Part shown: positions 1 to 64,000 of the stretch, in pieces | Numbering within the stretch: the stretch's first letter is position 1 | Layout: the number at the start of each line of letters is the position of its first letter | Origin: Calditrichota bacterium | Lineage (GTDB): Bacteria; Zhuqueibacterota; Zhuqueibacteria; Zhuqueibacterales; Geothermadaptataceae | Assembly (NCBI GenBank): GCA_008501765.1 | Contig: QQUE01000012.1 | Location: forward strand, 62,001 to 126,000 | Direction: 5' to 3' | DNA length: 64,000 nucleotides | Translations under genes and position numbers: made by a program | Notes under the pieces: generated by a model | Seen by the model: the letters and a program-made list of their open reading frames with translations, nothing else | What the model was told of the DNA's origin: nothing | Database searches by the model: none

Positions 1-2112
1 CAAGCCCAATGGCGCCAACTGCGACGGACAGAATGGTATTTTCCCATCCAACATGTAATATTTATGAATGAGAATAGAGGGGCACTTGTCGATGTCTCCA
101 ATGTATTCCAAACGTGGGATAATGGTCAAAATTGGATACCGCTTTTTTCACCTCGAGATAGCATAAATCAATATCAACCAGGTTTTACAGGAGAATCACC
201 TGCGCTTGTCACAAATAACATGTGGTTATTAAGTTTGGATGGTGTTTTTGCTTGCCTAGCTGAAGACGGAACACATAAACTCATCAATTTCCGGGATCGA
301 TTAGCCAATGATTATGATGATTTTACAACTTTTGATTTCGTTGGAGACAGCCTTGTCTGGGTTGGAACACGATCTGGCATGATTCTTTTAAGTCATGATC
401 AGGCTCAGACCTGGAATGAAATGCACCAATTCGACACACGTATTAATGATATTGTATTTTTCAATGAAAATATTGGAATCGCCTTGCTCGGCGGTGGTTT
501 GGGTCCGGGGAATATTTTAACCCCGACCAAAGTGCAGATCACACATGATGGAGGTCAAACATGGCAGGAAAACTATAATCTGCAACCAATAAATTTCAGC
601 TATACAATCGTATCATATGCCGAGAACAATGCATGGATTTTAGGTCGATACAACGACACCTGGTATACAAAGAACGCAGGCCAAACCTGGCAACACGCCC
701 CCGGCCTGCCCGACTCCCTGCAACAGCGCTCCATTTTTTTCATCGATGAAAGCAACGGCTGGCTTTGCGGGGAAAATGGCGCAGTCATGCGTTCCCGCGA
801 TGGTGGCGTTTCATGGCAAAAGATCACCCGTCCTACGGCGAACGACCTTAACGAAATTTATTTCATCGATGAAAACCGGGGCTGGGTAGTGGGTAATTGG
901 GGTTTTGTGGCGGAAACAAAAGACGGCGGTGACAGTTGGCAGTGGCTCATGGATGCGCCGGGCAACATCCTTTCGGAAATCCACTTCACCGATGAAAATA
1001 GGGGCTATGCTATCGGGCACAAGATATTCATGCAGACGAAAGACGGCGGTCTCACCTGGGAATACAATTTCGATTTCTCCGGAACCGATGTGGAGTTTGC
1101 CGATAAGAACAACGGCTGGCTCATCACTTACGACGAAATCTGGGGTACACAGGATGCCGGCACAAACTGGCAAAAACAAGCGGATTACCCAAGCAAAAAT
1201 ATAGTCGATCTAAAAGTTTTGGATAAGAACACGGCCTGGTTCATGGCGCACAATGAAAATTCTGCCACGATTTTTCGCACATTGAACAGCGGTGAGAGCT
1301 GGATAAAAATGGCGGATATTCCATGGAATCTCAATGTCATCGAATTCGTTTCGTTAAACATCGGCTGGGGTGTTGGCGACAAAGGTATCATCATCAAAAC
1401 CGAAGACGGCGGCCAAAGCTGGACGAAACAATACCAGGGCCGGCAGGATATTTTCGGCGCTTTCACCGGCGTCGATTTTGTCGATGAATCCTTTGGTTGG
1501 GCGGTGAACTGGGGTGGTGAAGTTTTTTTAACTACCGACGGCGGCGCTGTATGGCGCCAGACTTTTCCCAATAACCGCTTTTACACTGAACTGATGAGTG
1601 TGCAGTTCCTCAACCGCAAAGAAGGCTGGGCGGCCGGCACTTACGGCGTCATCCTGCACAGCACAGATGGCGGCGAAACATGGGACGACTCGTACTCACA
1701 GGAACAAGGCTTCTGGTGGCGCGATATTTTCTTTCTCAATGAAAATATCGGCTGGACCTGTGGTTTGTACGGCGCCATCGATAAATTCGAGCGTAATCCG
1801 AATGGAGTTTTAGAGAGTAGTAACAAAGCAGTACTCCAGCCTGTATTGCATTCGGTACAACCTAATCCGGTCACAAGCCAAACTCGAATTACCTATAACC
1901 TACCCAAGGAAATGATGGTTGAACTGACTATTTTTGATATTCGTGGCAGGCGGGTGCAGCAGCTCTTTATCGGCCGCCAAGGCACCGGTGACCACGAACT
2001 CACCTGGAATTGTCTTGATAAAAAAGGCAATTCCATTGGTAGCGGAGTTTACCTGGTTCATCTAGTGACCGAGAATAATGTGTTTGTGCAGAAGATGATC
2101 GTTTTACATTGA
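1..2112 (+). CDS. Secreted YCF48/BNR-repeat protein with C-terminal sorting domain (5' partial)
   Basis: The reading frame is open from base 1. The residues before the first ATG (base 64) continue the same repeat pattern, so the true start lies left of the window. About ten repeats follow, each built on a hydrophobic strand, a D/NENxGW-like turn and a T-DGG-xW motif (for example FIDENRGWVVG and TKDGGDSW). This is the YCF48/sialidase-type beta-propeller pattern. The last ~85 residues look like a type IX-secretion type A sorting domain: SVQPNPVTSQTRITYNL, then IFDIRGRRVQQL, then SGVYLVHLV, ending in a KMIVLH-type strand. The inferred role is an exported or surface-attached protein of unknown ligand. 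No catalytic motif is visible. Similar C-termini occur on the proteins at 13919-15994 and 52338-53729. Confidence 0.85.
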   Translation, partial: QAQWRQLRRTEWYFPIQHVIFMNENRGALVDVSNVFQTWDNGQNWIPLFSPRDSINQYQPGFTGESPALVTNNMWLLSLDGVFACLAEDGTHKLINFRDRLANDYDDFTTFDFVGDSLVWVGTRSGMILLSHDQAQTWNEMHQFDTRINDIVFFNENIGIALLGGGLGPGNILTPTKVQITHDGGQTWQENYNLQPINFSYTIVSYAENNAWILGRYNDTWYTKNAGQTWQHAPGLPDSLQQRSIFFIDESNGWLCGENGAVMRSRDGGVSWQKITRPTANDLNEIYFIDENRGWVVGNWGFVAETKDGGDSWQWLMDAPGNILSEIHFTDENRGYAIGHKIFMQTKDGGLTWEYNFDFSGTDVEFADKNNGWLITYDEIWGTQDAGTNWQKQADYPSKNIVDLKVLDKNTAWFMAHNENSATIFRTLNSGESWIKMADIPWNLNVIEFVSLNIGWGVGDKGIIIKTEDGGQSWTKQYQGRQDIFGAFTGVDFVDESFGWAVNWGGEVFLTTDGGAVWRQTFPNNRFYTELMSVQFLNRKEGWAAGTYGVILHSTDGGETWDDSYSQEQGFWWRDIFFLNENIGWTCGLYGAIDKFERNPNGVLESSNKAVLQPVLHSVQPNPVTSQTRITYNLPKEMMVELTIFDIRGRRVQQLFIGRQGTGDHELTWNCLDKKGNSIGSGVYLVHLVTENNVFVQKMIVLH

Positions 2113-2365
2113 GACCTGCAGCAGAATCCAGGAGTTCCGGGGATAATTTCATCTATAAACCTTTTGGTGTGTGCGCTATCGCCGGATGATCAGTATCTTT
2201 CACTAAAAACAGGGATGGTATGGGGATATCATTCCTTATTTTTTCAAGGTCAACTAACCGATGTAATCTAATTGCACAATATACGCTCAATCCTTACACT
2301 CGATTAACCGATACTAAACAAAACAAATTCGCTTCCAGGATTTTATCGAATACAGAGTTTGGGAA

Positions 2366-4669
2366 ATGGAAAATCATCCGGTTTATCAATTTGAAAAATA
2401 TTCTGACAATGCCTGCAAGGCAATAGCCGAAGCCCGCAAATGGGCCAGCAAAAATAAATGCCAATTATTGAGCTCACAGTATATTCTTGCGGGTCTCCTC
2501 GAAACCGAGCCTAAATTATTACAGCATTATTTTAAAGGGCAAAAATTTCCTGTCGATGAAATTTTTGAGCATATCGATTATCGCAAATATGAGCAGGAAC
2601 CGAGCAGTAATAATCTGGAGAATGTCAGCAAAATATCGCTGCGAATTCTTTCGCGCGCCGCCGCTGAAGCGACACACTCACGTTCTTCGCGTGTCGAAAC
2701 AAGCCATATTTTGAATTCGCTCATCAAAGAGCCCAAATCTATCGGCTCTGAAATTCTGGAAGTTGTGGCACGGCGAACGGCAGTGCAGCAGCAAAAAACC
2801 AAAAAACAGCCATCACAGAAAATATATTCTTCCAATTCCCACAAAAAAGAATCAGTCCGTAAAAAAGAAAAAAAGCTCTTCAACAAATATTGTAGCGATC
2901 TGACACAGGCCGCCCGTGCCGGAAATTTGCCGCCGATGATCGGGCGTGAAAAGGAAATACAAAATCTGCTACACACCCTGGGTCGAAAAACGAAAAATAA
3001 CCCAATTCTCGTTGGTGATGCCGGTGTCGGAAAAACGGCGATAGTCGAGGGGCTGGCACAAAAAATTGTCGCCGGCGATGTCCATGAATCTTTCGCCAAC
3101 AAAACATTGTTAAGTCTCGATTTAACAAACATTATCGCCGGAACGAAATACCGCGGCGAATTCGAAGAGCGGCTCCGGGAAATCATCGACGCGGTGAAAA
3201 TTCGTGACGATATTCTGCTATTTATCGATGAAGTGCACACGATCATCGGCGTCGGCGCCTCGGAAGGTGCGCTGGATGCCGCCAATATTATGAAACCAGC
3301 CCTGGCGCGCGGCGAACTCTACTGTATCGGGGCAACAACACCGCAGGAATTTCAGCGCCATTTTACCCAGGATAAAGCACTGGCACGGCGATTTCAGCCC
3401 ATCACTGTCGATGAACCTGGCGACACAGAAGTGCGCCAAATAGCCGTTGGAATTCGCGAACATTATGAAGTTTTTCATCAAGTTTTAATCAGCGATGCCA
3501 GTATCGATTATGCCATCCATTTGGCAAATCATTATCTGCCTGAGCGTTCAATGCCGGATAAAGTGATCGACCTGCTCGATGAAGCCTGCTCACGTTCGAA
3601 GCTTGAAAATCACGCCATTTCGCCTCAACTAAACAGGGTAAAAACAGCAACACTGCAGAAAGTCATCAGCGCCTGGACAGGAATTCCGCTGCATGATTTA
3701 ACGGCAAATGAAAAACAGTCGCTTCTGCACTTGGAAACCAAATTGAACCGCGAAATTTTCGGGCAAGAGCAGGCGATCGTTGAAATAGCAAAAGTCATTC
3801 GGCGGCGGCGAACTGGTGTAACATTGCCGCAGAAACCTGTAGGTGTTTTCCTTTTTATCGGGCCAACCGGTGTCGGGAAAACAGCGCTGGCGCAGGCATT
3901 GGCCAGCCACGTTATGGGTTCGAGTTCATCGCTTATCCGGCTGGATATGACTGAATTCAAAGAAGCGCACAGCGTTTCTAAAATTATTGGCGCACCCCCC
4001 GGCTATGTCGGATTTCAGCAGTCGTCATATCTGGCGGAAAAAGTTCGTAAACAGCCCCACTCCATCATCCTTTTCGATGAGATCGAAAAAGCGCACAACG
4101 ATGTTTATAATTTGTTGCTACAAATTTTCGATGATGGGCACCTGCGAGATGCCATTGGCGAAGAAATAAATTTTAGACATGCGCTGATAATTATGACCTC
4201 AAATATCAAAACGCATGGTGAAAGCGCAAATATGGGTTTTGGCTATTCGAAAGTCGGCGGAGACGACAAGCAGCCAATAAAAGTACCCACAACTGTTAGC
4301 CAAATTTTCTCAGCAGAGTTTATTAACAGGTTGGATAATATAATTCAATTCCAGCCGCTTTCGGCCGCAGTTTTACAAAAAATTTTCAACAAAATGATCT
4401 GGCAATTGAACAGAGAATTGGAACAAAAAAAGCTATCTGTTAAAATATCTGCAGGGGTAAAAAATAAATTGGTCGGCATTGCGCAACAGGAAAAAAAATA
4501 TGGCGCTCGTCCGTTGCGGCGTTTAATTGCTGAGTTTATCGAGGATGATTTGTCGATGCATTTGCTTTCAAACAAATTTAGAGCCGGATCCAAAATCAGT
4601 TTTGTACTTGGAAAAAATGGGGATATAGTTAGCAGAATTTCTGAGGAGAAAACAGCGCAGATTTCGTAG
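2366..4669 (+). CDS. clpA: ClpA-type ATP-dependent Clp protease ATP-binding subunit
   Basis: This 767-residue double-AAA+ unfoldase should feed substrates to the ClpP peptidase. A Clp N-domain comes first (to ~residue 145), then a Lys-rich linker. The D1 module has Walker A GDAGVGKT, pore loop GTKYRGEFEERL and Walker B LLFIDEVHT. The D2 module has Walker A GPTGVGKT, pore loop GAPPGYVGF and Walker B ILFDEIEKAH. There is no long coiled-coil middle domain between D1 and D2, so it is ClpA-like rather than ClpB, and shorter than usual ClpC. An MGF tripeptide after the D2 sensor strand sits where ClpA has IGL and ClpC has VGF, the ClpP-docking loop. No clpP or clpS is in this window. The start was chosen because the Clp_N homology begins at once. 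The ribosome-binding site is weak. Confidence 0.9.
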   Translation: MENHPVYQFEKYSDNACKAIAEARKWASKNKCQLLSSQYILAGLLETEPKLLQHYFKGQKFPVDEIFEHIDYRKYEQEPSSNNLENVSKISLRILSRAAAEATHSRSSRVETSHILNSLIKEPKSIGSEILEVVARRTAVQQQKTKKQPSQKIYSSNSHKKESVRKKEKKLFNKYCSDLTQAARAGNLPPMIGREKEIQNLLHTLGRKTKNNPILVGDAGVGKTAIVEGLAQKIVAGDVHESFANKTLLSLDLTNIIAGTKYRGEFEERLREIIDAVKIRDDILLFIDEVHTIIGVGASEGALDAANIMKPALARGELYCIGATTPQEFQRHFTQDKALARRFQPITVDEPGDTEVRQIAVGIREHYEVFHQVLISDASIDYAIHLANHYLPERSMPDKVIDLLDEACSRSKLENHAISPQLNRVKTATLQKVISAWTGIPLHDLTANEKQSLLHLETKLNREIFGQEQAIVEIAKVIRRRRTGVTLPQKPVGVFLFIGPTGVGKTALAQALASHVMGSSSSLIRLDMTEFKEAHSVSKIIGAPPGYVGFQQSSYLAEKVRKQPHSIILFDEIEKAHNDVYNLLLQIFDDGHLRDAIGEEINFRHALIIMTSNIKTHGESANMGFGYSKVGGDDKQPIKVPTTVSQIFSAEFINRLDNIIQFQPLSAAVLQKIFNKMIWQLNRELEQKKLSVKISAGVKNKLVGIAQQEKKYGARPLRRLIAEFIEDDLSMHLLSNKFRAGSKISFVLGKNGDIVSRISEEKTAQIS

Positions 4670-4710
4670 ATTGCACATCATTTTTTACACTTTAACCTTA
4701 AAATTGAACA

Positions 4711-4739
4711 AAAAAAAGGCGATGCTGAAGCATCGCCTT
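4711..4739 (-). terminator. Rho-independent terminator of the small gene at 4748-4903
   Basis: A 10-bp perfect stem (AAGGCGATGC at 4716-4725, GCATCGCCTT at 4730-4739) has a TGAA loop. It is followed on the minus strand by a run of T from the A-tract at 4711-4717. The U-tract lies only on the minus-strand side. It therefore ends transcription of the small minus-strand gene beside it, not of the clpA-type gene. Confidence 0.85.
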
Positions 4740-4747
4740 AGTCAACT

Positions 4748-4903
4748 TTATTTTCCGCTTGAGCAGCAGGAAGTCGCTTCCATACTGCAATCTTCTACCG
4801 GTACACAGTCCGCTTCTTTTGGTGAATTATCACGCATGGCAAATGCAAAACTGGCTGCGGCAATAACCAGAACGCCAACGACTGCAATTACTTTTTGTTT
4901 CAT
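4748..4903 (-). CDS. Small Cys-rich exported protein (51 aa), unknown function
   Basis: The start is an ATG at 4901-4903 with GGAG about 9 bases upstream, and the stop is at 4748-4750. A terminator lies immediately downstream. The product begins with MKQK and a hydrophobic stretch ending in AAASFAFA, which reads as a Sec signal peptide. A mature part of about 28 residues follows, with four cysteines (DCVPVEDC and a CC pair near the C-terminus) and several acidic residues. Ribosome-binding site, signal peptide and own terminator together make it a credible gene despite its size. The function is unknown. The cysteines could bind a metal or form disulfides. It lies 150 bases downstream of the secreted M14 peptidase on the same strand, with its own upstream gap. 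Confidence 0.7.
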   Translation of the reverse strand: MKQKVIAVVGVLVIAAASFAFAMRDNSPKEADCVPVEDCSMEATSCCSSGK

Positions 4904-5055
4904 TTAACAGGCTCCATCGATTATGTAATACAATTTGGTTTTCTGCTCAAGGTTGCACTCTTTTTTGTGCATTTGTACTTTCTAAATATAGTATATCAAA
5001 ATAAAATTTCAATATAAAAAATATAATTTTTTTTGTAATAATAATTAAAACTAAT

Positions 5056-7671
5056 TTATCGAATAATCGGCGCAAAAAACAAACTATTGAGAAAAAGCTT
5101 ATTTGTGCCATACCAGAATCCACGAAAATTTGGATTATCGGCAAATAAAATTATTTGCCCGCTGCCATGTTTTTCAGCAACGACGACCGCAGTATTTTGC
5201 AAAAGATCGAGATTCGTTTTTGAAATATAACCACTCTGCAGCGGATTTTCAGCATAAACCACAGGTGTAGCATAGGGACTTTTAGCCGCGTTCATAAACA
5301 TGGTTCCACGACGAAAAACACTCATTTCATCAAAAGTGTAGCCATAACATAACGGGTGTGATAAATCCAGTTTCACGGCACAAATCGCACCGCCAATCGT
5401 ACGGGCGCCCCGGTCGTAAGATTTAAGACGATAGGCCCGGCGATTGTCCGTTTCGTTTTTACCGGTAAGCTCCGGTTTTTTCGTCTGTGTTGAAGCCAGG
5501 TTGCTTTGAATCGCCCAGCTCGCGGCGCCGCGGATCGCTACCAGTGTATTGCCTTCGTCCACCCAATCATCGATTTTTCTAACGGCGAACGAGTCGAGAA
5601 TTGAGTAAAATCCGTTGGCCAAAATCAAAGTATTGTATTTAAACAATTTGATTTGAGAAAACTGATCGATATCCACTAAAGTCACCGGCAAATCAAAACG
5701 AGCGTCCAGCAAATGCCAAATTTCTCCGGCACCAAAGCTCGAAATTCCCGGACCGACGAGCAATAGAATTTTCGGCTCACGCACAGCTTTCAAACTCGGA
5801 CTGCCCATATCGATGCCATTCTGTGAGAGCCCGGAACTCAACGGAAAAATAGTAATCCCGGATTCTTTCGCCAGGTCGGCCAACACATTTCTGACTTTCT
5901 CGGCGGGCACGGATTGCAATCCCACAGGAATGACGATCGCCCCGTAATCAAATTTTTTCAGCGTATCTCCGACCTGTGATTCAAAAGTTTGCGTCGCCAC
6001 ACGCACCTTCAAATCCGCCTGCATCAAGGCATTGAGCAATTTAGGACTGTAATAATCGTTCCACTCAAATGCATAAGCAAAATTGTTTGTTTCACTGCCG
6101 GCCACCATTCCTTGCGGAAAAGTCAGATTTTTTAATTTATCCCCTTTAATAGATTTAAATTTTGAATTTGAATGCACTTCTTCGTGGGGAATATTGAAAG
6201 CCAATGGCATCGTCCAGGCAGAAACATCGTAAAACAGGCTGTCGCGAAAAGTTGTATTTCGCTGGAAAATCGCAGAAACGACGTGATATTGTGGTTGTTC
6301 CGTGGGCACCAGATAGGCAGAGCCCGGTTGAAACTCAAACGCGCCAATGCGAACATCCTTTTTAACTTGATAGACTTCAATTTCATGCCGCATCAGCATT
6401 TCAAGAAAATGATAATTGAGCGCGGGATCACTGCGGGCGCCAAAAATATGGGCGCTGGCCTGGTCTTTTTTGCCCAGCTCACGGGCGTTAATGTAAAACT
6501 GCCGCATGTGCTGCAACATGTCCACACGCATCGCTTTTGCAGCCTGCAAAGAAGAGAGTGAAACCGTAAACTGATTGCGGATCGTTGCCGGAAAGGACAA
6601 CAGGCCGTTATCGCTTTCCTGCACATGACCGCGGGAACTGGCTTGTTCGAAAAGCACACCAACGGCGCCGTTTATATCCGGATATGTGGAGCCTTTGCCG
6701 AAATAAAAATCATCAAAATTTTGCCGGGTATAATAAAGGGTGCCGATTTTATCGAGAGCGCGGGCGTGGAATTCCGCCATTTTTCCGGTAAGCTCGTAAG
6801 TTTCTGCCGGAATAAGAGGATGCGTGCGGGACGGGACGCCGGGCTGAAAAAACAATGTAGAGTTTGTACCCATTTCATGGTGATCGGTAAGAATATTTGG
6901 CGCCCATTCGTGGAAAATTTTGAGCCGGTTTTTGCTTTCAGGTTGCTGCACCGGCAGCCAGTCGCGGTTTAAATCAAACCAATAGTGGTTGGTTCTGCCA
7001 CGGGGCCAGCCTTCCCTGTGTTCACGGCTGTATTTATCGGCAACAGGATTTTTACTGCGGTGCATATTGACCCAATGCGCAAACCGGCTCAGCCCATCGG
7101 GATTGAGGCATGGCTCCAGTAAAATTATATTTTCCCGTAAAAGTTGGTCGATCTCCTTCCCTTCTGCCGCAGCCAAATGATAGGCAACCAGCAGAGCCGC
7201 ATTGCTGCCGCTGGGCTCATTCCCATGGACGCTGTACCCTAACCAAACCACGCCCGGCATTTTGTCAAAATCATACTCCCTGGCTTTATCTCCGGAAAGC
7301 AAGGATTTATGTTCTTTTTGCAACCGTTTGAGTTTGCCATGATTTCGCGGGGCGGTAATGGTTAAAATTATCTGTGAGCGCAATTCATGGGTTTTGCCGT
7401 ATTCCTGTAGCGTGATTCGATCGGATGCCGCAGCCAAGTTTTGCAAATAACCCACCAATTGGTCATGACGCACATGCCATTCTCCAACTTCAAAACCAAG
7501 AAAAGATTTGGGTGTGGGAATATTTTTATTGTACACTTGATCTGGTGGCAGGTATGTATCGAGAGTTACGTGCGCGAAAGCAGAATTTACTGAAAATAAC
7601 AGACTGAATAAAAGCAGCCTGTTTTTTGGCGATGTATTAAAGTGAAGTATCCGCAAATTATTGCCTTTCAT
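5056..7671 (-). CDS. Secreted M14-family zinc carboxypeptidase-like protein
   Basis: This 871-residue protein starts with a signal peptide (Arg/Lys region, then LLLFSLLFSVNSAFA). The M14 catalytic domain follows. The zinc ligands are His149 and Glu152 in HGNEPSG and a His of LTDHHEMG near residue 265. NPDGLSRF gives the substrate-binding Asn/Asp region, and the FEQASSRG stretch (~residue 348) is a good candidate for the catalytic Glu. The C-terminal ~400 residues are not peptidase. They contain a Rossmann-like or glutamine-amidotransferase-like stretch (LLLVGPGISSFGAGE, TLILANGFYS), as in other large FCB-group M14 proteins. The enzyme is expected in the periplasm or outside the cell, removing C-terminal residues from peptides. 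It is flanked by gaps and appears monocistronic. Confidence 0.88.
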   Translation of the reverse strand: MKGNNLRILHFNTSPKNRLLLFSLLFSVNSAFAHVTLDTYLPPDQVYNKNIPTPKSFLGFEVGEWHVRHDQLVGYLQNLAAASDRITLQEYGKTHELRSQIILTITAPRNHGKLKRLQKEHKSLLSGDKAREYDFDKMPGVVWLGYSVHGNEPSGSNAALLVAYHLAAAEGKEIDQLLRENIILLEPCLNPDGLSRFAHWVNMHRSKNPVADKYSREHREGWPRGRTNHYWFDLNRDWLPVQQPESKNRLKIFHEWAPNILTDHHEMGTNSTLFFQPGVPSRTHPLIPAETYELTGKMAEFHARALDKIGTLYYTRQNFDDFYFGKGSTYPDINGAVGVLFEQASSRGHVQESDNGLLSFPATIRNQFTVSLSSLQAAKAMRVDMLQHMRQFYINARELGKKDQASAHIFGARSDPALNYHFLEMLMRHEIEVYQVKKDVRIGAFEFQPGSAYLVPTEQPQYHVVSAIFQRNTTFRDSLFYDVSAWTMPLAFNIPHEEVHSNSKFKSIKGDKLKNLTFPQGMVAGSETNNFAYAFEWNDYYSPKLLNALMQADLKVRVATQTFESQVGDTLKKFDYGAIVIPVGLQSVPAEKVRNVLADLAKESGITIFPLSSGLSQNGIDMGSPSLKAVREPKILLLVGPGISSFGAGEIWHLLDARFDLPVTLVDIDQFSQIKLFKYNTLILANGFYSILDSFAVRKIDDWVDEGNTLVAIRGAASWAIQSNLASTQTKKPELTGKNETDNRRAYRLKSYDRGARTIGGAICAVKLDLSHPLCYGYTFDEMSVFRRGTMFMNAAKSPYATPVVYAENPLQSGYISKTNLDLLQNTAVVVAEKHGSGQIILFADNPNFRGFWYGTNKLFLNSLFFAPIIR

Positions 7672-8294
7672 GACGAGTCAATTTGAAAAGAGAGGGTCTC
7701 AGATTATTTTTCTATCCGCGAGATTATAAAAATATCGGCGGGATCGTAGGTGCTTCCAATAATATGTATGTCATTTAATTGGCAAATATCGACGGACAAC
7801 ACAAAAAAGAAAAATTGAAAGTGTGCCCAAAATGCGTGATTTTCACAAAATCATTATATTTCTCGTTGCCAGTTGAAAGAGCAAATACATGTTGAGATAC
7901 AACAGAATATCGATTAAATAGTGTCCATCCGGAAATGTCCCTTTTTTGTCCTTCCGGGTTCGATGATTTTTATCGAATCCCGGAATCTCATACTGAGGTA
8001 GGCTCAAGGAGATTCCGGTACGCCAAAAAGAGGGCGACCGGAATGACACAACCCGGGAATCACGGATGGACTCTAAATAACCAGGAATGAAACTCGTGAA
8101 CATAACTTGATAACTGGGTCTGATAAAAAATAAATTTGGATAAAAACCGATTTTAGAATATAGTCTGCAGGCGTCTCGCCGAAGACGACGCTCGTTACGC
8201 TCGGTGAAACGCATCCGCTCTATTGATTTTCGTTTGTCAAAAAATGCTATATCTTAGATCGAGCTCACGTTTTATTAGCCATATTTCTCAGAAA
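7672..8294. other. Intergenic gap with degenerate inverted repeats
   Basis: No gene is convincing in these 623 bases. A minus-strand reading frame at 7843-8214 has Arg-rich, low-complexity content and overlaps repeat-like DNA. Two repeat-like segments are visible. One at about 7975-8047 contains GGAATCTC, GGAGATTCCGG and a terminal GGAATGACAC. The other is a hairpin at 8163-8222. Confidence 0.6.
8163..8222. repeat. Degenerate hairpin repeat (GGCGTCTCGCCGA family)
   Basis: The left arm contains GGCGTCTCGCCGA and the right arm TCGGTGAAACGCATCCGC. They pair imperfectly across a short loop. The left-arm core GGCGTCTCGCCGA is shared exactly with the cleaner hairpin at 27715-27766, and both elements lie next to a GTCTAT/ATAGTCT flank. 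This suggests two members of one dispersed family. Confidence 0.5.
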
Positions 8295-9353
8295 TTAAAG
8301 ATACCTTTTTTGCTCCATTCTTTCCCAAATTTTCATAATTGTTCCGCTGGCGGCTTGTTCGAGTCCGTGGACAATTTTTTCCCGCACCGATTCCCGTGCT
8401 TTGTATTCGATTTCATAAACATCGGCAGTTTTACACGAATTGAGAAGGTAATCATCGCTGGTCTGTGTGCCGTCGATGAGGCCGAGTTCCAGGGCCCGCG
8501 TACCGTGCCAATATTCACCTGTGGCCACATTTTCAATTTGCACTTTCGGTCGGTGCTCACGAATAAAATCTTTGAAAAGCAGATGAATATCTTCCAGTTG
8601 ATCGACCATTTTTTCACGTGCTTCTTTGGTGTTTTGCCCGAAAACCGTGAGTGTGCGCTTGTACTCGCCCGCCGTAATCTGCTCATAATCGATATCGAGT
8701 TTTTTAAGCAAGCGGTTAAAATTTGGCATTTCTGCGAGCACCCCGATGCTGCCGATAATTGCGAAAGGGGCGGCAATCAATTTATCTGCGACACAGGCCA
8801 TCATGTATCCGCCACTTGCAGCAATCTTATCAACCAAAATTGTAAGTTTGACTTTTTTCGAGCGCAGCCGTTTGAGCTGTGAAGCTGCGAGGCCGTAATC
8901 GTGCACGACGCCGCCGCCACTTTCGAGCCGAACGACTACCTCATCATTTTTTTGCACAACAGGCAGAAGCGCAGAAATTTCTTCACGCAAGGCATGCACA
9001 CTGCTGGCCCAGACATCGCCCTTGAAATTGAGCACGAATACACGCCTTTTTCCCCGTTTTTTCTTTTCGAGATTTTTAGCTTTTAATTTATCTTCCTTCT
9101 TTTCCTGCTTGTTATGCTTCTTTTTTTCTTTGAATGCTTTTTTTCTTTCCGCCGGCGACAGCAGCTCGTCTTGCAGGACATCCCGCAACTCATCAAAATG
9201 CTTATTTAATTTCCAGACATTTAATTGTTCAGTTTCGCTGCGTCTTCCGCGTCGAATTGCGGTAACAGCACCGCTTGCCATCAAAACAAAAGCGATGAGC
9301 ACAGTGGCTGTTTTTAGTAAAAACATGCCATATTCAGACAAAAAATCCAGCAT
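8295..9353 (-). CDS. sohB: SohB-like inner-membrane serine peptidase (S49, SppA family)
   Basis: The product has 352 residues. A transmembrane helix lies at ~10-30, then a very basic Lys-rich segment (~70-105), then the S49 peptidase fold. VLNFKGDV opens the fold. LESGGGVVHDYG is the conserved Gly-rich turn. IAASGGYMMAC carries the nucleophile Ser. The following GSIGVLAEMPNF and the Lys of the EYKRTLT segment fit the Ser-Lys dyad. The N-terminal layout matches the SohB subgroup (peptidase S49 N-terminal domain) rather than full-length SppA. It probably degrades membrane or signal-peptide remnants, with the active domain in the periplasm. A ribosome-binding site, AAAGG, precedes the ATG. Confidence 0.88.
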   Translation of the reverse strand: MLDFLSEYGMFLLKTATVLIAFVLMASGAVTAIRRGRRSETEQLNVWKLNKHFDELRDVLQDELLSPAERKKAFKEKKKHNKQEKKEDKLKAKNLEKKKRGKRRVFVLNFKGDVWASSVHALREEISALLPVVQKNDEVVVRLESGGGVVHDYGLAASQLKRLRSKKVKLTILVDKIAASGGYMMACVADKLIAAPFAIIGSIGVLAEMPNFNRLLKKLDIDYEQITAGEYKRTLTVFGQNTKEAREKMVDQLEDIHLLFKDFIREHRPKVQIENVATGEYWHGTRALELGLIDGTQTSDDYLLNSCKTADVYEIEYKARESVREKIVHGLEQAASGTIMKIWERMEQKRYL

Positions 9354-9512
9354 AATTAACCTTTATATAATTAAAATTGTGATCGAGGTTTTTGCAAATA
9401 GATAAAAAAATCTGCACTTAAAAATGAAAAATTGAATAGGCATAAAATGTAAAAAGATAATACAGAGTCAAGTTGTTTTTATTAACCGTGGAGAAAGTTG
9501 CCCCAAATCCAA

Positions 9513-9547
9513 CAAAAAAACGCCCGATAGATACGCATCAGGCGTTT
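9513..9547 (-). terminator. Terminator downstream of the ybjQ-like gene
   Basis: Stem AAACGCCCGAT (9518-9528) pairs with ATCAGGCGTTT (9537-9547) with one G-T mismatch and an 8-base loop. The A-tract at 9514-9520 gives a U-run on the minus-strand transcript. It ends the sigma/anti-sigma/YbjQ operon. Confidence 0.75.
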
Positions 9548-9591
9548 ATATTTCCGGATAAAATTGTTAAAAAGTGATAATGCCGCGAAAC

Positions 9592-9906
9592 TTATTTTAT
9601 TTGAACAGCGGTTCCATAAGCCAAAACTTCAGCCGCCTGCCCCATGATATAACTCGTGGAGAAACGCACATCGACTATGGCGCTGGCGCCCATTTTTTCG
9701 GCTGTTTCGATCATTCGGTCCAAAGCCTGTTCCCGGGCCTCCCCCATTAATTTTGTGTACTCTTCAATTTCCCCACCCGTGATATTTTTGAGAGCGGCTG
9801 TAATATCACGGCCGATATGCCGGGCGCGAATCGTATTTCCCTTCACCAGGCCCAATGTTTCAACAATTTCTTTGCCGGCAATGGTTCCAGAAGTCACAGT
9901 TATCAT
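9592..9906 (-). CDS. YbjQ/UPF0145 family protein
   Basis: This 104-residue protein matches the YbjQ/UPF0145 family over its whole length: an N-terminal ITVTSGTIAGKEIVETLG strand, central R-x-IGRDI, then EYTKLMGEAREQALDRM and GASAIVDVRFST. Family members form small oligomeric beta-barrel-like assemblies. They are sometimes labelled heavy-metal-binding, but no metal-ligand cluster is obvious here. The biochemical role is unknown. The start codon overlaps the stop of the anti-sigma gene by 4 bases and has a strong AAGGAG site, so it is translationally coupled to it. Placement behind an ECF sigma/anti-sigma pair suggests it belongs to the stress or envelope response of that sigma factor. Confidence 0.9.
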   Translation of the reverse strand: MITVTSGTIAGKEIVETLGLVKGNTIRARHIGRDITAALKNITGGEIEEYTKLMGEAREQALDRMIETAEKMGASAIVDVRFSTSYIMGQAAEVLAYGTAVQIK

Positions 9907-10367
9907 CTTTCAATCTCCTTGTATGGATCCCTTTTTCGTGTAAATAATTTTTCCCGAAGCACAGAAATGAAAAGTGCAAGCCCGCCGATGGCCAGGAACG
10001 AAATCCCCCAGCGCAATACTTCGGGCACATTGGAATCGACCAAAAACTGAGTAATAAATTGGTAAATCACGAACGCGCCAACTAAAAAAGCGCCCAGCGA
10101 AAAGACAATCCAGGCGAAACCGCGCTCGAGCCGGTTGTAGGTATCATGCCAATACATATCCCATACCTCCTTGGAAGGTTGTTTAAATTTCATCGTTGAA
10201 GTCACGTGCTGCAACGATTTCATATCCTGCCATTCTTTGGCACATTCGGGATATTCCTGGAGAAAGTTGTCAAACTGGACCATTTCATCTGCATCAAGTT
10301 GATTATCGAATCCTTTTGTCAAAAGATCCTGAAATTGAGCCCGTTGATTTTCATTTAATTTACGCAT
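9903..10367 (-). CDS. Probable transmembrane anti-sigma factor (non-zinc)
   Basis: The N-terminal ~60 residues have the helical pattern of anti-sigma domains (FDNQLDADEMVQFDNFLQEYPECAKEW) but lack the HxxxCxxC zinc ligands: only one Cys remains. Two hydrophobic helices follow (~85-107 and ~120-140), then a short basic tail. It lies 21 bases downstream of an ECF sigma gene and is presumably its membrane-bound partner, sequestering it until released by a signal. The assignment rests mainly on context plus topology. An unrelated two-helix membrane protein is possible. Confidence 0.7.
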   Translation of the reverse strand: MRKLNENQRAQFQDLLTKGFDNQLDADEMVQFDNFLQEYPECAKEWQDMKSLQHVTSTMKFKQPSKEVWDMYWHDTYNRLERGFAWIVFSLGAFLVGAFVIYQFITQFLVDSNVPEVLRWGISFLAIGGLALFISVLREKLFTRKRDPYKEIER

Positions 10368-10388
10368 AGGACAAGCTGTTTTTTAGAT

Positions 10389-10991
10389 TTAAAATTTACC
10401 ATCCAATTGAGCTCTCAAACTTTTTCTCGCATTGTACAATCGTGACATGACTGTTCCCTGCGGAATATCGAGAGTTGAAGCAATTTCGTTATATGACAAC
10501 TCCTGAATATCTCGAAGTATGATTATCTCTTTTTCTTTTTCATTCAATTTATCGAGCCCATTCCAGACAGCCGATTGCAATTCGTGCAGTTCGGCGCCCC
10601 GTGATGTGTCTGCTACCTGATCGGGTATCGTCCGCAGGCTGTGCTCTCCAATTTCTGAAAATGAGCGCGCTCGTCGGGCTGTGTCCCGTTTGAAATTGAG
10701 GCACAAATTTCTTAAAATGGCATAATACCAGGTATAAAATGTGCGGTTGGCATCCAGTTTTTGAATGGCACGATAGGCCCGCACGAAAGCTTCCTGGGAT
10801 AAATCGAGTGCATTATCGTGAGACCCAACAAAACCGAGGGCTGAATAATAGGCACGTTGCATGTACTTTTGAACAAGCGTCCCAAAAGCATTTTTATCAC
10901 CCTGCTGGCAACGCAGAATCAGGTCGCGTTCACTTGCCATTGCTTTTACCATCGAAGTTTTCACTTTTTCGCTATAAATTGTGGCCTGCAT
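10389..10991 (-). CDS. ECF-type RNA polymerase sigma factor
   Basis: About 200 residues. Region 2 is recognisable at GDKNAFGTLVQKYMQRAYYS and ALDLSQEAFVRAYRAI (the DLxQExF signature for core binding). Region 4 is at LNEKEKEIIILRDIQELSY, followed by NEIASTLDIPQGTVMSRLY, a helix-turn-helix that reads the -35 element. No region 1.1 or 3 is present, as in ECF (group 4) sigmas. The start is uncertain: in-frame ATGs at 10991, 10952 and 10940 all lack a clear ribosome-binding site. The extra residues before ASERDLILRCQQGD may not be translated. It heads a three-gene operon with a putative anti-sigma and a YbjQ protein. Confidence 0.9.
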   Translation of the reverse strand: MQATIYSEKVKTSMVKAMASERDLILRCQQGDKNAFGTLVQKYMQRAYYSALGFVGSHDNALDLSQEAFVRAYRAIQKLDANRTFYTWYYAILRNLCLNFKRDTARRARSFSEIGEHSLRTIPDQVADTSRGAELHELQSAVWNGLDKLNEKEKEIIILRDIQELSYNEIASTLDIPQGTVMSRLYNARKSLRAQLDGKF

Positions 10992-11054
10992 TTCATACCA
11001 ACGCTTTTATTCATTCATCGTAAATCATGATACACAGGATTTTTATTTATATTC

Positions 11055-11082
11055 AAAAAAAAGTCCGGCACAAACCGGACTT
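11055..11082 (-). terminator. Terminator of fabH
   Basis: AAGTCCGG (11061-11068) and CCGGACTT (11075-11082) form an 8-bp perfect stem with a 6-base loop. The A-run at 11055-11060 becomes a U-tract on the minus strand. It lies 12 bases past the fabH stop. Confidence 0.85.
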
Positions 11083-11093
11083 CATAAAAAATT

Positions 11094-12086
11094 TTACCAT
11101 CTGATCGCTGCGGACGCCCAGGTAAAACCTGAACCGAAGGCTGCCAGGATGACCAGATCGCCATCCTTCACCCGGCCTTCTTCGATCGCTTCGTACAATG
11201 CGATGGGGATCGAAGCCGCCGTTGTATTTCCATATTTATGAATATTACTGAAATATTGGTCCGGCCTGAGTTTCAGTCTCTGAGCAACAGCCTCGGTTAT
11301 TCGCATATTAGCTTGATGGGGTACCAGCAAATTAATATCTTCCGTAGTAAATCCATTCGTCTCCAGGGCTTCCTTTATCACTTTTGGAAAGAGCGTTACC
11401 GCGTGCTTAAAAACTTCGCGGCCGTTCATCTGCGGATACAATGTTCCATCATCCCAAATTCCATCATAATATCGAGGAATTTTACGGCTACCGGGATTAA
11501 TTAAGCAGAGTTCCATCGACTTCGCGCCGTTTGCATGTAAATGTGTGGATAAAACACCGCGCTCTTCGTCCGTAGCGCTGATTATTGCGGCGCCCGCCCC
11601 ATCGCCGAAAAGGACAGCAATATGGCGCCCTTCCTCACTAAAGTCAACACCTGTCGAATGCACTTCGGCACCGACGAGCAAAATATTTTTGTAAATTCCG
11701 GCACGAATATATGCATTGGCAACGGAAAGTCCATAAATAAAACCGCTGCATTGATTGCGCACATCGAGGGCGCCGATTTTTCCGAGGCCCAGTTTGTCTT
11801 GCAACAAAACACCGGAGCCGGGGAAATTATAATCCGGGCTCAGGGTGGCAAATATGATAAAATCGATTTCATCCGCCGACATATTTGCTTTTTCCAAAGC
11901 GATTTTTGTCGCCTCCAGCGCCAAATCCGAGGCGCCGCATTCCTCATTGATAAATCTTCTCTCGTGGATACCGCTCCGCTCCCGAATCCATTCGTCCGTT
12001 GTGTCTACCAACTTTGTCATATCGTCATTTGTCACTACATTATCGGGAACATACATCCCCATTCCAGCTATTCGAGCATTAGGCAT
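11094..12086 (-). CDS. fabH: 3-oxoacyl-[acyl-carrier-protein] synthase III
   Basis: A 330-residue thiolase-fold enzyme that starts fatty-acid synthesis by condensing acyl-CoA with malonyl-ACP. The catalytic triad is visible: Cys113 in RNQCSGF, His257 in VPHQANMR and Asn287 in KYGNTTA. The N-terminal IAGMGMYVPDNVVTN and TDEWIRERSGI are typical. The residues before the active Cys (DVRNQC) differ from the more common D-x-x-AAC, so substrate preference may differ from E. coli FabH. Length is normal. A strong GGAGG site precedes the ATG. No other fab genes are adjacent. Confidence 0.93.
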   Translation of the reverse strand: MPNARIAGMGMYVPDNVVTNDDMTKLVDTTDEWIRERSGIHERRFINEECGASDLALEATKIALEKANMSADEIDFIIFATLSPDYNFPGSGVLLQDKLGLGKIGALDVRNQCSGFIYGLSVANAYIRAGIYKNILLVGAEVHSTGVDFSEEGRHIAVLFGDGAGAAIISATDEERGVLSTHLHANGAKSMELCLINPGSRKIPRYYDGIWDDGTLYPQMNGREVFKHAVTLFPKVIKEALETNGFTTEDINLLVPHQANMRITEAVAQRLKLRPDQYFSNIHKYGNTTAASIPIALYEAIEEGRVKDGDLVILAAFGSGFTWASAAIRW

Positions 12087-12299
12087 TGCGCCTCCCTTCT
12101 TTCGGCTTGAGAAAAAAATGAGCGGTTTTAATAAACAAAATTACGCACCACGCCCTAAGAAACAAAGGAAAATATAACAAATTTTTTATTGAATTCAACA
12201 GTTGGCGTCTCAGCTATAATATTTGATTAGCTTAAGTTTGTCTGAAAAAAAATTCAAGGGAAACAATGCCACCCGGTCGGGATGGGCAGGGAATAGCAA

Positions 12300-12752
12300 T
12301 TAATTGGATAATAATTTTAATACTTGTTGTTGTTCGACTGCCTGAAGCAATTCATCGCGGAACGCATTATTCCGTAATTGGGTGCATAAATCGGCCAGAA
12401 TTTTGAGATATGTATTGGGGTCGGCTTTTGGAGTACCCATTAAAAAGACAAGTTGAACGGTGTCTTTGGGATTTTGGCTAAAAGAAATGGGGGAATTAAG
12501 TCGTGCAAAGGCGATAATGGGGCGGTCAACACATAAGGTCCGGGTATGGGGAAGCGCAATGCCACGACCAATGAAAGTGGATGCTTTGCTTTCGCGCTGA
12601 ATCAATTCATCGAGAAAATCCGCCGGCTTCTCAATAAGCTTACATTCAGCCATACTATCGACGATTCGTTTGAACAAGTCAGTCTTATTATCTGCTTTAA
12701 GATTAAGAAAGACCAGCTCTTCCTTCATATATTCTGCGAGATTCACTCTCAC
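12300..12752 (-). CDS. PTS EIIA type-2 (PtsN-like) domain protein
   Basis: A single PTS_EIIA_2 domain of 150 residues. The phosphorylatable His lies in the conserved GIALPHTR motif, preceded by RESKASTFIGRG. The rest of the fold (FLMGTPKADPNTYLKILADL) matches the nitrogen-PTS IIA family. The start is GTG with GGAG four bases upstream. No EI, HPr or sugar permease lies nearby, so it is more likely a regulator (PtsN-like) than part of a sugar transporter. Its phosphodonor would be encoded elsewhere. Confidence 0.85.
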   Translation of the reverse strand: MRVNLAEYMKEELVFLNLKADNKTDLFKRIVDSMAECKLIEKPADFLDELIQRESKASTFIGRGIALPHTRTLCVDRPIIAFARLNSPISFSQNPKDTVQLVFLMGTPKADPNTYLKILADLCTQLRNNAFRDELLQAVEQQQVLKLLSN

Positions 12753-12992
12753 ATCTCCAGCGCTTCAGATATAAAAAAGATAAAATGTTACTTCAATAAA
12801 ATATATTCTCCATTGCCAATAAGCAATAGTTTTTTCCTGATTTTACCAAAATTCATATATTTATTTTATTATACTCGACCTAAGATAGATTTTCTTCGAA
12901 ATTTGCTTAACATTTAAACAATAAAATCCATTTTTTATATTTATTTACAGTACTGTATTGACATTTTCGATGAGAGATCGTTCAAAGAAAAA

Positions 12993-13907
12993 TCAACTCT
13001 CCTTTTCACGATGGGTGAATCGGTAAACGAGTGAGCGTCGTTGCTTATATGCCTTCTGAATCTGCGGTATCATTTTTTCGCAGGCGATTTCACCCTCTCT
13101 TACCAGGCGATCAAATTGCGCAAAATCAGCCCAATGAATATCGCCAACATCTGGCCGGACGACAAAATCTGCTTTTTCCAAAAGCATATTGCGCAGCGAA
13201 CCAGCAGTAATTGAATTGGTCCTGAAAATCAAATCAACTATATTTTTCGTCGCATGCTCACTGGCGAGAACATCTTGCCCGACATCAACAGCGATAATAA
13301 AATTCGCACCTAAATCCATAGCCGCCGGAACTGGAACCGGCGACGAAACAGCGCCATCCACCAGATAATGTCCATTGTATTGCAGCGGCGGTAAAAAGCC
13401 TGGAATTGACGCACTTGCCAATACCGCTTTCCGGATACTTCCTCTGAAAAAAGTTTTTGCATCACCAGAAATCAGATCCGTTGCCACGATGGCGAGAGGA
13501 ATTTTAGTTTGTTCAATTGTCCGGTTCTCGAGAGTAAATCGAATGATTTTATGCAGCCGCTCGCTGCTCACAACCGACAATTTACTGTGTGCCAGGTTGA
13601 TGATAATCCGTTGTTTTACGTATTTTGCAACTTGACCAAAAAAGTTTTCAGCCGGTTCTTTGCGCGTAAACCGGGTTAGTCCGCTGTTGCGAAATTTTGA
13701 GCTGCTTACAAACTCGCCGATTCGTTTATGAAATTGGGCAGCATCAGGATGCAAAGCATAGCCCGAGCCGATCAGAGCGCCAATACTCGTCCCGGCGATG
13801 CAATGCACAGGTATTTGGTGTTTTTCAAGAACATTGAGTACACCGATGTGGGCTAAACCGCGGGCTCCGCCACCACCGAGAGCAAGTCCGATTACAGGTG
13901 CCGTCAT
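12993..13907 (-). CDS. Patatin-like phospholipase (RssA/NTE-type)
   Basis: The product is 304 residues from the ATG at 13905-13907. A TTG three codons upstream is an alternative start. The fold begins with the oxyanion loop GLALGGGGARGLAHIGV. The nucleophile Ser lies in GTSIGAL (~residue 41) and the catalytic Asp in LVDGAVSSPVPV. There is no signal peptide, so it is probably a cytoplasmic or peripheral membrane lipid acyl hydrolase like RssA. It lies 11 bases downstream of the secreted subtilase stop and must share its transcript. Confidence 0.9.
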   Translation of the reverse strand: MTAPVIGLALGGGGARGLAHIGVLNVLEKHQIPVHCIAGTSIGALIGSGYALHPDAAQFHKRIGEFVSSSKFRNSGLTRFTRKEPAENFFGQVAKYVKQRIIINLAHSKLSVVSSERLHKIIRFTLENRTIEQTKIPLAIVATDLISGDAKTFFRGSIRKAVLASASIPGFLPPLQYNGHYLVDGAVSSPVPVPAAMDLGANFIIAVDVGQDVLASEHATKNIVDLIFRTNSITAGSLRNMLLEKADFVVRPDVGDIHWADFAQFDRLVREGEIACEKMIPQIQKAYKQRRSLVYRFTHREKES

Positions 13908-13918
13908 AGCTGCCAATT

Positions 13919-15994
13919 TTAGTTTAAGAGTAATAATTTCCTTTTTTTAATTACCTCTTTTCCGTCCATTTGGCGAAATTTTGCGACCAAAAAATAAACA
14001 CCTGTGGCCACTCTTTTCCCTCTGGCATCCAGGCCAGACCAATCGCTAAACCCGGGGCCGGATGGCAGGCGGCGATTGTTCAATACGACTGCGATTTTTT
14101 GTCCGCGTACATTATACAAAATTAAATCAACCGCAGCTTCTGAAGTCAAATCAAAGGCAAATCGTACATTTTCATTTTGTGCAGGAATAAAGGGATTGGG
14201 GAATGGATGAAATAAATAATGGGTTTCAGTTCGGTTGTGTGGCAGCAGCTGCGCTTCGCTGTAACCATTCACGCGGCCAGAATAATCGAGTTTGAAGAGT
14301 TCTATCGCAGCGGTATCCGGGTAGAAATAGATATCTTTTGCCAATGTTTCAACTGTTAAGTAGAATTCAATATTTTCAATTTCACTGAAATTTATGATCG
14401 GCGATTGATATTGCGCCAGCCCAACCGGCTCCATCGGCATCGTTGTAAATTGCCCGGAATTTTCAAGTTTCCAATTAATTTTTATGCTTGTCGTGTCCAT
14501 TTCAGGCCCGCCGAGAAAGCCGACAGAGAGTTTTGCCCCTCCCTCATCCAAAATTTCTACATGAAAAATATGCCCGAATGCAGGCCCCCAATAAGTGATC
14601 GCCCGCACTGCATCCACGGTTCCCCAGCCTAAAAGCGAGTCCGGGTTGTTTGCATTGGAAGCCGTATTGTGGAGCGCCTCAGTTACATCCTGCGGCGTAA
14701 GATTCGGATGCACAGACAACATCTGCGCAACGATCCCGGCAATTAACGGTGCTGAAAAGGAAGTTCCATTGTTTATCGTAAAACTCTTTGAGTTCGGCTC
14801 CACCATCGAAACGCTTCTGCCCAATGCCATAACATCTGGTTTTGTGCGCGAATAAAACGATGGCCCGATTGAACTAAAACTCGAACGCGACCCACTTTTA
14901 TCCAGTCCTCCGACTGTAATGACGTCTCTCGCATCGGCTGGTGGAGAAATATAACGCCAGTCCCTACTGCCTTCATTCCCGGCGCTGCAAACTACCACAA
15001 CCCCTTTTTCAGTGGCAATTTGCGCTGCAATCGTCGTGACAGCCGTATTGCCGTCCAAATCCGACCACGAATAATTTTCTGCGGGATCATCGAACACATC
15101 ATAATAACCAAGGGATGTGGATGCAACTTCAACTCCCCGGGCTTCCATCCATTCGATGGCAGCAACCCAGTTATCTTCTTCTGATCTGGTTTCGGAACTC
15201 ACATTTTCCGTTTTTGCCAATAAAAATCGGGCTAGAAAAGCCGGGCCGATCAAGTTTCCGGGGGCAAATCCGGCTGCGACCGAAAGTACTTGCGTCCCGT
15301 GGTTATGCTGCGAAGGACCATCGCCTGTTTCATTTGCCGTGGTCCCATCGCCGTAGATAAAATCATATTCATCAACCACTTCCAGTGAAGAAAATGCCGC
15401 GTGTGTCTTATAATTAAATCCGGAATCCAAAAATCCCATAAGTACATTGCGTCCAAAAATATCGGCGTTATGGACACGATGCACATTTAACTGAGTAATT
15501 TGATCAATAGAAGCGCCGTAATCAAATTTTGTTTCAGTCGCCTGAATATTCCGAATTTTGGGGAGAGGCGCAGCTGAGTGCCGTACTTCCGGGGGGGAGG
15601 CCATGACTCGCACAGGTTCAACTTTCAAGACAAAAGGGAGTTTTTCTATCTCTGTAATTTGCTGTGTCGTTAAAAATGCAGAACATGCGTTCAGCCAGCG
15701 TGATACGACTGTGATTTCCCCTCCCGCCGTTTCAATACCCGCTAAATATTGGCTATAAACTGGCAAATCACGGCTATCAACCAGCATGTCTTCTGCCGCA
15801 ACCTTTGCCCGTCTGGCAAGCGCACGTTCGGAGAGATTTTTCAGTACGGCTTTAAAAGAAGCCGGTGAGTTTGACAGAATTTCCGGTCCTTTATCAGAAA
15901 AAAAGACCCAGTGTTTTGTTGCGAGATTCTGGCCGTGCAATTGTCCACCACAGAACAGAAACACTAACAATAATAATAAATTTCTTTTATTCAT
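13919..15994 (-). CDS. Secreted subtilisin-family (S8) serine protease with C-terminal sorting domain
   Basis: A 691-residue preproprotein. The signal peptide is at 1-21. The propeptide-like region runs to ~150. The S8 catalytic domain (~170-470) has Asp190 (FLDSGFN), His232 (HNHGTQV), oxyanion Asn340 (SAGNEG) and Ser412 (GTSFSAPL). A beta-rich domain follows, then a Bacteroidetes-type sorting domain: FPNPFIPAQNENVRFAF, ILYNVRGQKIAVVL, ATGVYFLVAKF, ending KKRKLLLLN. The enzyme is inferred to be exported across the outer membrane and released or surface-bound. It is the first gene of a transcript that continues into the patatin gene. Confidence 0.92.
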   Translation of the reverse strand: MNKRNLLLLLVFLFCGGQLHGQNLATKHWVFFSDKGPEILSNSPASFKAVLKNLSERALARRAKVAAEDMLVDSRDLPVYSQYLAGIETAGGEITVVSRWLNACSAFLTTQQITEIEKLPFVLKVEPVRVMASPPEVRHSAAPLPKIRNIQATETKFDYGASIDQITQLNVHRVHNADIFGRNVLMGFLDSGFNYKTHAAFSSLEVVDEYDFIYGDGTTANETGDGPSQHNHGTQVLSVAAGFAPGNLIGPAFLARFLLAKTENVSSETRSEEDNWVAAIEWMEARGVEVASTSLGYYDVFDDPAENYSWSDLDGNTAVTTIAAQIATEKGVVVVCSAGNEGSRDWRYISPPADARDVITVGGLDKSGSRSSFSSIGPSFYSRTKPDVMALGRSVSMVEPNSKSFTINNGTSFSAPLIAGIVAQMLSVHPNLTPQDVTEALHNTASNANNPDSLLGWGTVDAVRAITYWGPAFGHIFHVEILDEGGAKLSVGFLGGPEMDTTSIKINWKLENSGQFTTMPMEPVGLAQYQSPIINFSEIENIEFYLTVETLAKDIYFYPDTAAIELFKLDYSGRVNGYSEAQLLPHNRTETHYLFHPFPNPFIPAQNENVRFAFDLTSEAAVDLILYNVRGQKIAVVLNNRRLPSGPGFSDWSGLDARGKRVATGVYFLVAKFRQMDGKEVIKKRKLLLLN

Positions 15995-16369
15995 TCAGCT
16001 GATTCCATATTTAAATATATATTTTTATATCATTTTAATTTTGCGGAAAAAATGTCGATTAAATGGTACGAACTCTGCAAGAGCAAATCAACTAAATTTA
16101 AACCATATAACAGTTTGCTGCGTCTAAAAAATACTGTTCAATTTTAGCGTTAACGGCATTAAAATGCAAATAATCTGTTTCAATATATTATATTTTAGAA
16201 GAATGTAACCCGAAAAACCCATTTTGAAATACTTTACTTGTTTGAGTCAAGATAAGCTTGACATTTGAGTGATAAAATCATATTTTTCAGCCGTTGAAAA
16301 AAAATAGCGCCTCAAAAATAGAAATAGTACGATTCTGATTTTGCCTGGACTAACTATCTGGAGATTTAC
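15995..16369. other. Divergent promoter region, no gene seen
   Basis: An AT-rich 375-base gap between the diverging subtilase (minus) and YjbQ-like (plus) genes. It must hold promoters for both. A GGAG ribosome-binding site for the plus-strand gene is at about 16359. No palindrome or riboswitch-like fold stood out. Confidence 0.5.
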
Positions 16370-17443
16370 ATGCCCGCAGCTCCCACCGAAACTGTTTTGG
16401 AACTGAAACCCCAAAAACGTTTTGAACTAATTGACGTTTCCCGAGAATCTGATGAAAAACTTGGAGACAAAATCCACAATTACGCAAAAGCGGCCTACTG
16501 CAGTCTGCACACCACCGCCGGTTATCTCGAACAGAGTTTAGCTGCCCGTCTTTTGCACAGCAAAGATCACGTTGATCCGTTCATTAAAGTTTTTCGCAAG
16601 CTCTTTCCACCCAACATGAACTACCGGCATGATCAATTGGATTTGCGCACAGAACTATCAGACGAGCAGAAAAAGGACGAGCCTCTCAATGCCGACTCGC
16701 ACTTAATTTTTATCAGCTCTGGTCTCAAAAACTGTGTAACTTATAAAAATGTTCCCGGTCAACCGGTTTATTTTGTCGAACTCGACGGAACCAACGTCAA
16801 CGCACCGCCCCGCACACGACGAACCAACCTGATTTATTATAATAGCGAAGAAACTGTTTACAACGTACGCATGCCGATTCCTATTTCACAGCATCCGATT
16901 GATTCAGTTAATCTGCGCGACAGTAAAATTGGTTTTATGGATGAATTGCAGCACTTACTGCAAAAATTTGAGATCGAAAAAGGGAAAATTGATATTTCGC
17001 TGTGCAATGACGAAAACAGCGCTGGCCTCACGGTGAACGAATACGAAACCCTGCTCATGCGTCACGATCTCATCGATGTTTTGAAAAACCCATTTTTATA
17101 TATGGCGCAAAAAGGCAAGCACATGCTGGAGAATCCGCGTGCCATTCCGGGGAAAACTCTGAATTATGCGAAATACGATCTGGTACACCTTTTTAACGAA
17201 ATGATGGACGCTTTTCGTTGCAGCAGCTCCGTTGTGGAAAAAATTCTTGCCAAGTTTTTGCAGCTGCCAGCCGAACGATTCTTGCGCATGAAAAGAGACA
17301 TCACCTTGCTTGCAACCAACAATGGCAACGAGAGTGAAAGCCGTATTTTGCAAGGAACCTATCAAAGCCCAATTCTAGTGCAATGGCGCTCAAATGATGC
17401 CGGCTGCAGGTATGTGGACGTGCAGTTGACACGATTTAAGTAA
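16370..17443 (+). CDS. YjbQ/UPF0047-like protein with apparent internal duplication
   Basis: A 357-residue protein, more than twice the ~135 residues of YjbQ. The first half carries YjbQ landmarks in order: SLHTTAGYLEQ, FRKLFPPNMNYRHD, LNADSHLIFISSGLKN, then VPGQPVYFVELDG and an Arg-rich strand. The second half repeats the start and end of the same pattern (NDENSAGLTVNEYE near residue 217 and LQGTYQSPILVQWRSNDAG near the C-terminus). There the active-site-type His of HTT is replaced, and the middle is a divergent helical segment. YjbQ proteins have been linked to secondary thiamine-phosphate synthase activity. Whether this long form has it is unknown. GGAG precedes the ATG and a terminator follows the stop. 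Confidence 0.6.
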   Translation: MPAAPTETVLELKPQKRFELIDVSRESDEKLGDKIHNYAKAAYCSLHTTAGYLEQSLAARLLHSKDHVDPFIKVFRKLFPPNMNYRHDQLDLRTELSDEQKKDEPLNADSHLIFISSGLKNCVTYKNVPGQPVYFVELDGTNVNAPPRTRRTNLIYYNSEETVYNVRMPIPISQHPIDSVNLRDSKIGFMDELQHLLQKFEIEKGKIDISLCNDENSAGLTVNEYETLLMRHDLIDVLKNPFLYMAQKGKHMLENPRAIPGKTLNYAKYDLVHLFNEMMDAFRCSSSVVEKILAKFLQLPAERFLRMKRDITLLATNNGNESESRILQGTYQSPILVQWRSNDAGCRYVDVQLTRFK

Positions 17444-17462
17444 TAATTTCGATTTTAATAAA

Positions 17463-17497
17463 AAAGCCCGGCAGTATTATATTGCCGGGCTTTTTTA
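17463..17497. terminator. Bidirectional Rho-independent terminator
   Basis: GCCCGGCA pairs with TGCCGGGC around a 9-base AT-rich loop, flanked by an A-run on the left and a T-run on the right. It ends the YjbQ-like transcript on the plus strand and can also stop minus-strand readthrough from the toxin-antitoxin operon. Confidence 0.9.
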
Positions 17498-17645
17498 TTC
17501 CGATCCTTTAATCATCATTCCCATCAATCTTGCAAAGCCGTAAGTATAATGTCATTTTTTTTAGCAGGATATTCGTCCTGTGCGATCAAATTACTTAATC
17601 TGAGTAAAACAAATTTAATAAAAATTACATTGGTATCCGTTAGCA

Positions 17646-18044
17646 TTAATGCAAGAGAGTAAAGCCTTTACTTTGACAGGCTTTTTTATCACAAGAAATT
17701 GTAGTAGTACATCCATCTATTTTATTTGAAATACCGATGATATAATCTGCAAAATCAGCATTGCCTTTCTTGTATTCATTTAAAGCTGAATAAACAATCT
17801 CAGGTCTTTCAATTTCAAAAACATTAATATGCAGAAGCTTGTCAACGATATCAACAAATTCATATTTTTCTATTCTATACCCAGTTTTGCATACCCAATA
17901 TAATTCACAAAATACAACAACGTTAATATAACCCGGGTTTTGTGTAGTACATTTTTCTTTGATATATTTTCGTGCGAGGGCTGCCTGTTTTTCATCATCA
18001 CCGAAGATACTTCGCAACAGAACATTCGTGTCAAGCCCTGTCAT
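17646..18044 (-). CDS. PIN-domain toxin (VapC family)
   Basis: A 132-residue PIN ribonuclease-like protein. The acidic metal-binding residues are visible: Asp5 in GLDTNVLLR, Glu47 in VVFCELYW, Asp97/Asp100 in GNADFADYII and Asp119 in SCDKKA. The start overlaps the antitoxin stop by 4 bases (ATGA), so translation is coupled. In this family the toxin cleaves tRNA or rRNA when the antitoxin is degraded. The actual target here is unknown. Confidence 0.88.
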   Translation of the reverse strand: MTGLDTNVLLRSIFGDDEKQAALARKYIKEKCTTQNPGYINVVVFCELYWVCKTGYRIEKYEFVDIVDKLLHINVFEIERPEIVYSALNEYKKGNADFADYIIGISNKIDGCTTTISCDKKACQSKGFTLLH

Positions 18045-18271
18045 TGGCGTGCACCTTTTGCGATGTTTTCTTCGATTTCATCCAGTGTCAATGATCGCTT
18101 TGGTGTAAGCAAGTTAAATATACTCTCAACATTAAGTTTTTTAACGAATAATTTATAACTGCCATCATCCAGTCGAATAAACTCGACTTTATCGCCCGGC
18201 GTTAAATCAAGCTCGGCACGCATTTTAGCTGGCAAAGTAATTTGACCTTTGCTTGTTATCTTTGAAACCAT
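18041..18271 (-). CDS. AbrB/MazE-type antitoxin of the PIN-toxin pair
   Basis: 76 residues from the ATG at 18269-18271, with AGGA upstream. A longer reading from TTG at 18286 would run into the operator and is less likely. The N-terminal SpoVT-AbrB swapped-hairpin domain is clear (VSKITSKGQITLPAKMR, then LTPGDKVEFI). The C-terminal tail (LTLDEIEENIAKGAR) is the likely toxin-binding segment. It should repress its own operon by binding the palindrome just upstream. Confidence 0.9.
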   Translation of the reverse strand: MVSKITSKGQITLPAKMRAELDLTPGDKVEFIRLDDGSYKLFVKKLNVESIFNLLTPKRSLTLDEIEENIAKGARQ

Positions 18272-18285
18272 GGTTTTTCCTTTCA

Positions 18286-18313
18286 ATATTCCTTACATCA
18301 ATGTAAGGAATAT
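18286..18313. promoter_or_regulatory. Perfect 28-bp palindrome, likely operator of the AbrB/PIN operon
   Basis: ATATTCCTTACAT (18286-18298) and ATGTAAGGAATAT (18301-18313) are exact reverse complements separated by CA. The site ends 14 bases upstream of the antitoxin ATG. That is where toxin-antitoxin autorepressors bind, because AbrB-type dimers recognise such inverted repeats. The operator role is inferred from position and symmetry. Confidence 0.75.
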
Positions 18314-18450
18314 CGGAATAATGATAGATTTATGCAAGATTTTTCGGGTTGATCAGGTTGTGCAAAGTATTGCTGAACAGTGGCGAAAATTGCCAAAGGG
18401 CATAACCGCAAAGACCGTGACTGCGAGTGTAATTCTTTAATTAACATATA

Positions 18451-18485
18451 AAAGCCCTACAAATAAATTTTGCTGGGCTTTTTTT
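18451..18485. terminator. Probable terminator hairpin between the SDR gene and the toxin-antitoxin promoter
   Basis: AAAGCCC (18451-18457) pairs with GGGCTTT (18475-18481) over a long AT-rich loop, followed by a T-run on the plus strand and preceded by A's. It lies 46 bases past the SDR stop. The better U-tract is on the plus strand, so it may act in both directions. Confidence 0.5.
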
Positions 18486-18530
18486 GTTTCAATAATGATA
18501 ACATCGCTAAAAAGCAGCGATCTCATCAAA

Positions 18531-19307
18531 TTAAATCAATGATTTCGACTGACAGCCGTCCACATTTATACATGTTCCTGTCACCAGACTGGCTTTTTCA
18601 GATGCCAGAAAAGTGACCATATTTGCCACTTCTTCCCGGCTGCCAAAGCGGCCCAATGGCAAATTTGCTTCGGTGAATTTTGCCATGCCCTCAGGATCTT
18701 CGATGCAGCGCTTATCCCAACTACCACCGGGGAAGCGGATGGAACCCGGCGCCACGGAGTTGACGCGAATCCCCTGCCCCGCCAGCTCGATAGCCATTAT
18801 TTTCGCCATACTGATCATTGCGGATTTCGTCGTGTTGTAAATCGACAAGCCTTTGCCGCCAGCCTCGCGACCAAAAATTGAGGAGATGAAAATAATGGAG
18901 CCACTGCCCTGTTTTTTCATTTCTTTCACCACAGCACGACTGACCCGGATATGCGAAGTCAGATTCAAATTGAGCAATTCTTCCCAGTTTTCATCGCTGA
19001 GGGCATCAAACTCGCCTCGGCAGTTGCCACCGACATTATTGACCAGCACGTCCACTCGGCCAAAATCTGCAACAGTTCGCTCGACCAGCACATCAGCAGC
19101 GCCTTTTTCTGTAATATCCGTCACGATGCCAGTGACATCAAATCCTTTTTCCTGCATCTCTGCAACAGCGGTTTTAAGTGCTTCACCATTGCGGGCGCAA
19201 GTTACTACGCGGCAGCCTTCTGCAGCCAATCCTTCAACAATTCCCTGCCCGATACCACGGCTACCACCTGTGACAAGCGCTATTTTTTTGTTTAGATTAA
19301 ATTCCAT
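18531..19307 (-). CDS. Short-chain dehydrogenase/reductase (SDR)
   Basis: A 258-residue classical SDR. The nucleotide-binding motif is TGGSRGIG (~residues 14-21) and the structural motif is NNVGG (usually NNAGG). The catalytic Ser lies in FISSIFG and the Tyr-Lys pair in YNTTK. The Rossmann fold continues to VTGTCINVDG at the C-terminus. Basic residues after the first strands (CARN) suggest NADP(H). It resembles FabG-like oxidoreductases, but the substrate cannot be told from sequence. AGAGGA precedes the ATG. It is flanked on both sides by PIN-toxin modules. Confidence 0.9.
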   Translation of the reverse strand: MEFNLNKKIALVTGGSRGIGQGIVEGLAAEGCRVVTCARNGEALKTAVAEMQEKGFDVTGIVTDITEKGAADVLVERTVADFGRVDVLVNNVGGNCRGEFDALSDENWEELLNLNLTSHIRVSRAVVKEMKKQGSGSIIFISSIFGREAGGKGLSIYNTTKSAMISMAKIMAIELAGQGIRVNSVAPGSIRFPGGSWDKRCIEDPEGMAKFTEANLPLGRFGSREEVANMVTFLASEKASLVTGTCINVDGCQSKSLI

Positions 19308-19354
19308 TTTTTCCTCTTAAATCTACTGTATTTTTCAGTAAAAAATTTTACAAA

Positions 19355-19762
19355 TCAGTTATTAGATAAATACGCATCAATTGAAATAGACGCAGCCGGA
19401 AATTCTCGCAGAACAAGCTTGTCAGTAGTAATCAATTTCACCCCAAGTTCTTTCGCAAGTACGACAAATTCACAATCATAGGCATTGCATTTAGAGTTGA
19501 ATGATGTCGATAAAATTGCAGGCGATGGCACTTCAAATTCACGTCCTTTCATCAATAATTCAGCTTTATTCATGATATCAAATGCCTGGATTAGATCAAT
19601 ATATTCATGCCGTAAATAATTGATGAGCACGTTTCGAAATTCACTTCGCCATAAACGAGATGAACTCCATTGTGAATCTCGTTTAAAGACTTTTTCCGCC
19701 TCGGCTGTTTTTTTGCCGGGTATCAGGAGATAAGCTATAATATTTGTATCAACGACGATCAT
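19355..19762 (-). CDS. PIN-domain toxin (VapC/FitB-like)
   Basis: A 135-residue PIN protein with conserved acidic residues Asp5 (VVDTNIIAYL), Glu41 (RSEFRNVL), Asp96 (NAYDCEFV) and Asp114 (TTDKLVL). The start overlaps the antitoxin stop by 4 bases. It is not closely similar to the PIN toxin at 17646-18044 beyond these residues, so the two modules are separate systems. It is a predicted metal-dependent RNase with an unknown target. Confidence 0.87.
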   Translation of the reverse strand: MIVVDTNIIAYLLIPGKKTAEAEKVFKRDSQWSSSRLWRSEFRNVLINYLRHEYIDLIQAFDIMNKAELLMKGREFEVPSPAILSTSFNSKCNAYDCEFVVLAKELGVKLITTDKLVLREFPAASISIDAYLSNN

Positions 19763-20001
19763 GGCCGGCCTTGCTGCCGAGCATCCCTAAGAATTTTATC
19801 GGTGAGCAATGGCGCTTGTATTGTACTGCGCAGTTTACGGACCTGCGCAAGAAATTCATCCGGGTTGATAGTTTGGCTATTTAATGTGTTTTCGAGACAA
19901 ACGATAATTTCACTATTGATACTGCGATGATTTTTTAGCGCATTTTCCTTCAATTTGCTATACAAAATATCGGGAATATTTTTAACCGTTACAACAGCCA
20001 T
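19759..20001 (-). CDS. FitA-like ribbon-helix-helix antitoxin
   Basis: 80 residues. The N-terminal ribbon-helix-helix (VVTVKNIPDILYSKLKENA, then HRSINSEIIVCLE) is the FitA/Arc type that binds operator DNA as a dimer. The C-terminal tail (LTDKILRDARQQGRP) contains an Arg-rich end typical of the segment that blocks the PIN active site. A strong AAGGAG site is present. Confidence 0.88.
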   Translation of the reverse strand: MAVVTVKNIPDILYSKLKENALKNHRSINSEIIVCLENTLNSQTINPDEFLAQVRKLRSTIQAPLLTDKILRDARQQGRP

Positions 20002-20144
20002 TCCAGCTCCTTGAAATAAAATGGTTCCATTTTGGTTTCATTATGAAATATAAGATATATTAAAAGAATTTCAAGTAAAACTGTGAGATTCGTTTTATCA
20101 AAGATTGGCTGAGCACTGCGTACCCCTTTTACAATTCACCATAA

Positions 20145-20177
20145 CAAAAAAAGCAGGCTCAAAATGAACCTGCTTTT
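20145..20177 (-). terminator. Terminator of the Gld-type ABC operon
   Basis: AAAAAGCAGG (from 20147) pairs with CCTGCTTTTT (to 20177) around an 11-base loop with partial extra pairing. The preceding A-run supplies the minus-strand U-tract. It lies 18 bases after the DUF4340 gene. Confidence 0.85.
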
Positions 20178-20194
20178 TAGCTAAAGAGAAAATC

Positions 20195-21568
20195 TTATTT
20201 ATTGTCGTCTTCTTTTTTCTTAACCAATTCTTTGCGCGTGACCTGCATTTTATCAAAAGCCTCCGCAGAAATCACGTAGTACCATTTTGCAAAGCGATTG
20301 TTCAAAGCTGCCGCTGTTTCCCTCGATTTGGCAACCTTTTCGCTCCACTTTGTGTGCTCTTCAAAAAGCAATTTATTTGCGTGATCGGACGGGGTCATTA
20401 GGCTGTCGACCTTGGTTTGGAATTCCATGTTATCCGCTTGTTTTGGCTCAGGAAACATACCCGGTAAAAAGCGAGAAGAGATAAACAAATAACGATTTTC
20501 TCCCGGTCCATCGGTATTGCCGCTCTCATCAGCCCCCGCTGTCACCGCATCGCCGGAGCCATACACGATTTCTCCAAATCGCAATGTATATTCAATGCCA
20601 TCGGAAGTTGTGCAGGAAAGTTCTCCCTCGTTTGACAGCAATTGTCCGTCGCGGCTGAAAAAGTAGCCTTTTTCCTGCAGTGAACGCATATCCGACTGGG
20701 TAATTGAAACGCCAGCGCCGGAATCTTTGCTCAAACTCGCCGACAAACCCGCTGGTTTTGGGCGCACACCAACGATATTCAATCCATCCAATGCAGTCAT
20801 GAATTCATTGACTTTGGTTTTATCCATTTCCTGATCTGCACGCAAGCGGTTTGCTGTCCAGTCCGATCCTTCTTTTGTTAAAATCACTTCATCACGTTGA
20901 TTGACAACACCGGTGCGCTCATTAATCGAATAATCCTTGAGCACAATTTTGCTCATTTTTTCTTTATCAACTTCGAGCAAATCTTTTTCGATCCAGTCTA
21001 CAAATTTGGTCGAAATATCGATATCCATTTTTGCGGCATAGATTCGTTTTTGCTCCGGGATGCGCACGAAGCGATAGCCACCCGGGCCTTCGATTTTTTT
21101 GCCAACGATAAAATCGGCCAGCACTTCGCCGTTGCCGCCACGCAGCGTCACGCGTTTGCCACGGCCAGACAAAGAGGCATCGGTTTCATCGAGCGGATCG
21201 ACGACACCACAAAATACTTGATCGGCAATTTTATCAGACCGAAAATCATCCTTGGTTATGCCAATCACACCCGCGGCTGTTTTCGCCAGACGGTCTTTGC
21301 CGTCTGCCGGATAATCGTGGTGCGAAGGAATGGCCCACAGGCCATTCTTCGTTTCAACTTTAAATGGTACAGCGCTGCCGGTATTTTCATCATATTCGAT
21401 AACTTCGAGGGACGTTGCTTTATTTGGATCTTCAAAATCCGGGAAAAAGACTTCCCCTTTGTCATAAAATGCTTCGGGCTGCGGCGTGCCGGGTTTGGTG
21501 ATAAACGCGAGCAATGCCAGCGCCGCGGCCGCTCCGGCCCAAATTATCGTTTTCTTAAGTTCCGTCAT
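20195..21568 (-). CDS. DUF4340 domain protein of Gld-type ABC operon
   Basis: 457 residues. A single N-terminal membrane helix (IIWAGAAAALALLAFI) is followed by a large extracytoplasmic region matching the DUF4340 pattern: LEVIEYDENTGSAVPFKVETKNGLWAIPS, DEVILTKEGSDWTANR. DUF4340 proteins regularly accompany GldG-like auxiliary transport subunits. The start is 3 bases from the stop of the permease-GldG gene, so the three genes form one transcript. The molecular role is unknown. It is probably a periplasm-facing partner of the ABC complex. Confidence 0.85.
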   Translation of the reverse strand: MTELKKTIIWAGAAAALALLAFITKPGTPQPEAFYDKGEVFFPDFEDPNKATSLEVIEYDENTGSAVPFKVETKNGLWAIPSHHDYPADGKDRLAKTAAGVIGITKDDFRSDKIADQVFCGVVDPLDETDASLSGRGKRVTLRGGNGEVLADFIVGKKIEGPGGYRFVRIPEQKRIYAAKMDIDISTKFVDWIEKDLLEVDKEKMSKIVLKDYSINERTGVVNQRDEVILTKEGSDWTANRLRADQEMDKTKVNEFMTALDGLNIVGVRPKPAGLSASLSKDSGAGVSITQSDMRSLQEKGYFFSRDGQLLSNEGELSCTTSDGIEYTLRFGEIVYGSGDAVTAGADESGNTDGPGENRYLFISSRFLPGMFPEPKQADNMEFQTKVDSLMTPSDHANKLLFEEHTKWSEKVAKSRETAAALNNRFAKWYYVISAEAFDKMQVTRKELVKKKEDDNK

Positions 21569-21571
21569 GTT

Positions 21572-24271
21572 TTAGCTCCTTAATTTTCTGGCTGATGCGG
21601 CGGCTTCATCTTCACGACGTTTTCTGCGCATAAAAATTAGAATCCCAATTATCAAAACAGGAATTGGTGGAAAAAGGACAGCAAAGGATTTGATCGAACT
21701 TTGAATCGCCCGAATACTGGCTTCCATATTTTCTTTACTGGACTGAATTTGGGCCTGTTTTTTAGCTTCGATATTGGCTTTTAAAGCTTCAAATTTACGA
21801 TTTTCCACTTCCTGCAGGTTGCGCGCCATGATTTGTTTCTGCTGGGCATCGATATCAACACGGTTGCGCACTTCCGCCACTTTCTGATCGAGACGGGACT
21901 GCGCTTCGGTCAAAGCAACCTGTGCCTGAGCTTCAGCCGCTTCTTCTTCTTTGCGCCGCTGCTCGATAAATCGCTTCGATTGCGATTCAACCATTTCCAG
22001 CGTGCGGTGCTGAATCCGGCGTTTTCGTAAATCGACAAACGATTCATCGCCGACCAACATATCCATGCAATTGAGAAAAAACGTCACATTATCAAAATTC
22101 AAGTTTTCAAATCCACGCTTGCGAATTTCGAAAAATTGCTGTGAGATAAAATCAAGATCAGCGATAACAACGACATTCACCGATTTAATTTGATCTGCCG
22201 GATCGGTGGCCGTGGAATCCATTACGATCGATGAATTAACAGCTTCACCCTGAATGTGGGCCGCAAATGTGTAATCATGTCCGGAAGGAATTCTTCGGTG
22301 GCCACGGCTGACAAGCTGGGTTCCAAAAAAGCTGCGTTGCACGAGTTGATTGTATTGCAACGCGCCAGCATAGCGACTTGATTTCAGCAACGGGGTAAAT
22401 GAAAACTGACCACCTGGCGCCTGATGAATCGCGCCCGGATAGAGCAGAACCAGCTCCTGCAATCCAGAACTTGCTCTGTGATCAGGATTGAAAGCGTCCG
22501 GTGTTTCATTGCCCGGTCCGACAAAGATTATTTCCGGTGGCACTTGTGCCAAATCAGGATGTGGATTGTAGGTGTCCCAGGCAACCTGGCGGAAATTCCA
22601 GCTGACACCAACTTCGCCGAGAAAATTGAGAATATTGCCTTTTGGTTTCGGTGGCGGCTGATTTTGTTGCTGAAAAGGATTGGTATTGCCGCCGGCTTTT
22701 TCTGAAGGTGACAGGCCAATATTTACCATTGGCAGCGGATCGACCAACAGCAGTGTGGGCACACCGGTAAACATGTATTTTTTCAGATTATCCATTTCTT
22801 CCTGTGGCAAAGCTGAAGGAAGCGCCACCAATAATCCATCCAGTTTTTCCGTGATTTCACTGGCTGGTGAAATCTGAACTACCTCATATTGTTTTTTCAA
22901 TTCTTCGACGACCAGCCAGGCCGGATTGCTGCGCATAGCCTGAAAATCGAATCCACCAAAAAGTTTGGCTTCTGTATCGACGATACCGATCTTCTTGCGC
23001 TCGGTCTTCGCCACAACGCGAATACTGCGTGTTAATTCGTATTCAGTCGGCAAGCCGCGATCAAAAAACGGAATCACATGTTCTTCCGCTGCACAGGTTA
23101 TGGCCAGCCCGAGAAATACCTGCGAACTGCTGGCGCGGGCGCTGCCGGGATCCTGAATTTCCTGCGGCACGATATTAAATTTTTCCCGGGCTTCTTTCGC
23201 TTCCGGTGTGTAGGGCTCTGTGTCGACAATACTCACCTGCACTTTGCTGCCAGCTTCCGCATCGATGCCTTTCAAAAAGCTGACGAGATTTTCGCGCGTT
23301 TGTACATAATGCTGCGGTACATTTTTGCTCAAATAGGCTTGAATAAATACTGGGCGATCTGCATCGAGTTCAGAGAGCAGAGTTTCCGTCTGGTCTGACA
23401 GCGAATGAAGCTGTTCGCCAGTAACATCCAGCCGCATGCTGAACCGGCCCAAAATTGCATTCACACTGACCAAAACCACGACGAGCGCTACGGCACGCAC
23501 CAGATGGTGCACCCACATTTTGTAGCCGTCTGCCTGCGCAGGCCAGTGACGGCGGCCCACAAGAATGATATTCAAATAGAGGACAAATCCCGCCACGCTG
23601 AGGAAATAAACCAGCCCGGAAAAGATCAGAACACCGCGTGCGAAATCATTAAAATGATCGACCACGCCGAATGAAATGAGCATTTCACCAAAATCACGTG
23701 TTACAATTCCACCAAGGGAATCGATAAAAACAAAAAAGGCACACATCAGTGAACCGAGAATGAAAGCGATGGTAATATTGGCGGTGAGCAATGAGGCCAA
23801 CATGCCAACCGCAATCATCGATGTTCCGATGAGCCAGTAACCGATGTAATTTCCGAACATCAAGCCAAGGTCGGGACTGCCCAGCGCCATCAGCACAAAA
23901 ATATGACTGATTGAGAGCAATAACGAAGCAGAGTAAATTCCGACGGCAGCAAAATACTTTCCGAGTACAATTTCCAGATCGGTTGCCGGCAGCGTAAATA
24001 AAAGTTCATCTGTGCCGTGTTGATTTTCATTGGCCCAGACACCCATTGTCAGCGCTGGAATAAAAAACATCAGCAAATAGGGGAAGAGCATATTCAGTTG
24101 ATTGAGATTGGCAAGGTTATTCATGAAGAATCGTTCCTGCCAGAAAGCAGCTGTCGCGCTGAGGAAAATAAAAATAGTGATAAATACATACCCGGACGGA
24201 TTGGTGAAATACATGCGTAAATCACGTTTTAAAATAGCGCGGATAATATTCCAGTTAATATTTAAATTCAT
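21572..24271 (-). CDS. ABC-2 permease fused to GldG-like extracytoplasmic domain
   Basis: 899 residues. The N-terminal ~245 residues are a six-helix ABC-2 permease like GldF (RDLRMYFTNPSGYVF, FFIPALTMGVWANE). One helix follows at ~255-275, then a GldG-like domain (RLDVTGEQLHSLSDQTETLL, AYLSKNVPQHYVQTRE, KIGIVDTEAKLFGG). A Glu/Ala-rich coiled coil (~755-850) comes next, then a final helix (FPPIPVLIIGILIF) and a basic tail. Flavobacterial GldF and GldG are separate proteins, and here they are one. It overlaps the ATPase gene by 4 bases. With the ATPase it forms an export-type transporter related to gliding motility, with unknown cargo. Confidence 0.9.
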   Translation of the reverse strand: MNLNINWNIIRAILKRDLRMYFTNPSGYVFITIFIFLSATAAFWQERFFMNNLANLNQLNMLFPYLLMFFIPALTMGVWANENQHGTDELLFTLPATDLEIVLGKYFAAVGIYSASLLLSISHIFVLMALGSPDLGLMFGNYIGYWLIGTSMIAVGMLASLLTANITIAFILGSLMCAFFVFIDSLGGIVTRDFGEMLISFGVVDHFNDFARGVLIFSGLVYFLSVAGFVLYLNIILVGRRHWPAQADGYKMWVHHLVRAVALVVVLVSVNAILGRFSMRLDVTGEQLHSLSDQTETLLSELDADRPVFIQAYLSKNVPQHYVQTRENLVSFLKGIDAEAGSKVQVSIVDTEPYTPEAKEAREKFNIVPQEIQDPGSARASSSQVFLGLAITCAAEEHVIPFFDRGLPTEYELTRSIRVVAKTERKKIGIVDTEAKLFGGFDFQAMRSNPAWLVVEELKKQYEVVQISPASEITEKLDGLLVALPSALPQEEMDNLKKYMFTGVPTLLLVDPLPMVNIGLSPSEKAGGNTNPFQQQNQPPPKPKGNILNFLGEVGVSWNFRQVAWDTYNPHPDLAQVPPEIIFVGPGNETPDAFNPDHRASSGLQELVLLYPGAIHQAPGGQFSFTPLLKSSRYAGALQYNQLVQRSFFGTQLVSRGHRRIPSGHDYTFAAHIQGEAVNSSIVMDSTATDPADQIKSVNVVVIADLDFISQQFFEIRKRGFENLNFDNVTFFLNCMDMLVGDESFVDLRKRRIQHRTLEMVESQSKRFIEQRRKEEEAAEAQAQVALTEAQSRLDQKVAEVRNRVDIDAQQKQIMARNLQEVENRKFEALKANIEAKKQAQIQSSKENMEASIRAIQSSIKSFAVLFPPIPVLIIGILIFMRRKRREDEAAASARKLRS

Positions 24272-25038
24272 GCTTTTTCTCCCTCCATTTCAGCTGGCGC
24301 GGTCGGACGGCCGTAGTTGGTCAGGCGATAGAATGGTTCTTCGAGAGAGCCTTTTTCGACCAGCTCCGCCGGTTTGCCATCGAAAACCAGTTTGCCTTCG
24401 TTGATCAAAATAACGCGATCGGCGATAGCTTCCACTTCCTGCAAAATATGCGTCGAAAGCAGGATGGTTTTCTTTTTCGCCAGTTGTTTAATATTTTTCC
24501 GGAATTCACGAATCTGGTTCGGATCCAATCCGGCAGTCGGTTCGTCCATGATTAAAACAGCAGGATCATGCAGCAAAGCCTGGGCGAGCCCGACTCTCTG
24601 ACGATAACCTTTCGAAAGTTTACCGATTGATTTTTCCAGCACTTCCTGCAAGGCACATTGCTCCGTCACCCTCGCAATGGCTTTTTCTGTTTCATCAGCA
24701 GACATTTCACGCGTTTCTGCGAAGAATTTCAGAGATTCCACCGGTGTCATATCCAAATATAGAGGGCCGTTTTCAGGTAAATAGCCCAATTCTTTCGACG
24801 CTTGCAACCGTTGTTCGTGAATATCCAGCCCTGCGATTGCAGCCGTACCGGCGCTGGAAGCCAGATAGCCGGTAATAATTTTCATCGTCGTCGACTTACC
24901 CGCACCATTGGGCCCGAGAAATGCCACAATCTGGCCCTCGGGAATAGCGAAAGTAATGTCCTCAACTGCGACGAATGCTCCGTAATATTTACAGATGCCT
25001 TTCGCCTCAATCATCATTTTTGATGATTCATTACTCAT
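24268..25038 (-). CDS. ABC transporter ATP-binding protein (GldA-like)
   Basis: 256 residues. Walker A GPNGAGKST, signature LSKGYRQRVG, Walker B VLIMDEPTAGLD and the switch His (LLSTHILQEVEA) are all present. It belongs to the ABC-2 ATPase group that pairs with GldF/NosY-like permeases. It is the first gene of the three-gene operon, with GAGG before the ATG. It powers the permease-GldG fusion encoded next. Confidence 0.93.
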   Translation of the reverse strand: MSNESSKMMIEAKGICKYYGAFVAVEDITFAIPEGQIVAFLGPNGAGKSTTMKIITGYLASSAGTAAIAGLDIHEQRLQASKELGYLPENGPLYLDMTPVESLKFFAETREMSADETEKAIARVTEQCALQEVLEKSIGKLSKGYRQRVGLAQALLHDPAVLIMDEPTAGLDPNQIREFRKNIKQLAKKKTILLSTHILQEVEAIADRVILINEGKLVFDGKPAELVEKGSLEEPFYRLTNYGRPTAPAEMEGEKA

Positions 25039-25374
25039 TTGAAAATCCTCGATACATTGTTATTTATTAATAATTTACCAAATTAATTTATCCATTCTGG
25101 GAATTCTGCTACTCGAGTTTTTTTAAGGGGAATGTATTACTTTAAGACTGGAACACCGTTCCAATTAAAAAAGACGATAACCCTGAAAATATAGTTTTAC
25201 TGAAATTGATAAAAATTGAAAATTATTCGATTGAACTCAATTTATCAATAATTATATGCCAAATTTACAAATTTCCATTCTTGTTACAATCTTGCCCTTC
25301 AAAGCTTGCGGCTAAGAGATTGAAACTTTATTAAATACTAAAATAATATGCAAGTTTTTTTGTAATAATTACCT
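25039..25374. other. AT-rich intergenic region
   Basis: 336 bases of AT-rich DNA upstream of the ABC operon and downstream of the HD-domain gene. It presumably carries the ABC operon promoter. I saw no reading frame or strong hairpin. Confidence 0.5.
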
Positions 25375-25938
25375 TTAAAGTTCGCCCTGCAATCCAATCT
25401 CGTGTGCGACACGACTCATGCCATCGATCACCGTCTGAATATGCTCGTCAAGTGTGACGCCCAATAATGCAGCACCATTCGTGATATCTTCGCGGTTGAC
25501 AGCGCGGGAAAAGCCGATCGATTTCATCTTCTTTTTCACCGATTTTGGTTTGAGATCGAGAATGCTGCGCGATGGTCGAACATAAACACAAGCCGTGATA
25601 AATCCGCACAACTCATCCACGGCGAGCAAAACTTTTTCCATCAAATTAATTGGCTCAACACCGGTGTAAGGTGCGTGTGCGAGAATTGCATGGGTAATTT
25701 CTTCCGAAACGCCGATTTCCTGCAAATATTTCACAGCAACATAGGGATGCTCCTCCGCTGTCGGATGTTTTTCGTAATCCATATCATGCAGCAAGCCCAC
25801 GACGGCCCAAAGCTCTTCGTCTTCATTATATTTTCGCGCATATTCCACCATTGCAGATTCGACTGCGAGCATGTGCCGTTGTAAATTTTCGGATTTCGTC
25901 CACTCGGTCATCATTGCATAGGCTTCATCGCGTGTCAT
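25375..25938 (-). CDS. HD-domain (HDIG-type) hydrolase
   Basis: 187 residues. The metal-binding pattern is visible: His of LQRHMLAVESAM, the HD pair in GLLHDMDYEKHP, further His in THAILAHAPY and Asp in LAVDELCGF. This arrangement is common in small single-domain HD phosphohydrolases acting on nucleotides or other phosphates, and the substrate is not predictable. AAAGGA precedes the ATG. It runs on the same strand as the lipid kinase upstream, with an 81-base gap. Confidence 0.85.
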   Translation of the reverse strand: MTRDEAYAMMTEWTKSENLQRHMLAVESAMVEYARKYNEDEELWAVVGLLHDMDYEKHPTAEEHPYVAVKYLQEIGVSEEITHAILAHAPYTGVEPINLMEKVLLAVDELCGFITACVYVRPSRSILDLKPKSVKKKMKSIGFSRAVNREDITNGAALLGVTLDEHIQTVIDGMSRVAHEIGLQGEL

Positions 25939-26019
25939 TTTAAATCCTTTCCAAAAATGAGGAAAAACAAAGTCGGGTGGATTTCAAGATTTTCAATAAT
26001 TATTCTCTTTTTTTATATC

Positions 26020-26952
26020 TCAATCAGCTCTATTCAACAGATTTATTTGCGCTGGAATAATCTCAAATGTAACCGCCAGTTTCCCGGAAAATTCACCATC
26101 GGCTTCGACGAGAACATGATCTTCGGACCAAACTTCTAATTTTCGGGCATGCGTCGTGAATGCCTTGGGATGTTCTTTTATCGTTCCGTTATAAAGTCGA
26201 TGAATATTGCCAAGCACTTCAATCTTGCTCAAGTCACCGACAAAAACACAATCCAGCAGTCCGTCCGCAAGTTCCGCATCCGGGGCGATCCACATTCCAC
26301 CACCAAAGCAGCGCCCATTGGCCGCAATTACGGCGAGAAATGTACCCTGCTGTTCATCGCCATCGTCGAGACGGAATTTCAAATTTACATTTTTATATTT
26401 GAATAAATTGTAGAGCAAGCCCAACAAATAAGCCGCTGAACCTCCGAGAAGTTTTGTCAGCCCGTTTATTCGCTCGATGAGCGCCCCACCATAGCCCAAA
26501 TCGGCAATATTGGCAAAATAGCGTTGGCACTCCTCGCCGTCGATGGAAATATAGGAATGTCTTCCAACATCGATTTTCACCGTCTCCCCTTTTTCGATGA
26601 AATCTGCCACGTCAGCCGGTTTATGGGAGACACGCAACCCCCGGTAAAAATCAGTACCGGTTCCTTTCGGCAGGATGGCTAATTTCACCGCGCTGTTCAA
26701 CAACTTTCCATCTTCAAAAAAGCCGTTTACAACCTCGCTCAATGTGCCATCACCGCCAACCACCACGATGACTTCTGCGCCTTCTTTTATTGCACTGCGC
26801 GTGAGATTTATTGCAGCTCCGGGGCTATCGGTTTCTCTTGCAGAACAAAAGAGGCCCTTTTTATTCAGTTCACGGGTAAATTCAAGCCAAACCTGTCGCG
26901 TCTTTCTGTGCCCGGCAACCGGATTGATGATTCCAACAATTTTTGGTTCCAC
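26020..26952 (-). CDS. Diacylglycerol/sphingosine kinase-family lipid kinase
   Basis: 310 residues. The DAGK catalytic domain starts with IINPVAGHRKTRQVW and has the ATP-site GGDGTLSEVVNGF, followed by ILPKGTGTDFYRGL. The C-terminal YegS-like beta domain ends with VEADGEFSGKLAV. It should phosphorylate a lipid such as diacylglycerol on the cytoplasmic face. AAGGG precedes the ATG. The nearby ceramidase-like gene (40305-41870) makes a sphingolipid-type substrate conceivable, but that is speculation. Confidence 0.9.
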   Translation of the reverse strand: MEPKIVGIINPVAGHRKTRQVWLEFTRELNKKGLFCSARETDSPGAAINLTRSAIKEGAEVIVVVGGDGTLSEVVNGFFEDGKLLNSAVKLAILPKGTGTDFYRGLRVSHKPADVADFIEKGETVKIDVGRHSYISIDGEECQRYFANIADLGYGGALIERINGLTKLLGGSAAYLLGLLYNLFKYKNVNLKFRLDDGDEQQGTFLAVIAANGRCFGGGMWIAPDAELADGLLDCVFVGDLSKIEVLGNIHRLYNGTIKEHPKAFTTHARKLEVWSEDHVLVEADGEFSGKLAVTFEIIPAQINLLNRAD

Positions 26953-26982
26953 TCTTCTGCCCTTTATTATTTCATGTTATTC

Positions 26983-27447
26983 TCAGGCATCCTCTGAATT
27001 CTGATATCCTTCTGCTTGCTGCTCATCGCGGTTGATTTTTCGAATTTCATCTGCGGAATAAATCCGTCCCTGGTCTATTCCCGGGCATGCTCGTTTTTCC
27101 AGAATCCAGATAAACTCGTTGACCAAAATCTCATCCCAAAACGGGTAGGTCCGGCATTGCGATGGTCTCGCCTCATGCACCAGGCAGTAGGTATTGTCTT
27201 TACTCAACATCGCGCACGCGTGATCGTGGCGTTCGTTGAGCCGTAATTTGCCATCTTTGCGATGGGTGTATTTAGCTAAAAACCTGTTGAGTTTGATGCC
27301 AAGAATTTCCGCCATTTTTTCGGCGTCTTCATCTTTTATGCCAACCCAACCCGGGATTTTACAGCAGGCTGCACAGCCTTCCTGACAGGCAAATTTTAAT
27401 CCTTTGGAATAAAATGGTTCTTCCACCTTTGTATTTTGTTCTTTCAT
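26983..27447 (-). CDS. YkgJ-family cysteine-cluster protein
   Basis: 154 residues from the ATG at 27445-27447. A TTG 14 codons upstream is less likely. The cluster CQEGCAACCKIPGWVG is followed by spaced cysteines in HACAMLSKDNTYCLVHEARPSQCRTYPFW, the YkgJ/UPF0153 signature for a zinc or iron-sulfur site. The function is unknown in the family. It is on the same strand as the lipid kinase, with a 30-base gap, so it is probably co-transcribed with it. Confidence 0.87.
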   Translation of the reverse strand: MKEQNTKVEEPFYSKGLKFACQEGCAACCKIPGWVGIKDEDAEKMAEILGIKLNRFLAKYTHRKDGKLRLNERHDHACAMLSKDNTYCLVHEARPSQCRTYPFWDEILVNEFIWILEKRACPGIDQGRIYSADEIRKINRDEQQAEGYQNSEDA

Positions 27448-27714
27448 CGATGCTCGAAATGTATTTAAAAATGCATGCTCATAAGTCAAATTTTTGTGAG
27501 AATAAATTCAGAATAAGATGCACAGGTCTACCAAATCAACGTGATATTGTAGTCTGCAAAACTGTGTTGTGCTAAATCCTGAATTTTAGGAAAGCTGAAG
27601 ATAAGAAAAAAAATAGCGGAGTGCAAGCAATCACCGACGACCAAACGAAATTGCTAATTAACGTGGGTTCGATGTAAGCTGTAACATTCTTTACCAAGCA
27701 TAATTAAAATAGAG

Positions 27715-27766
27715 CGAAGGCGTCTCGCCGAGCGTTTCGTGCGTTATCCTCGGCGGGACGCCTTCG
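27715..27766. repeat. 18-bp-arm hairpin repeat
   Basis: Arm CGAAGGCGTCTCGCCGAG (27715-27732) pairs with CTCGGCGGGACGCCTTCG (27749-27766) with one mismatch and a 16-base loop. There is no U-tract, so it is a repeat element rather than a simple terminator. A decayed relative is at 8163-8222. Confidence 0.75.
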
Positions 27767-27924
27767 GTCTATATCCTATAATTAATTCGTTTTGTCCCAA
27801 CTCGTCTTATATCGAACTCGCGTTAATTATTTCAGATTATGCCTGGCAAACTAATGAAGTTTAAAGCTTAATTTTGTGAGTTGCGCTTAGTGATGCATTC
27901 GCTTTTTAATTGGACAAAAAAGTT

Positions 27925-27984
27925 CGTAGCTCAGAGCGTGCTCTGTCTGCAAAAATGTGTTTTCAGAGCAAGCTCTGAACTACG
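27925..27984. repeat. Inverted-repeat element, copy 1 (CAGAGCAAGCTCTG family)
   Basis: CGTAG plus TCAGAGCGTGCTCTG on the left pairs with CAGAGCAAGCTCTGA plus CTACG on the right. Each arm is itself nearly palindromic. A second copy is at 57523-57582. Similarity between the copies extends right of the arms to an ACATTTnTAAACTTGAA motif. Confidence 0.8.
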
Positions 27985-28096
27985 AGCTTATGCTCAAATT
28001 ATTAAAAGTGAACCATCCACATTTCTAAACTTGAAAGACAACTAAACGTCACCCGAACTACAATCTCACTTTTAAAACAACCACCCCATCAAGCCA

Positions 28097-29581
28097 TTAA
28101 CCGGGAAACGGGTGCGCACTAACGACGGCCAATTTTAAAACTTCCGTCAATTCTTCAAAACTGACGCCATCATCCGGATAGCTGGCCATGTTCAAATGAA
28201 TATCGAGATCGTATTCCAGCCGGGAGAGCGACTTCAACAGGCGGTTTGCGAGAATCCTGGCCATCCGGTACGGCGTTTCCGGCAGCGCAATGCGCAGCTC
28301 ATTTGGCGAGGCAATGGTGATCAAATCGTGCTGGCGCAATATTTCCCGTAGTTTGAAGATCATTTTTTCTAGTAATTCTTTGTAGGCGTCAAAATCCAGG
28401 TCTGTTGTCAAATCGCTTATTTTAAAATGAAAGGCTAAAATAGTGAGGCAATTTTCCGACTCACCGGCATCGTCAATGCATTTTTCGGCTTCCCGGCAAA
28501 AACTATCGCTATCAACAACATGTAATTTCTGCGATTTTATCAGCGCTTCGATATCGTTTTGCGCGAATTTCAGTTTAAGTGGGGGCCCCGGCAAGCTGGC
28601 TTTTTCAAACATATCCTGAATGAGTTTGTAGGAATAGATTTTCCGCACCGGTGCGGAAGCCATATCAAAAAGTTTGTTGCAATTCATACAGCGGCAATTG
28701 ACAATCGGTTCTGTAAATTGCCCCTTGCATTCGTTGCACACACACATGGCAGAGGTGCTTTCATCGTAATCCAGATTCTTGCGCTGTAGAAATTCCAGAC
28801 AATGAGGGCACCGCAGTCCTTTCTCCGTCCGGAATTTGTTTTCCAGGCTGCGATGATTGCAGCGGTCGCAGGTGAGCATTTTCATAGCATCAATATCAGC
28901 GGCATTGCATTGTGGGCAGATTTCCCGAAAATTTAAATCGTGATGGCCGCAATCGGGACACATGTGAATAGCATCATGAAATACCCGCTCCAGCGCACCT
29001 GCTTTTGCCATACTTTCAAGAATGTAAATTTCTCCGCCAACTTCTTCGGGGCGAAGAATTTGTGCTGCTTCGGGATATTCGTAGCCCAATTTTGCAATGC
29101 GGTGGACGCCGGGAACAAGCGTACGAATGCCATGCTCGTTCATAAATTTCAGCAATCTAACCTGGCTGGGCAAAGCCGCATCTTTCCCTGCCTGAATTTT
29201 CACATCGTAAAATGCGAGAATATTTTCCACATGTTTTCGCAGCTCATCCTCATCAAATGGTTTGGCCAAATAATCCATAACGCCAAGGCGTAATCCCATC
29301 AGACGATCGTCTTCAAGTTCATTTTTATTGGTTAAAACAATAACCGGGAGAAAGCGCCACTCTGAATTTTCCTTCACCTGTTCAAGGAAGCTGTAAGCTG
29401 TTGAATCTGACAATTGCGAGGAAAGTATTATCAGGTCTGGCACACCGCGTTCGAGCGCTATCTGCCCCTCGGCGGCATTTCTGGCCAATGTCACACAATA
29501 ATCACAATTTTCCAGTATTTTCTGTGTACGCGTTAAAAGCATTGTGTCATCGTCAATCAGCAGAATATTTTTTTGCGCCAT
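28097..29581 (-). CDS. Receiver-TackOD1-degenerate GGDEF regulator lacking the phosphoacceptor Asp
   Basis: 494 residues from the ATG at 29579-29581 (GAGGG upstream). The N-terminal receiver keeps the acidic cluster (Asp10-12), the switch Thr (VIVLTNK) and Lys (YLAKPFD). The phosphoacceptor position reads Ser (PDLIILSSQ, ~residue 54). The middle (~200-320) has repeated CxxC pairs (MCPDCGHHDLNFREICPQC, TCDRCNHRS, CPHCLEFL, CMNCNKLF) and matches the TackOD1 zinc-binding output domain. The C-terminal ~130 residues resemble a GGDEF fold but carry SPNEL where GGDEF should be, so cyclase activity is unlikely. It is the last gene of the signalling operon, 44 bases after the histidine kinase. Role: probably a protein-binding regulator. 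Confidence 0.82.
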   Translation of the reverse strand: MAQKNILLIDDDTMLLTRTQKILENCDYCVTLARNAAEGQIALERGVPDLIILSSQLSDSTAYSFLEQVKENSEWRFLPVIVLTNKNELEDDRLMGLRLGVMDYLAKPFDEDELRKHVENILAFYDVKIQAGKDAALPSQVRLLKFMNEHGIRTLVPGVHRIAKLGYEYPEAAQILRPEEVGGEIYILESMAKAGALERVFHDAIHMCPDCGHHDLNFREICPQCNAADIDAMKMLTCDRCNHRSLENKFRTEKGLRCPHCLEFLQRKNLDYDESTSAMCVCNECKGQFTEPIVNCRCMNCNKLFDMASAPVRKIYSYKLIQDMFEKASLPGPPLKLKFAQNDIEALIKSQKLHVVDSDSFCREAEKCIDDAGESENCLTILAFHFKISDLTTDLDFDAYKELLEKMIFKLREILRQHDLITIASPNELRIALPETPYRMARILANRLLKSLSRLEYDLDIHLNMASYPDDGVSFEELTEVLKLAVVSAHPFPG

Positions 29582-29625
29582 AAATCCCTCATTATTTCTT
29601 GACTGCAAATCAAGTTAAAATGTCG

Positions 29626-30735
29626 TCAGTGTGGCATCTTTTCGGAAGATGTCATGTCGACTTTTGTTTTTTCCCGGCGAGGATTCCTTGGAAGTTTAAA
29701 ACTTATTTTAAACCACTTTTTCGCTTCCGATTGTGCCCAAATGTTACCATCATGCGCTTTAATAATACATTTCGTATTAAAAAGTCCAAGTCCTGTACCA
29801 CGAGGTAAATTGGGGTCTTTGTTGGCACCTTGAGAAAATTTGTCAAAAATAGTTTCGATTCTCTTTTTCGAAATCCCACAACCTGTATTTTTGATGGAAA
29901 ATAAATACCCATCCTCTAATTCTTCCACTTCGTAGGAAATTGTGGAATGGGGTTTCCCGTATTTTACCGCATTGCTGAAAACATTCGTAAAAACCACTTT
30001 CAGCAAATCCAGATCGCCAACTAATCCCATATGTTCTTTTGTTGCAGCCGATTTTTGATCGATTTTCATATCTTTCAGGCTCAACTGGCCTGTAAGTTCA
30101 GTCAATACAGGCTGTAACAGATCTTTATCCACATCGATTTCCTGCCAATGAATCAGCAATTCGCCATTTTCAATTTTGGAGAGATCGAGATAGTTTTTAA
30201 TCATATCAATCAAGTTTCGTGATACGCGCGTAATCACCTGAACACCGTTTAATTGCTCCACATTCAATTTGCCCAGATATCCTTCTTCGAGCAATTCGGC
30301 GAAGCCAAGAATGGAGACGAGCGGGCTGCGTAATTCATGGGAAACGAAACCCAGCATATTGAGATAATACGCATTGAGCTGTTTCAGATTTTCATTGTTA
30401 TCGCTCATCTTCTGATATAAATTATCGAGCTCCTGATTACGAGACTTTAATTGGAGCTGCATTTCTGCATTATCTCGCAAAACTTCGGCGAGTTGAGAAT
30501 ACATCAAGAGAGCCTTAACTTTTTCCCTCTCCATCAAATCTGAAATATTTGCCGGTTTTTCATCAAGCTGAGCCCCGGAAAGATCAGTCAGCCGCCTTTC
30601 ATATTCTGCGAGAAGAGAATCGAGCATTTTATCCGGGTCCTTTGTCTTTTGCAGCAGCTCAATACTTTTTTTGTGCAATTGACTCAACTCGGCAATCATG
30701 ATCTGCAATTCAGTTTGTTTATCTTTTTGATTCAT
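29626..30735 (-). CDS. Soluble sensor histidine kinase
   Basis: 369 residues with no membrane helix or PAS domain. An N-terminal helical, coiled-coil-like region (1-125) is followed by HisKA with His133 in FVSHELRSPL, then HATPase_c. The latter has N box TNVFSNAVKYG, G1 NTGCGISKKR, F box IFDKFSQG and G2 RGTGLGLF. All catalytic motifs look intact. The N-terminal helices probably receive a signal from a partner protein. It sits between the PilB-type ATPase and the atypical receiver protein on one transcript. Because neighbouring receivers lack the Asp, its phosphotransfer partner may be elsewhere. Confidence 0.92.
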   Translation of the reverse strand: MNQKDKQTELQIMIAELSQLHKKSIELLQKTKDPDKMLDSLLAEYERRLTDLSGAQLDEKPANISDLMEREKVKALLMYSQLAEVLRDNAEMQLQLKSRNQELDNLYQKMSDNNENLKQLNAYYLNMLGFVSHELRSPLVSILGFAELLEEGYLGKLNVEQLNGVQVITRVSRNLIDMIKNYLDLSKIENGELLIHWQEIDVDKDLLQPVLTELTGQLSLKDMKIDQKSAATKEHMGLVGDLDLLKVVFTNVFSNAVKYGKPHSTISYEVEELEDGYLFSIKNTGCGISKKRIETIFDKFSQGANKDPNLPRGTGLGLFNTKCIIKAHDGNIWAQSEAKKWFKISFKLPRNPRREKTKVDMTSSEKMPH

Positions 30736-30768
30736 AATTCCAATTTATTCTCTTTTTTTGGCGCGTGT

Positions 30769-32451
30769 TTAAGTTACGCGTAATACTTCTTCGATTGTTG
30801 TCGTACCATCGAAAGCTTTTCTCAAACCATCATGCCGTAATAAGGCCATGCCACTTTTGACGGCATATTTCCGGATATCCTCTTCCGGCGCCTTGTCCAG
30901 AACTTTCCGCCGGATATTCGAATCAAAAAGCAGAAGTTCATGTATACCGGTTCGACCGATATATCCGGTTTTTTTGCATTCGCGGCAGCCGGCACCGCGG
31001 TATAATTTGATAGAATTATCACGCAATTTATAATTATTCTCTTTTAGATGGCGCAATCCTTCCGTGTCTTCCACTTTGCAGTGCGGGCAGACCCTGCGGA
31101 CGAGCCGTTGCGCCAAAATTCCGATTACCGAAGAAGCAAGCAAAAATGGCTCAACTTCCATATCCATCAGACGAAAAATACCGCTCACCGCATCATTGGT
31201 GTGCAATGTTGATAAAACCAAATGCCCCGTCATCGCGCTGCGAATGGCAATATCAGCAGTTTCCGAATCGCGAATTTCCCCGACCATTATTACATCGGGG
31301 TCCTGCCGCAAGATGGAGCGCAAGGCACCGGCAAAAGTCAATCCCACCTTAAAATTAACCTGAACCTGATTGATCAACGGAAATTTATATTCAACCGGGT
31401 TCTCGATGGTGACGATGTTTTTATGAATTGAATTGATCGTATTGAGTACCGAATAAAGCGTTGTGGTTTTGCCGCTGCCGGTCGGGCCGGTTATCAGAAT
31501 TATTCCTTCCGGTTTCCGAATCGCTTTATCCCAGAGTTGCAAGGTGCGTGGTTGAAATCCGAGATCAGCTAATTTCAACTCGGCATTTCGAGGATCGAGA
31601 ATTCGCAACACAACTTTTTCGCCGTGCACAGTCGGCAAAATCGAAACCCGTAAATCCAGCTCATCGCGCACAATTTTCACTCTGAACCGGCCATCCTGCG
31701 GCACTCTTTTTTCTGAGACATCGAGTTCAGCGAGCACTTTTATGCGCGAGACCACCATCGGCGCAATTTTCTTCGGCGGTGTTGAAAATGGATGTAAAAC
31801 ACCGTCGATGCGATAGCGAATGCGAAACTCTTTTTCTTCCATTTCCATGTGAATATCGCTGGCTTTTTCCCGGATCGCCTGCGAAATTATTACGTTGACA
31901 AAGTTGATGATGGACGCTTCATCGGTGGCGTCAAGATTTGTTTCGTTGTCGGTATCCTCATTCAGCTCAACCACACTGTCTTCTTTAAAACTCGTCACCA
32001 TGCGGTCAAGATAGGCGGCCATGCTATAATATTTTTTGATCGCCGTTTCGATATCCTTTTCAGCAGCCAGCACTTCCTGGATATTTAATTTGGTGTGGTA
32101 GCGGACTGCATCCATCGCCTTCAGATCGAGCGGGTCGGACATCGCCAGCGTGAGCATGTCATCGACGAGGAAAAGCGGGATAATATTGTAGCGTTGCGCC
32201 AGTTCCATCGGGATTGACTTAACGATCGCCGGATCAATACTGTAAGCCCCAATTTTTACAACCGGTAAATCAAATTTTTCGCTGAGTGCATCCAGTAAAA
32301 AAGATTCGGTGATCCAGCCCTGCTTGATCATTATTCGTCCGAATTGATCCCCGGTGCGCTTTTGAATTTCCAGCGCGCTTTCGATCTGCTGGTCTGTGAT
32401 CAGGCCTCTGCTCTGGAGAATTTCTCCCAATTTTCGATAGCGGTTATTCAT
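30769..32451 (-). CDS. PilB/GspE-family secretion/pilus assembly ATPase
   Basis: 560 residues from ATG 32449-32451. A GTG at 32472 that overlaps the previous gene is an alternative. The N-terminal T2SSE_N/MshEN domain (LGEILQSRGLITDQQIESAL) can bind cyclic di-GMP in relatives. The ATPase core has the Asp box region (SDIHMEMEEKEFRIRYRIDG), Walker A GPTGSGKTTT, Walker B PDVIMVGEIRDSETA and a His box around STLHTNDA. A tetracysteine zinc motif follows (CPHC, then CREC). The protein powers type IV pilus extension or type II secretion. No other pilus or secretion gene is adjacent. Instead it lies in a signalling operon. Confidence 0.93.
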   Translation of the reverse strand: MNNRYRKLGEILQSRGLITDQQIESALEIQKRTGDQFGRIMIKQGWITESFLLDALSEKFDLPVVKIGAYSIDPAIVKSIPMELAQRYNIIPLFLVDDMLTLAMSDPLDLKAMDAVRYHTKLNIQEVLAAEKDIETAIKKYYSMAAYLDRMVTSFKEDSVVELNEDTDNETNLDATDEASIINFVNVIISQAIREKASDIHMEMEEKEFRIRYRIDGVLHPFSTPPKKIAPMVVSRIKVLAELDVSEKRVPQDGRFRVKIVRDELDLRVSILPTVHGEKVVLRILDPRNAELKLADLGFQPRTLQLWDKAIRKPEGIILITGPTGSGKTTTLYSVLNTINSIHKNIVTIENPVEYKFPLINQVQVNFKVGLTFAGALRSILRQDPDVIMVGEIRDSETADIAIRSAMTGHLVLSTLHTNDAVSGIFRLMDMEVEPFLLASSVIGILAQRLVRRVCPHCKVEDTEGLRHLKENNYKLRDNSIKLYRGAGCRECKKTGYIGRTGIHELLLFDSNIRRKVLDKAPEEDIRKYAVKSGMALLRHDGLRKAFDGTTTIEEVLRVT

Positions 32452-32456
32452 CGATT

Positions 32457-32930
32457 TTAATGGAGCTCCCACCAGATATTTGAGTCCAAATCTTCGGGTG
32501 TGTCCTCACTAAGAGTGGGAATATGGCAATACGGCCAAACCTGCAGCGGGATTTGCAACAGGTCAAAATAATTTTGCATCCGGCGTAAATTCAGTTCCAA
32601 TTTTAAAGGCGAGGGGATGAAACCGGCGATGCCGGCGGCATAGGCATCTTGCAACTCCTCGGGATCAATATCATCGCACAACAATAAAATTGGCGGCAAA
32701 TTTTCTGAATCGCCACGCTCCTTAAAATCGCTAACCAGTGGCCCAATAAACCGAATAGAATCAGTTAAGCAGAGCAGCGGTGAATCGAACCTTGTTTTAG
32801 CCTCAATCAGATAATCTGCAACGTTTTTATAAACCAGTATTTCCGCACCAACGGCAGCGCGGTAAAAAATTTGTTTGGCCGAAAAAATTTCTTCATCCGA
32901 ACGTAAAAACAGAATAATTTGATTTCTCAA
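32457..32930 (-). CDS. Degenerate receiver-like protein
   Basis: 157 residues starting at TTG (32928-32930) with AAGGA upstream. No in-frame ATG occurs before the end of the domain. The fold pattern is that of a CheY-like domain: alternating strands IILFLRS, LLCLTDS, PILLLCDD, GIAGFIPSPLK. The acidic pair after strand 1 is gone, and the phosphoacceptor position reads Thr with an Asp next to it. A family-like C-terminal LRRMQNYFDLL helix is present. It is likely a non-phosphorylated protein-protein adaptor for the PilB-type ATPase encoded 5 bases downstream. Remote receiver homology is inferred. Confidence 0.6.
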   Translation of the reverse strand: MRNQIILFLRSDEEIFSAKQIFYRAAVGAEILVYKNVADYLIEAKTRFDSPLLCLTDSIRFIGPLVSDFKERGDSENLPPILLLCDDIDPEELQDAYAAGIAGFIPSPLKLELNLRRMQNYFDLLQIPLQVWPYCHIPTLSEDTPEDLDSNIWWELH

Positions 32931-32950
32931 AATTCCTTCTTTTTTTTAAT

Positions 32951-33817
32951 TCAGGCAACAGATTGAAAAAAAGCAATTGCCGTAGTGAAATTTCGTTTAA
33001 CTTCCTGCATAATATCCGTATAACTATCGGCTCCCAATCCCAATTCACTTTTGACGAGTGAATCAATCGGTGGAACCAGGCTATCCCCCGCAAATCCAAG
33101 TCCTTCTTCGCGAACAAGGGCATCGGCAAGGTGAACAATGGTTACCAGTTTCTGATCGACTTCACTCATCTCCGGGGCATGGTGGTGGCGCAAAGCGTCT
33201 GTGAGGTGGGGGGGCAAATGCCATTTATCAACAAGCCAGCTGCCGATAAAAGCATGGGTTTCACCAATAATTTCACGTTCCGCATCAAACAGACACATGC
33301 CGCCGGCATCCGCCAGGGTCAGCGCTGAGAGAAAATCATCATGCGTGTACCTGTCAAAGACAACTTTACCGATATCATGAATCAGCCCGGCAATAAAAGC
33401 ATCTTCTTTTTTTGAATAATTAATTCGCGTCGCAATCACATTCGCTGTCATGGCCGCAGCGATCGAATGCTCCCAAAGTTTTTCACGTGTATATTCGAAA
33501 TTTTTCGGGAAAGAAGAATCCGTGCTAAACTCATCAAAAACAGCAATAGTCAACGCGACGTTGCGGATTGCCGAAAATCCCATAACCACTGTGGCCTGTG
33601 TCAGTGTCGCAATTTGCCGCGGCATGCCATAAAAGGGAGAATTGACAAGTTTTAGCACCTTGACCATCAGCGCGGGGTCCGTTCCAATTATTCGCGCAAT
33701 GTCAGGCGCTGTACTTTCCGGATTATCAACTGCGCTCAGCAATCGCATAATTACTTCCGGCAGTGTGGGTGATTCAATTTTTCCGTCCAGTATTTCTTGC
33801 AACTGTGGGCTAATCAT
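32951..33817 (-). CDS. HDOD-domain signalling protein
   Basis: 288 residues covering one HDOD domain: LPEVIMRLLSAVDNPESTAPDIARII, DPALMVKVLKLVNSPFYG, then AGLIHDIGKVVFD, where an HD pair is retained. HDOD proteins regulate motility, c-di-GMP and stress pathways through protein contacts, and most lack hydrolase activity. It is the first gene of the five-gene operon, followed 20 bases later by the degenerate receiver gene. AAAGGA lies directly before the ATG. Confidence 0.9.
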   Translation of the reverse strand: MISPQLQEILDGKIESPTLPEVIMRLLSAVDNPESTAPDIARIIGTDPALMVKVLKLVNSPFYGMPRQIATLTQATVVMGFSAIRNVALTIAVFDEFSTDSSFPKNFEYTREKLWEHSIAAAMTANVIATRINYSKKEDAFIAGLIHDIGKVVFDRYTHDDFLSALTLADAGGMCLFDAEREIIGETHAFIGSWLVDKWHLPPHLTDALRHHHAPEMSEVDQKLVTIVHLADALVREEGLGFAGDSLVPPIDSLVKSELGLGADSYTDIMQEVKRNFTTAIAFFQSVA

Positions 33818-34037
33818 TCCTTTTTCTTTCGCGGATTAATTTAAGTGCATCCCTTGTTACAGGGTAAATTCAATATTTACTTTAGTAGCAGTAGCATTTT
33901 TTCCCTATTAGACATCGGCCGCAAAATTTCACAAATCAACTTAATTTAAGAATTTTAACCAGATTAATATTATATTGCCAGCACCAGTTAGCCGGAAACA
34001 ATTTTAATCTTCGAAAACTGATTTTGTAATTTTTACC

Positions 34038-35534
34038 ATGACTAAAAATCCCATTTTTTCCAATCGTTTAATAATCATTTTTGCCACAGGTCTGGTAAAT
34101 TTATTGTGCTATTTCCAAATCGGTCAGATGGGGGATTTGCGGCAGCACATGCCGGTATTTTTTTTACGGCATTTCATATTGGCCGGGGCATTTCTTTTCC
34201 TGGTATTTTACCTTCGTAAAACCGAGTTTAGTTTGGCGGCGGGGCAAGCAAATAAATCTGAAAACAACAGCCAATGCTTATTAATACTTATTCTTTCCTA
34301 TTCTATAATTTATCGAATTCTTGTTTTATTCGATTACCCCTTTCTCACCGACGATATTTTCCGCTATATTTGGGACGGCCGTGTTTGGGGTGCTGGCATC
34401 AATCCTTTTCTATATGCGCCGAACGACCCAGCCTTGTTTCCGGTCCACGACACCGTGATTTATCCTCACGTCAATCATCCGCACATCCCGACAATTTATG
34501 CGCCTGTTCTGCAAATTTTATTTAGAATTACAGCCGGCATTTCGGCCTCTATTTTGGCGTTCAAAATACTCGTAACAATTTTCGATTTAGCCGTCATCAC
34601 CATCTTCCTGCACTTTTTGGCACGCTGGAAATTCCCACAAATCTGGATTCTCATTTATGCCTGGAATCCGCTGGTAATAATCGAGACCTCGGGCAGCGGG
34701 CATATCGACGGCATCGGGGTATTTTTTCTTTTGCTCAGTCTCCTTTTGTTCGAAAAGAAAAAAGAGATATTTTCCAGCATCGTTCTCGGCCTGGCGATTT
34801 TGGTCAAATTTATACCCCTCATTATTTTTCCATTCACCCTGCTGGCAAAAAGCCGGCGGCAACAATTGACGATGACAGCGACTCTGGCTGCAATTCTGCT
34901 CCTCGGATACGCCCCTTTCCTCGATGCTGGCACAGCACTATTTAAGGCCATGTTTATCTACGCTGAAAAATGGCGCTTTAACGACTCAATCTTTTTCATT
35001 ATTTATGAAATTTCAGATTTCATAATTCCGGAATCACTAGTAAAAACATACATTCAATTTAAGAATTTGACTGTCAACGCAGAAACGTTGCTCACATTCA
35101 GGCAGGATTTGATTCTGCTTATTTCCAAGGGTGTGCTGGGCGTATTTTTTCTGTATTTAATCGTGAGTTTATATCGCTGGCTGCAGAAATCCGGGGAGAT
35201 TACCAGCAGAAAATTGATGAAAGTTTGGTTCGTATTATTTGGCTCGCTGTGCCTGATAACCCCGACGTTGCATCCGTGGTATCTATTATGGATTTTACCG
35301 ATCACTATTTTTCATCGGGAGAAAGCCTGGTTAGTATTAAGCCTGACTATTGTTTGGAGTTATGAAATTGTCGCTCGCTACGCAACAACTGGAATTTGGC
35401 AGGAAAGCGGGTGGATAAAACTGGCGGTCTTCACACCGTTTTATGCGCTTTTGCTTTATGAAATATGGCAGCACAGAGTCACTATTGTAGCCATTTTAAA
35501 AGCTGGAATCCCCGCGAGGGCCTGCAAGAATTGA
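34038..35534 (+). CDS. Polytopic membrane glycosyltransferase (GT87/DUF2029-like)
   Basis: 498 residues with about ten to twelve hydrophobic helices. The short loop after the second or third helix carries the Asp pair TDDIFRYIWDGRVW typical of polyprenol-phosphate-sugar-dependent GT-C transferases. Later loops carry NPLVIIETSGSGHIDG and TPTLHPWYLLWILP. It probably moves a sugar from a lipid carrier onto a lipid or protein at the outer face of the inner membrane. It stands alone, divergent from the signalling operon. No clear ribosome-binding site is seen. Confidence 0.82.
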   Translation: MTKNPIFSNRLIIIFATGLVNLLCYFQIGQMGDLRQHMPVFFLRHFILAGAFLFLVFYLRKTEFSLAAGQANKSENNSQCLLILILSYSIIYRILVLFDYPFLTDDIFRYIWDGRVWGAGINPFLYAPNDPALFPVHDTVIYPHVNHPHIPTIYAPVLQILFRITAGISASILAFKILVTIFDLAVITIFLHFLARWKFPQIWILIYAWNPLVIIETSGSGHIDGIGVFFLLLSLLLFEKKKEIFSSIVLGLAILVKFIPLIIFPFTLLAKSRRQQLTMTATLAAILLLGYAPFLDAGTALFKAMFIYAEKWRFNDSIFFIIYEISDFIIPESLVKTYIQFKNLTVNAETLLTFRQDLILLISKGVLGVFFLYLIVSLYRWLQKSGEITSRKLMKVWFVLFGSLCLITPTLHPWYLLWILPITIFHREKAWLVLSLTIVWSYEIVARYATTGIWQESGWIKLAVFTPFYALLLYEIWQHRVTIVAILKAGIPARACKN

Positions 35535-35647
35535 TCGAAATTGCAGGTCATCTTTTTTGAGAATGCGCGCAGTTATACGATTATTGTTTATATTGATTCA
35601 AGTTAAAAAATCGTACATGTTTTAATAAATTTCTTGCAGCGCAGTTC

Positions 35648-35842
35648 CTAAAAAAACAATCCTTTAGCGATAAGGTAAGGTAAAAGCAGGTAAAGAAAGG
35701 AATCACGAATTAAATAAAAAATAATGATCGCAAGAACGACTTTCCAGCCCAGACTTTTAATAAATTCCTGTGCACCTTTTTCTTTAAATTCCTTTTTTAA
35801 TTCCTGAATTCTTTTAGGAATGAGAAATGTTTTAATCCACAT
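35648..35842 (-). CDS. Small membrane protein (64 aa), unknown
   Basis: An amphipathic, Lys-rich N-terminal half (IPKRIQELKKEFKEKGAQEF) is followed by one hydrophobic segment (WKVVLAIIIFYLIRDSFLYLLLPYLIA). The ATG has only a weak GAAGA site. It has no recognisable family. The compositional split and location in a gap with no opposing gene favour a real gene, but a chance frame cannot be excluded. Confidence 0.45.
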   Translation of the reverse strand: MWIKTFLIPKRIQELKKEFKEKGAQEFIKSLGWKVVLAIIIFYLIRDSFLYLLLPYLIAKGLFF

Positions 35843-36148
35843 AGCGTATATTTAATCTTCTTTATAATTTAATTTTCACAATACTCAACTAACGTGCGCT
35901 CGACATAAAGAAATTGCACTAATATATCAATATGTCGCCTCATTCCGGTTTTTGCAGCGCAAATTACCGGGGTCTCAAAGATTAATCCGAACAAAGATAA
36001 AGCGCTTTACCAGGGATATCCCGACATCGCATTGGCACGCGCGCCGGGATGACTTGCTTTATATTCATATTGTGCTTACATCGAAATCACGTTAAACTAA
36101 TAAAAATATTTCAAAACGATTCTTAAAATAGACGAAAATTCGAAAAAA
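35843..36148. other. Intergenic region, degenerate repeat-like DNA
   Basis: 306 bases without a gene. A segment at about 35937-36050 has CATTCCGG and CCGGGATGAC-like ends, resembling the decayed repeat near 7975-8047. Confidence 0.45.
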
Positions 36149-36772
36149 TCAATCTACTTTAATATCTCCCAACAGCACTGACGTCGAAATCACCAGTTTA
36201 TTTACGGCTTCTTCAAATCCCTCCGATTTATATTGGCGCTTCACAAATAATCCATGGCCGACAGATTCTCGCAACCGGACATCCCCGGCAGCACATTGCG
36301 CCTGAACCAAAACCGGAAGATTTGATGGAAGGTGAACCTGAATATCCCCCAATATTGCATCCACATGCATGATCCACTGTCCGGCAGCGAGCCGCATTTC
36401 CCGGCAATCGATTTCGATATCCCCCGCGATACAAAAGAAAGTGCCGCCGGAAAACTTTTTCGAGGTAATTCTACGGCTAACATCACCCAAAATTCGGGAT
36501 TCAAAAACTTTGCTGCTGCCATCCTGTTGAATCGATTCCGCAAAATTATAGGGTGAAAAACGGTTAAAATGAATCGTATTTTTTCCCTGATTATTATCCT
36601 TGAAAAAGGCCATCTTGATACCCAGAGCAATTAAAAGCAGGGGCCACCAGTTAAATATAAATTCAGAAATATGCCAAATATTGAGGCGGTCAAAAAGTAA
36701 AAATATGCCAAACACGATAAGTACGCTGCCGGCAAGTATTGCCAGTTTGCTTGTTTTTTGAATTTGCTCCAC
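36149..36772 (-). CDS. LiaF-like membrane protein (DUF5668 + LiaF C-terminal domain)
   Basis: 207 residues starting at GTG 36770-36772, with GAGAGGA about 10 bases upstream. No nearby ATG exists. Two membrane helices (~10-30 and ~38-56) form a LiaI/LiaF-type N-terminus. A cytoplasmic beta-helix-like region follows with repeated hydrophobic GDI/GDV turns (ILGDVSRRI, AGDIEIDCRE, LGDIQVHLP, AAGDVRLRE, LLGDIKV). In Firmicutes LiaF inhibits a cell-envelope two-component system. Here no such kinase is adjacent. It lies 24 bases downstream of polX on the same strand. Confidence 0.85.
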   Translation of the reverse strand: MEQIQKTSKLAILAGSVLIVFGIFLLFDRLNIWHISEFIFNWWPLLLIALGIKMAFFKDNNQGKNTIHFNRFSPYNFAESIQQDGSSKVFESRILGDVSRRITSKKFSGGTFFCIAGDIEIDCREMRLAAGQWIMHVDAILGDIQVHLPSNLPVLVQAQCAAGDVRLRESVGHGLFVKRQYKSEGFEEAVNKLVISTSVLLGDIKVD

Positions 36773-36796
36773 GGCTGTTGATCCTCTCGCGCTATT

Positions 36797-38533
36797 TTAG
36801 CGAACCCGGTTTTTTTTGTGTGAAAAATACGCAGCAATTTCGTTTTTTGATAGCGTATTTAATACATCCTTCTTGGTGAGCCAACCCTTCCTCGCCAGGC
36901 CGACACCTAAAAACATATCCGCAAGGCCAGTAGTTTTGTGGGCATCGGGATTAATACTCAGTTTGACACCGGCATCCCGGGCCTGACGGATATAGCGCCA
37001 GTCCAGATCAAGGCGAAATGGATTGGTGTTAATTTCAATAACCACCCCGTACTCGACTGCCGCGGCAAATATTTCCTGATAGTTCAGTGAGTAGCCTTTT
37101 CTTCCCAACAAAATTCTTCCTGTGGGATGCCCCAAAATAGTGGCAAACGGATTTTGCATCGCTTTCAATATTCTATCTGTCGCTTCGGTTTCGCTCATTT
37201 CCAATTTACTGTGGACAGAAATGACAACATAATCCAATTCCGCCAATACTTCGTCCGGAAAATCAAGGGCGCCGTCTGTTAAAATATCGCATTCTGTACC
37301 GTGGAAAATCCGAAAATCAGGATTTTTTTTGTTTAAGTCTGCAATCTCATTGCCTTGTTGTTGCAAGCGCTCGGCCGTCAATCCATTGGCATAAAATGCC
37401 GATTCGGAGTGATCTGCAATCCCCAAATAGTGCATGCCCATTTCCTGACAGGTTTGCGCCATTTCTTCCACGGAATTCAGGCCGTCACTCCAGGTTGAGT
37501 GGTTGTGCAAAATACCACGTAAATCCTGGTTAGTAACAAGTTCAGGCAAATCGTTCGTTTGTGCCGCCTCAATTTCCCCCCTGTCTTCACGCATTTCCGG
37601 CGGGATAAACGCCATATTCAATGCTGAGAAAATCTCCGTTTCATCGGCACATTGCAATGAATCGCCAGTTTCCTGAAATAGCCCGTACTCATTCATTTTC
37701 AGGCCGACTTTTTTTGCTTCACGCCGCATTGCGGTGTTATGCTCTTTTGAGCCGGTAAAATGATGCAATACAAAAGGAAATTCCGCATCGGAAACCAGGC
37801 GTAAATCCACGGCAAGGCCATTTTTCATACGGATGCTGCTTTTGGTCTTTCCGTGCGCAATAATCGATTCTACCTCATCGCTGGCAACAAAAAAATCCAT
37901 GATTTCCTGATGGTGTTCCGGTTCGGCACTGGCAACGATATCCACATCTTTCACGATCTCTTTGGCGCGCCGCAGACTGCCCGCAATCTCAACACGAATT
38001 ACGTGGGCATGGTCCAGCAGTGATTGTTTAATTTTCGCTCCGATTTTAAGTGCGATATGTACGTGAAACTGCCCCTGGTGCTGATTTATAAAATCAATTC
38101 CCTGCAGAATCTTGTCCTGCGTACGTTGCCCAAATCCTGACAGAACTGCAATCCGATTCCGTTTGCAAGCGATTTCTAATTCTGGCAAAGAGGCGATTCC
38201 CAGTTTTTCGTACAGCACTTTTATTTTCTTCCCCCCGAGGCCGGGAATTCGTAAAAGATCAAATATGGTATCTGGAAATTCTGCCCGCAAATTATCGTAA
38301 TATGCCAGTGAGCCGGTTGTTACAAGCGTGGAAATCTTGTCGACAAGCGCTTTACCGACACCTTTAATTTCACTCAATTTTCCCGTTTCTACAAGCGCTT
38401 CAATGGTCTCTTCCCTGGTTTTGAGAATGCGGGCGCCATTTTCATAGGCCCGGGATTTAAAAGGATTTTCTCCTTTCAATTCCAGTAAAATTGCAATGCG
38501 TTCGAGCACGCTGATTACATCATTTTTATTCAT
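36797..38533 (-). CDS. polX: Family X DNA polymerase / PHP exonuclease
   Basis: 578 residues. The N-terminal Pol beta-like domain has an HhH segment (IKGVGKALVDKI, IPGLGGKKIKVLY) and the palm motif GSLRRAKEIVKDVDIVAS, whose Asp pair binds metal. The C-terminal PHP phosphoesterase starts at RGILHNHSTWSDG and has GIADHSESA, FHGTECDIL, VVISVHSK and EINTNPFR. This is the bacterial PolX layout: gap-filling polymerase plus 3'-5' exonuclease/AP endonuclease for base-excision repair. Length is normal. Confidence 0.95.
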   Translation of the reverse strand: MNKNDVISVLERIAILLELKGENPFKSRAYENGARILKTREETIEALVETGKLSEIKGVGKALVDKISTLVTTGSLAYYDNLRAEFPDTIFDLLRIPGLGGKKIKVLYEKLGIASLPELEIACKRNRIAVLSGFGQRTQDKILQGIDFINQHQGQFHVHIALKIGAKIKQSLLDHAHVIRVEIAGSLRRAKEIVKDVDIVASAEPEHHQEIMDFFVASDEVESIIAHGKTKSSIRMKNGLAVDLRLVSDAEFPFVLHHFTGSKEHNTAMRREAKKVGLKMNEYGLFQETGDSLQCADETEIFSALNMAFIPPEMREDRGEIEAAQTNDLPELVTNQDLRGILHNHSTWSDGLNSVEEMAQTCQEMGMHYLGIADHSESAFYANGLTAERLQQQGNEIADLNKKNPDFRIFHGTECDILTDGALDFPDEVLAELDYVVISVHSKLEMSETEATDRILKAMQNPFATILGHPTGRILLGRKGYSLNYQEIFAAAVEYGVVIEINTNPFRLDLDWRYIRQARDAGVKLSINPDAHKTTGLADMFLGVGLARKGWLTKKDVLNTLSKNEIAAYFSHKKNRVR

Positions 38534-38906
38534 ATATTTATCTGTTTTAAAAAAATCAGGTTATGTAATTCGCAGATTAAAGGGGTTAAAAATAAATCGA
38601 AAATTTTGCAACCACCAAGTAATTCGTGATTAAAATAATAATGGAAGCATGTTCAATAAACAATTTTTTGTGTAGAAACGCAATTGGAAAGCATTCGCAG
38701 ATTAAAAATGGCGGGAAACAGAATTCTGGAAATAAATTTATCTCTCAAACTAAAGTTTTTTACTCGTAACACAAAATAGAGTTTTTACAAAGTTTGTCAA
38801 CAAATCACCTCATATTGCTGGCGCCGGCATTCCCTCCGCATGGTTTTAGCGGGAATCGACTATGGATTCGGGTTGAACGAATGAGGCGCAACGGGTTCGT
38901 CTGTTA
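38534..38906. other. Intergenic region, no gene
   Basis: 373 bases of mostly AT-rich DNA upstream of polX. A GC-richer stretch at about 38815-38900 contains GGCATTCCCTCC and GGGAATCGAC, similar in style to the other decayed intergenic repeats. Confidence 0.45.
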
Positions 38907-39584
38907 TTACTCCATACCAGGTGTCAGACTAATATTTTCTGATTCTGTATAGTCAACTTCATCGTTGGAAACCGCCATAATTTCCGGTTTTTTTTCGGTT
39001 TCTGCAAGCAGATGTTTCTCATGGTCGATAAAAACGGTTTCAACTTGCGCAAGCAGTCTGACAATTGACGCCTGCTTATCGGCAATTTTATTATATTGCG
39101 CATCCTTATAAAGGAGTCGCAAATCATCCAACTTTGCTTGTGCCTTGCGCAGTTTATAGCGTATTTCATCATGCCTGTTTTGATCAACATATGTTTTACT
39201 GGGGAATGATTTTAACTCAGTAGCAAAACTGGCTATTCGTGCATCCATTTTGTCTAAAATAGATTGGCTCTTTTTCCGCGCGCCTTTTTTCCTTTTCTGA
39301 TAAATGACAGCCACATCCTGAATCTGCGCCATTACCAGCTCAGCATTTGATGCTGCCTGTGCTTTTTCGTTGAGTTTGAGTTGGGATTGTGTTTTTTCGA
39401 CAAGAGATCGAATTCCGCGCAATTCTTCTTTTACATAATTAATTGCATCGGAATTTTCAAGAATTGTAAGACTTGCAACAGCTTGTGAGAGTTCATTTTT
39501 TACTGAATTCGCGCAAGAAAACAAAAATAAACTCACCCAAACGCCCATTACAAGGCAAAACCGGGAAGGGGGTCTATGAAACAT
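38907..39584 (-). CDS. Coiled-coil lipoprotein, unknown function
   Basis: 225 residues from the ATG at 39582-39584, chosen because AGAGGAAG lies just upstream and the signal peptide starts here. Longer upstream reading is unlikely. The signal sequence FCLVMGVWVSLFLFSCAN has a lipobox ending at Cys, so the protein should be lipidated. The mature part is almost entirely helical and Lys/Gln/Glu-rich, with probable coiled coils (QLKLNEKAQAASNAELV, KLRKAQAKLDDLRLLYKDA). No family is recognised. A helical periplasmic or outer-membrane-tethered scaffold is likely. Confidence 0.75.
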   Translation of the reverse strand: MFHRPPSRFCLVMGVWVSLFLFSCANSVKNELSQAVASLTILENSDAINYVKEELRGIRSLVEKTQSQLKLNEKAQAASNAELVMAQIQDVAVIYQKRKKGARKKSQSILDKMDARIASFATELKSFPSKTYVDQNRHDEIRYKLRKAQAKLDDLRLLYKDAQYNKIADKQASIVRLLAQVETVFIDHEKHLLAETEKKPEIMAVSNDEVDYTESENISLTPGME

Positions 39585-40304
39585 AGGCTTCCTCTCGTTG
39601 CTAATGGACAGCAGGATCCCAAAATCCTGCGGGTATAATTCAACTGAAATAGAGCAAAATACGATGCATGTCTTGTAGGTAAATCTTGATGCTTTCACTC
39701 GTCTGCCACAATAAAAAGCGGGCACTTTTTGTTAACAGACTAATTGGAAGGAATTCAAGAAGATAGCTCGCTTCTTAATATAAGACGAAAATGAAGCTTT
39801 TGCAAATAATTTTTGAAAAAACTTTAACAAATTTTTACGCCCGAAGATTCGCGCTAAAACTTAACTTAAAAATTGAAATTGCATACTCTGGTTATCCAGT
39901 TAACTCAGCATTTTCAACTTCTTGTAAAAATATAATGTTACCTATATTGCAAAAATCAGCCTTTTCAAAAAGTCTACAAAACTATGCCACCCCTCCGGGG
40001 TTTAAATATTTGGATTTTCAGTGTTATAATCATGTCATCCCTCCAGGATTAAAAAAAATAATCTGTTTTGTTATGCTGCAAAACCCCGGAGGGGTGCAAT
40101 GATTATAACTCGGTGAACTCAAAAAAACCGGAGAACCCCGGAGGGGTGGCATATTCACCGTTTGCTGAGTTAATTGAATAGCCAGAATTGCATAGAAATA
40201 GAGTTTTGATTTTATTTAACTTACAAAACTCATATCAATGTTAAAAATTGCGCAGATGCGAGAAAATTTTCGCCTATATTCCCGCATCATTGCTATCCAA
40301 TTTT
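39585..40304. other. Intergenic region containing a nested inverted-repeat element
   Basis: 720 bases with no supported gene. The centre holds the element at 39983-40153. The rest is AT-rich. Confidence 0.6.
39983..40153. repeat. 171-bp nested inverted-repeat element (CCCCTCCGGGG units)
   Basis: The outer arms (39983-40002 and 40134-40153) are perfect 20-bp reverse complements containing CCACCCCTCCGGGG. The inner arms (40023-40050 and 40082-40109) are 28-bp reverse complements with five mismatches, beginning GTTATAATCAT. Both arm types share the core CCCTCCnGGnTT, so the element is built from four copies of one unit in two orientations. Confidence 0.85.
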
Positions 40305-41870
40305 TTACTGCGGCATACTTTCTAATAATTGCGAAAGTTCAGAATAAATAATACCCGCAGTTTCCGGACCCATGGAATTGCTTTCACCATAGGGTGATTT
40401 GTTGGCGTCGTATAAATATGGTGGCTCTGTATCCCATTCACTTTTGGGAATAATATATCCGATCTCATCGTTCGCCAGGCCGATTATAAATTTATATTCC
40501 CCTGCCATCAGTTGTCGAATTGGAGGATCATCACCCGTCGATATGGCGAAATCCTGGCCGGCCGGTGCTTCGATCCCACCGTTAACAATCTCCGGATAAA
40601 TCTCACCAGGGATACAGGAAAATGACACTGGCCCAAATGAAAAGGCAGCCACTTCCGAACGCACCTGCATCCAGGCTGGCATGGAACGCTGAATTACACC
40701 GAGCACCGCGCCAAGACGGTACAGTGAATTTTCCATAGGTATTTCAACAGATTTCACGCGGAGGTCGATTCCCCGTGTTTCGTTAATAACATGGCCCGAA
40801 TTTGACAGCGCCTCCAATCCCAACCTGGCGAGGCGCTGGCCTTGTGCGCGAATTTTATCCACGGATGCGGCCGTATAAACTGTGTCCTGAAACAGGTCGG
40901 GAACGGGTATTTTCGGCCGGGTTGTCATCAAGCCGCCAATTGCGCCGTTGAGATAAACTGCAATGCCTCCAATTCCTGCAATCATTTTATTTTCACCGTC
41001 AAAAATGCCCTTCTCAAAACTCTCACGGACATGGTGTGGAAAATCCGAACTCAACAACAGATTTTTTGACCACAGCGTCTCCGGGTGATTGGCCCAGGCG
41101 ATTACCGCGCCGAGCGTTGTGTCCGATTCGGCATCAATGGCCTGAATTATTCGCAGACCGGGATCAAAAACATGTGGCATTCGTGTATCTTCCAGCATTG
41201 GTAGCCCGGCCACTAAATTTTGCGCCAGGCGCAGATTTGCCGGGCGCATTTTTGCGCACGCTGACTCGATTGATTTGACAGCCTGAGACTTCACAAATTT
41301 TGCGTACTCAGGGTCCACTCCCGAAGAAAAATAACTGTCGCCCCACAATCCAAGCATATCGACAGCCTCATGTGTATGGGTGCTGGCGATAACTGCATAA
41401 TCTATCCCACAGCTTTCGGGAATTGCCTTGCGCACATCGATCACATCATCGTTCATAAATCCAATGAGATCGAGGATAACGATGGCAATTCGTGTAACAC
41501 CATCATCCAATATGACCGTGCGCGCCCATTGCGGATCGAGAATTCCATTGGCAGCGCGTTTGTTACTAAATCCTGCTATCCAACGTGCATCAAATTTTCC
41601 ATTATTATTGCCGTCGGTATATATATCCCCCTCCTCAGGTTCATATTTCGCATTGTTATTCAAATCTTCCCATCGGTCCGGCACTTCCAGGGTGATTGAT
41701 TCAGCGGCGAATCCTGCAAGCAACCGAACTTTATCTTTTGGGGCATCTATTCTAATATCCAGATTATAACCGGCATGGCGGTCTCGTGTATTTCTCCAGC
41801 CATTGAAAACGATAAACAGCAGGCAGAGAACGAGAATTGAAACGACTATCATAAATATTTTTTTAATCAT
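40305..41870 (-). CDS. Neutral/alkaline ceramidase-like protein, membrane-anchored
   Basis: 521 residues from ATG 41868-41870 (AAGG upstream), which begins a signal anchor (MIKKIFMIVVSILVLCLLFIVF). The neutral ceramidase N-terminal fold is suggested by AGFAAESITLE, DPQWARTVILDDG, IVILDLIGFM, VIASTHTHEAVD (zinc-type His pair), IAWANHPETLW and LNGAIGGLMTTRP. Between residues ~50 and 90 are two Ca-loop-like inserts (DLNNNAKYEPEEGD, TDGNNNGKFD). It probably hydrolyses an amide-linked lipid outside the cytoplasm. The substrate is unproven, because many bacterial homologues are annotated only by similarity. Confidence 0.8.
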   Translation of the reverse strand: MIKKIFMIVVSILVLCLLFIVFNGWRNTRDRHAGYNLDIRIDAPKDKVRLLAGFAAESITLEVPDRWEDLNNNAKYEPEEGDIYTDGNNNGKFDARWIAGFSNKRAANGILDPQWARTVILDDGVTRIAIVILDLIGFMNDDVIDVRKAIPESCGIDYAVIASTHTHEAVDMLGLWGDSYFSSGVDPEYAKFVKSQAVKSIESACAKMRPANLRLAQNLVAGLPMLEDTRMPHVFDPGLRIIQAIDAESDTTLGAVIAWANHPETLWSKNLLLSSDFPHHVRESFEKGIFDGENKMIAGIGGIAVYLNGAIGGLMTTRPKIPVPDLFQDTVYTAASVDKIRAQGQRLARLGLEALSNSGHVINETRGIDLRVKSVEIPMENSLYRLGAVLGVIQRSMPAWMQVRSEVAAFSFGPVSFSCIPGEIYPEIVNGGIEAPAGQDFAISTGDDPPIRQLMAGEYKFIIGLANDEIGYIIPKSEWDTEPPYLYDANKSPYGESNSMGPETAGIIYSELSQLLESMPQ

Positions 41871-41910
41871 CGGGATACCTTGTATTTTCAATTTAACAGA
41901 ACAGTATTGA

Positions 41911-42258
41911 CTACTCTTTTCGCCCAATCATCTTGTTGAGAATCCAGGTAACAATCGACACCAGAACAGCGCCCATTACTGCCGTTTCCAGGGAAGCTAT
42001 CTGAATCCCCTCTACCAGGTTTCCGACAAAGTAAAAAAGTACACCATTTAAAATGAATAAAAACAGGCCGAATGTAAGAATTGTCAGCGGTAGAGTTAAT
42101 AAAATGAGAACGGGACGGACGAGGAGATTTAAAATTCCAAGAACAAGGCTGGCTTTAACAAGCGATTCCAAAGAATCGTATCGAATTCCATCGACCAAAT
42201 ACGCAACGACGAGAATGGCAACGGTCATCACTGCCCAGCTAATGAGAAATCTTTTCAT
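41911..42258 (-). CDS. Phage-holin-family (superfamily IV) membrane protein
   Basis: 115 residues with four hydrophobic helices matching the PF04020 'phage holin family' pattern (VKASLVLGILNLLVRPVLILLTLPLTIL, LFLFILNGVLFYFVG). Despite the name, members are common chromosomal inner-membrane proteins of unknown role. No phage gene is nearby. It lies 40 bases upstream of the ceramidase-like gene on the same strand and may share its transcript. Confidence 0.88.
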   Translation of the reverse strand: MKRFLISWAVMTVAILVVAYLVDGIRYDSLESLVKASLVLGILNLLVRPVLILLTLPLTILTFGLFLFILNGVLFYFVGNLVEGIQIASLETAVMGAVLVSIVTWILNKMIGRKE

Positions 42259-42443
42259 TAATTTGCTCCCACACGTAGATTTTTTTGAGGAAAAATGAAC
42301 TGCAAATAAGAAACCAATTTCCCATAAACTAAAAAATCATTCAGCCGTGTAAAATTGTATCCAGGAGCATGAATTTTTAATTCGGAAAATTGATCTGTGA
42401 TTCTTTTTTAATATAAGGGGGTTGGGAGAGATTAACAAGTAAG

Positions 42444-42473
42444 AAAGCCCCGGCGTCGCCACGCCGAGGCTTT
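42444..42473 (-). terminator. Hairpin downstream of the MinD/FlhG-like gene
   Basis: AAAGCCCCGGCGT pairs with ACGCCGAGGCTTT (13-bp arms, one mismatch) with a 4-base loop. It starts 14 bases past the stop. No long U-run follows, so termination is likely but not certain. Confidence 0.6.
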
Positions 42474-42486
42474 ATCTGCTGAAGCA

Positions 42487-43776
42487 TCAAGTTTTAAAAA
42501 TCGGTTCCAGGTGACGGATGGTACAGGGGTGACCGCCATTTTGATATTCGCAATCGTTCCAGTAAAAACACTTCAGCGAGCAAATAGGTGCTTTTTCAGC
42601 CAATTGTAAATCCGGATAAACTTTTTTCTCTTCTTCTAATATTTTTTGCATCTTCCGTTTTTGCCACAGACTCGTAAATACGGATTTGCCAAGCAATTTG
42701 CCGTGAACAAGTCTCGCCATATCGCCCGAGGCTTTTGATTTTGGATCACGCAGTAAAAACGGTTTCAGTTCGCGCACGGAATCACGCACATTTTCATCAT
42801 AACTTATGTAGCCGAGGTAGTCAACATCGATGCCGAGCAAATCGGCGGCAGCAGCCTGAATCGCCACCCCCTCTCGCACATCTTCCTGATTGATGAGCAT
42901 ATTCACAACCAACTTTGGCCGGAAAGATTCGAGCACTTGCTGAAAAAAATCTGCGGCGCGTTCATCGAATTGCCGCACTTCTTCCAAAACAGTCGGGATA
43001 GACATTTTCATGCGCCCGGGGCGAGTGACATCATCTTTTTCCAGAAGTTCAATCACTTGTTTATTGCCGTGAAATGCGCGTTTCAACTTACGCATCAGGC
43101 ATATTTTGATAAAATTATAACATTCCTGTACCGAAGTTGGGTCCGGATTTGTAACCACGATTCCTTCGTCTGCGGCGAGAAAGAAATCGATGACATTATA
43201 GGATGAACCTGCGCCGAGATCGAGTAAAATATACTCTGCTTCCACGCTTTTGAGTTCGCGAATGAAGCGTAATTTTTGTGAGTATTTCGGATTGGCAAGC
43301 CCCAATGTCCCGCAGGCGCCACTAATCAATCGCAGTTTTTCGATTGGCGTTTCCAACGCGATATCGTTCAAACTATCACGATTCAGGGTATAAAAATCAA
43401 AAAAAGTATATTCCGGTTCGAGAATGCCCATCATTGTGTGCAGGTTGGCACCGCCAAGGTCCGCATCGACGAGCACAACCTCGCGTTCAAGACTGGCGAG
43501 AGAAATGCCGAGAGCACTGGAAAATACCGATTTTCCAACGCCACCCTTACCCCCACCGATGGCGATTACTTTATTTTCAACTAATTCGTGGGGAATTTCT
43601 TCGGAAAAAATCGAGCGTAATTCCTTAAGCTGTTCCGCATGCACCCATTCTGAATTATCGTGATGCCAGACATAATCGGCTGTGTTAAATTTCCCTTTTT
43701 TCGCTAATCCGCGCAATTCATGCCGGGAAAATGGCCCATATTGCTTATCATCGACCCTGATGAAATGAGTATTCAT
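42487..43776 (-). CDS. GYF_2-MinD/FlhG-like ATPase with C-terminal Cys cluster
   Basis: 429 residues. Residues ~1-55 form a GYF_2/DUF4339-like domain (YGPFSRHELRGLAKKGKF, then VWHHDNSEWVHAEQL). The deviant Walker A KGGVGKS (~residue 80) and following motifs VLVDADLGGANL and YILLDLGAGSSYNVIDFF place the core with FlhG/MinD ATPases that position flagella, pili or division machinery. VVTNPDPTSVQECYNFIK is typical of FlhG. The last ~30 residues hold four cysteines and two His (PICSLKCFYWNDCEYQ, then HPCTIRH), a possible metal site. It stands alone. It could be a polarity factor for the PilB-type ATPase at 30769. Confidence 0.85.
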   Translation of the reverse strand: MNTHFIRVDDKQYGPFSRHELRGLAKKGKFNTADYVWHHDNSEWVHAEQLKELRSIFSEEIPHELVENKVIAIGGGKGGVGKSVFSSALGISLASLEREVVLVDADLGGANLHTMMGILEPEYTFFDFYTLNRDSLNDIALETPIEKLRLISGACGTLGLANPKYSQKLRFIRELKSVEAEYILLDLGAGSSYNVIDFFLAADEGIVVTNPDPTSVQECYNFIKICLMRKLKRAFHGNKQVIELLEKDDVTRPGRMKMSIPTVLEEVRQFDERAADFFQQVLESFRPKLVVNMLINQEDVREGVAIQAAAADLLGIDVDYLGYISYDENVRDSVRELKPFLLRDPKSKASGDMARLVHGKLLGKSVFTSLWQKRKMQKILEEEKKVYPDLQLAEKAPICSLKCFYWNDCEYQNGGHPCTIRHLEPIFKT

Positions 43777-44229
43777 AAACTATCCTAAACCCTGTTTACG
43801 ATATTTTAAAGTATATTTTTATTAAATTCTGCCACCTCAGTTTTCGAAAAAAATAGAAATGGCTGTTTTTTTTAATTCAGTATAGAATAACTTACCAACG
43901 AAATGGGCCATTTGCAGATGAACGAATCGGGTGCCATTAAAATTCAAAATAAAGGGTTAGGAAAACTACAATCGGGCTCACAATTGATTTGGAGCCGCAA
44001 AGTAAATGTGGTAATTTAAATGACTGGATACATAACATGTCCAGGGAATAATTATGGAGGTGAATATTCTTCCGGTAAATCTTGTTTTATCGACTGCGGC
44101 AAAAAAATAGAATCCTTTCAAATCATATTCCCGGGTGAAAAATTATTTTGACCAAATCGATGTAACACTGCATCAAATTTATATTCAGTAAACAGCCATT
44201 CAAGGCTGGTAAAAAAGAAGGGAATTAAA
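43777..44229. other. Intergenic region upstream of the CoA-binding gene
   Basis: 453 bases, mostly AT-rich. A 43-codon plus-strand frame (44020-44151) with three Cys has no ribosome-binding site and is not called. Promoters for the diverging genes on both sides must lie here. Confidence 0.5.
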
Positions 44230-44601
44230 ATGTCACAACGTGTTGCCGTACTCGGAGCGAGTACAAAACGGGATAGATATTCAAACCAGGCAGTTCGACT
44301 GCTGCGCGAATATGGACACGAAGTTATTCCGGTCAATCCCCGTGAAAAAGTAATCGAAGATATTCCTGTTGTCGAAAATATTTCCAAGCTTGAGGGCGCG
44401 ATTGACAGTTTAACTATTTATCTCAATCCACAATTATCCTCAAAAATGGCGGATCAAATCGTTGCGCTAAATCCCGGAAGGGTGATTCTCAATCCCGGGG
44501 CCGAGTCTCCCGAGCTTGAGAAAGTTCTCGATGCCAAGGGAATTGAATATTTGCATGCCTGTACGCTGGTTATGTTGCGCACCGATCAATTTGATACTTA
44601 A
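44230..44601 (+). CDS. CoA-binding domain protein (YccU-like)
   Basis: 123 residues, one Rossmann-type CoA-binding domain: RVAVLGASTKRDRYSNQAVRLL near the N-terminus, then HEVIPVNPREKVIEDIPV, TIYLNPQLSS and VILNPGAESPEL. These small proteins bind CoA, but their role is unknown. AAGGG precedes the ATG and a strong terminator follows, so it is transcribed alone. Confidence 0.9.
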   Translation: MSQRVAVLGASTKRDRYSNQAVRLLREYGHEVIPVNPREKVIEDIPVVENISKLEGAIDSLTIYLNPQLSSKMADQIVALNPGRVILNPGAESPELEKVLDAKGIEYLHACTLVMLRTDQFDT

Positions 44602-44625
44602 AAACTTCTCGTGTTTATAGTTTGG

Positions 44626-44674
44626 AAGCTGCCAAAGATTGCTCCTTTTCATTCTACTTTGGCAGCTTTTTTTT
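44626..44674 (+). terminator. Terminator of the CoA-binding gene
   Basis: AAGCTGCCAAAG (44626-44637) and CTTTGGCAGCTT (44657-44668) form a perfect 12-bp stem followed by a long T-run. Confidence 0.93.
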
Positions 44675-44999
44675 ACCCGTATGGCAAATTAGCCATCCGG
44701 TGAGGATTTCCGACCTGATCTGTCATTCCCACGTGTTTTTATCAGGAATCTGTACGGTAGAATTTCTGGATCCCCGATGGCATCATTCGGTGATGACAAA
44801 AAAATGGCTAAGAGTTGCAATGAATGAATCGTACACAATGGTTCATTATATTATTAAAATCAAAGCCATACATTTCTCCACCCCCCTCAATAAATTATAA
44901 TTGATTCTTTTCCTGCAGAGGCTTAAATTCCAAGCTGAATCATTAAAAAACAACCCAACGCGGTAACCACTATCTAAATCAACAATGAGGAGTAATGCT
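44675..44999. other. Intergenic region, no gene
   Basis: 325 bases. A segment at about 44727-44810 (GTCATTCCC, AGGAATCTG, GGTGATGACA) resembles the other decayed intergenic repeats. The rest is AT-rich. Confidence 0.45.
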
Positions 45000-45458
45000 G
45001 TGTCAGATAAAAAATTCCGTGTCGGATCTATAGATCATGTTGAGCTTTTTGTGCCCGACCGATACGAAGCCTCAAATTGGTATAGCGATGTGCTCGGCCT
45101 TGAAATTCTCCCCCAATACGAATTTTGGGCGAAAAACGGCGGGCCGCTTATGCTGTCCAGCGATGGCGGTGCAACAAAAATAGCCCTGTTCGAGGGAGAA
45201 CCGCGCGGCATGCGAAAAACCGCAGGCCACCATCGTGTCGCCTTCGTTGTTACAGGCACGAATTTCATCGAATTCCTGCACCAACTGGAGTCGACATTGA
45301 TTTACGATGACAACGGCAATCAGGTCGAATCGTGGGACGTGGCAGACCATAAAAAATCTTTTTCGATCTACTTTTGTGATCCCTATGGCAATCGCTATGA
45401 AATCACTTCGTATGATTATGAGTACATCGTTAAAAAACTGCCTGACTTGCCCGGGTAA
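45000..45458 (+). CDS. Glyoxalase/VOC-superfamily protein
   Basis: 152 residues from GTG at 45000-45002, preferred over the ATG at 44985 because GAGGAG (44987-44992) sits at the right distance upstream of the GTG. The VOC fold shows its two beta-alpha-beta modules. SIDHVELFVPDRYEASNWYSDVLGL supplies the first metal-type His. HHRVAFVV begins the second module, and GNRYEITSYD supplies the terminal Glu. It is probably a metal-dependent lyase, dioxygenase or resistance protein. The substrate is unknown. Confidence 0.87.
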   Translation: MSDKKFRVGSIDHVELFVPDRYEASNWYSDVLGLEILPQYEFWAKNGGPLMLSSDGGATKIALFEGEPRGMRKTAGHHRVAFVVTGTNFIEFLHQLESTLIYDDNGNQVESWDVADHKKSFSIYFCDPYGNRYEITSYDYEYIVKKLPDLPG

Positions 45459-45509
45459 ATCAAATAATTTCCAGGCAACAAGACACGATCCATAGACATA
45501 TTTTTCCAT

Positions 45510-45713
45510 TTAACCTGAATAATTCTCACGCAGAGTCGCAAAGTCCACAAAGAAAAAATTAAAAGATATAAAAAAACAAAACTCTGCGAGCTCAGCGACT
45601 CTGCGTTAGGTGCTTTTTAAAAAACTTTATTTTTTCATCAATCTACACTTAACAGTATAATTATTAATACGCTAAGCATGTTTTAAAAAAAATTCTGAAT
45701 AATTCAGGTTAAT
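45510..45713. repeat. 204-bp element with terminal inverted repeats (MITE-like)
   Basis: The ends TTAACCTGAATAATTC (45510-45525) and GAATAATTCAGGTTAA (45698-45713) are 16-bp inverted repeats with one mismatch. Inside is a second perfect 11-bp inverted pair, CGCAGAGTCGC (45529-45539) and GCGACTCTGCG (45595-45605). No coding capacity. Size and ends fit a non-autonomous element, but no target-site duplication was established. The rest of the 376-base gap holds nothing else recognised. Confidence 0.6.
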
Positions 45714-45834
45714 TGGGTGGAAAGATCAATCGCATTTTGAAATTTAAATGACTTGTTTCGGAAGACAGACAAACAATTCTTTTCTAATTTTACCCCACAC
45801 TCTAATTTAAATCCAAAATCAACGAATTCCGTTT

Positions 45835-46791
45835 ATGAATCGAACAGACCGTTTGTTAGCTATCGTTCTGCTTTTGCAAAGCCACCGCGTTTTAAGGGCC
45901 CAGGAAATTGCCGACCATTTTGAAATTTGTGTCCGCACGGCCTACCGCGATCTGAGAGCACTGGAAGAAGCCGGAGTCCCGCTTTGTGCAGAGCCGGGAA
46001 TCGGGTACAGTCTGGTGAAAGAATACCACTTGCCCCCGGTCATGTTTACCCATGAGGAAGCCAGCGCACTCACAATTGGGGGAAAATTCGTCGAACAGCT
46101 CACAGACGAAGCGCTGAAAAAAAATATGCAGACGGCGCTCCTGAAAATCTATTCCGTTTTGCCGCGCGATAAACAAATTTACCTTTCGACCCTGCAGGCA
46201 ACGACGCAAATTATTCCACGATCCATGACAACCCTTGGTGAAAACAGCAATAAAATCACACAATTACAGGAGGCGATTGCCCGTCAGAAAGTGGTAAAAA
46301 TCAGCTATTTTGCCTACTACAATCAAAAAGAAACGCAGCGAAATATCGAACCGGCAGGCCTGCTTTATTACGGTGATAATTGGCATCTCATCGCATGGTG
46401 TCGTCTGCGGAACGATTATCGTGATTTTCGACTCAACCGCATTCGCGAGCTAAAAACCCTGGAAAGTGATTTCCTCGCCCGCCCGAATTTTAATTTGGCC
46501 GATTACGTACGCACGCTGAACGATGTCAAAAATGCCATCGAAGTGAAAGTGAAATTTCCCATCGCGATGACCCACTTCATCCGTAATCGCGAATTTTTTG
46601 GATTCGTTGAAGAAAAAACAGGTGCCAAATTCACCACGATGACATTTTTAATTGAATCTTTACCATGGATGGCACACTGGCTGCTTTCGTATGGCGCTGC
46701 CGCTGAAGTAATTTCGCCGGAATCGCTCAAATCCATGATTAAAAAAGAAGCACAAAACGTACTCGACAACTATAATTTCAAAAAAAAATAA
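45835..46791 (+). CDS. HTH-WYL transcriptional regulator (YafY-like)
   Basis: 318 residues. An N-terminal HTH_11 winged helix (RTDRLLAIVLLLQSHRVLRAQEIADHF, then TAYRDLRALEEAGVPL) is followed by a WYL domain. The WYL triad reads WHL in NWHLIAWCRLRNDYRDFRLNRI, with the conserved Arg residues for ligand contact. WYL proteins sense nucleic acids or nucleotides and control DNA-damage or defence genes. It heads a plus-strand run with DinB, GyrI-like and AlkC genes and is the likely regulator of that set. No clear ribosome-binding site. Confidence 0.9.
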   Translation: MNRTDRLLAIVLLLQSHRVLRAQEIADHFEICVRTAYRDLRALEEAGVPLCAEPGIGYSLVKEYHLPPVMFTHEEASALTIGGKFVEQLTDEALKKNMQTALLKIYSVLPRDKQIYLSTLQATTQIIPRSMTTLGENSNKITQLQEAIARQKVVKISYFAYYNQKETQRNIEPAGLLYYGDNWHLIAWCRLRNDYRDFRLNRIRELKTLESDFLARPNFNLADYVRTLNDVKNAIEVKVKFPIAMTHFIRNREFFGFVEEKTGAKFTTMTFLIESLPWMAHWLLSYGAAAEVISPESLKSMIKKEAQNVLDNYNFKKK

Positions 46792-46889
46792 TCCCTGCGT
46801 TTCCCTCCTGACATACTGCTGTCACACGTCGATTTTATATTACTCGCGCAAATCAATAATTTTACTCACCCCCGACTGGAGGACGCGCC

Positions 46890-47366
46890 ATGATTAAAGA
46901 AGGAAAATTACAGGAACTCGAAGCCAGCCGCGAATTTTTCAATCGCAGCACTTCTGCATTAACAGAAAAAGAATCCAATTTTGCCCCAAAAGAAGGCATG
47001 ATGACATCAGCCCAAATAATTGCCCATGTTGCTCAAACTTTTGAATGGTTCATTGATGGCGCCTTTGGTGAAAATGGTTTCAGCACAGATTATGAAAAAC
47101 TTATGGCTAAAATCACAGCCTATGATTCAATCGAAAAAGCCCGGGTTTATTTCGAAAAGGCTTACAAAAATTATCGCAGTGTCATCGAAAGCAAAACTGA
47201 TGAAGAGCTTCTGGCGCCCCTAAAAGACACAAGCATTATGGGCGAGGCTCCCTGTTTGGCAATAATTGGTGCGACTATCGAGCACACCGCCCACCATCGT
47301 GGCGCTCTTTCAGTTTACGCGCGTCTTTGTGGCAAAGTCCCACCGATGCCGTACATAGAACAATAA
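46890..47366 (+). CDS. DinB-family four-helix protein
   Basis: 158 residues with the DinB/YfiT metal triad: His46 in IIAHVAQTFEW plus His132 and His136 in EHTAHHRGALSVY. Family members are metal-dependent four-helix-bundle enzymes, often thiol transferases or damage-inducible proteins. GGAGG precedes the ATG. It sits 98 bases after the WYL regulator. Confidence 0.88.
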   Translation: MIKEGKLQELEASREFFNRSTSALTEKESNFAPKEGMMTSAQIIAHVAQTFEWFIDGAFGENGFSTDYEKLMAKITAYDSIEKARVYFEKAYKNYRSVIESKTDEELLAPLKDTSIMGEAPCLAIIGATIEHTAHHRGALSVYARLCGKVPPMPYIEQ

Positions 47367-47371
47367 TATTG

Positions 47372-47405
47372 AGCCCGGAATTCGTTCTGTTCAGAAATCC
47401 GGGCT
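47372..47405 (+). terminator. Hairpin between DinB and GyrI-like genes
   Basis: AGCCCGGAATTC (47372-47383) pairs with GAAATCCGGGCT (47394-47405) with one mismatch, over a 10-base loop. It is followed by AATCCATTTTT, a weak U-tract. It may be a partial terminator or a processing/stability hairpin. Confidence 0.5.
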
Positions 47406-47431
47406 AATCCATTTTTCCAAAGGAGGAAATA

Positions 47432-48049
47432 ATGTCAAAAATTGATTTCAAAAAGACGCTAAAACATCTCTACAATCCTTCCAGCAAACAGTTCAGTGAA
47501 GTGGAGGTTCCGGAAATGAATTTTCTTATGCTCGATGGCATCGGCAATCCCAACACTTCCAAAAATTTTCAGGATGCTGTTGAGGCACTTTACGGGATGG
47601 CCTATACCTTAAAATTTATGAGCAAAGCAAGCCCTGCCGGTCAGGATTTTGTCGTGCCACCATTGCAAGGCTTGTGGTGGATGGAGGATATGGCTGCATT
47701 CAATACCAAAAATATTGACAAATGGCAATGGACGATGATGATTATGCAGCCTGATTTCATCACAAAAGAAATGGTCGCCGAAGCACGAGAACAATTAACA
47801 GCGAAAAAGAATCCTGTCGCCTTGCCGCAACTCAGATTTGAAAAATTTACTGAAGGAAAAAGTGTGCAAGTTTTGTACATTGGGCCTTATGCAGATGAGC
47901 ATGAAACTATTTTAAAATTGCATGCATACATTGCTGAAAAAGGCTGGGTACGGCGTGGGAAACACCATGAAATTTATCTCAGCGATCCACGCCGGACCGC
48001 ACCGGAAAAATTAAAAACGGTGATTCGCCAGCCGTATGGCATTGCTTGA
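47432..48049 (+). CDS. GyrI-like small-molecule-binding protein
   Basis: 205 residues matching the GyrI-like domain of larger bacterial members: SEVEVPEMNFLMLDGIGNP at the start, VPPLQGLWWMED in the middle and VQVLYIGPYADEHETILKLHAYIAEKGW at the core. HHEIYLSDPRRTAPEKLKTVIRQPY is the typical C-terminus. Such domains bind or hydrolyse small aromatic or cyclic compounds, and some protect gyrase. A strong AAAGGAGG site is present. It is downstream of DinB on the same strand. Confidence 0.88.
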   Translation: MSKIDFKKTLKHLYNPSSKQFSEVEVPEMNFLMLDGIGNPNTSKNFQDAVEALYGMAYTLKFMSKASPAGQDFVVPPLQGLWWMEDMAAFNTKNIDKWQWTMMIMQPDFITKEMVAEAREQLTAKKNPVALPQLRFEKFTEGKSVQVLYIGPYADEHETILKLHAYIAEKGWVRRGKHHEIYLSDPRRTAPEKLKTVIRQPYGIA

Positions 48050-48228
48050 TTTAAACTGAAACCTGTTCCAAATGCCCAGAAATCCGAGAATAAAAAATAC
48101 AGAGTGATTTAAAACAATTGCCCGGTGCTTTCAGCATCATCAGCTTGTTTTACGACGGTAAATTTCTGACCAACGAATTCTTACCGAAAATAAATTTGAC
48201 AAAATATGGGATAACTTCGAGGGTAAAA

Positions 48229-49305
48229 ATGGCAGAACCATTTAAAGAGCTTTTCAGTCAAAAATTCGTGCAGGATCTGGCTGCAGCGGTAAAATCGACC
48301 GATAAGACATTCAAAACGGAAGCATTTGTAAGCCATGTTTTAGATGACGATTGGCCGGACAGGGAGCTGAAACAACGGATGCGTCATATCACAGAATCTT
48401 TGCACCAATTTCTTCCCCCGGATTTTCGCCAGGCGCTGCACATACTAACTTCTGTTTCAGCGAAGTTTAATGGATTAAGCCACATGGTTTTTGCCGATTT
48501 TGTGGAACACTACGGTCTGGACTATTTCGAAGAATCGGTGCAGGCGCTGGAGCTTTTTACCCAGAATTCGAGTTCAGAATTTGCCGTTCGTCCTTTCATA
48601 ATTAAATATCCGACAAAAATGATGCAGCACATGATGAAATGGGCCAACTCAAAAAATGAACATATTCGCCGTTTGGCGAGCGAAGGCTGCCGGTCACGAT
48701 TGCCGTGGGCCATGGCTTTGCCACAGTTCAAAAAAGATCCTGCCCCGGTGATTAAAATTCTCGAAATATTGAAAAATGATTCCAGTGAATACGTGCGCAA
48801 ATCGGTAGCAAACAATCTCAACGATATCTCCAAAGACAATCCGGAAACAGTCTTAAAAATTGCCGGAAAATGGCTTGGCAAAAGCAAGGAAACCGATTGG
48901 ATTGTAAAGCATGGCTGTCGGACTTTGCTGCGGGAGGGAAATACCAATGCTTTGTTATTATTTGGATTTCAGAAACCAGCGAATATTCACGTTGATAAAC
49001 TCAAAGTTACACCTAAAATTCGGATGGGTGAAACGATCACATTTTCATTTCTGCTTTCCACCAAAGAAGCTATGCTGGGAAGATTGCGGCTGGAATATAT
49101 TGTAGATTTTATGAAAGCCAACGGCAAAACAGCGCCAAAGATTTTCAAAATTTCGGAGGGAGACTTTACCGTTAAAGAACGGGAAATCGTCAAAAATCAT
49201 TCCTTTCGCCCGATAACAACGCGAAAATATTATGCAGGTAAACACGGATTAAGAATTGTCGTTAATGGCAAAGTGATGAGGGAAAGCGAATTTTTAGTGG
49301 TTTAA
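48229..49305 (+). CDS. alkC: AlkC-family DNA alkylation repair glycosylase with C-terminal Ig-like domain
   Basis: 358 residues from ATG 48229 (GAGGG 5-6 bases upstream). An upstream start at 48118 adds residues unlike the family. The protein begins MAEPFKELFSQKFV, typical of AlkC. HEAT-like helices follow, with WANSKNEHIRRLASEGCRSR and YVRKSVANNLNDISKDNPE as the diagnostic stretch. The last ~95 residues form a beta-sandwich (KIRMGETITFSFLLSTKE, ARITTRKYY-like strands), as in AlkC proteins that carry an Ig-like domain. It should excise N-alkylated adenines from DNA. Confidence 0.85.
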   Translation: MAEPFKELFSQKFVQDLAAAVKSTDKTFKTEAFVSHVLDDDWPDRELKQRMRHITESLHQFLPPDFRQALHILTSVSAKFNGLSHMVFADFVEHYGLDYFEESVQALELFTQNSSSEFAVRPFIIKYPTKMMQHMMKWANSKNEHIRRLASEGCRSRLPWAMALPQFKKDPAPVIKILEILKNDSSEYVRKSVANNLNDISKDNPETVLKIAGKWLGKSKETDWIVKHGCRTLLREGNTNALLLFGFQKPANIHVDKLKVTPKIRMGETITFSFLLSTKEAMLGRLRLEYIVDFMKANGKTAPKIFKISEGDFTVKEREIVKNHSFRPITTRKYYAGKHGLRIVVNGKVMRESEFLVV

Positions 49306-49334
49306 ATTTTTATAATACCAACACCGTGCGCGAT

Positions 49335-49526
49335 CTAATTTTTTGTAGACTCATCCGTGTGCTTTTTCTTGCGCCCAAGTCCAAGTGCCGCTCCAATAGC
49401 AACACCGATCCCAATTCCAACAGCGATGTTATCCAAAGCGACGCCTACACCGGCACCGATTGCCAAACCGACTCCAATCCACTTGCCATTCAATTTTGTC
49501 TGTTTGCAGTTGGATTCTTTTTCCAT
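49335..49526 (-). CDS. Glycine-zipper small membrane protein
   Basis: 63 residues. A short polar start with one Cys is followed by a Gly-rich hydrophobic stretch with regular small residues (GVGLAIGAGVGVALD, then VGIGIGVAIGAALGLG), the glycine-zipper pattern that packs membrane helices, and a Lys-rich tail. AAGGA precedes the ATG. It lies 21 bases downstream of the GPP34 gene on the same strand and is probably co-transcribed. Confidence 0.8.
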   Translation of the reverse strand: MEKESNCKQTKLNGKWIGVGLAIGAGVGVALDNIAVGIGIGVAIGAALGLGRKKKHTDESTKN

Positions 49527-49547
49527 TTTCTTTCCTTTATTTTATGC

Positions 49548-50234
49548 TCAATTACTCACAGTCGCTGCAGCCATAATCGGCACCATCGTCGCCGCCATCA
49601 CGGCGGCCTGCATTGCCGCAATTGCCTCCGCAGCAGCTTTGCCCGTCATTTCACCTTCAGTAATCTGTTTGATGCGCTTTTTCTGTTTTTTGAGCTGTTT
49701 CTTATCAAAATTTGCATGCAGCAAATTGGTGCTCTTGGCCAATGAGATGAGCACAACCGTGCGGGAATCGATATCATTTGTTTCCGTAAAAATAGCGTGT
49801 TCGATGCGCTCTTTTATTTCTCTTTCGGGAATTGGATTTAACTCGGGATAAATTTTGCGTGTAAAAATAAACAAAATTTGATCTTCATCCATGCGCAGGA
49901 TGCCGCGCTGGCACAGGTGCTGGGCCACCCGGTGTTTTAGTTTTTTAATGCCGGAAAAACGGGAAACCCAAGTCGATAACGACGCACGTCGTCGTGCATT
50001 TTTTATTTTGAGCAAACATTCGTCTAACAATGGATCACCGAGCGGCTTGTCATCAATTACATCGAGCAGTTTATTTCTTCGCGTTTCATCGATTTTTACC
50101 CGCTCCTGTAAAAGCAGCTCGGCGACGATTGCGCCACTGAGGGCAAATGTGTACATTGCACCGGAAGCAATCGTGCCTTCCTTGTCGCGCAATGCCAACA
50201 GCATAATTTCTTCGTAAAAAAATAATTTTTGCAT
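49548..50234 (-). CDS. GPP34 (Golgi phosphoprotein 3)-family protein
   Basis: 228 residues. The GPP34/VPS74 fold is recognisable from FYEEIMLLALRDKEGTIASG, YTFALSGAIVAELLL, a KIDETRRNKLLDV helix and WVSRFSGIKKLKHRVAQHL, continuing to VVLISLAKSTNLL. Eukaryotic members bind PI4P and retain glycosyltransferases. Bacterial members are uncharacterised and probably peripheral on phospholipid membranes. The tail after residue ~195 is an unusual Ala/Met-rich hydrophobic segment (AAMQAAVMAATMVPIMAAA) that could insert in a membrane. AAAGGG precedes the ATG. Confidence 0.87.
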   Translation of the reverse strand: MQKLFFYEEIMLLALRDKEGTIASGAMYTFALSGAIVAELLLQERVKIDETRRNKLLDVIDDKPLGDPLLDECLLKIKNARRRASLSTWVSRFSGIKKLKHRVAQHLCQRGILRMDEDQILFIFTRKIYPELNPIPEREIKERIEHAIFTETNDIDSRTVVLISLAKSTNLLHANFDKKQLKKQKKRIKQITEGEMTGKAAAEAIAAMQAAVMAATMVPIMAAATVSN

Positions 50235-50345
50235 ATTTTCCCTTTCAAATTATGATAGCGGGTTCTCATTTGAGCTCAGCACAAGCAGACTTTTTCGAAT
50301 CACAAATCCACGCAACACCTAAATATTGGTTGGGCATTTAAAATC

Positions 50346-50813
50346 TCAAAGAATTTCCAGCAGTTCGACTTCAAAAATAACAATTTCATTGGGCCCAATG
50401 ACTGTGCCGGCACCTTTCTCTCCATAGGCTAATTCTGGAGGGATAACCAGCCGGTATTTGCTCCCTACGTTCATCAATAACAAAGCTTCCTTCCAGCCAT
50501 CAATCAAGATAAAAATAGGATAAGTGGCTGGTTCACCACGCCTGATTGAGCTGTCAAATTCAGTCCCATCGATTTTTTTGCCCACGTAGTGTACAACCAC
50601 GGTGTCAGTCAATACCGGTTTTAGACCATCTCCTTTAACTAAAACTCTGTATTGCAAACCACTCTCTGTAGTAAAGACACGGAACGTTTCAAGGTATTCA
50701 CTGAGTTTAAGTTCTGGTGCATTCGCTGATTTTTTCTCTGCGCACGCGATATTCAAAAGAACGACTATTACAAATAAACCAGATGTAATTATTTTATTCA
50801 CAAAAAGCCTCAT
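50346..50813 (-). CDS. FKBP-type peptidyl-prolyl isomerase, probable lipoprotein
   Basis: 155 residues. The signal sequence ends near NIACAEK, where the Cys could be lipidated, although the -3 position (Asn) is imperfect for a lipobox. The FKBP domain has TDTVVVHYVGKKIDGTEFDSS, GWKEALLLMNVGSKYRLVIPPELAYGEKGAG and IVIFEVELLEI. The periplasmic chaperone or isomerase role is typical of Mip/FklB-like proteins. It is 20 bases downstream of dut on the same strand. Confidence 0.9.
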   Translation of the reverse strand: MRLFVNKIITSGLFVIVVLLNIACAEKKSANAPELKLSEYLETFRVFTTESGLQYRVLVKGDGLKPVLTDTVVVHYVGKKIDGTEFDSSIRRGEPATYPIFILIDGWKEALLLMNVGSKYRLVIPPELAYGEKGAGTVIGPNEIVIFEVELLEIL

Positions 50814-50833
50814 ATTTTCATTAGAGTTCTTTT

Positions 50834-51289
50834 CTATTTATTTTCCGTCCCGGTGCTGCCAAAACCACCGGCACCGCGCTCACTATCTGGCAACTCTGAG
50901 ACCAATTCAAAATCGGCATGCACATAGGCATTAATTATCATTTGCGCGATTCGATCGCCACGGTTTATTGTAAATACTTCCTGGCCGAGATTCACCAGAA
51001 TGATCCCAATTTCTCCGCGGTAATCGGCATCAACCGTGCCGGGAGAATTTAAAATTGAAATGCCATTTTTTAACGCCAATCCGCTGCGCGGCCGAATCTG
51101 AGCTTCAAGTCCCATGGGCAGGGCGATGGCAAGTCCGGTTGGAACGAGCTGCCTTTCACCGGGTTTTAATGAAATCGGTGCTGGATTCGCCGCATGCAAA
51201 TCCATGCCGGCAGCTGAATCGCTCATATACTGTGGCAGGGGAACATCATCGTTTCCCGGCAATCTTTTCAGTAAAACGCGCGTTGTCAT
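50834..51289 (-). CDS. dut: Deoxyuridine 5'-triphosphate nucleotidohydrolase
   Basis: 151 residues with all five trimeric dUTPase motifs: [32 protein letters not shown] (catalytic Asp and uracil pocket), GDRIAQMII, and the C-terminal P-loop-like GAGGFGSTG. It hydrolyses dUTP to dUMP and PPi, keeping uracil out of DNA. Length is normal. GGAGAAAG precedes the ATG. Confidence 0.96.
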
Positions 51290-51318
51290 AAAAATATTCT
51301 TTCTCCATTATAATTCTT

Positions 51319-51837
51319 TTAGCGTGCGGAATAAACCTCAACATCATAGCCGTTGCGTTCAAAATATCGTGCCTGTTTTTCGGCCAGCGAGCGTGTGACG
51401 AATTTTCCAGTCAACACTAAATATTTCCTGCTGTCCTCATCAATCATAATATAGTTATTTATGCGCTCCCGCCGTAGTTTTCGCGAATAATCCTCGCCAT
51501 CGAGCTGATTGTTAAATTTCTTCAGCAGCAGTCCAAATTGCCCCGGGCCAAGTACGCTGTACGTTATTGGCTCGTTCTTAAAATCACCGGCACCCTGATA
51601 AGTTTCGCTGTCTTCGGTGCTATCATCGTTCAAATCTGTATTTTCAGAGTCTCCCTCCGGTTCAGATTTTTTTGGAGGCTGCTTTTTATTTGAGCTATTC
51701 TCAGAGGGTTTCTCACTTTGCTCTTTTTCAACGAAAGAATTTTTCCCCTTTTTAATCACCCCTTTCACTTTGTCACATCCTGTGCTGCCAAACGCAAAAG
51801 CAAGCAGCAAAAATAGAAACAGTCCTTTTTGTAACAT
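51319..51837 (-). CDS. SPOR-domain-like lipoprotein
   Basis: 172 residues. Signal peptide FLFLLLAFAFGSTGC ends in a good lipobox. A low-complexity linker follows, rich in Ser, Glu, Lys and Asp (~30-90). The C-terminal ~70 residues resemble a SPOR/sporulation-related repeat (YIMIDEDSRKYLVLTGKF, then SLAEKQARYFERNGYDVEVY). It probably binds denuded peptidoglycan glycan strands from an outer-membrane lipid anchor. GGAG precedes the ATG. It is the first gene of the run SPOR-dut-FKBP. Confidence 0.78.
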   Translation of the reverse strand: MLQKGLFLFLLLAFAFGSTGCDKVKGVIKKGKNSFVEKEQSEKPSENSSNKKQPPKKSEPEGDSENTDLNDDSTEDSETYQGAGDFKNEPITYSVLGPGQFGLLLKKFNNQLDGEDYSRKLRRERINNYIMIDEDSRKYLVLTGKFVTRSLAEKQARYFERNGYDVEVYSAR

Positions 51838-52337
51838 TCTTTTTACTCCACAAGTTATTTTTTCAAAGTCGATTAGAAAACTCTCAAGCTATTGAAAATT
51901 TAAAATTTATTCAGATCAAAACCTGAAAATATCGGCTACCGCATGCTCGTGAAGAAATAAAACGCCCAGTTCCAGTTCAAAAATATCTGAATGATTTAAA
52001 TTTCGATTTCGGAGTGTGCAAGCGGGGCCACGGTCGTGCAAGGCTTGCAGCAAAATAGTAAAAATCTGCTGATTGTCAAGTGGATGTTAAGAAGGGCTTA
52101 AATTTGATTCGTAATGTGTTTGCCTGATTCTAATTAAAATCGTGCAGACAATTTGTGCATGCGCTGCTTTGGTTACATTTCCTTCAACTCAAGTTCAAAG
52201 GTAAAACAAGGAGATATGGGGGATAATTTACAACTATTTTTCATAAAAGATATGCTGAGCACAGAGCCAGCACATCTTTTATAAAGACTTAATAGTCGGC
52301 AAAAATTAAAGCAGTACAAGCTATCCAATTTACTTAT
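51838..52337. other. Intergenic region with one hairpin
   Basis: 500 bases without a gene between the beta-helix gene and the SPOR gene. The only clear structure is the hairpin at 52243-52282. Confidence 0.55.
52243..52282 (-). terminator. Hairpin downstream of the beta-helix gene
   Basis: ATAAAAGATATGCTG (52243-52257) pairs with CAGCACATCTTTTAT (52268-52282) with one mismatch around a 10-base loop. It lies 55 bases past the stop of the minus-strand gene. T-rich DNA follows on that strand, so termination is plausible. Confidence 0.5.
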
Positions 52338-53729
52338 TTATCTGAGTAATATCATGGCTTTTGTTTGTTGAAAATTCGCAGATTTAATTTGATAAAAATA
52401 GGAACCACTCGGCACAATTTGACCAAAATTATCGCGGCCATTCCAAACGATGGTATATTCTCCTGCAGCTTTGTTCTCTCGAAATAAACCCCGTACCCTC
52501 TGCCCAAGTGCATTGTAAATTGTCAGCTGGACTATTCCCGGATTTAGCACTTTATATGCAATTGTTGTTGCAGGATTAAATGGATTCGGAAAATTTTGCG
52601 CCAATTCAATTTCAGCGGGCACTACGGCCGAAATGGCTTGTACATTTGTTGAATTTTGTGCGTAGAAATGCACGCCCAAATCAGCAACCGATCCATCGGG
52701 ATCCAGGGGAAAGAGTGGGTCTCCGGCATTAATTGCAGGTGAATTGTTTGCCAAACTATAATCACCCACTGAAAGGTGCGGGTCGGTGTCGAGACAGCCA
52801 TCTCGGAACCACATTTTACCGCTGCCATTTTCAATAATGGAATAAGTCGCAATAACCAGAGAATCGTTATCTACCTCAAAACTGTCGGCATTTGCATAAA
52901 TAATACTGTTAATTATGTGTAACGTGTCACCACCTGCAACAGCTCCACCGGCATGCTGAAATCCCTTTTCGCCATTGCCACTAATCGTGCAATGAATAAT
53001 TTTCGTATTATTTGTCTGGTGGTTTCGAAATGCCCGCGCGCTATTATCTACTATTTTTGTACGGTTGATTGTAATATTGTTACTGTATCCAATGAGGATT
53101 GCGTCCCAGCCGGTATTATTATAAACATCACAACTGTCGATTTTTGTACCATTGGATCCGTTGCCGATGGTGATTCCCGGTCCGCTGGTCGATGTGTTAT
53201 TAAAAATTTTGCAGTTGGAAATAATTGCCTTTTGGGAGTTAGCAAAAATCCCGGCTCCACGGTCGGATCGGCCGGTTGTCGAATTATCAAAAATATAGCA
53301 ATATTGGATCAGTGGATTGGCTGACAATCCGATGTGAATCCCGCCACCGCGAACATGTGGCCAGTCGCCTGTTCCAAGTCCATTGCGGATTGAAAATCCG
53401 CTGAGAATTGTTCCTTCCGGCTCATTGCTTTCAATGGAAACTGTTGAGCTGTCCGCATTGCCGTCAATGATTGTCTTTGCAATGAAAGAAGTATCCCAAG
53501 TAGTAAAAAAATGGGAAGCCAAAACCAATTGTTTGCCATGAAAGTCAATGTTTTCAATGTATGTTCCGGGAGCTACCAAAACGGTATCGCCGACGGCTGC
53601 TGAATCTATGGCGGCTTGAATTGTGGCAATCTCCGTTGGCACATCAATTATTTCACCTGTTAAACTGGTGGGCAATAACAAATACAGCCCGGCTACTATT
53701 TTTAGCAAATTACGTAGCACTATTTTCAT
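52338..53729 (-). CDS. Secreted right-handed beta-helix protein with C-terminal sorting domain
   Basis: 463 residues. A signal peptide (to ~residue 25) is followed by a parallel beta-helix. It opens with ATIQAAIDSAAVGDTVLVAPGTYIENI, the usual first coil of pectate-lyase-like helices. Repeated coils follow (AIISNCKIFNN, TKIDSCDVYNN, INRTKIVDNSA). The C-terminus is a textbook FCB sorting domain: LAQNFPNPFNPATTIAYKV, IYNALGQRVRGLF, SGSYFYQIKSANF, KAMILLR. No catalytic acid cluster is obvious, so it could be a polysaccharide-binding or -degrading surface protein. AAGGGATCAGGA precedes the ATG. Confidence 0.9.
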   Translation of the reverse strand: MKIVLRNLLKIVAGLYLLLPTSLTGEIIDVPTEIATIQAAIDSAAVGDTVLVAPGTYIENIDFHGKQLVLASHFFTTWDTSFIAKTIIDGNADSSTVSIESNEPEGTILSGFSIRNGLGTGDWPHVRGGGIHIGLSANPLIQYCYIFDNSTTGRSDRGAGIFANSQKAIISNCKIFNNTSTSGPGITIGNGSNGTKIDSCDVYNNTGWDAILIGYSNNITINRTKIVDNSARAFRNHQTNNTKIIHCTISGNGEKGFQHAGGAVAGGDTLHIINSIIYANADSFEVDNDSLVIATYSIIENGSGKMWFRDGCLDTDPHLSVGDYSLANNSPAINAGDPLFPLDPDGSVADLGVHFYAQNSTNVQAISAVVPAEIELAQNFPNPFNPATTIAYKVLNPGIVQLTIYNALGQRVRGLFRENKAAGEYTIVWNGRDNFGQIVPSGSYFYQIKSANFQQTKAMILLR

Positions 53730-54302
53730 TCCTGATCCCTTTCTTTAATTTCATTTTATGATTCGCATGAATAGCTACAATCAATATGCACTTAAAGTGC
53801 TAATTATTCAAATAATTTATCATTTATTTTTATAAATAATATAAATAAATATAAAAATTTGTAAGTTATTATTATCGATTGCGCCGAACAATGGTGAAAA
53901 AAAATTGATAATTTGAAAATGGCAGGTGATTTTGAATGTGTGTATTTATGACAATTTTAGTCGAACGCGATTTTTGTGGTTTGGTTTTAATGGCGGGACA
54001 GCGAATAGATTCCAGGAGTATTTCGCACATAGTCCAACTATACGATTCTGCAGATAGTTTTCAATGCCAACGTTGCGATTCGATGAGTGCCGATTTATCT
54101 GCGCGTATCCAGCAAGAGCAGGCGATTCATTTGCCTGAATTCCAATTGAATTGAAGAATAAATTGAGCGCCTGCCGAAAGTAATGCCAATGAGGGAGTTG
54201 GCAAAATTTTATTCTAAACGCTACTAATTGGGTATTCGACCTGTAATCGTGGCGTTGTTAAACCGGGAAAAAGATTTACAGGTGCTACTGATTAATCCAA
54301 GT
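53730..54302. other. Intergenic region, no supported gene
   Basis: 573 bases, very AT-rich near 53800-53880. A plus-strand frame at 53936-54154 has no ribosome-binding site or recognisable domain. Confidence 0.55.
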
Positions 54303-57104
54303 TTAATTAATTTTTTTTGAATCGACGATAAACCATTGATCCTGATCTTTTTCCAGAACCCAAATGTACTTGGTTTCCGAATGTTGTTCTGCGCCCTGTA
54401 AATTTTTGGAATCCAATTTGAGCAGAATGCCAAGATAAATATTCTCCTCATTTTGCTTGACATTGATAACATCAACATCAGCTTTGACATTTTGCGATGT
54501 CTTAAAAAATTGCTGCCAGTAATCGGTATCGAGATTGGGATCAATATTCACCAAATCGCTAAAGTTCTCAGCTTCAATAATATTGATATATTTAACTATT
54601 AAATCTCGCAGAGGATTGGGTTCGTCATTCTGTTTTTTATTGCCAGCGCTGTCTTTTTCCGGTGTAGCGGCTACCGATGGTGTTTTTGTTTCAGTTGGCG
54701 GCGGCGTTGTGGGTTTGGCAACCGAGGTCGTTTGTTTTTTCGCAACCACAGGCGGTTTTGAAACAGTGACAGGTGGCGCCTTTTCTTTCGCTGCTGCGGC
54801 AAATAGCGCTTCCGATTCACCGAATTGCACGGCTGCCGTGGCAAAGTCCTCTTTGGCATACGCTGTTCGCGCAGTTTGCTCGAGAGCCACACCCTGTTCG
54901 TAAGTTGCACTCTTTTGATTGACTTTTGCCACGCTTTCTTTTTTCACGACCATATCGGCCAAAGCCGCATCCGCCTTTTTCCGGGCTTCATTTTTCAACT
55001 CAACTTCATTTGTTAATTCCACCGAACCAGATTCGGATTTATCTTCACCTGTCGATTGCAGTTGATTTGCAGCACCCGTTTGAATTTCTTCCAATGAATC
55101 TGCTGTTGCAATTCCAGCGTTCGTTCCTTCGTCAGACGTGGAAGAATGTGGCAGCAAATAAGCATAACCGGCATAAGCGAGACCACAAATCACGATTGCC
55201 GCTGCGCTCAAAGGCAGCCATTTGGCCGGCTTTTTATTATCTGATTTTTGCAGCGTTTTCTTCTTCGCTGCCGGTGCTGGTTGAACTGTGCCGCCTGTTA
55301 TTTTCTTCAAATCATCGGCCAGCTCCTGCATCGTCTGATAGCGCTCATCAACATTTTTGTGCATACTTTTTGTGAGAACCCGATCAAGATCGGCTGGAAT
55401 TGAAGCATCAACTTGTGTTGCGGGGACAAATTCTTTTTTTACAATGGAATGCAGTGTCGCGGTATCATCTTTTCCAGTGAAGGGATATTTCCCTGTTACA
55501 AGGCGATAAGTGAGAACACCCAGCGCCCAAATATCACTGCGATGATCGATTTCTGCCCCACTCACCTGCTCCGGCGACATAAAAGTGAGCGTGCCCAGCG
55601 TCATGCCCGGTTTGGTGATGCGAGTCATGTTGGACTGTTTCGCGATGCCAAAATCGAGAATTTTAACAACATTATCGGTGGTGATAATAATGTTCGCCGG
55701 TTTAATATCGCGGTGCACGATCCCTTTTTTGTGGGCCTGGCTGAGTCCGGCAGCTATTTGCAGTGCAATGTCTTTTGCTTCGCTGATAGCCAGCTTTTTG
55801 CCCCGGATTTTCTTGGCAAGGATTTCCCCCTCATAATAGGCCATTGAAATGAACAATTTACCATCTTCAGTCTCATCAAATTCAAAAATGGTGCACACAT
55901 TCGGATGATCGAGATTTGAAGCGGACCGGGCTTCAAGTTTCAAGCGTTTGATGGCGGCAGGATTGAAGAGCAAATCGGAGGAAAGAAATTTGATGGCAAC
56001 CGTCCGATCAAGATTTAAATCCTGCGCTTTGAAAACGACGCCCATGCCGCCTTCGCCCAGTTCTTCCAAAAGTTTGTAATGGGTAATTGTCTGGCCGATG
56101 CGCAATTTTTTTTGTGTCGCGGGTGTTTCCATCGTGCCCATATTATCCATGCACTCCTGCCGCAGTGCTATAATTTCCTCATCATCGGGCAGAAAGGAGA
56201 GAATCTTATCAAATTTTGCCAGCGCTTCAGCAGATTTATTAGCCTCGAGCAATGCTTTCCCCTCAGTGATGAGTTGCTCGCGCAAAGCACTTTCGTCATG
56301 GCTTTTGTTCATTGCCGAATTGAGGTCTTTAATAATAAGCGAGCAATCCGAATAGCGCTCATCAATGTTTTTAGCCAGGCTTTTGTTGATTATTTTCTGC
56401 AATTCGTCGAGAAAATTATGTTCGTCAATTTTAATTTCCGGCGCTTCTTCATGAGTAATTTTGTACATAATTGTCACGTATTCGCCATCAAACGGTTTTT
56501 CACCGGTCAGCAATTCATAAAAAAGAACACCAAAAGAGAATATATCGGAGCGTTTATCGATGGGCTCGCCTTTGATTTGCTCGGGCGACATGTAACTCGG
56601 CGTGCCGACACGTGTGCCTTCCTGCGTCAAATTGCTCGAGGTCGGTTTGGCGATGCCGAAATCGATAATTTTAACCTTGCCGTCATGTAATATCCGGATA
56701 TTTTCCGGTTTGATATCACGGTGTACTATTCCGGATTCGTGGGCGTAACGTAAGCCCTGGCAAATAGACTTGGCGATCGTGAGTTTTTCCATCAAAGTCA
56801 TCGGCTTTTTCTCGTCGATTATTTCGCGCAAATCCTGGCCATCGAGAAATTCCATCACGATGTAAGGCCTGCCTTCGACCTCCCCCACATCGTGAATGAT
56901 GCCGATATTTTCGTGGGATAATTTGCCGGCTGAACGTGCTTCGCGGTAAAACCGCTCCAGCGTATCCGTCAAGTCGAGAGCTTCTTCCGAGATGACTTTG
57001 ATGGCAACATCCCGGTCAATCATCGGATCGTATGCTTTGTAGACAACCCCCATCCCGCCTTTGCCGAGTTCATCTTTTATTTCATATTTGCCAATTTTTT
57101 TCAT
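54303..57104 (-). CDS. Tandem Ser/Thr protein kinase with membrane helix and C-terminal sensor-like domain
   Basis: 933 residues from ATG 57102-57104 (GGTGA upstream). A GTG 12 bases earlier is possible. It carries two complete Hanks-type kinase domains. Kinase 1 (~3-265) has GKGGMGVVYKAYD, VAIKVIS, HRDIKPENI and DFGIAKPTS. Kinase 2 (~345-605) has GEGGMGVVFKAQD, VAIKFLS, HRDIKPANI and DFGIAKQSN. A TPR-like stretch lies between (ALLEANKSAEALAKFDKIL). One membrane helix is near 640 (LPLSAAAIVICGLAYAGYAYLL). The extracytoplasmic part has a Pro/Thr-rich linker and an NTF2/SnoaL-like end (YINIIEAENFSDLVN, then YIWVLEKDQDQWFIVD). Both kinases look active. The substrate is unknown. Confidence 0.9.
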   Translation of the reverse strand: MKKIGKYEIKDELGKGGMGVVYKAYDPMIDRDVAIKVISEEALDLTDTLERFYREARSAGKLSHENIGIIHDVGEVEGRPYIVMEFLDGQDLREIIDEKKPMTLMEKLTIAKSICQGLRYAHESGIVHRDIKPENIRILHDGKVKIIDFGIAKPTSSNLTQEGTRVGTPSYMSPEQIKGEPIDKRSDIFSFGVLFYELLTGEKPFDGEYVTIMYKITHEEAPEIKIDEHNFLDELQKIINKSLAKNIDERYSDCSLIIKDLNSAMNKSHDESALREQLITEGKALLEANKSAEALAKFDKILSFLPDDEEIIALRQECMDNMGTMETPATQKKLRIGQTITHYKLLEELGEGGMGVVFKAQDLNLDRTVAIKFLSSDLLFNPAAIKRLKLEARSASNLDHPNVCTIFEFDETEDGKLFISMAYYEGEILAKKIRGKKLAISEAKDIALQIAAGLSQAHKKGIVHRDIKPANIIITTDNVVKILDFGIAKQSNMTRITKPGMTLGTLTFMSPEQVSGAEIDHRSDIWALGVLTYRLVTGKYPFTGKDDTATLHSIVKKEFVPATQVDASIPADLDRVLTKSMHKNVDERYQTMQELADDLKKITGGTVQPAPAAKKKTLQKSDNKKPAKWLPLSAAAIVICGLAYAGYAYLLPHSSTSDEGTNAGIATADSLEEIQTGAANQLQSTGEDKSESGSVELTNEVELKNEARKKADAALADMVVKKESVAKVNQKSATYEQGVALEQTARTAYAKEDFATAAVQFGESEALFAAAAKEKAPPVTVSKPPVVAKKQTTSVAKPTTPPPTETKTPSVAATPEKDSAGNKKQNDEPNPLRDLIVKYINIIEAENFSDLVNIDPNLDTDYWQQFFKTSQNVKADVDVINVKQNEENIYLGILLKLDSKNLQGAEQHSETKYIWVLEKDQDQWFIVDSKKIN

Positions 57105-57376
57105 AATTTCACCCACGCTGAAAAGAAGAAATCAAATGCCGCATTTTGTATTACATATTGTATATATTGTAATTGAATCACTGCAGAAAAACAAGTATTT
57201 TCCTGCCCAACAAGGGATCAAATATTACATTGGTTGGATATTCTTTGCATAATTCAGGATGGATTCGCATAATTGTGTTGCCGTTTTTTTGCTGCAAATG
57301 GTTTGTGGAACTCCAGGTTTAATTTGTCACTGCGTGTTTGGCGATTCACTTAGAATTTAGAAAACATAAGTGAGGC

Positions 57377-57458
57377 GCCTGGCACTTGATTGATTTTTTT
57401 AAAGTTAGCAAATAATTGAACTTTTGATATTTTTAAAAGACTTGAATAAGTGCCAGGC
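57377..57458. repeat. Inverted repeat GCCTGGCACTT / AAGTGCCAGGC
   Basis: Perfect 11-bp arms (57377-57387 and 57448-57458) enclose a 60-base AT-rich centre. Single copy in this window, of the style seen in REP/MITE-like elements. Confidence 0.6.
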
Positions 57459-57522
57459 ACATTTTTAGCAGTTTATAAATAGTTCAATCTAAATGTAACT
57501 ATTTTTTATTGGCTAAAAGCGT

Positions 57523-57582
57523 TTGTACTCAGAGCTTGCTCTGCCTGAAAATCTGAATATCAGAGCAAGCTCTGGACTACAA
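57523..57582. repeat. Inverted-repeat element, copy 2 (CAGAGCAAGCTCTG family)
   Basis: CTCAGAGCTTGCTCTG on the left and CAGAGCAAGCTCTGGACTAC on the right, flanked by TTGTA and TACAA. It matches copy 1 at 27925-27984. ACATTTTTAAACTTGAA follows about 35 bases to the right. Confidence 0.8.
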
Positions 57583-57707
57583 GTTTTACTCCCTGTAACC
57601 AAAAGGGATGCAGGCACATTTTTAAACTTGAAGAACCGCGAACCAGGCAAATTTGTTTAATATGTTAAATTGGTGTTCAACATGAACATTCTAAAATTTC
57701 AGGTAAG

Positions 57708-59189
57708 ATGAAAAACTTTTTCCGGAATTTATTCGATAACTGGTGGAAATTTGGCTTCGGTCTTTTACTCGGTGCGCTCGTCACTTTTATTGGCATGCGT
57801 TTTGGCGATCAAATCACCCAGCTTGTGAGCTCATTTTATCCGGCCCAAAAAATTGAGCCAACAATAGGCTCGATACCGATGAAATTGCCGATGAATGACC
57901 GCATCACAGCCCGGATCAAGTTTTTCCTGCGACCGGTGATGAAGAAAGAATTGCTGGACAGCTACCGCCGCTCCGGGCGCTACATTAAAATGATCGAAGC
58001 CGCGCTGGAAGAATATGGACTGCCGCGCGAACTCGCCTGGCTGCCAATCCAGGAAAGCAGCTATTTACCTTACAGACAATCGCATGTCGGCGCCGTTGGT
58101 TTGTGGCAAATCATGCCGGCCATGGCCTCCGAATACGGATTAAAGCGTAATCAATGGCTTGATGAACGAAGAGACCCGGAAAAATCCACCCTGGCCGCTA
58201 TCGAATACCTGCGTTTTTTGTACGATCATTTTAAAGATTGGGACTATGCGCTCGCGTCTTATAATTACGGATATTCAAAAGTCGGGCGGGCTATTCGCCG
58301 TGAAAAGAGTAAAAGCTTTTGGCAGCTCCGGCGCGTTCCCAAAGAAACATATAATTTCGTACCAACTTTTTATGCCATTTGCCATTTATTATCGCAACCC
58401 GAGAAATACGGAATTCAGCTTCCGCAACCATTTGTGCCCTACGAGACAGGGAGGATGACAATTAGCGGCTCTGTTTCCATTCGTGAAATTGCCAAACGGG
58501 CTGGAATGACATCCCGGGATTTAAAAAAGCTGAATCCTGCTTTGACAGGAAAAATGATTCCGACTGGTGATTTTGAGCTCATCTTGCCAAAAAACGACAA
58601 GGAAGCATTCGCCAAACGCTACAAAGAAAATCCACCACCGCGCATTCGATTTTCAAACCAATTCTATAAAGTAAAACGAGGCGATAGTCTTTACAAAATC
58701 GCTAAAAAATTTGGCACAACAATCAATAAACTCAAAGCCGACAACCGCCTGCGCAGTACGCGATGGATCAATGTCGGCACTGTTTTGAAAGTTCAGACTG
58801 TTGAAATTGAAAAGCCCGATACTACGGCCGTCGACCTGGTTGATGCCGGCGTTGAAACCGAAGATTCAGTGCCGATAAAGTTGCGTCTCACCTACCAGGC
58901 AGAACGGGAAGGCATCGCCCTGGACACGATTGCCCGTTATTATTCGGTCACCAGCGACGAGATGCGCCTGTGGAATTCCTGGCTGGAAGCAGAGCGTCTC
59001 AGTAAAGGGGATGAAATTACCATTCTAAAAGAAGAAGAGAAAGTCGCCATTTACAGCACCAAAAAAGGCGATTCGTTGTGGGACATATCGAAAAAATTTG
59101 GCACGCCCGTGCATCAGCTCAAACGCTGGAACCAGCTCAAAGGCTCACGAATTTATCCCGGAGCTAAGTTGCTTGTGAAGATCAGATAA
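57708..59189 (+). CDS. MltD-like lytic transglycosylase with LysM repeats
   Basis: 493 residues. An N-terminal signal anchor (FGFGLLLGALVTFIGMRFG) is followed by the SLT domain. The catalytic Glu116 is in LPIQESSYLP, then GAVGLWQIMPAMASEYGL and ALASYNYGYSKVGRAI. Two clear LysM repeats follow, FYKVKRGDSLYKIAKKFGTT and IYSTKKGDSLWDISKKFGTP, with a weaker one between them (QAEREGIALDTIARYYSV). An earlier LysM-like stretch lies near residue 255. It cleaves peptidoglycan while bound by LysM. Layout matches MltD. Confidence 0.92.
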   Translation: MKNFFRNLFDNWWKFGFGLLLGALVTFIGMRFGDQITQLVSSFYPAQKIEPTIGSIPMKLPMNDRITARIKFFLRPVMKKELLDSYRRSGRYIKMIEAALEEYGLPRELAWLPIQESSYLPYRQSHVGAVGLWQIMPAMASEYGLKRNQWLDERRDPEKSTLAAIEYLRFLYDHFKDWDYALASYNYGYSKVGRAIRREKSKSFWQLRRVPKETYNFVPTFYAICHLLSQPEKYGIQLPQPFVPYETGRMTISGSVSIREIAKRAGMTSRDLKKLNPALTGKMIPTGDFELILPKNDKEAFAKRYKENPPPRIRFSNQFYKVKRGDSLYKIAKKFGTTINKLKADNRLRSTRWINVGTVLKVQTVEIEKPDTTAVDLVDAGVETEDSVPIKLRLTYQAEREGIALDTIARYYSVTSDEMRLWNSWLEAERLSKGDEITILKEEEKVAIYSTKKGDSLWDISKKFGTPVHQLKRWNQLKGSRIYPGAKLLVKIR

Positions 59190-59428
59190 AGTTATTAAAG
59201 CCAACCTGACACACTCTTTACGTTGTTCGAGTGCTATTTTTATCCTTCCAGAAGTTATAATTTTTTACTATTCACTTACTCTGTTGCAACAGATTATTGT
59301 AGCTATATTTTATTAATTTTACTATTGTCCATCTATCTTTAATTTTGATTAAAATACGAAGCATGAGGCAAGCAGACAATTATTATGGCGTCGACCAATA
59401 AATCCATAAAAAAAAGATATTGGCATCT

Positions 59429-61117
59429 ATGAATTTCGAAATAATCTTGAAAATGCTCTTTAATCTTGTCGGTGGCTTAGGGATTTTTTTACTGGGGATG
59501 AAATATATGCAACAGGGCCTGCAAGTTGTTGCGGGTCCGAAGATCAGGCAAATGATTAATTCTGTCACATCGAACCGTTTTTTGGCGGTTGGCATCGGAT
59601 TATTTGTGACGACACTCGTTCAATCGAGTTCCGTCACCTCTGTCATGGTGATTGGCTTTGTCAATAGTGAATTAATGGCGCTTAGCGGTGCAATCGGTGT
59701 AATTATGGGGGCCAACATCGGCACGACGATCACTGGCTGGATGCTTGCTCTGAAAATTGGAAAATATGGGCTGCCAATCGTTGGCCTGAGCGCCTTTGGC
59801 TGGTTATTTCTGAAGAAGGAAAGATACCGCTATATAGCATTGGCCCTCCTTGGAATTGGCATGGTATTTTTTGGACTTGAGCTGATGAAAAACGGCTTCA
59901 AGCCACTCCGTGGGCAACCCGAATTCACCGCCATGTTCCATGCATTTCATGCAGCAGATTATTTTGGTGTTCTGAAAGCCGCTCTTGTGGGTTGTGTGCT
60001 GACGGTTATTGTGCAATCATCATCGGCAACATTGGGGATCACCATTGCCCTGGCCAACACAGGTGTCATCGACTTTTATACGGCAGCAGCTTTAGTATTG
60101 GGTGAGAATATTGGAACCACCATTACAGCCTTTTTAGCTTCTTTGGGCGCCGAAGACATTAATGCGAAACGTGCTGCCTATTTCCACGTGATATTCAACG
60201 TATTAGGCGTCCTCTGGATTACGGCGCTTTTTCATCCCGTGTACATTCCCTTGATAACCAAAATAGTGATAGGAATTGATCCGAATACGCAAACGGCTGC
60301 TGGAAGTTATCCATATATGACAGCAGCCATTGCTGCTGTGCATAGCGGATTTAACATAGCAAATGCCCTGCTTTTTCTACCCTTCACCACATTCTTCGCG
60401 AATCTGTTGAACAGGATCGGCAAAGAGAAAGTGAAAGGCCGGAAGGATTATCTAACACACCTGAATTTTCACGTCGGAACCCCTCCCTTGGCAGCGATAG
60501 AACAGTCGCACTTTGAAATAAGCCGAATGGAATTCAGAGTGAGAGAAATGATTGACAACCTGAAAATTGTCATTAAAAAACCCAATTCATCAGATGATGT
60601 TGTAAAGGAAATTTTTGAACGTGAAAATATTTTAGATCACGTGCAAAAAGAAATTACCACTTTCTTAACAGATATTTTGGGAGAAGACATACCGAATGAA
60701 ATAGCATCTGAGGCGCAAGTTCAACTGAGGATGGCCGACGAATATGAATCCATAAGTGATGAGATTACCGCTGCATTAAAATTGTATCTCAGGTTAAGGG
60801 AATACAAGATAAAGTTTACTAAAGAACAAGCGAATGAGCTTCTGCAAATTCATGATGATGTCGCAGAATTTAATAATTTTATACATAGAAAATTCGCAAA
60901 ATCCCACGATAGATTTATGGATAAAGCCTATGATCATAGCCAAAAGATAACGGAACGTATTCGTGAACTTCGAAGCAAACATTGGTCTCGCCTTTCAGAT
61001 ACCAAATTAGATCCAATGATAAGCACAACTTTCATGGATATCGCCAATGTCTATCGAAGATCCACAGAACATCTGATAAATGTTGCCGAAGCGCTTTGCG
61101 GCTTTAAAAGAATTTAA
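59429..61117 (+). CDS. Na/Pi cotransporter family protein (NptA-PhoU type)
   Basis: 562 residues from ATG 59429. A TTG nine bases earlier is possible. The signature QSSS repeats are present in both halves (VQSSSVTSVMVIGFVNSELM and VQSSSATLGITIALANTGVI), each followed by GANIGTTIT or GENIGTTIT. About eight to ten membrane helices lie in residues 1-340. The C-terminal ~220 residues are helical and PhoU-like (SHFEISRMEFRVREMIDNLK and following). It is a sodium-coupled phosphate transporter, possibly self-regulated through the PhoU-like part. No pho genes are adjacent. Confidence 0.9.
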   Translation: MNFEIILKMLFNLVGGLGIFLLGMKYMQQGLQVVAGPKIRQMINSVTSNRFLAVGIGLFVTTLVQSSSVTSVMVIGFVNSELMALSGAIGVIMGANIGTTITGWMLALKIGKYGLPIVGLSAFGWLFLKKERYRYIALALLGIGMVFFGLELMKNGFKPLRGQPEFTAMFHAFHAADYFGVLKAALVGCVLTVIVQSSSATLGITIALANTGVIDFYTAAALVLGENIGTTITAFLASLGAEDINAKRAAYFHVIFNVLGVLWITALFHPVYIPLITKIVIGIDPNTQTAAGSYPYMTAAIAAVHSGFNIANALLFLPFTTFFANLLNRIGKEKVKGRKDYLTHLNFHVGTPPLAAIEQSHFEISRMEFRVREMIDNLKIVIKKPNSSDDVVKEIFERENILDHVQKEITTFLTDILGEDIPNEIASEAQVQLRMADEYESISDEITAALKLYLRLREYKIKFTKEQANELLQIHDDVAEFNNFIHRKFAKSHDRFMDKAYDHSQKITERIRELRSKHWSRLSDTKLDPMISTTFMDIANVYRRSTEHLINVAEALCGFKRI

Positions 61118-61407
61118 ACCCCAAATCTGCTCAATCCTCACTCCAACAAGTATTCCAACGACCGGAGAACCGTAACGCAGTTGGCACAATCGGCATTTTA
61201 GTCGGCCCGGCAATTAAGAATCGGCACGATGAAACGCCACGTTAAAGACGTCAACAACGCACTGACATTTTCAATTTAAGGATGAAAATAATAGTCGCCG
61301 GTGTTCAAGAAATGGGAACTAATGGGACGGCATTTGGAAATTTCTTCTGATATTTTATTTTATATAGCAAACGGTATTTCTGAAAACTACAAAATCAGGT
61401 TTATTAC

Positions 61408-62658
61408 ATGCGGCTTTTCAAAATAGCCTTCCTCGCTCTTTTCGCTTCGAACGCATTCAGCCAATCAATAATCGAGGCAAATCACTCTGAATCTTCAAAT
61501 AAAAACAGCGCCCTTGTCTATCTTTTGCACGGACTCGGACGCAGCAAAACAGCCGTTTGGCTCCTTGCTTCCAGGCTGGAAGAAGCTGGTTTTGCGGTGA
61601 ATCGCATCGATTACTCCTCATTGCATAAATCACCGGAAGAAATTATGCAGGATGTCAGTCAACAAATTTTAGCCGGCAATCCACAGGAATTTCAGACCGT
61701 GCATTTCGTCGGCCACTCGTTGGGCGGGCTGCTGATTCGTGCTTATCTGGAAAAAAATAAGGTTAAAAATCTCGGCCGTGTCGTTCTTTTGGGAACGCCC
61801 AACAAAGGTACACCGTTAGTCGACAAATACCGCGACTCCTGGTGGTTGCAACTGCTTGGGCCGACAACTTTGGCACTGGGCACAGACGAAAACAGTTTTC
61901 CGAGCTCAATTGCTGATCCCTATTACCCCGTTGGCGTCATTGCAGGAGTCGCTGTTGGAATCGAAAATGAGGATTTAATTCCCGGGCAAGACGACGGCCT
62001 GGTACCCCTGGAGTCAACAAAAGTAAACGGTATGACCGACATGGTTATCATCGAAAGCGGCCACAGCATGATGCGCTACAACGAAGACGTGGCCCGGCAA
62101 ACAATTGCGTTTTTACGCCATGGAAAATTTTACAGCAAAGGAAATCCAATGGAATTTATAGAACACAGTATTCGTTGGTGCAAAGGCGAAATTTTTGAGG
62201 GTCGGCTATTAGCGCTTTTCGGCCTGCTCGTGCTCATTATTTCGATTCTTCTCGGCAAAATGGGCAGCACGCCATTCAGCAAAGCGATGTTTATCCCCAT
62301 GGTGCTGGTTGCACTTTTCTGCCTGAGCACCGGATTGACAATGAATTTCAGCAATCAAAAACGGATTGTGCAATTTCAGAAAGAGTACAAAACCGACGCA
62401 CAAAATTTCATTGCCAGTGAGAAAAACCGAACCGACACATTCATAAAATGGTACCCGTACACCATGTACATTTTGTCAGCAATTATTATTGCCGGCATCC
62501 TGTTTTTTATCTTATTTGGGCCATCTCCGATGTGGCGAGCCATCGGATTGGCGCTGATTTTACTTGGTTTTTCGGGATTGTTTTTAGATCATTTCTCTGA
62601 AGAAAGAGCGGATGTTTATCACAAGCATATCGAGGAATATCTCGAAACAAAAAGATAA
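61408..62658 (+). CDS. Lipase-like alpha/beta hydrolase with C-terminal membrane helices
   Basis: 416 residues. A signal peptide (1-18, ending NAFSQ) is followed by an alpha/beta hydrolase: oxyanion segment YLLHGLGRSKTA, nucleophile Ser in VGHSLGGLLIRAY, probable acid in GQDDGLVPLEST and His in ESGHSMMRYN. This resembles PGAP1/lipase class proteins. After residue ~255 come four hydrophobic helices separated by a polar segment, so the enzyme is membrane-tethered with an extracytoplasmic active site. The substrate is unknown. It stands alone in its transcript, with AGG upstream of the ATG. Confidence 0.82.
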   Translation: MRLFKIAFLALFASNAFSQSIIEANHSESSNKNSALVYLLHGLGRSKTAVWLLASRLEEAGFAVNRIDYSSLHKSPEEIMQDVSQQILAGNPQEFQTVHFVGHSLGGLLIRAYLEKNKVKNLGRVVLLGTPNKGTPLVDKYRDSWWLQLLGPTTLALGTDENSFPSSIADPYYPVGVIAGVAVGIENEDLIPGQDDGLVPLESTKVNGMTDMVIIESGHSMMRYNEDVARQTIAFLRHGKFYSKGNPMEFIEHSIRWCKGEIFEGRLLALFGLLVLIISILLGKMGSTPFSKAMFIPMVLVALFCLSTGLTMNFSNQKRIVQFQKEYKTDAQNFIASEKNRTDTFIKWYPYTMYILSAIIIAGILFFILFGPSPMWRAIGLALILLGFSGLFLDHFSEERADVYHKHIEEYLETKR

Positions 62659-62987
62659 TTTCACACTTTATTTGTATTAAATTTTTGGCCGCCGACTTGC
62701 ACAGAATAAACACAGATAAATTTCTTAAGTTCCGGATATCAAGTTAACACTGTGGTGAGTTTACTTTTCAAACTGCGCACCAACCCACCTCCTTCGACTG
62801 GCTCAGGAAGGCGCCTGACTTTTGCGAAGAATGATTCACAAAGATGATATGCGAAATAAGGCGCAACGTTTTTGAGCACATCAGAAGTGGGTTTCATGCT
62901 GGCTGAGTCAACTTAAATACCGGATTCTTCAGTTTTGAAATGCGGTGAAAATCCATGATAATCCCTGGCTATAAGGAGAGTTGTTCT
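62659..62987. other. Intergenic region, no gene
   Basis: 329 bases. A stretch at about 62790-62815 (CCTTCGACTGGCTCAGGAAGG) looks like a short dispersed repeat but has no partner in this window. A ribosome-binding site for the next gene is at 62973-62980. Confidence 0.45.
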
Positions 62988-63263
62988 ATGTGTCGAAATA
63001 TCAAAACGTTATTCAATTTTGATCCCCCTGCTACAAAGGATGAAATTTATGCATCATCATTGCAATATGTGCGCAAGGTGAGCGGATTTAGAAAGCCATC
63101 AAAACACAATGAAACAACTTTCGAAACTGCCATAAATGAGATTGCACAAATCACCCGACAATTATTAAATTCGCTGGAAACAGATTCTCCGTCAAAAAAT
63201 CGTGAAGAGGAAGCAGCAAAAGCCAAACTCAGGGCACAAAAACGATTTGGTTCCGAAACCTAA
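62988..63263 (+). CDS. DUF2277 family protein
   Basis: 91 residues from ATG 62988-62990, with AAGGAGAG 8 bases upstream. A start 11 codons earlier lacks this. The sequence MCRNIKTLFNFDPPAT at the N-terminus and LQYVRKVSGFRKPSKHNETT are diagnostic of DUF2277. The family also ends with a conserved Glu/Ala/Lys/Arg-rich helix (REEEAAKAKLRAQKRFG), as here. Function is unknown. The conserved early Cys-Arg-Asn triad suggests a binding site. Confidence 0.92.
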   Translation: MCRNIKTLFNFDPPATKDEIYASSLQYVRKVSGFRKPSKHNETTFETAINEIAQITRQLLNSLETDSPSKNREEEAAKAKLRAQKRFGSET

Positions 63264-63304
63264 TTTTTACTACTTAATAGAATTTTTCGCAATTGGATTT
63301 GACT

Positions 63305-64000
63305 ATGAAGAAAATAATTCTTGCCCTCATTTTTACCTTCTATTTTCCCGGATACACGCCACTTCAGGCCTGTTCTGTCGTCTATTTCGTCGATAAAAAG
63401 AGCGGCAAAATTTATGTCGCCAACAACGAAGATTTTTGGTACGACACCAAAGCCATAATTCAAATCATGCCGAAATCAAAAAAGAAGCTGGCGCGTTTGT
63501 GGTACGGCTGGGACGATTTTGCCCAGGGCGGCGTCAATGAGGCCGGGCTTTTTTTTGATGGCGCTGTAACCCCCGAACAAAACATGCCTGACGGATTCCA
63601 TAAACCGAAAGGCAATTTGGGCGATGACCTGCTGGCGCACTGCGCGACGGTTCAACAGGCAATTGACTTTTTCGAAGAAAAGAAAGTCGCGCTCACGAAT
63701 GCCCACATCATGTTCGGCGACAGTTCAGGAAATTCAGCAATTGTTGAATGGATCGATGGCGAACGTAAAATAATTTACCAATCGGGCAATTATCAAATTA
63801 TGACCAATTTTCTTCTCTCCGACACCACCCGCGGAAATTACCCGTGTTACCGCTATAATTTAATCGAAAAAGCGATCGGCGATTTAAATAAATCAGCACC
63901 TGAAATTTCTCTGCGTGAAGTTGGCAACACGGTTGCCGGTGCCGTGCAAGTACCCCGGGAAGTTGAAAATGGCAAAATCGGTGGCACACTTTATTCGTCT
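63305..64000 (+). CDS. N-terminal-Cys Ntn amide hydrolase (choloylglycine/C45-like), 3' partial
   Basis: 232 codons open to the window edge, so the C-terminus is missing. A signal peptide (MKKIILALIFTFYFPGYTPLQA) is followed at once by Cys-Ser-Val. Cleavage after LQA would expose an N-terminal Cys, the nucleophile of this Ntn superfamily. NNEDFWYD matches the conserved Asn/Asp pocket motif, and GGVNEAGLFFDG and SSGNSAIVEWIDG match later motifs. It is predicted to be a periplasmic hydrolase of amide bonds such as bile-salt, penicillin V or N-acyl amino acid type. The substrate is not predictable. Confidence 0.8.
   Translation, partial: MKKIILALIFTFYFPGYTPLQACSVVYFVDKKSGKIYVANNEDFWYDTKAIIQIMPKSKKKLARLWYGWDDFAQGGVNEAGLFFDGAVTPEQNMPDGFHKPKGNLGDDLLAHCATVQQAIDFFEEKKVALTNAHIMFGDSSGNSAIVEWIDGERKIIYQSGNYQIMTNFLLSDTTRGNYPCYRYNLIEKAIGDLNKSAPEISLREVGNTVAGAVQVPREVENGKIGGTLYSS

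Follow-up and report, generated by a model that had tools for sequence, protein, structure and literature searches.

A PilB-type motor cassette standing apart from pilC in candidate division KSB1, plausibly the retained half of a former type IV filament operon

What does a pilus-type extension motor drive when its gene stands among regulators, with no other gene of a pilus machine beside it? This question is raised by a cassette in the window, the 64,000-nucleotide stretch of a Calditrichota genome that was analysed (contig QQUE01000012.1, positions 62,001 to 126,000). The cassette consists of five genes, all on the minus strand from 33817 to 28097, and all of the open reading frames were recovered at the expected coordinates. 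The first gene (32951..33817) encodes an HDOD-domain protein of 288 aa (Pfam HDOD, 2.6e-58), followed by a degenerate stand-alone receiver of 157 aa (32457..32930) recognised from its canonical Response_reg orthologues and the receiver fold of its model. The third gene (30769..32451) encodes a PilB-type extension ATPase with an N-terminal MshEN domain (Pfam T2SSE, 4.1e-140; MshEN, 2.9e-22), an assignment also based on motifs, structures and a tree. The last two encode a soluble HisKA-HATPase histidine kinase (29626..30735; HisKA, 4.4e-13; HATPase_c, 5.6e-21; orthologue alignment) and a protein made up of a receiver, a TackOD1 zinc ribbon and a degenerate GGDEF domain (28097..29581; Response_reg, 3.9e-17; TackOD1, 1.2e-36; alignment and model). 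With the best starts, ATG 32451 for the ATPase and ATG 29581 for the TackOD1 protein, the intergenic gaps are 20, 5, 33 and 44 nt. Alternative starts are possible at GTG 32472 and TTG 29608, respectively; the ATG was taken for the ATPase because the longer GTG start overlaps the preceding gene. Promoter and terminator scans of the cassette were weakly informative at best. The original prediction had described a five-gene minus-strand run with short gaps and without pilus-machine genes beside it, and both points hold, as no pilC, pilT or pilin gene adjoins the cassette. Downstream lie a GldA-like ABC ATPase and a fused GldF-GldG-like protein (21572-25038 of the window), and a homologue is also found near the cassette of another genome of the family, G005 (L045:11497-14163).

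The motor motifs of the ATPase are all intact, namely Walker A (GPTGSGKTTT), Walker B (LRQDPDVIMVGEIRD), the Asp box (SDIHMEMEEKEFRIRYRIDG) and the His box (MTGHLVLSTLHTND), and PilB and PilF are its nearest relatives among solved structures. Against the NCBIfam PilB model TIGR02538 it scores 643.8 bits, just under the equivalog cut-off of 675.65, and with 646.9 bits the genome's main-pilus ATPase misses that cut-off too. The NCBIfam TfpB model yields 503.8 bits and its cut-off of 850 is missed by far. Judged by these scores and motifs, the protein is a PilB-like, pilus-type extension motor, as originally proposed, and not a member of the TfpB family. Regulation by c-di-GMP, another part of the proposal, is uncertain. 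The MshEN-type motif model NF053729 gives 61.4 bits at a cut-off of 38, but the accepted pattern of the MshEN c-di-GMP receptor is two 24-residue motifs with Arg, Leu, Gly and Gln, and the second half-motif of the window ATPase is altered from R to Q (Arg38 equivalent), from L to F and from Q to K (Gln61 equivalent).

The family sample comprised seven genomes in draft assembly, with completeness of 99% for the window's genome (G000), 97% for its sister species (G001), 96% for G004 and 83% for G006. Besides the window's genome, the cassette occurs in G001, G004, G005 and G006 of the family, and its gene order is conserved there, as the original prediction would lead one to expect. The same five genes are found in G004; G005 has six, with an extra GAF-PAS kinase between the HDOD and receiver genes, and G001 has four, the small receiver gene being absent. 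In G006 the contig ends just past the ATPase, leaving the upstream genes out of sight, and G003 has no window-type cassette though it possesses a PilC half. The kinase/TackOD1 pair is found without the ATPase in families f4, f9 and f11; hence its link to the motor is family-specific, and it is probably a pre-existing signalling pair that joined the motor in the window's family.

In a tree of 44 ATPases, the window-type sequences from five genomes form one clade (100/99), which is nested in a larger clade with ATPases of families f17 and f9 (100/99; with f9 98/89). The first ATPases of the main pilus, the second ATPases and the others make up separate clades with good support. The tree rejects the idea that the window ATPase is the main pilus's second ATPase (A2) moved to a new place, since A2 forms its own 100/100 clade. 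The B-type ATPases of f17 and f9 directly precede pilC, pilins, pilM and pilQ. The f17 operon, holding the closest ATPase outside the family, encodes CheA, CheB, CheR, a receiver, an HDOD protein, a GAF-PAS kinase (in G070), a small protein, the ATPase, PilC, pilins, PilM and PilQ, while in f9 the ATPase heads PilC, pilins, PilM and a secretin, joined in G044 by a peptidase. The GAF-PAS kinases of G005 and f17 are homologous (33%, 1.6e-96) and take the same operon position. The small protein directly 5' of the f17 ATPase (L092:7685-8152, L093:8364-8867), perhaps CheW-like, has no Pfam match; it holds the position of the window's 157-aa receiver and is unrelated to it in sequence. As the window ATPase groups with ATPases of complete pilus operons, the cassette is best read as the motor-and-regulator half of an operon that once encoded a complete type IV filament; we refer to this operon as system B. 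That the ATPase might belong to a complete pilus operon elsewhere had been named as an argument against the original prediction, and this proved half true: orthologous ATPases stand in complete operons of other families, and in one related genus the other half survives at a locus of its own.

The fate of the other half can be followed within the family. Both halves of system B are kept at separate loci in G005, and the PilC half is kept in G003. In these two genomes the separate locus consists of PilC, pilins, PilM and a secretin; the secretins fall in the B clade of the secretin tree at 99/98, and the PilC proteins lie outside the main-pilus and L010-type PilC clades of their own family. Searches with PF00482 and PF00263 did not find the B-type platform and secretin half in the draft assemblies of G000, G001, G004 and G006. 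The ATPases of G001 are of the window type and main type only, plus PilT, and its one PilC and one secretin are both those of the main retractile type IV pilus, so any filament made by the window-type ATPase there must use the main-pilus platform. The window's genome has four extension-type ATPases, three PilC and one PilT, and the window ATPase is the sole extension-type ATPase without a PilC, each of the others adjoining its own.

From these observations a reading emerges that we regard, taken as a whole, as probable by a little. The system-B operon was split in an ancestor of the family, and the other half (B-type PilC, pilins, PilM/O and secretin) was then probably lost in the window's genus. 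The retained PilB-type ATPase would dock on the main-pilus PilC and act as a second, accessory extension motor of that retractile type IV pilus, under the control of its own HDOD protein, histidine kinase and REC-TackOD1-GGDEF-like protein. The HDOD protein would probably act on the ATPase directly or as a nucleotide-sensing partner, and the kinase probably signals via the TackOD1 protein or, in the window's genus, via canonical receivers encoded elsewhere. The data show the gene content, the orthology, the split, the lack of the other half in the assemblies and the purifying selection, whereas docking on the main PilC and the regulatory contacts are inferred. A pilus motor outliving its own machine would be a natural case bearing on the interchangeability of extension motors. 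The bacteria with the split-off motor cassette are uncultured marine members of candidate division KSB1.

What HDOD domains do has yet to be established (PMC6543031), and a single paper in the literature searched mentions HDOD, PilB and type IV pili together. Within the phylum an HDOD gene adjoins the ATPase in two paralogous lineages, the main type and the B type. In the HDOD tree the window-type proteins form one clade (96/98) apart from the main-pilus HDODs (96/97), so the pairing holds in both lineages; a recent copying of the main-pilus HDOD as the source of the window HDOD is rejected by the same tree. The HDODs paired with a pilus ATPase are two of three in G066 and G070 and two of eight in G000, more than expected by chance (a permutation estimate of about 1e-4 per genome, ranging from about 4e-5 to 3e-4, on assumed gene numbers). 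No HDOD beside a pilus ATPase was seen in other phyla among 20 loci fetched. The repeated pairing supports the HDOD protein as a motor regulator and provides a concrete, testable target for HDOD function. Thus the regulatory unit in the original idea of a dedicated switch for a fibre motor is reasonable, but its purely binding-based control is not sustained.

The main pilus locus of the window's genome (L008) encodes a prepilin peptidase, a PAS kinase, a receiver, an HDOD protein, an ATPase, a receiver, a 517-aa MshEN pseudo-ATPase, an NtrC-type regulator, PilC (L008:2999-4207) and pilins, and PilM, PilO, a secretin and PilT are found at L011. The 517-aa protein (L008:6404-7957, contig C11) has an ATPase-like remainder without any motor motif, and its homologues in G001, G003, G004, G005 and G006 mark it as conserved in the pilus operon. 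Its position is that of the second, intact tandem ATPase of other families; main pilus operons of f4, f15 and f17 (L096, L097, L102, L103) have two intact tandem extension ATPases, a receiver gene between them and a single PilC. A tentative suggestion, which we consider doubtful, is that direct and dedicated control of pilus extension ATPases is the function of HDOD proteins across much of the phylum and that, the second tandem main-pilus ATPase being a pseudo-enzyme in the window's family, the cassette of the dismantled pilus replaces it in trans. If so, one pilus would have two interchangeable motors under separate sensory control.

Against the favoured reading, in which the motor serves the main pilus, it may be held that the ATPase still drives its own filament, the PilC and pilins having been overlooked in an assembly gap or through extreme divergence. 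The assemblies are indeed drafts, and G005, with both halves at separate loci, demonstrates that separation needs no loss. A lost PilC could lie in an assembly gap, yet it is absent from four genomes of two genera, where the PF00482 and PF00263 searches returned no B-type platform or secretin, and in the secretin tree the extra secretins of the window's genome are either lone or part of a type II secretion system (T2SS; L198), making an overlooked filament unlikely. A further filament system of this genome, L010, has its own PilC and secretin. The L198 secretin locus on contig C9 was considered as a hidden complete B-type system and rejected, as it is most likely a T2SS half with the E and F genes at the end of contig C11; L009 (C11) and L198 are most likely two pieces of one T2SS, each at a contig end, and the terminal sequence of C9 resembles the beginning of a transposase gene. 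Elsewhere in this genome (L199:7647-8897; C3:263 kb), a very divergent protein with a secretin domain stands alone among extracytoplasmic proteins, with no pilus genes nearby.

Decay is another explanation, under which the cassette is being lost gene after gene and will shed its remaining genes too. The cassette has six genes in G005, five in G004, five with a degenerate receiver in the window and four in G001, and neither the window's genus nor G004 or G006 yielded the other half. However, the window ATPase, motifs intact, is under strong purifying selection: compared with that of G001 it shows 85% identity, dN of 0.097 and dN/dS of about 0.05, a pattern similar to that of PilT and the main ATPase, with synonymous sites saturated in several genes of the comparison. 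Moreover, the HDOD protein, kinase and TackOD1 protein are conserved between species whose synonymous sites are saturated. The selection estimate already disfavours decay, and we hold it to be rather unlikely.

The TackOD1 protein connects to other loci as well. In the window's genome, a TackOD1 protein without a recognisable receiver (L059:9145-10569) heads a GT2 polysaccharide-synthase operon; TackOD1-led GT2 operons also occur at L050, L051, L053, L056 and L060, and in f7 the TackOD1 protein is divergent to an MshEN-ATPase without pilC. A search with a broad TackOD1 alignment gave no usable pattern, and a narrow alignment recovered the known family members plus one weak match elsewhere (26% identity). 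The f7 arrangement and the paralogous TackOD1-GT2 operon in the window's genome could indicate that the ATPase no longer takes part in filament assembly and controls another process, for example exopolysaccharide synthesis. This is improbable, given that the f7 ATPase is of a distant lineage (branch 1.62), the TackOD1 proteins are alike mainly in the zinc-ribbon region, and the window ATPase scores as PilB.

Regarding the signalling proteins, both receivers had been predicted to be non-canonical, and both active sites are incomplete, but the acceptor is lost only in the TackOD1 protein. By the usual definition (acceptor Asp, acidic pair, Thr/Ser and Lys), neither receiver of the window cassette is a canonical response regulator, and the orthologues in G004 and G005 are. 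The 157-aa protein retains Asp57 but no longer the acidic pair, the Thr or the Lys; it has no Pfam match, its model adopts a (beta-alpha)5 receiver fold, and its orthologues match Response_reg at 8e-21 and 1e-18. The acceptor position of the TackOD1 protein is Ser in the window (Ser63) and G001, Asp in G004, G005 and G038, and Glu in family f4. The non-canonical state is therefore lineage-specific, recent within the window's family and confined there to the window's genus. The C-terminus of the TackOD1 protein is GGDEF-like with the signature missing, every orthologue having SPNEL or a similar sequence instead, so synthesis of c-di-GMP by this domain is not expected; the protein's low-confidence model (mean pLDDT 58) matches REC-GGDEF proteins of the PleD/WspR type. 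The kinase retains the phospho-acceptor His in SHELRSPL. Its G1-box Asp is Asn in all members, a change also shared by active kinases and thus not read as inactivation. That the degenerate receivers switch the motor by protein binding without a phosphorelay, as originally claimed, is very improbable: neither window receiver has a complete active site, but the conserved cassette differs, with canonical receivers in G004 and G005, no small receiver in G001, acceptor loss only in the window's genus within the family, and the kinase His kept.

Compared with known systems, the window ATPase resembles type IVa PilB in best-scoring family, best solved relatives, complete motor motifs and MshEN domain; unlike it, the window ATPase falls just under the equivalog cut-off and lies away from pilC with a regulatory cassette. 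Acinetobacter offers a precedent for the favoured reading: in the relevant part of PMC8213720, TfpB of A. baylyi is a second extension motor whose gene does not adjoin pilC, and both it and the window ATPase are thus second PilB-like extension ATPases away from pilC, beside a main pilB-pilC system. The window ATPase differs in its TfpB score (504 bits, cut-off 850) and in its HDOD/kinase cassette, none being described for TfpB in that part of the source (PMC8213720). With MshE of V. cholerae (PMC5013675) it shares two MshEN half-motifs, scoring above the NCBIfam motif cut-off, whereas its second half-motif has Gln and Lys at the Arg38 and Gln61 equivalents. Finally, the TackOD1 domain is on record from type IV pilus loci of thaumarchaea (arCOG06883; PMC4858521, PMC5847659), and the proteins there share with the window protein the REC-TackOD1 architecture and the link to type IV pilus genes; in contrast, the window protein is bacterial, adds a degenerate GGDEF domain and pairs with a histidine kinase.

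Follow-up and report, generated by a model that had tools for sequence, protein, structure and literature searches.

What is left for a response-regulator-like protein to do when the residue expected to accept a phosphoryl group and the motif expected for cyclase activity have both gone, and a histidine kinase with intact catalytic motifs is still encoded beside it? The question is raised by a 494-aa protein with the layout REC(Ser)-TackOD1-GGDEF-like, encoded on the minus strand at 28097..29581 of the window (the whole analysed stretch of 64,000 nucleotides). The frame and extent proposed in the initial annotation are borne out, the ATG start being at 29581 and the stop codon ending at 28097; an in-frame TTG at 29608 would lengthen the product by nine residues, but the starts of relatives, at an equivalent MAQ, MAK or MAN, align with the ATG instead. 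An AlphaFold2 model of the protein has a mean pLDDT of 83.6 and a pTM of 0.40, and Pfam matches to DUF3920 and DUF6137 were set aside as below their cut-offs. The explanation preferred here, at a rough probability of 0.45, is that the protein would serve as a phosphorylation-independent c-di-GMP effector acting on a type IV pilus machine, with binding, partner and direction of control each predicted from the sequence and its setting.

A receiver that has lost its aspartate

The receiver domain (residues 6-118; 29228..29566, minus strand) matches Response_reg (PF00072) at 62.9 bits against a cut-off of 30.2, and its fold is matched, e.g. by 3crn_A, with Z 22.1, rmsd 1.4 and 129 residues aligned. 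Alignment with relatives puts Ser54 of the PDLIILS motif (codon TCC, 29420..29422, minus strand) at the phosphoacceptor position, with D10/D11, T84, Y104 and K107 all kept, so that the initial annotation was right about the substitution and about the retained acidic pocket, Thr and Lys. With the fold and the PF00072 match in place, and the Asp alone missing from the five active-site residues, this is a receiver of the aspartate-less class. In that class Glu (26%) and Ser (15%) are reported to be the first and third commonest replacements, and GGDEF outputs to be enriched (PMC4395418). The likeness to such members as FrzS, RitR and ChxR is that of a receiver fold without a phosphoacceptor; unlike most of them, the window's receiver keeps both acidic residues, Thr, Tyr and Lys (the second acidic position is given as acidic in only 29% of the aspartate-less set; PMC4395418), and an intact kinase gene adjoins its own. 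Within the genome the state is unusual: among 133 receivers examined, from 134 matches with one left out for a score below the Pfam cut-off, Asp is present in 124 and absent from nine, and Ser is found in three including this one. A chance peculiarity of a single receiver is nevertheless set aside, the class being a known one. As a separate observation, a second Ser-bearing match in the genome (L183, G000:C7:22945-23247) is followed immediately by a GGDEF domain of GSDEF type that has RxxD (L193, G000:C7:23350-23808), the two lying in one open frame of 572 aa.

Sequencing error or a local variant is excluded as the source of Ser54 by the sister species, G001, which also has Ser there, from a different synonymous codon (TCA rather than TCC). 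(In G002, the third member of the genus analysed and 67% complete, TackOD1 was not matched.) The orthologues from the taxonomic family's other genera (G004, G005 and G006) carry Asp, so that Ser is a derived state of two species and not an error; the thought that it might be fixed among orthologues holds for the sister species and fails for these three. The tree pairs the two Ser proteins with full support, and the group in which they nest, also fully supported, has Asp in its three remaining members. The simplest reading of the sequences is that one Asp to Ser change preceded the split of the two species, the receiver having probably been under selection since. Between them pS for the receiver is 0.80 and pN 0.12, which indicates purifying selection since the loss of Asp and supports the preferred explanation; dN/dS is not given because at a pS of 0.80 synonymous sites are saturated and dS is not computable. 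Across the domains pS is 0.68-0.80, with pN lowest in TackOD1 (0.07; 87% identity), intermediate in the receiver (0.12; 81%) and highest in the GGDEF-like domain (0.23; 64%). That the last, on which c-di-GMP binding would depend, is the fastest-changing of the three counts against the preferred explanation.

A search of 82 genomes of the phylum gave 26 TackOD1 proteins from the 23 with matches over the cut-off; matches below it, two in G032 and one in G006, were not counted. Nine of the 26 are paralogues that form a clade of their own, in which the N-terminal part has ceased to be a plain receiver. In the other 17, the receiver-type proteins, the phosphoacceptor position is Asp in seven (G004, G005, G006, G022, the second copy of G038, G058 and G060), Glu in eight (G016, G021, G026, the first copy of G038, and G064-G067) and Ser in two, the window's protein and that of G001. 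One regulator frame, in G058 (L050, G058:C330), is broken by an internal TGA into pieces of 275 and 193 aa. The alignment termed A2 holds 22 of the 26 (15 of 17 receiver-type, without L036 and L037, and seven of nine paralogues, without those of G031 and G037); PF00072 is matched by 15 of these 22, which equals the number of receiver-type rows, the agreement being one of counts and not of named members. Lys107 is invariant in all 15 aligned receivers. A tree of 15 proteins, from which L036 and L037 were omitted as split or cut, needs only two changes among Asp, Glu and Ser, with a weak Glu grouping (47/55), so that repeated independent loss of Asp is unsupported. A scan of the genome collection gave matches limited to the sister species and one receiver-only match, and the kinship described here is accordingly that within the phylum.

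The retention of Ser54 in both species would also suit a conventional switch thrown by another covalent mark, e.g. a Ser/Thr kinase phosphorylating Ser54 or a residue nearby, and Ser/Thr phosphorylation has been reported for the atypical regulator GlnR (PMC12632262). With Glu or Asp at position 54 in the other 15 receiver-type proteins, and no Ser/Thr kinase encoded nearby among the genes tested, such a switch is hardly to be expected.

The zinc domain and the GGDEF-like end

The middle of the protein (residues 140-320; 28622..29164, minus strand) matches TackOD1 (PF18551) at 126.5 bits against a cut-off of 32. Of its metal motifs, described as five CxxC and one HxxC, all six pairs are present as CxxC, in keeping with the initial claim that the Cys pairs are intact. 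Among the 22 proteins aligned, only those of the two Ser species have CxxC at the HxxC pair (28859-28870, residues 238-241), a change by which a possible metal ligand would be kept. (In several distant relatives the whole middle ribbon is missing from the alignment.) On being named, TackOD1 was described as obscure in function (PMC5847659), and a full-text search of a library of open-access papers found the name in no other paper. Taken alone the domain has no match to a solved fold at a Foldseek E of 0.001 or less; a PDB profile search gave short matches of zinc-ribbon type, the best at 1.2e-4, and VIA-align of the model reached a best Z of 6.1, a level that shows neither kinship nor its absence.

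The order of elements in the TackOD1 model (28622-29164) is helices, strand, Cys pairs and closing strand, and it resembles a winged helix with zinc ribbons in place of the wing, at a best Z of only 6. VIA-align pairs the model with winged helices (the Zalpha domain 1qbj_C at Z 6.0, rmsd 2.5 and 61 residues aligned; PefR; Fur), and from this a transcription regulator could be imagined in which the helical part binds DNA and controls the pilus operon. The proposal is improbable: a Z of about 6 is also reached by models with no clear match, and the third helix, with two Glu and one Lys, seems unlike a typical recognition helix.

The C-terminal domain (residues 346-494; 28100..28546, minus strand), delimited by profile, model and alignment, is to judge from these a GGDEF domain by descent. 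Pfam GGDEF is not recognised in the window's protein at E values up to 1; PF00990 is matched by seven of the 22 A2 members (best 9e-12), and a profile of 11 members (A3) matches diguanylate cyclases in the PDB, the best at 7.7e-14. Over the full length, Foldseek ranks PleD, WspR and DgcR first by E-value, with c-di-GMP bound in several of those structures, and the match is one of domain to domain only because the full-length TM is about 0.25 and rmsd mostly above 15. PleD, WspR and DgcR are active cyclases with a phosphorylatable receiver, unlike the protein at issue. Here SPNEL (28295..28309, minus strand) aligns with GG(D/E)EF, as initially noted, and an active diguanylate cyclase is thereby excluded. 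None of the 22 A2 members has the motif, not even those with Asp, from which it follows that its loss is old and untied to the Ser; coupling of the two changes is excluded.

What has been kept is RxxD, the inhibitory-type or I-site motif, present as RQHD (R416 and D419; 28325..28336, minus strand) five residues ahead of the SPNEL loop. In A2 no other position from residue 335 onwards is as well conserved as D419, which 20 of the 22 rows share; R416, present in 18, comes second alongside T436 and L482. (These counts come from A2 since A3, drawn from 11 of the 15 receiver-type rows, leaves out the four rows without the RxxD Arg, and its invariant R and D are thus no evidence for a site.) Position 447 is R in 14 and K in four of the 22; the Arg447 codon (28241..28243, minus strand), assigned by position, encodes what we take to be a candidate for a further I-site Arg (R402 in P. 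aeruginosa PelD), near the place expected from PleD numbering, PelD itself being unaligned. RxxD is present in seven of the nine GGDEF matches of the genome itself, the seven being those with GG or GS(D/E)EF, and the site was therefore probably inherited and then kept after loss of the catalytic loop. Persistence of this site where the catalytic motif is gone throughout supports the preferred explanation, all the more as degenerate GGDEF domains with RxxD are known to bind c-di-GMP. In Bacillus cereus PelD R363, D366 and R395 are each reported to be needed for binding (PMC7112168), and Bdellovibrio CdgA is described as an inactive GGDEF receptor with a GVNEF motif (PMC3271064). The protein discussed here is like both in having lost the GGDEF motif and retained RxxD, its binding being a prediction from sequence; it is unlike them in its partner domains (GAF in PelD), and the comparison is by description, neither having been aligned with it.

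The Arg of RxxD is lost in four of the 22 rows (L044, L045, L064 and L067) and the Asp also in L044 and L045, so that not every member of the family can be expected to bind c-di-GMP. This, and the consideration that RxxD may persist for structural reasons, weighs against the preferred explanation and for a narrowed form of the initial view, namely that the protein is a zinc-stabilised scaffold for protein-protein contacts whose GGDEF-like domain is structural only and binds no nucleotide. TackOD1 with its six Cys pairs is the best-kept domain between the two species, and its lack of a solved-fold counterpart is also pertinent. It is harder to see on that view why D419 should be the most conserved residue of the domain and R416 tied for second after the catalytic motif had gone from all 22, and features of the neighbouring genes considered below point the same way; the scaffold is judged unlikely.

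A kinase, a motor-type ATPase and export genes

Upstream of the regulator on the same strand, with 20-44 bases between neighbouring genes or a short overlap of them, a presumed operon begins with an HDOD protein (32951..33817, minus strand; PF08668 at 197 bits), followed by a decayed stand-alone receiver, REC1 (32457..32930, minus strand), recognised by alignment with the REC1 of relatives, by a PilB/GspE-type ATPase (30769..32472, minus strand; T2SSE at 467 bits) and by the histidine kinase HK2 (29626..30735, minus strand). The ATPase matches PilB best, at 643.8 bits against an NCBIfam cut-off of 675.65, with GspE at 613.8 against 630.25; as both scores are below their cut-offs, the ATPase may belong to a pilus or to type II secretion, and this counts against the preferred explanation. 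Its N-terminus is of the MshEN type, predicted to bind c-di-GMP (NF053729 at 61.4 bits, cut-off 38), and a c-di-GMP motif in the adjoining ATPase is one of the features that speak against a nucleotide-free scaffold. At L074 (G000:C11:199000-213000) there is a second cluster of HDOD, PilB-type and receiver genes, with an MshEN-type protein, an NtrC-type regulator and a GspF/PilC-type gene, and both its stand-alone receivers keep Asp.

Across the phylum, genes of pilus or secretion type adjoin ten of the 17 receiver-type loci. A PilB/GspE-type ATPase is found at all five loci of the window's taxonomic family; in G026 there is an adjoining secretin, about equal as GspD and PilQ and slightly better as GspD; PilM/PilN-like and PilQ-like genes adjoin in G064 and have homologues in G065, and G066 and G067 have homologues of the G064 PilM/PilN-like gene (a PilN profile match in G066 is below cut-off). 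No pilus gene was recognised at the other seven, part of whose genes were tested. Downstream of the TackOD1 paralogues a GT2-OEP-HlyD operon, of polysaccharide-export type, is present at six of six loci examined (L051-L056, of nine), and the first G038 copy precedes a GT2 gene and a TolC-like OEP; the calls were made by Pfam for L051 and L048 and by BLAST for the other loci. At three of the six (L052, L053 and L055) a PilB/GspE-type ATPase, 36-39% identical to that of the window, adjoins the TackOD1 gene on the opposite strand. These settings support the preferred explanation, with the seven loci lacking a recognised pilus gene and the G026 secretin on the other side of the account. Control by c-di-GMP is common among GT2 export operons, which is a further point against a scaffold.

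The phosphorelay itself seems to have been dismantled in pieces. G005 has, in order, HDOD, a PAS/GAF kinase (HK1), a receiver with Asp, the ATPase, HK2 and the regulator; in G004 the order is the same with HK1 already missing, as in the window. The REC1 of the window keeps neither the acidic pair nor Asp, Thr or Lys and gives no Pfam match, its homologues in G005 and G004 keeping Asp; in G001 it is gone save for a likely C-terminal scar (IWWELH, then a stop) before the ATPase gene; and in the genus the regulator's receiver, REC2, has exchanged Asp for Ser. That the protein is itself on its way out, as a relic of a relay breaking down in the genus, would accommodate the state of REC1 and REC2 and the absence of HK1, and is very improbable given 494 codons open in both species with synonymous sites near saturation and low pN in every domain (0.07-0.23), and given that HK2 is intact.

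HK2 is a HisKA-HATPase kinase with no other domain over the Pfam cut-off. It lies directly upstream of 14 of the 17 regulators, the exceptions being G022, G060 and the first G038 copy, and nine of those 14 regulators lack Asp (Ser in two, Glu in seven, Asp in five). The H-box is kept in 14 of 14, and the N-box Asn and G-box Gly are invariant in two alignments (ten and nine rows, together covering all 14); a motif pattern missed the N-box in two and the G-box in two of the four most distant kinases, in which the alignments show the residues kept. (The N-terminal third of HK2, with about 100 conserved residues and no Pfam match over cut-off, is a possible new sensor.) An intact HK2 beside Asp-less regulators is the fact least explained, and the preferred explanation alone does not account for it.

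One way to account for it is to reverse the direction of signalling: the Asp-less receiver would be a pseudo-substrate holding HK2 off (or on), c-di-GMP at the GGDEF-like domain would release it, and HK2 would then phosphorylate a receiver encoded elsewhere. Retention of HK2 and of its H-, N- and G-box residues favours this, and there is precedent in ShkA, where a pseudo-receiver is reported to inhibit HisKA until c-di-GMP binds (PMC12632262), although in ShkA the binding is at the pseudo-receiver itself. Between the two Ser species the kinase- or dimer-facing segments (alpha1 and alpha4-beta5-alpha5) are better kept, at 44 of 50 positions against 45 of 63 for residues 25-87 (p 0.04, uncorrected); the contrast is weak and falls short of significance when Asp-bearing relatives are the comparison (p 0.45 and 0.34), for which reason it amounts to no more than a hint. 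No free receiver was identified as a partner, and reversal as such is distinctly unlikely. A broader proposal, also of low probability, is of a turned-round two-component pair in which the regulator would sense c-di-GMP through its dead GGDEF domain and control both kinase and pilus motor, with TackOD1 as a zinc-built lever and the old phosphorelay removed piecewise around a preserved core.

The preferred explanation in relation to known systems

In mechanistic terms the effector proposed at the outset would bind c-di-GMP at the I-site (R416, D419 and probably R447) of its catalytically dead GGDEF domain, and binding would rearrange receiver, TackOD1 and GGDEF-like domains such that contact with the pilus assembly apparatus is altered. 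The contact would most likely be with the PilB-type motor encoded two genes upstream, whose MshEN domain should itself sense c-di-GMP. The Ser receiver would be a docking or dimerisation module that meets the neighbouring kinase with no uptake of a phosphoryl group at the standard site, and the retention of HK2 would be accounted for if the two dock with no phosphotransfer or if the regulator controls the kinase in the manner of ShkA. Relative to this, the initial interpretation of a binding platform was sound on the losses and the Cys pairs, and overlooked the retained RxxD, the adjacent PilB-type ATPase, the intact kinase and the loss of the GGDEF motif from all members aligned, which is not linked to the Ser.

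The nearest functional counterpart is FimX of Pseudomonas and Xanthomonas, described as having a receiver without a phosphosite and a cyclase-inactive GGDEF, and as a c-di-GMP receptor acting on PilB (PMC8389850, PMC5595344). The receiver without Asp and the non-catalytic GGDEF are shared, the PilB link being here one of gene adjacency only. FimX is described as carrying PAS and EAL domains, EAL being the part that binds c-di-GMP; the window's protein, in which Pfam matches up to E 1 include neither, has TackOD1 and a retained GGDEF I-site instead, and with EAL and PAS absent it is not a FimX. On the best reading of the comparisons it may work like FimX or PelD and is to be filed as neither. 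A different likeness is to archaeal REC-TackOD1 proteins (arCOG06883), for which TackOD1, REC-TackOD1 and REC-wHTH-TackOD1 architectures are reported (PMC5847659), with TackOD1 proteins also reported in thaumarchaeal type IV pilus loci (PMC4858521, PMC5847659). The zinc domain is the same, and a setting of pilus type is shared; the architectures as listed there lack a GGDEF-like end.

Aspartate-less receivers, dead GGDEF receptors and TackOD1 are thus each known in kind. No example of the three combined, of such a combination in pilus- and polysaccharide-type loci throughout a phylum, or of a stepwise loss of phosphorylation with the kinase kept came up in the open-access literature searched, as far as the texts available there extend. 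The association of TackOD1 with a dead GGDEF domain bearing RxxD, in loci of pilus and polysaccharide-export type, provides TackOD1 with a role that can be tested and puts forward a further candidate class of c-di-GMP effectors. The series in which REC1 is intact, decayed or deleted, and REC2 passes from Asp to Ser with the kinase kept, is in effect a natural experiment in which phosphorylation has been lost and the genes kept.
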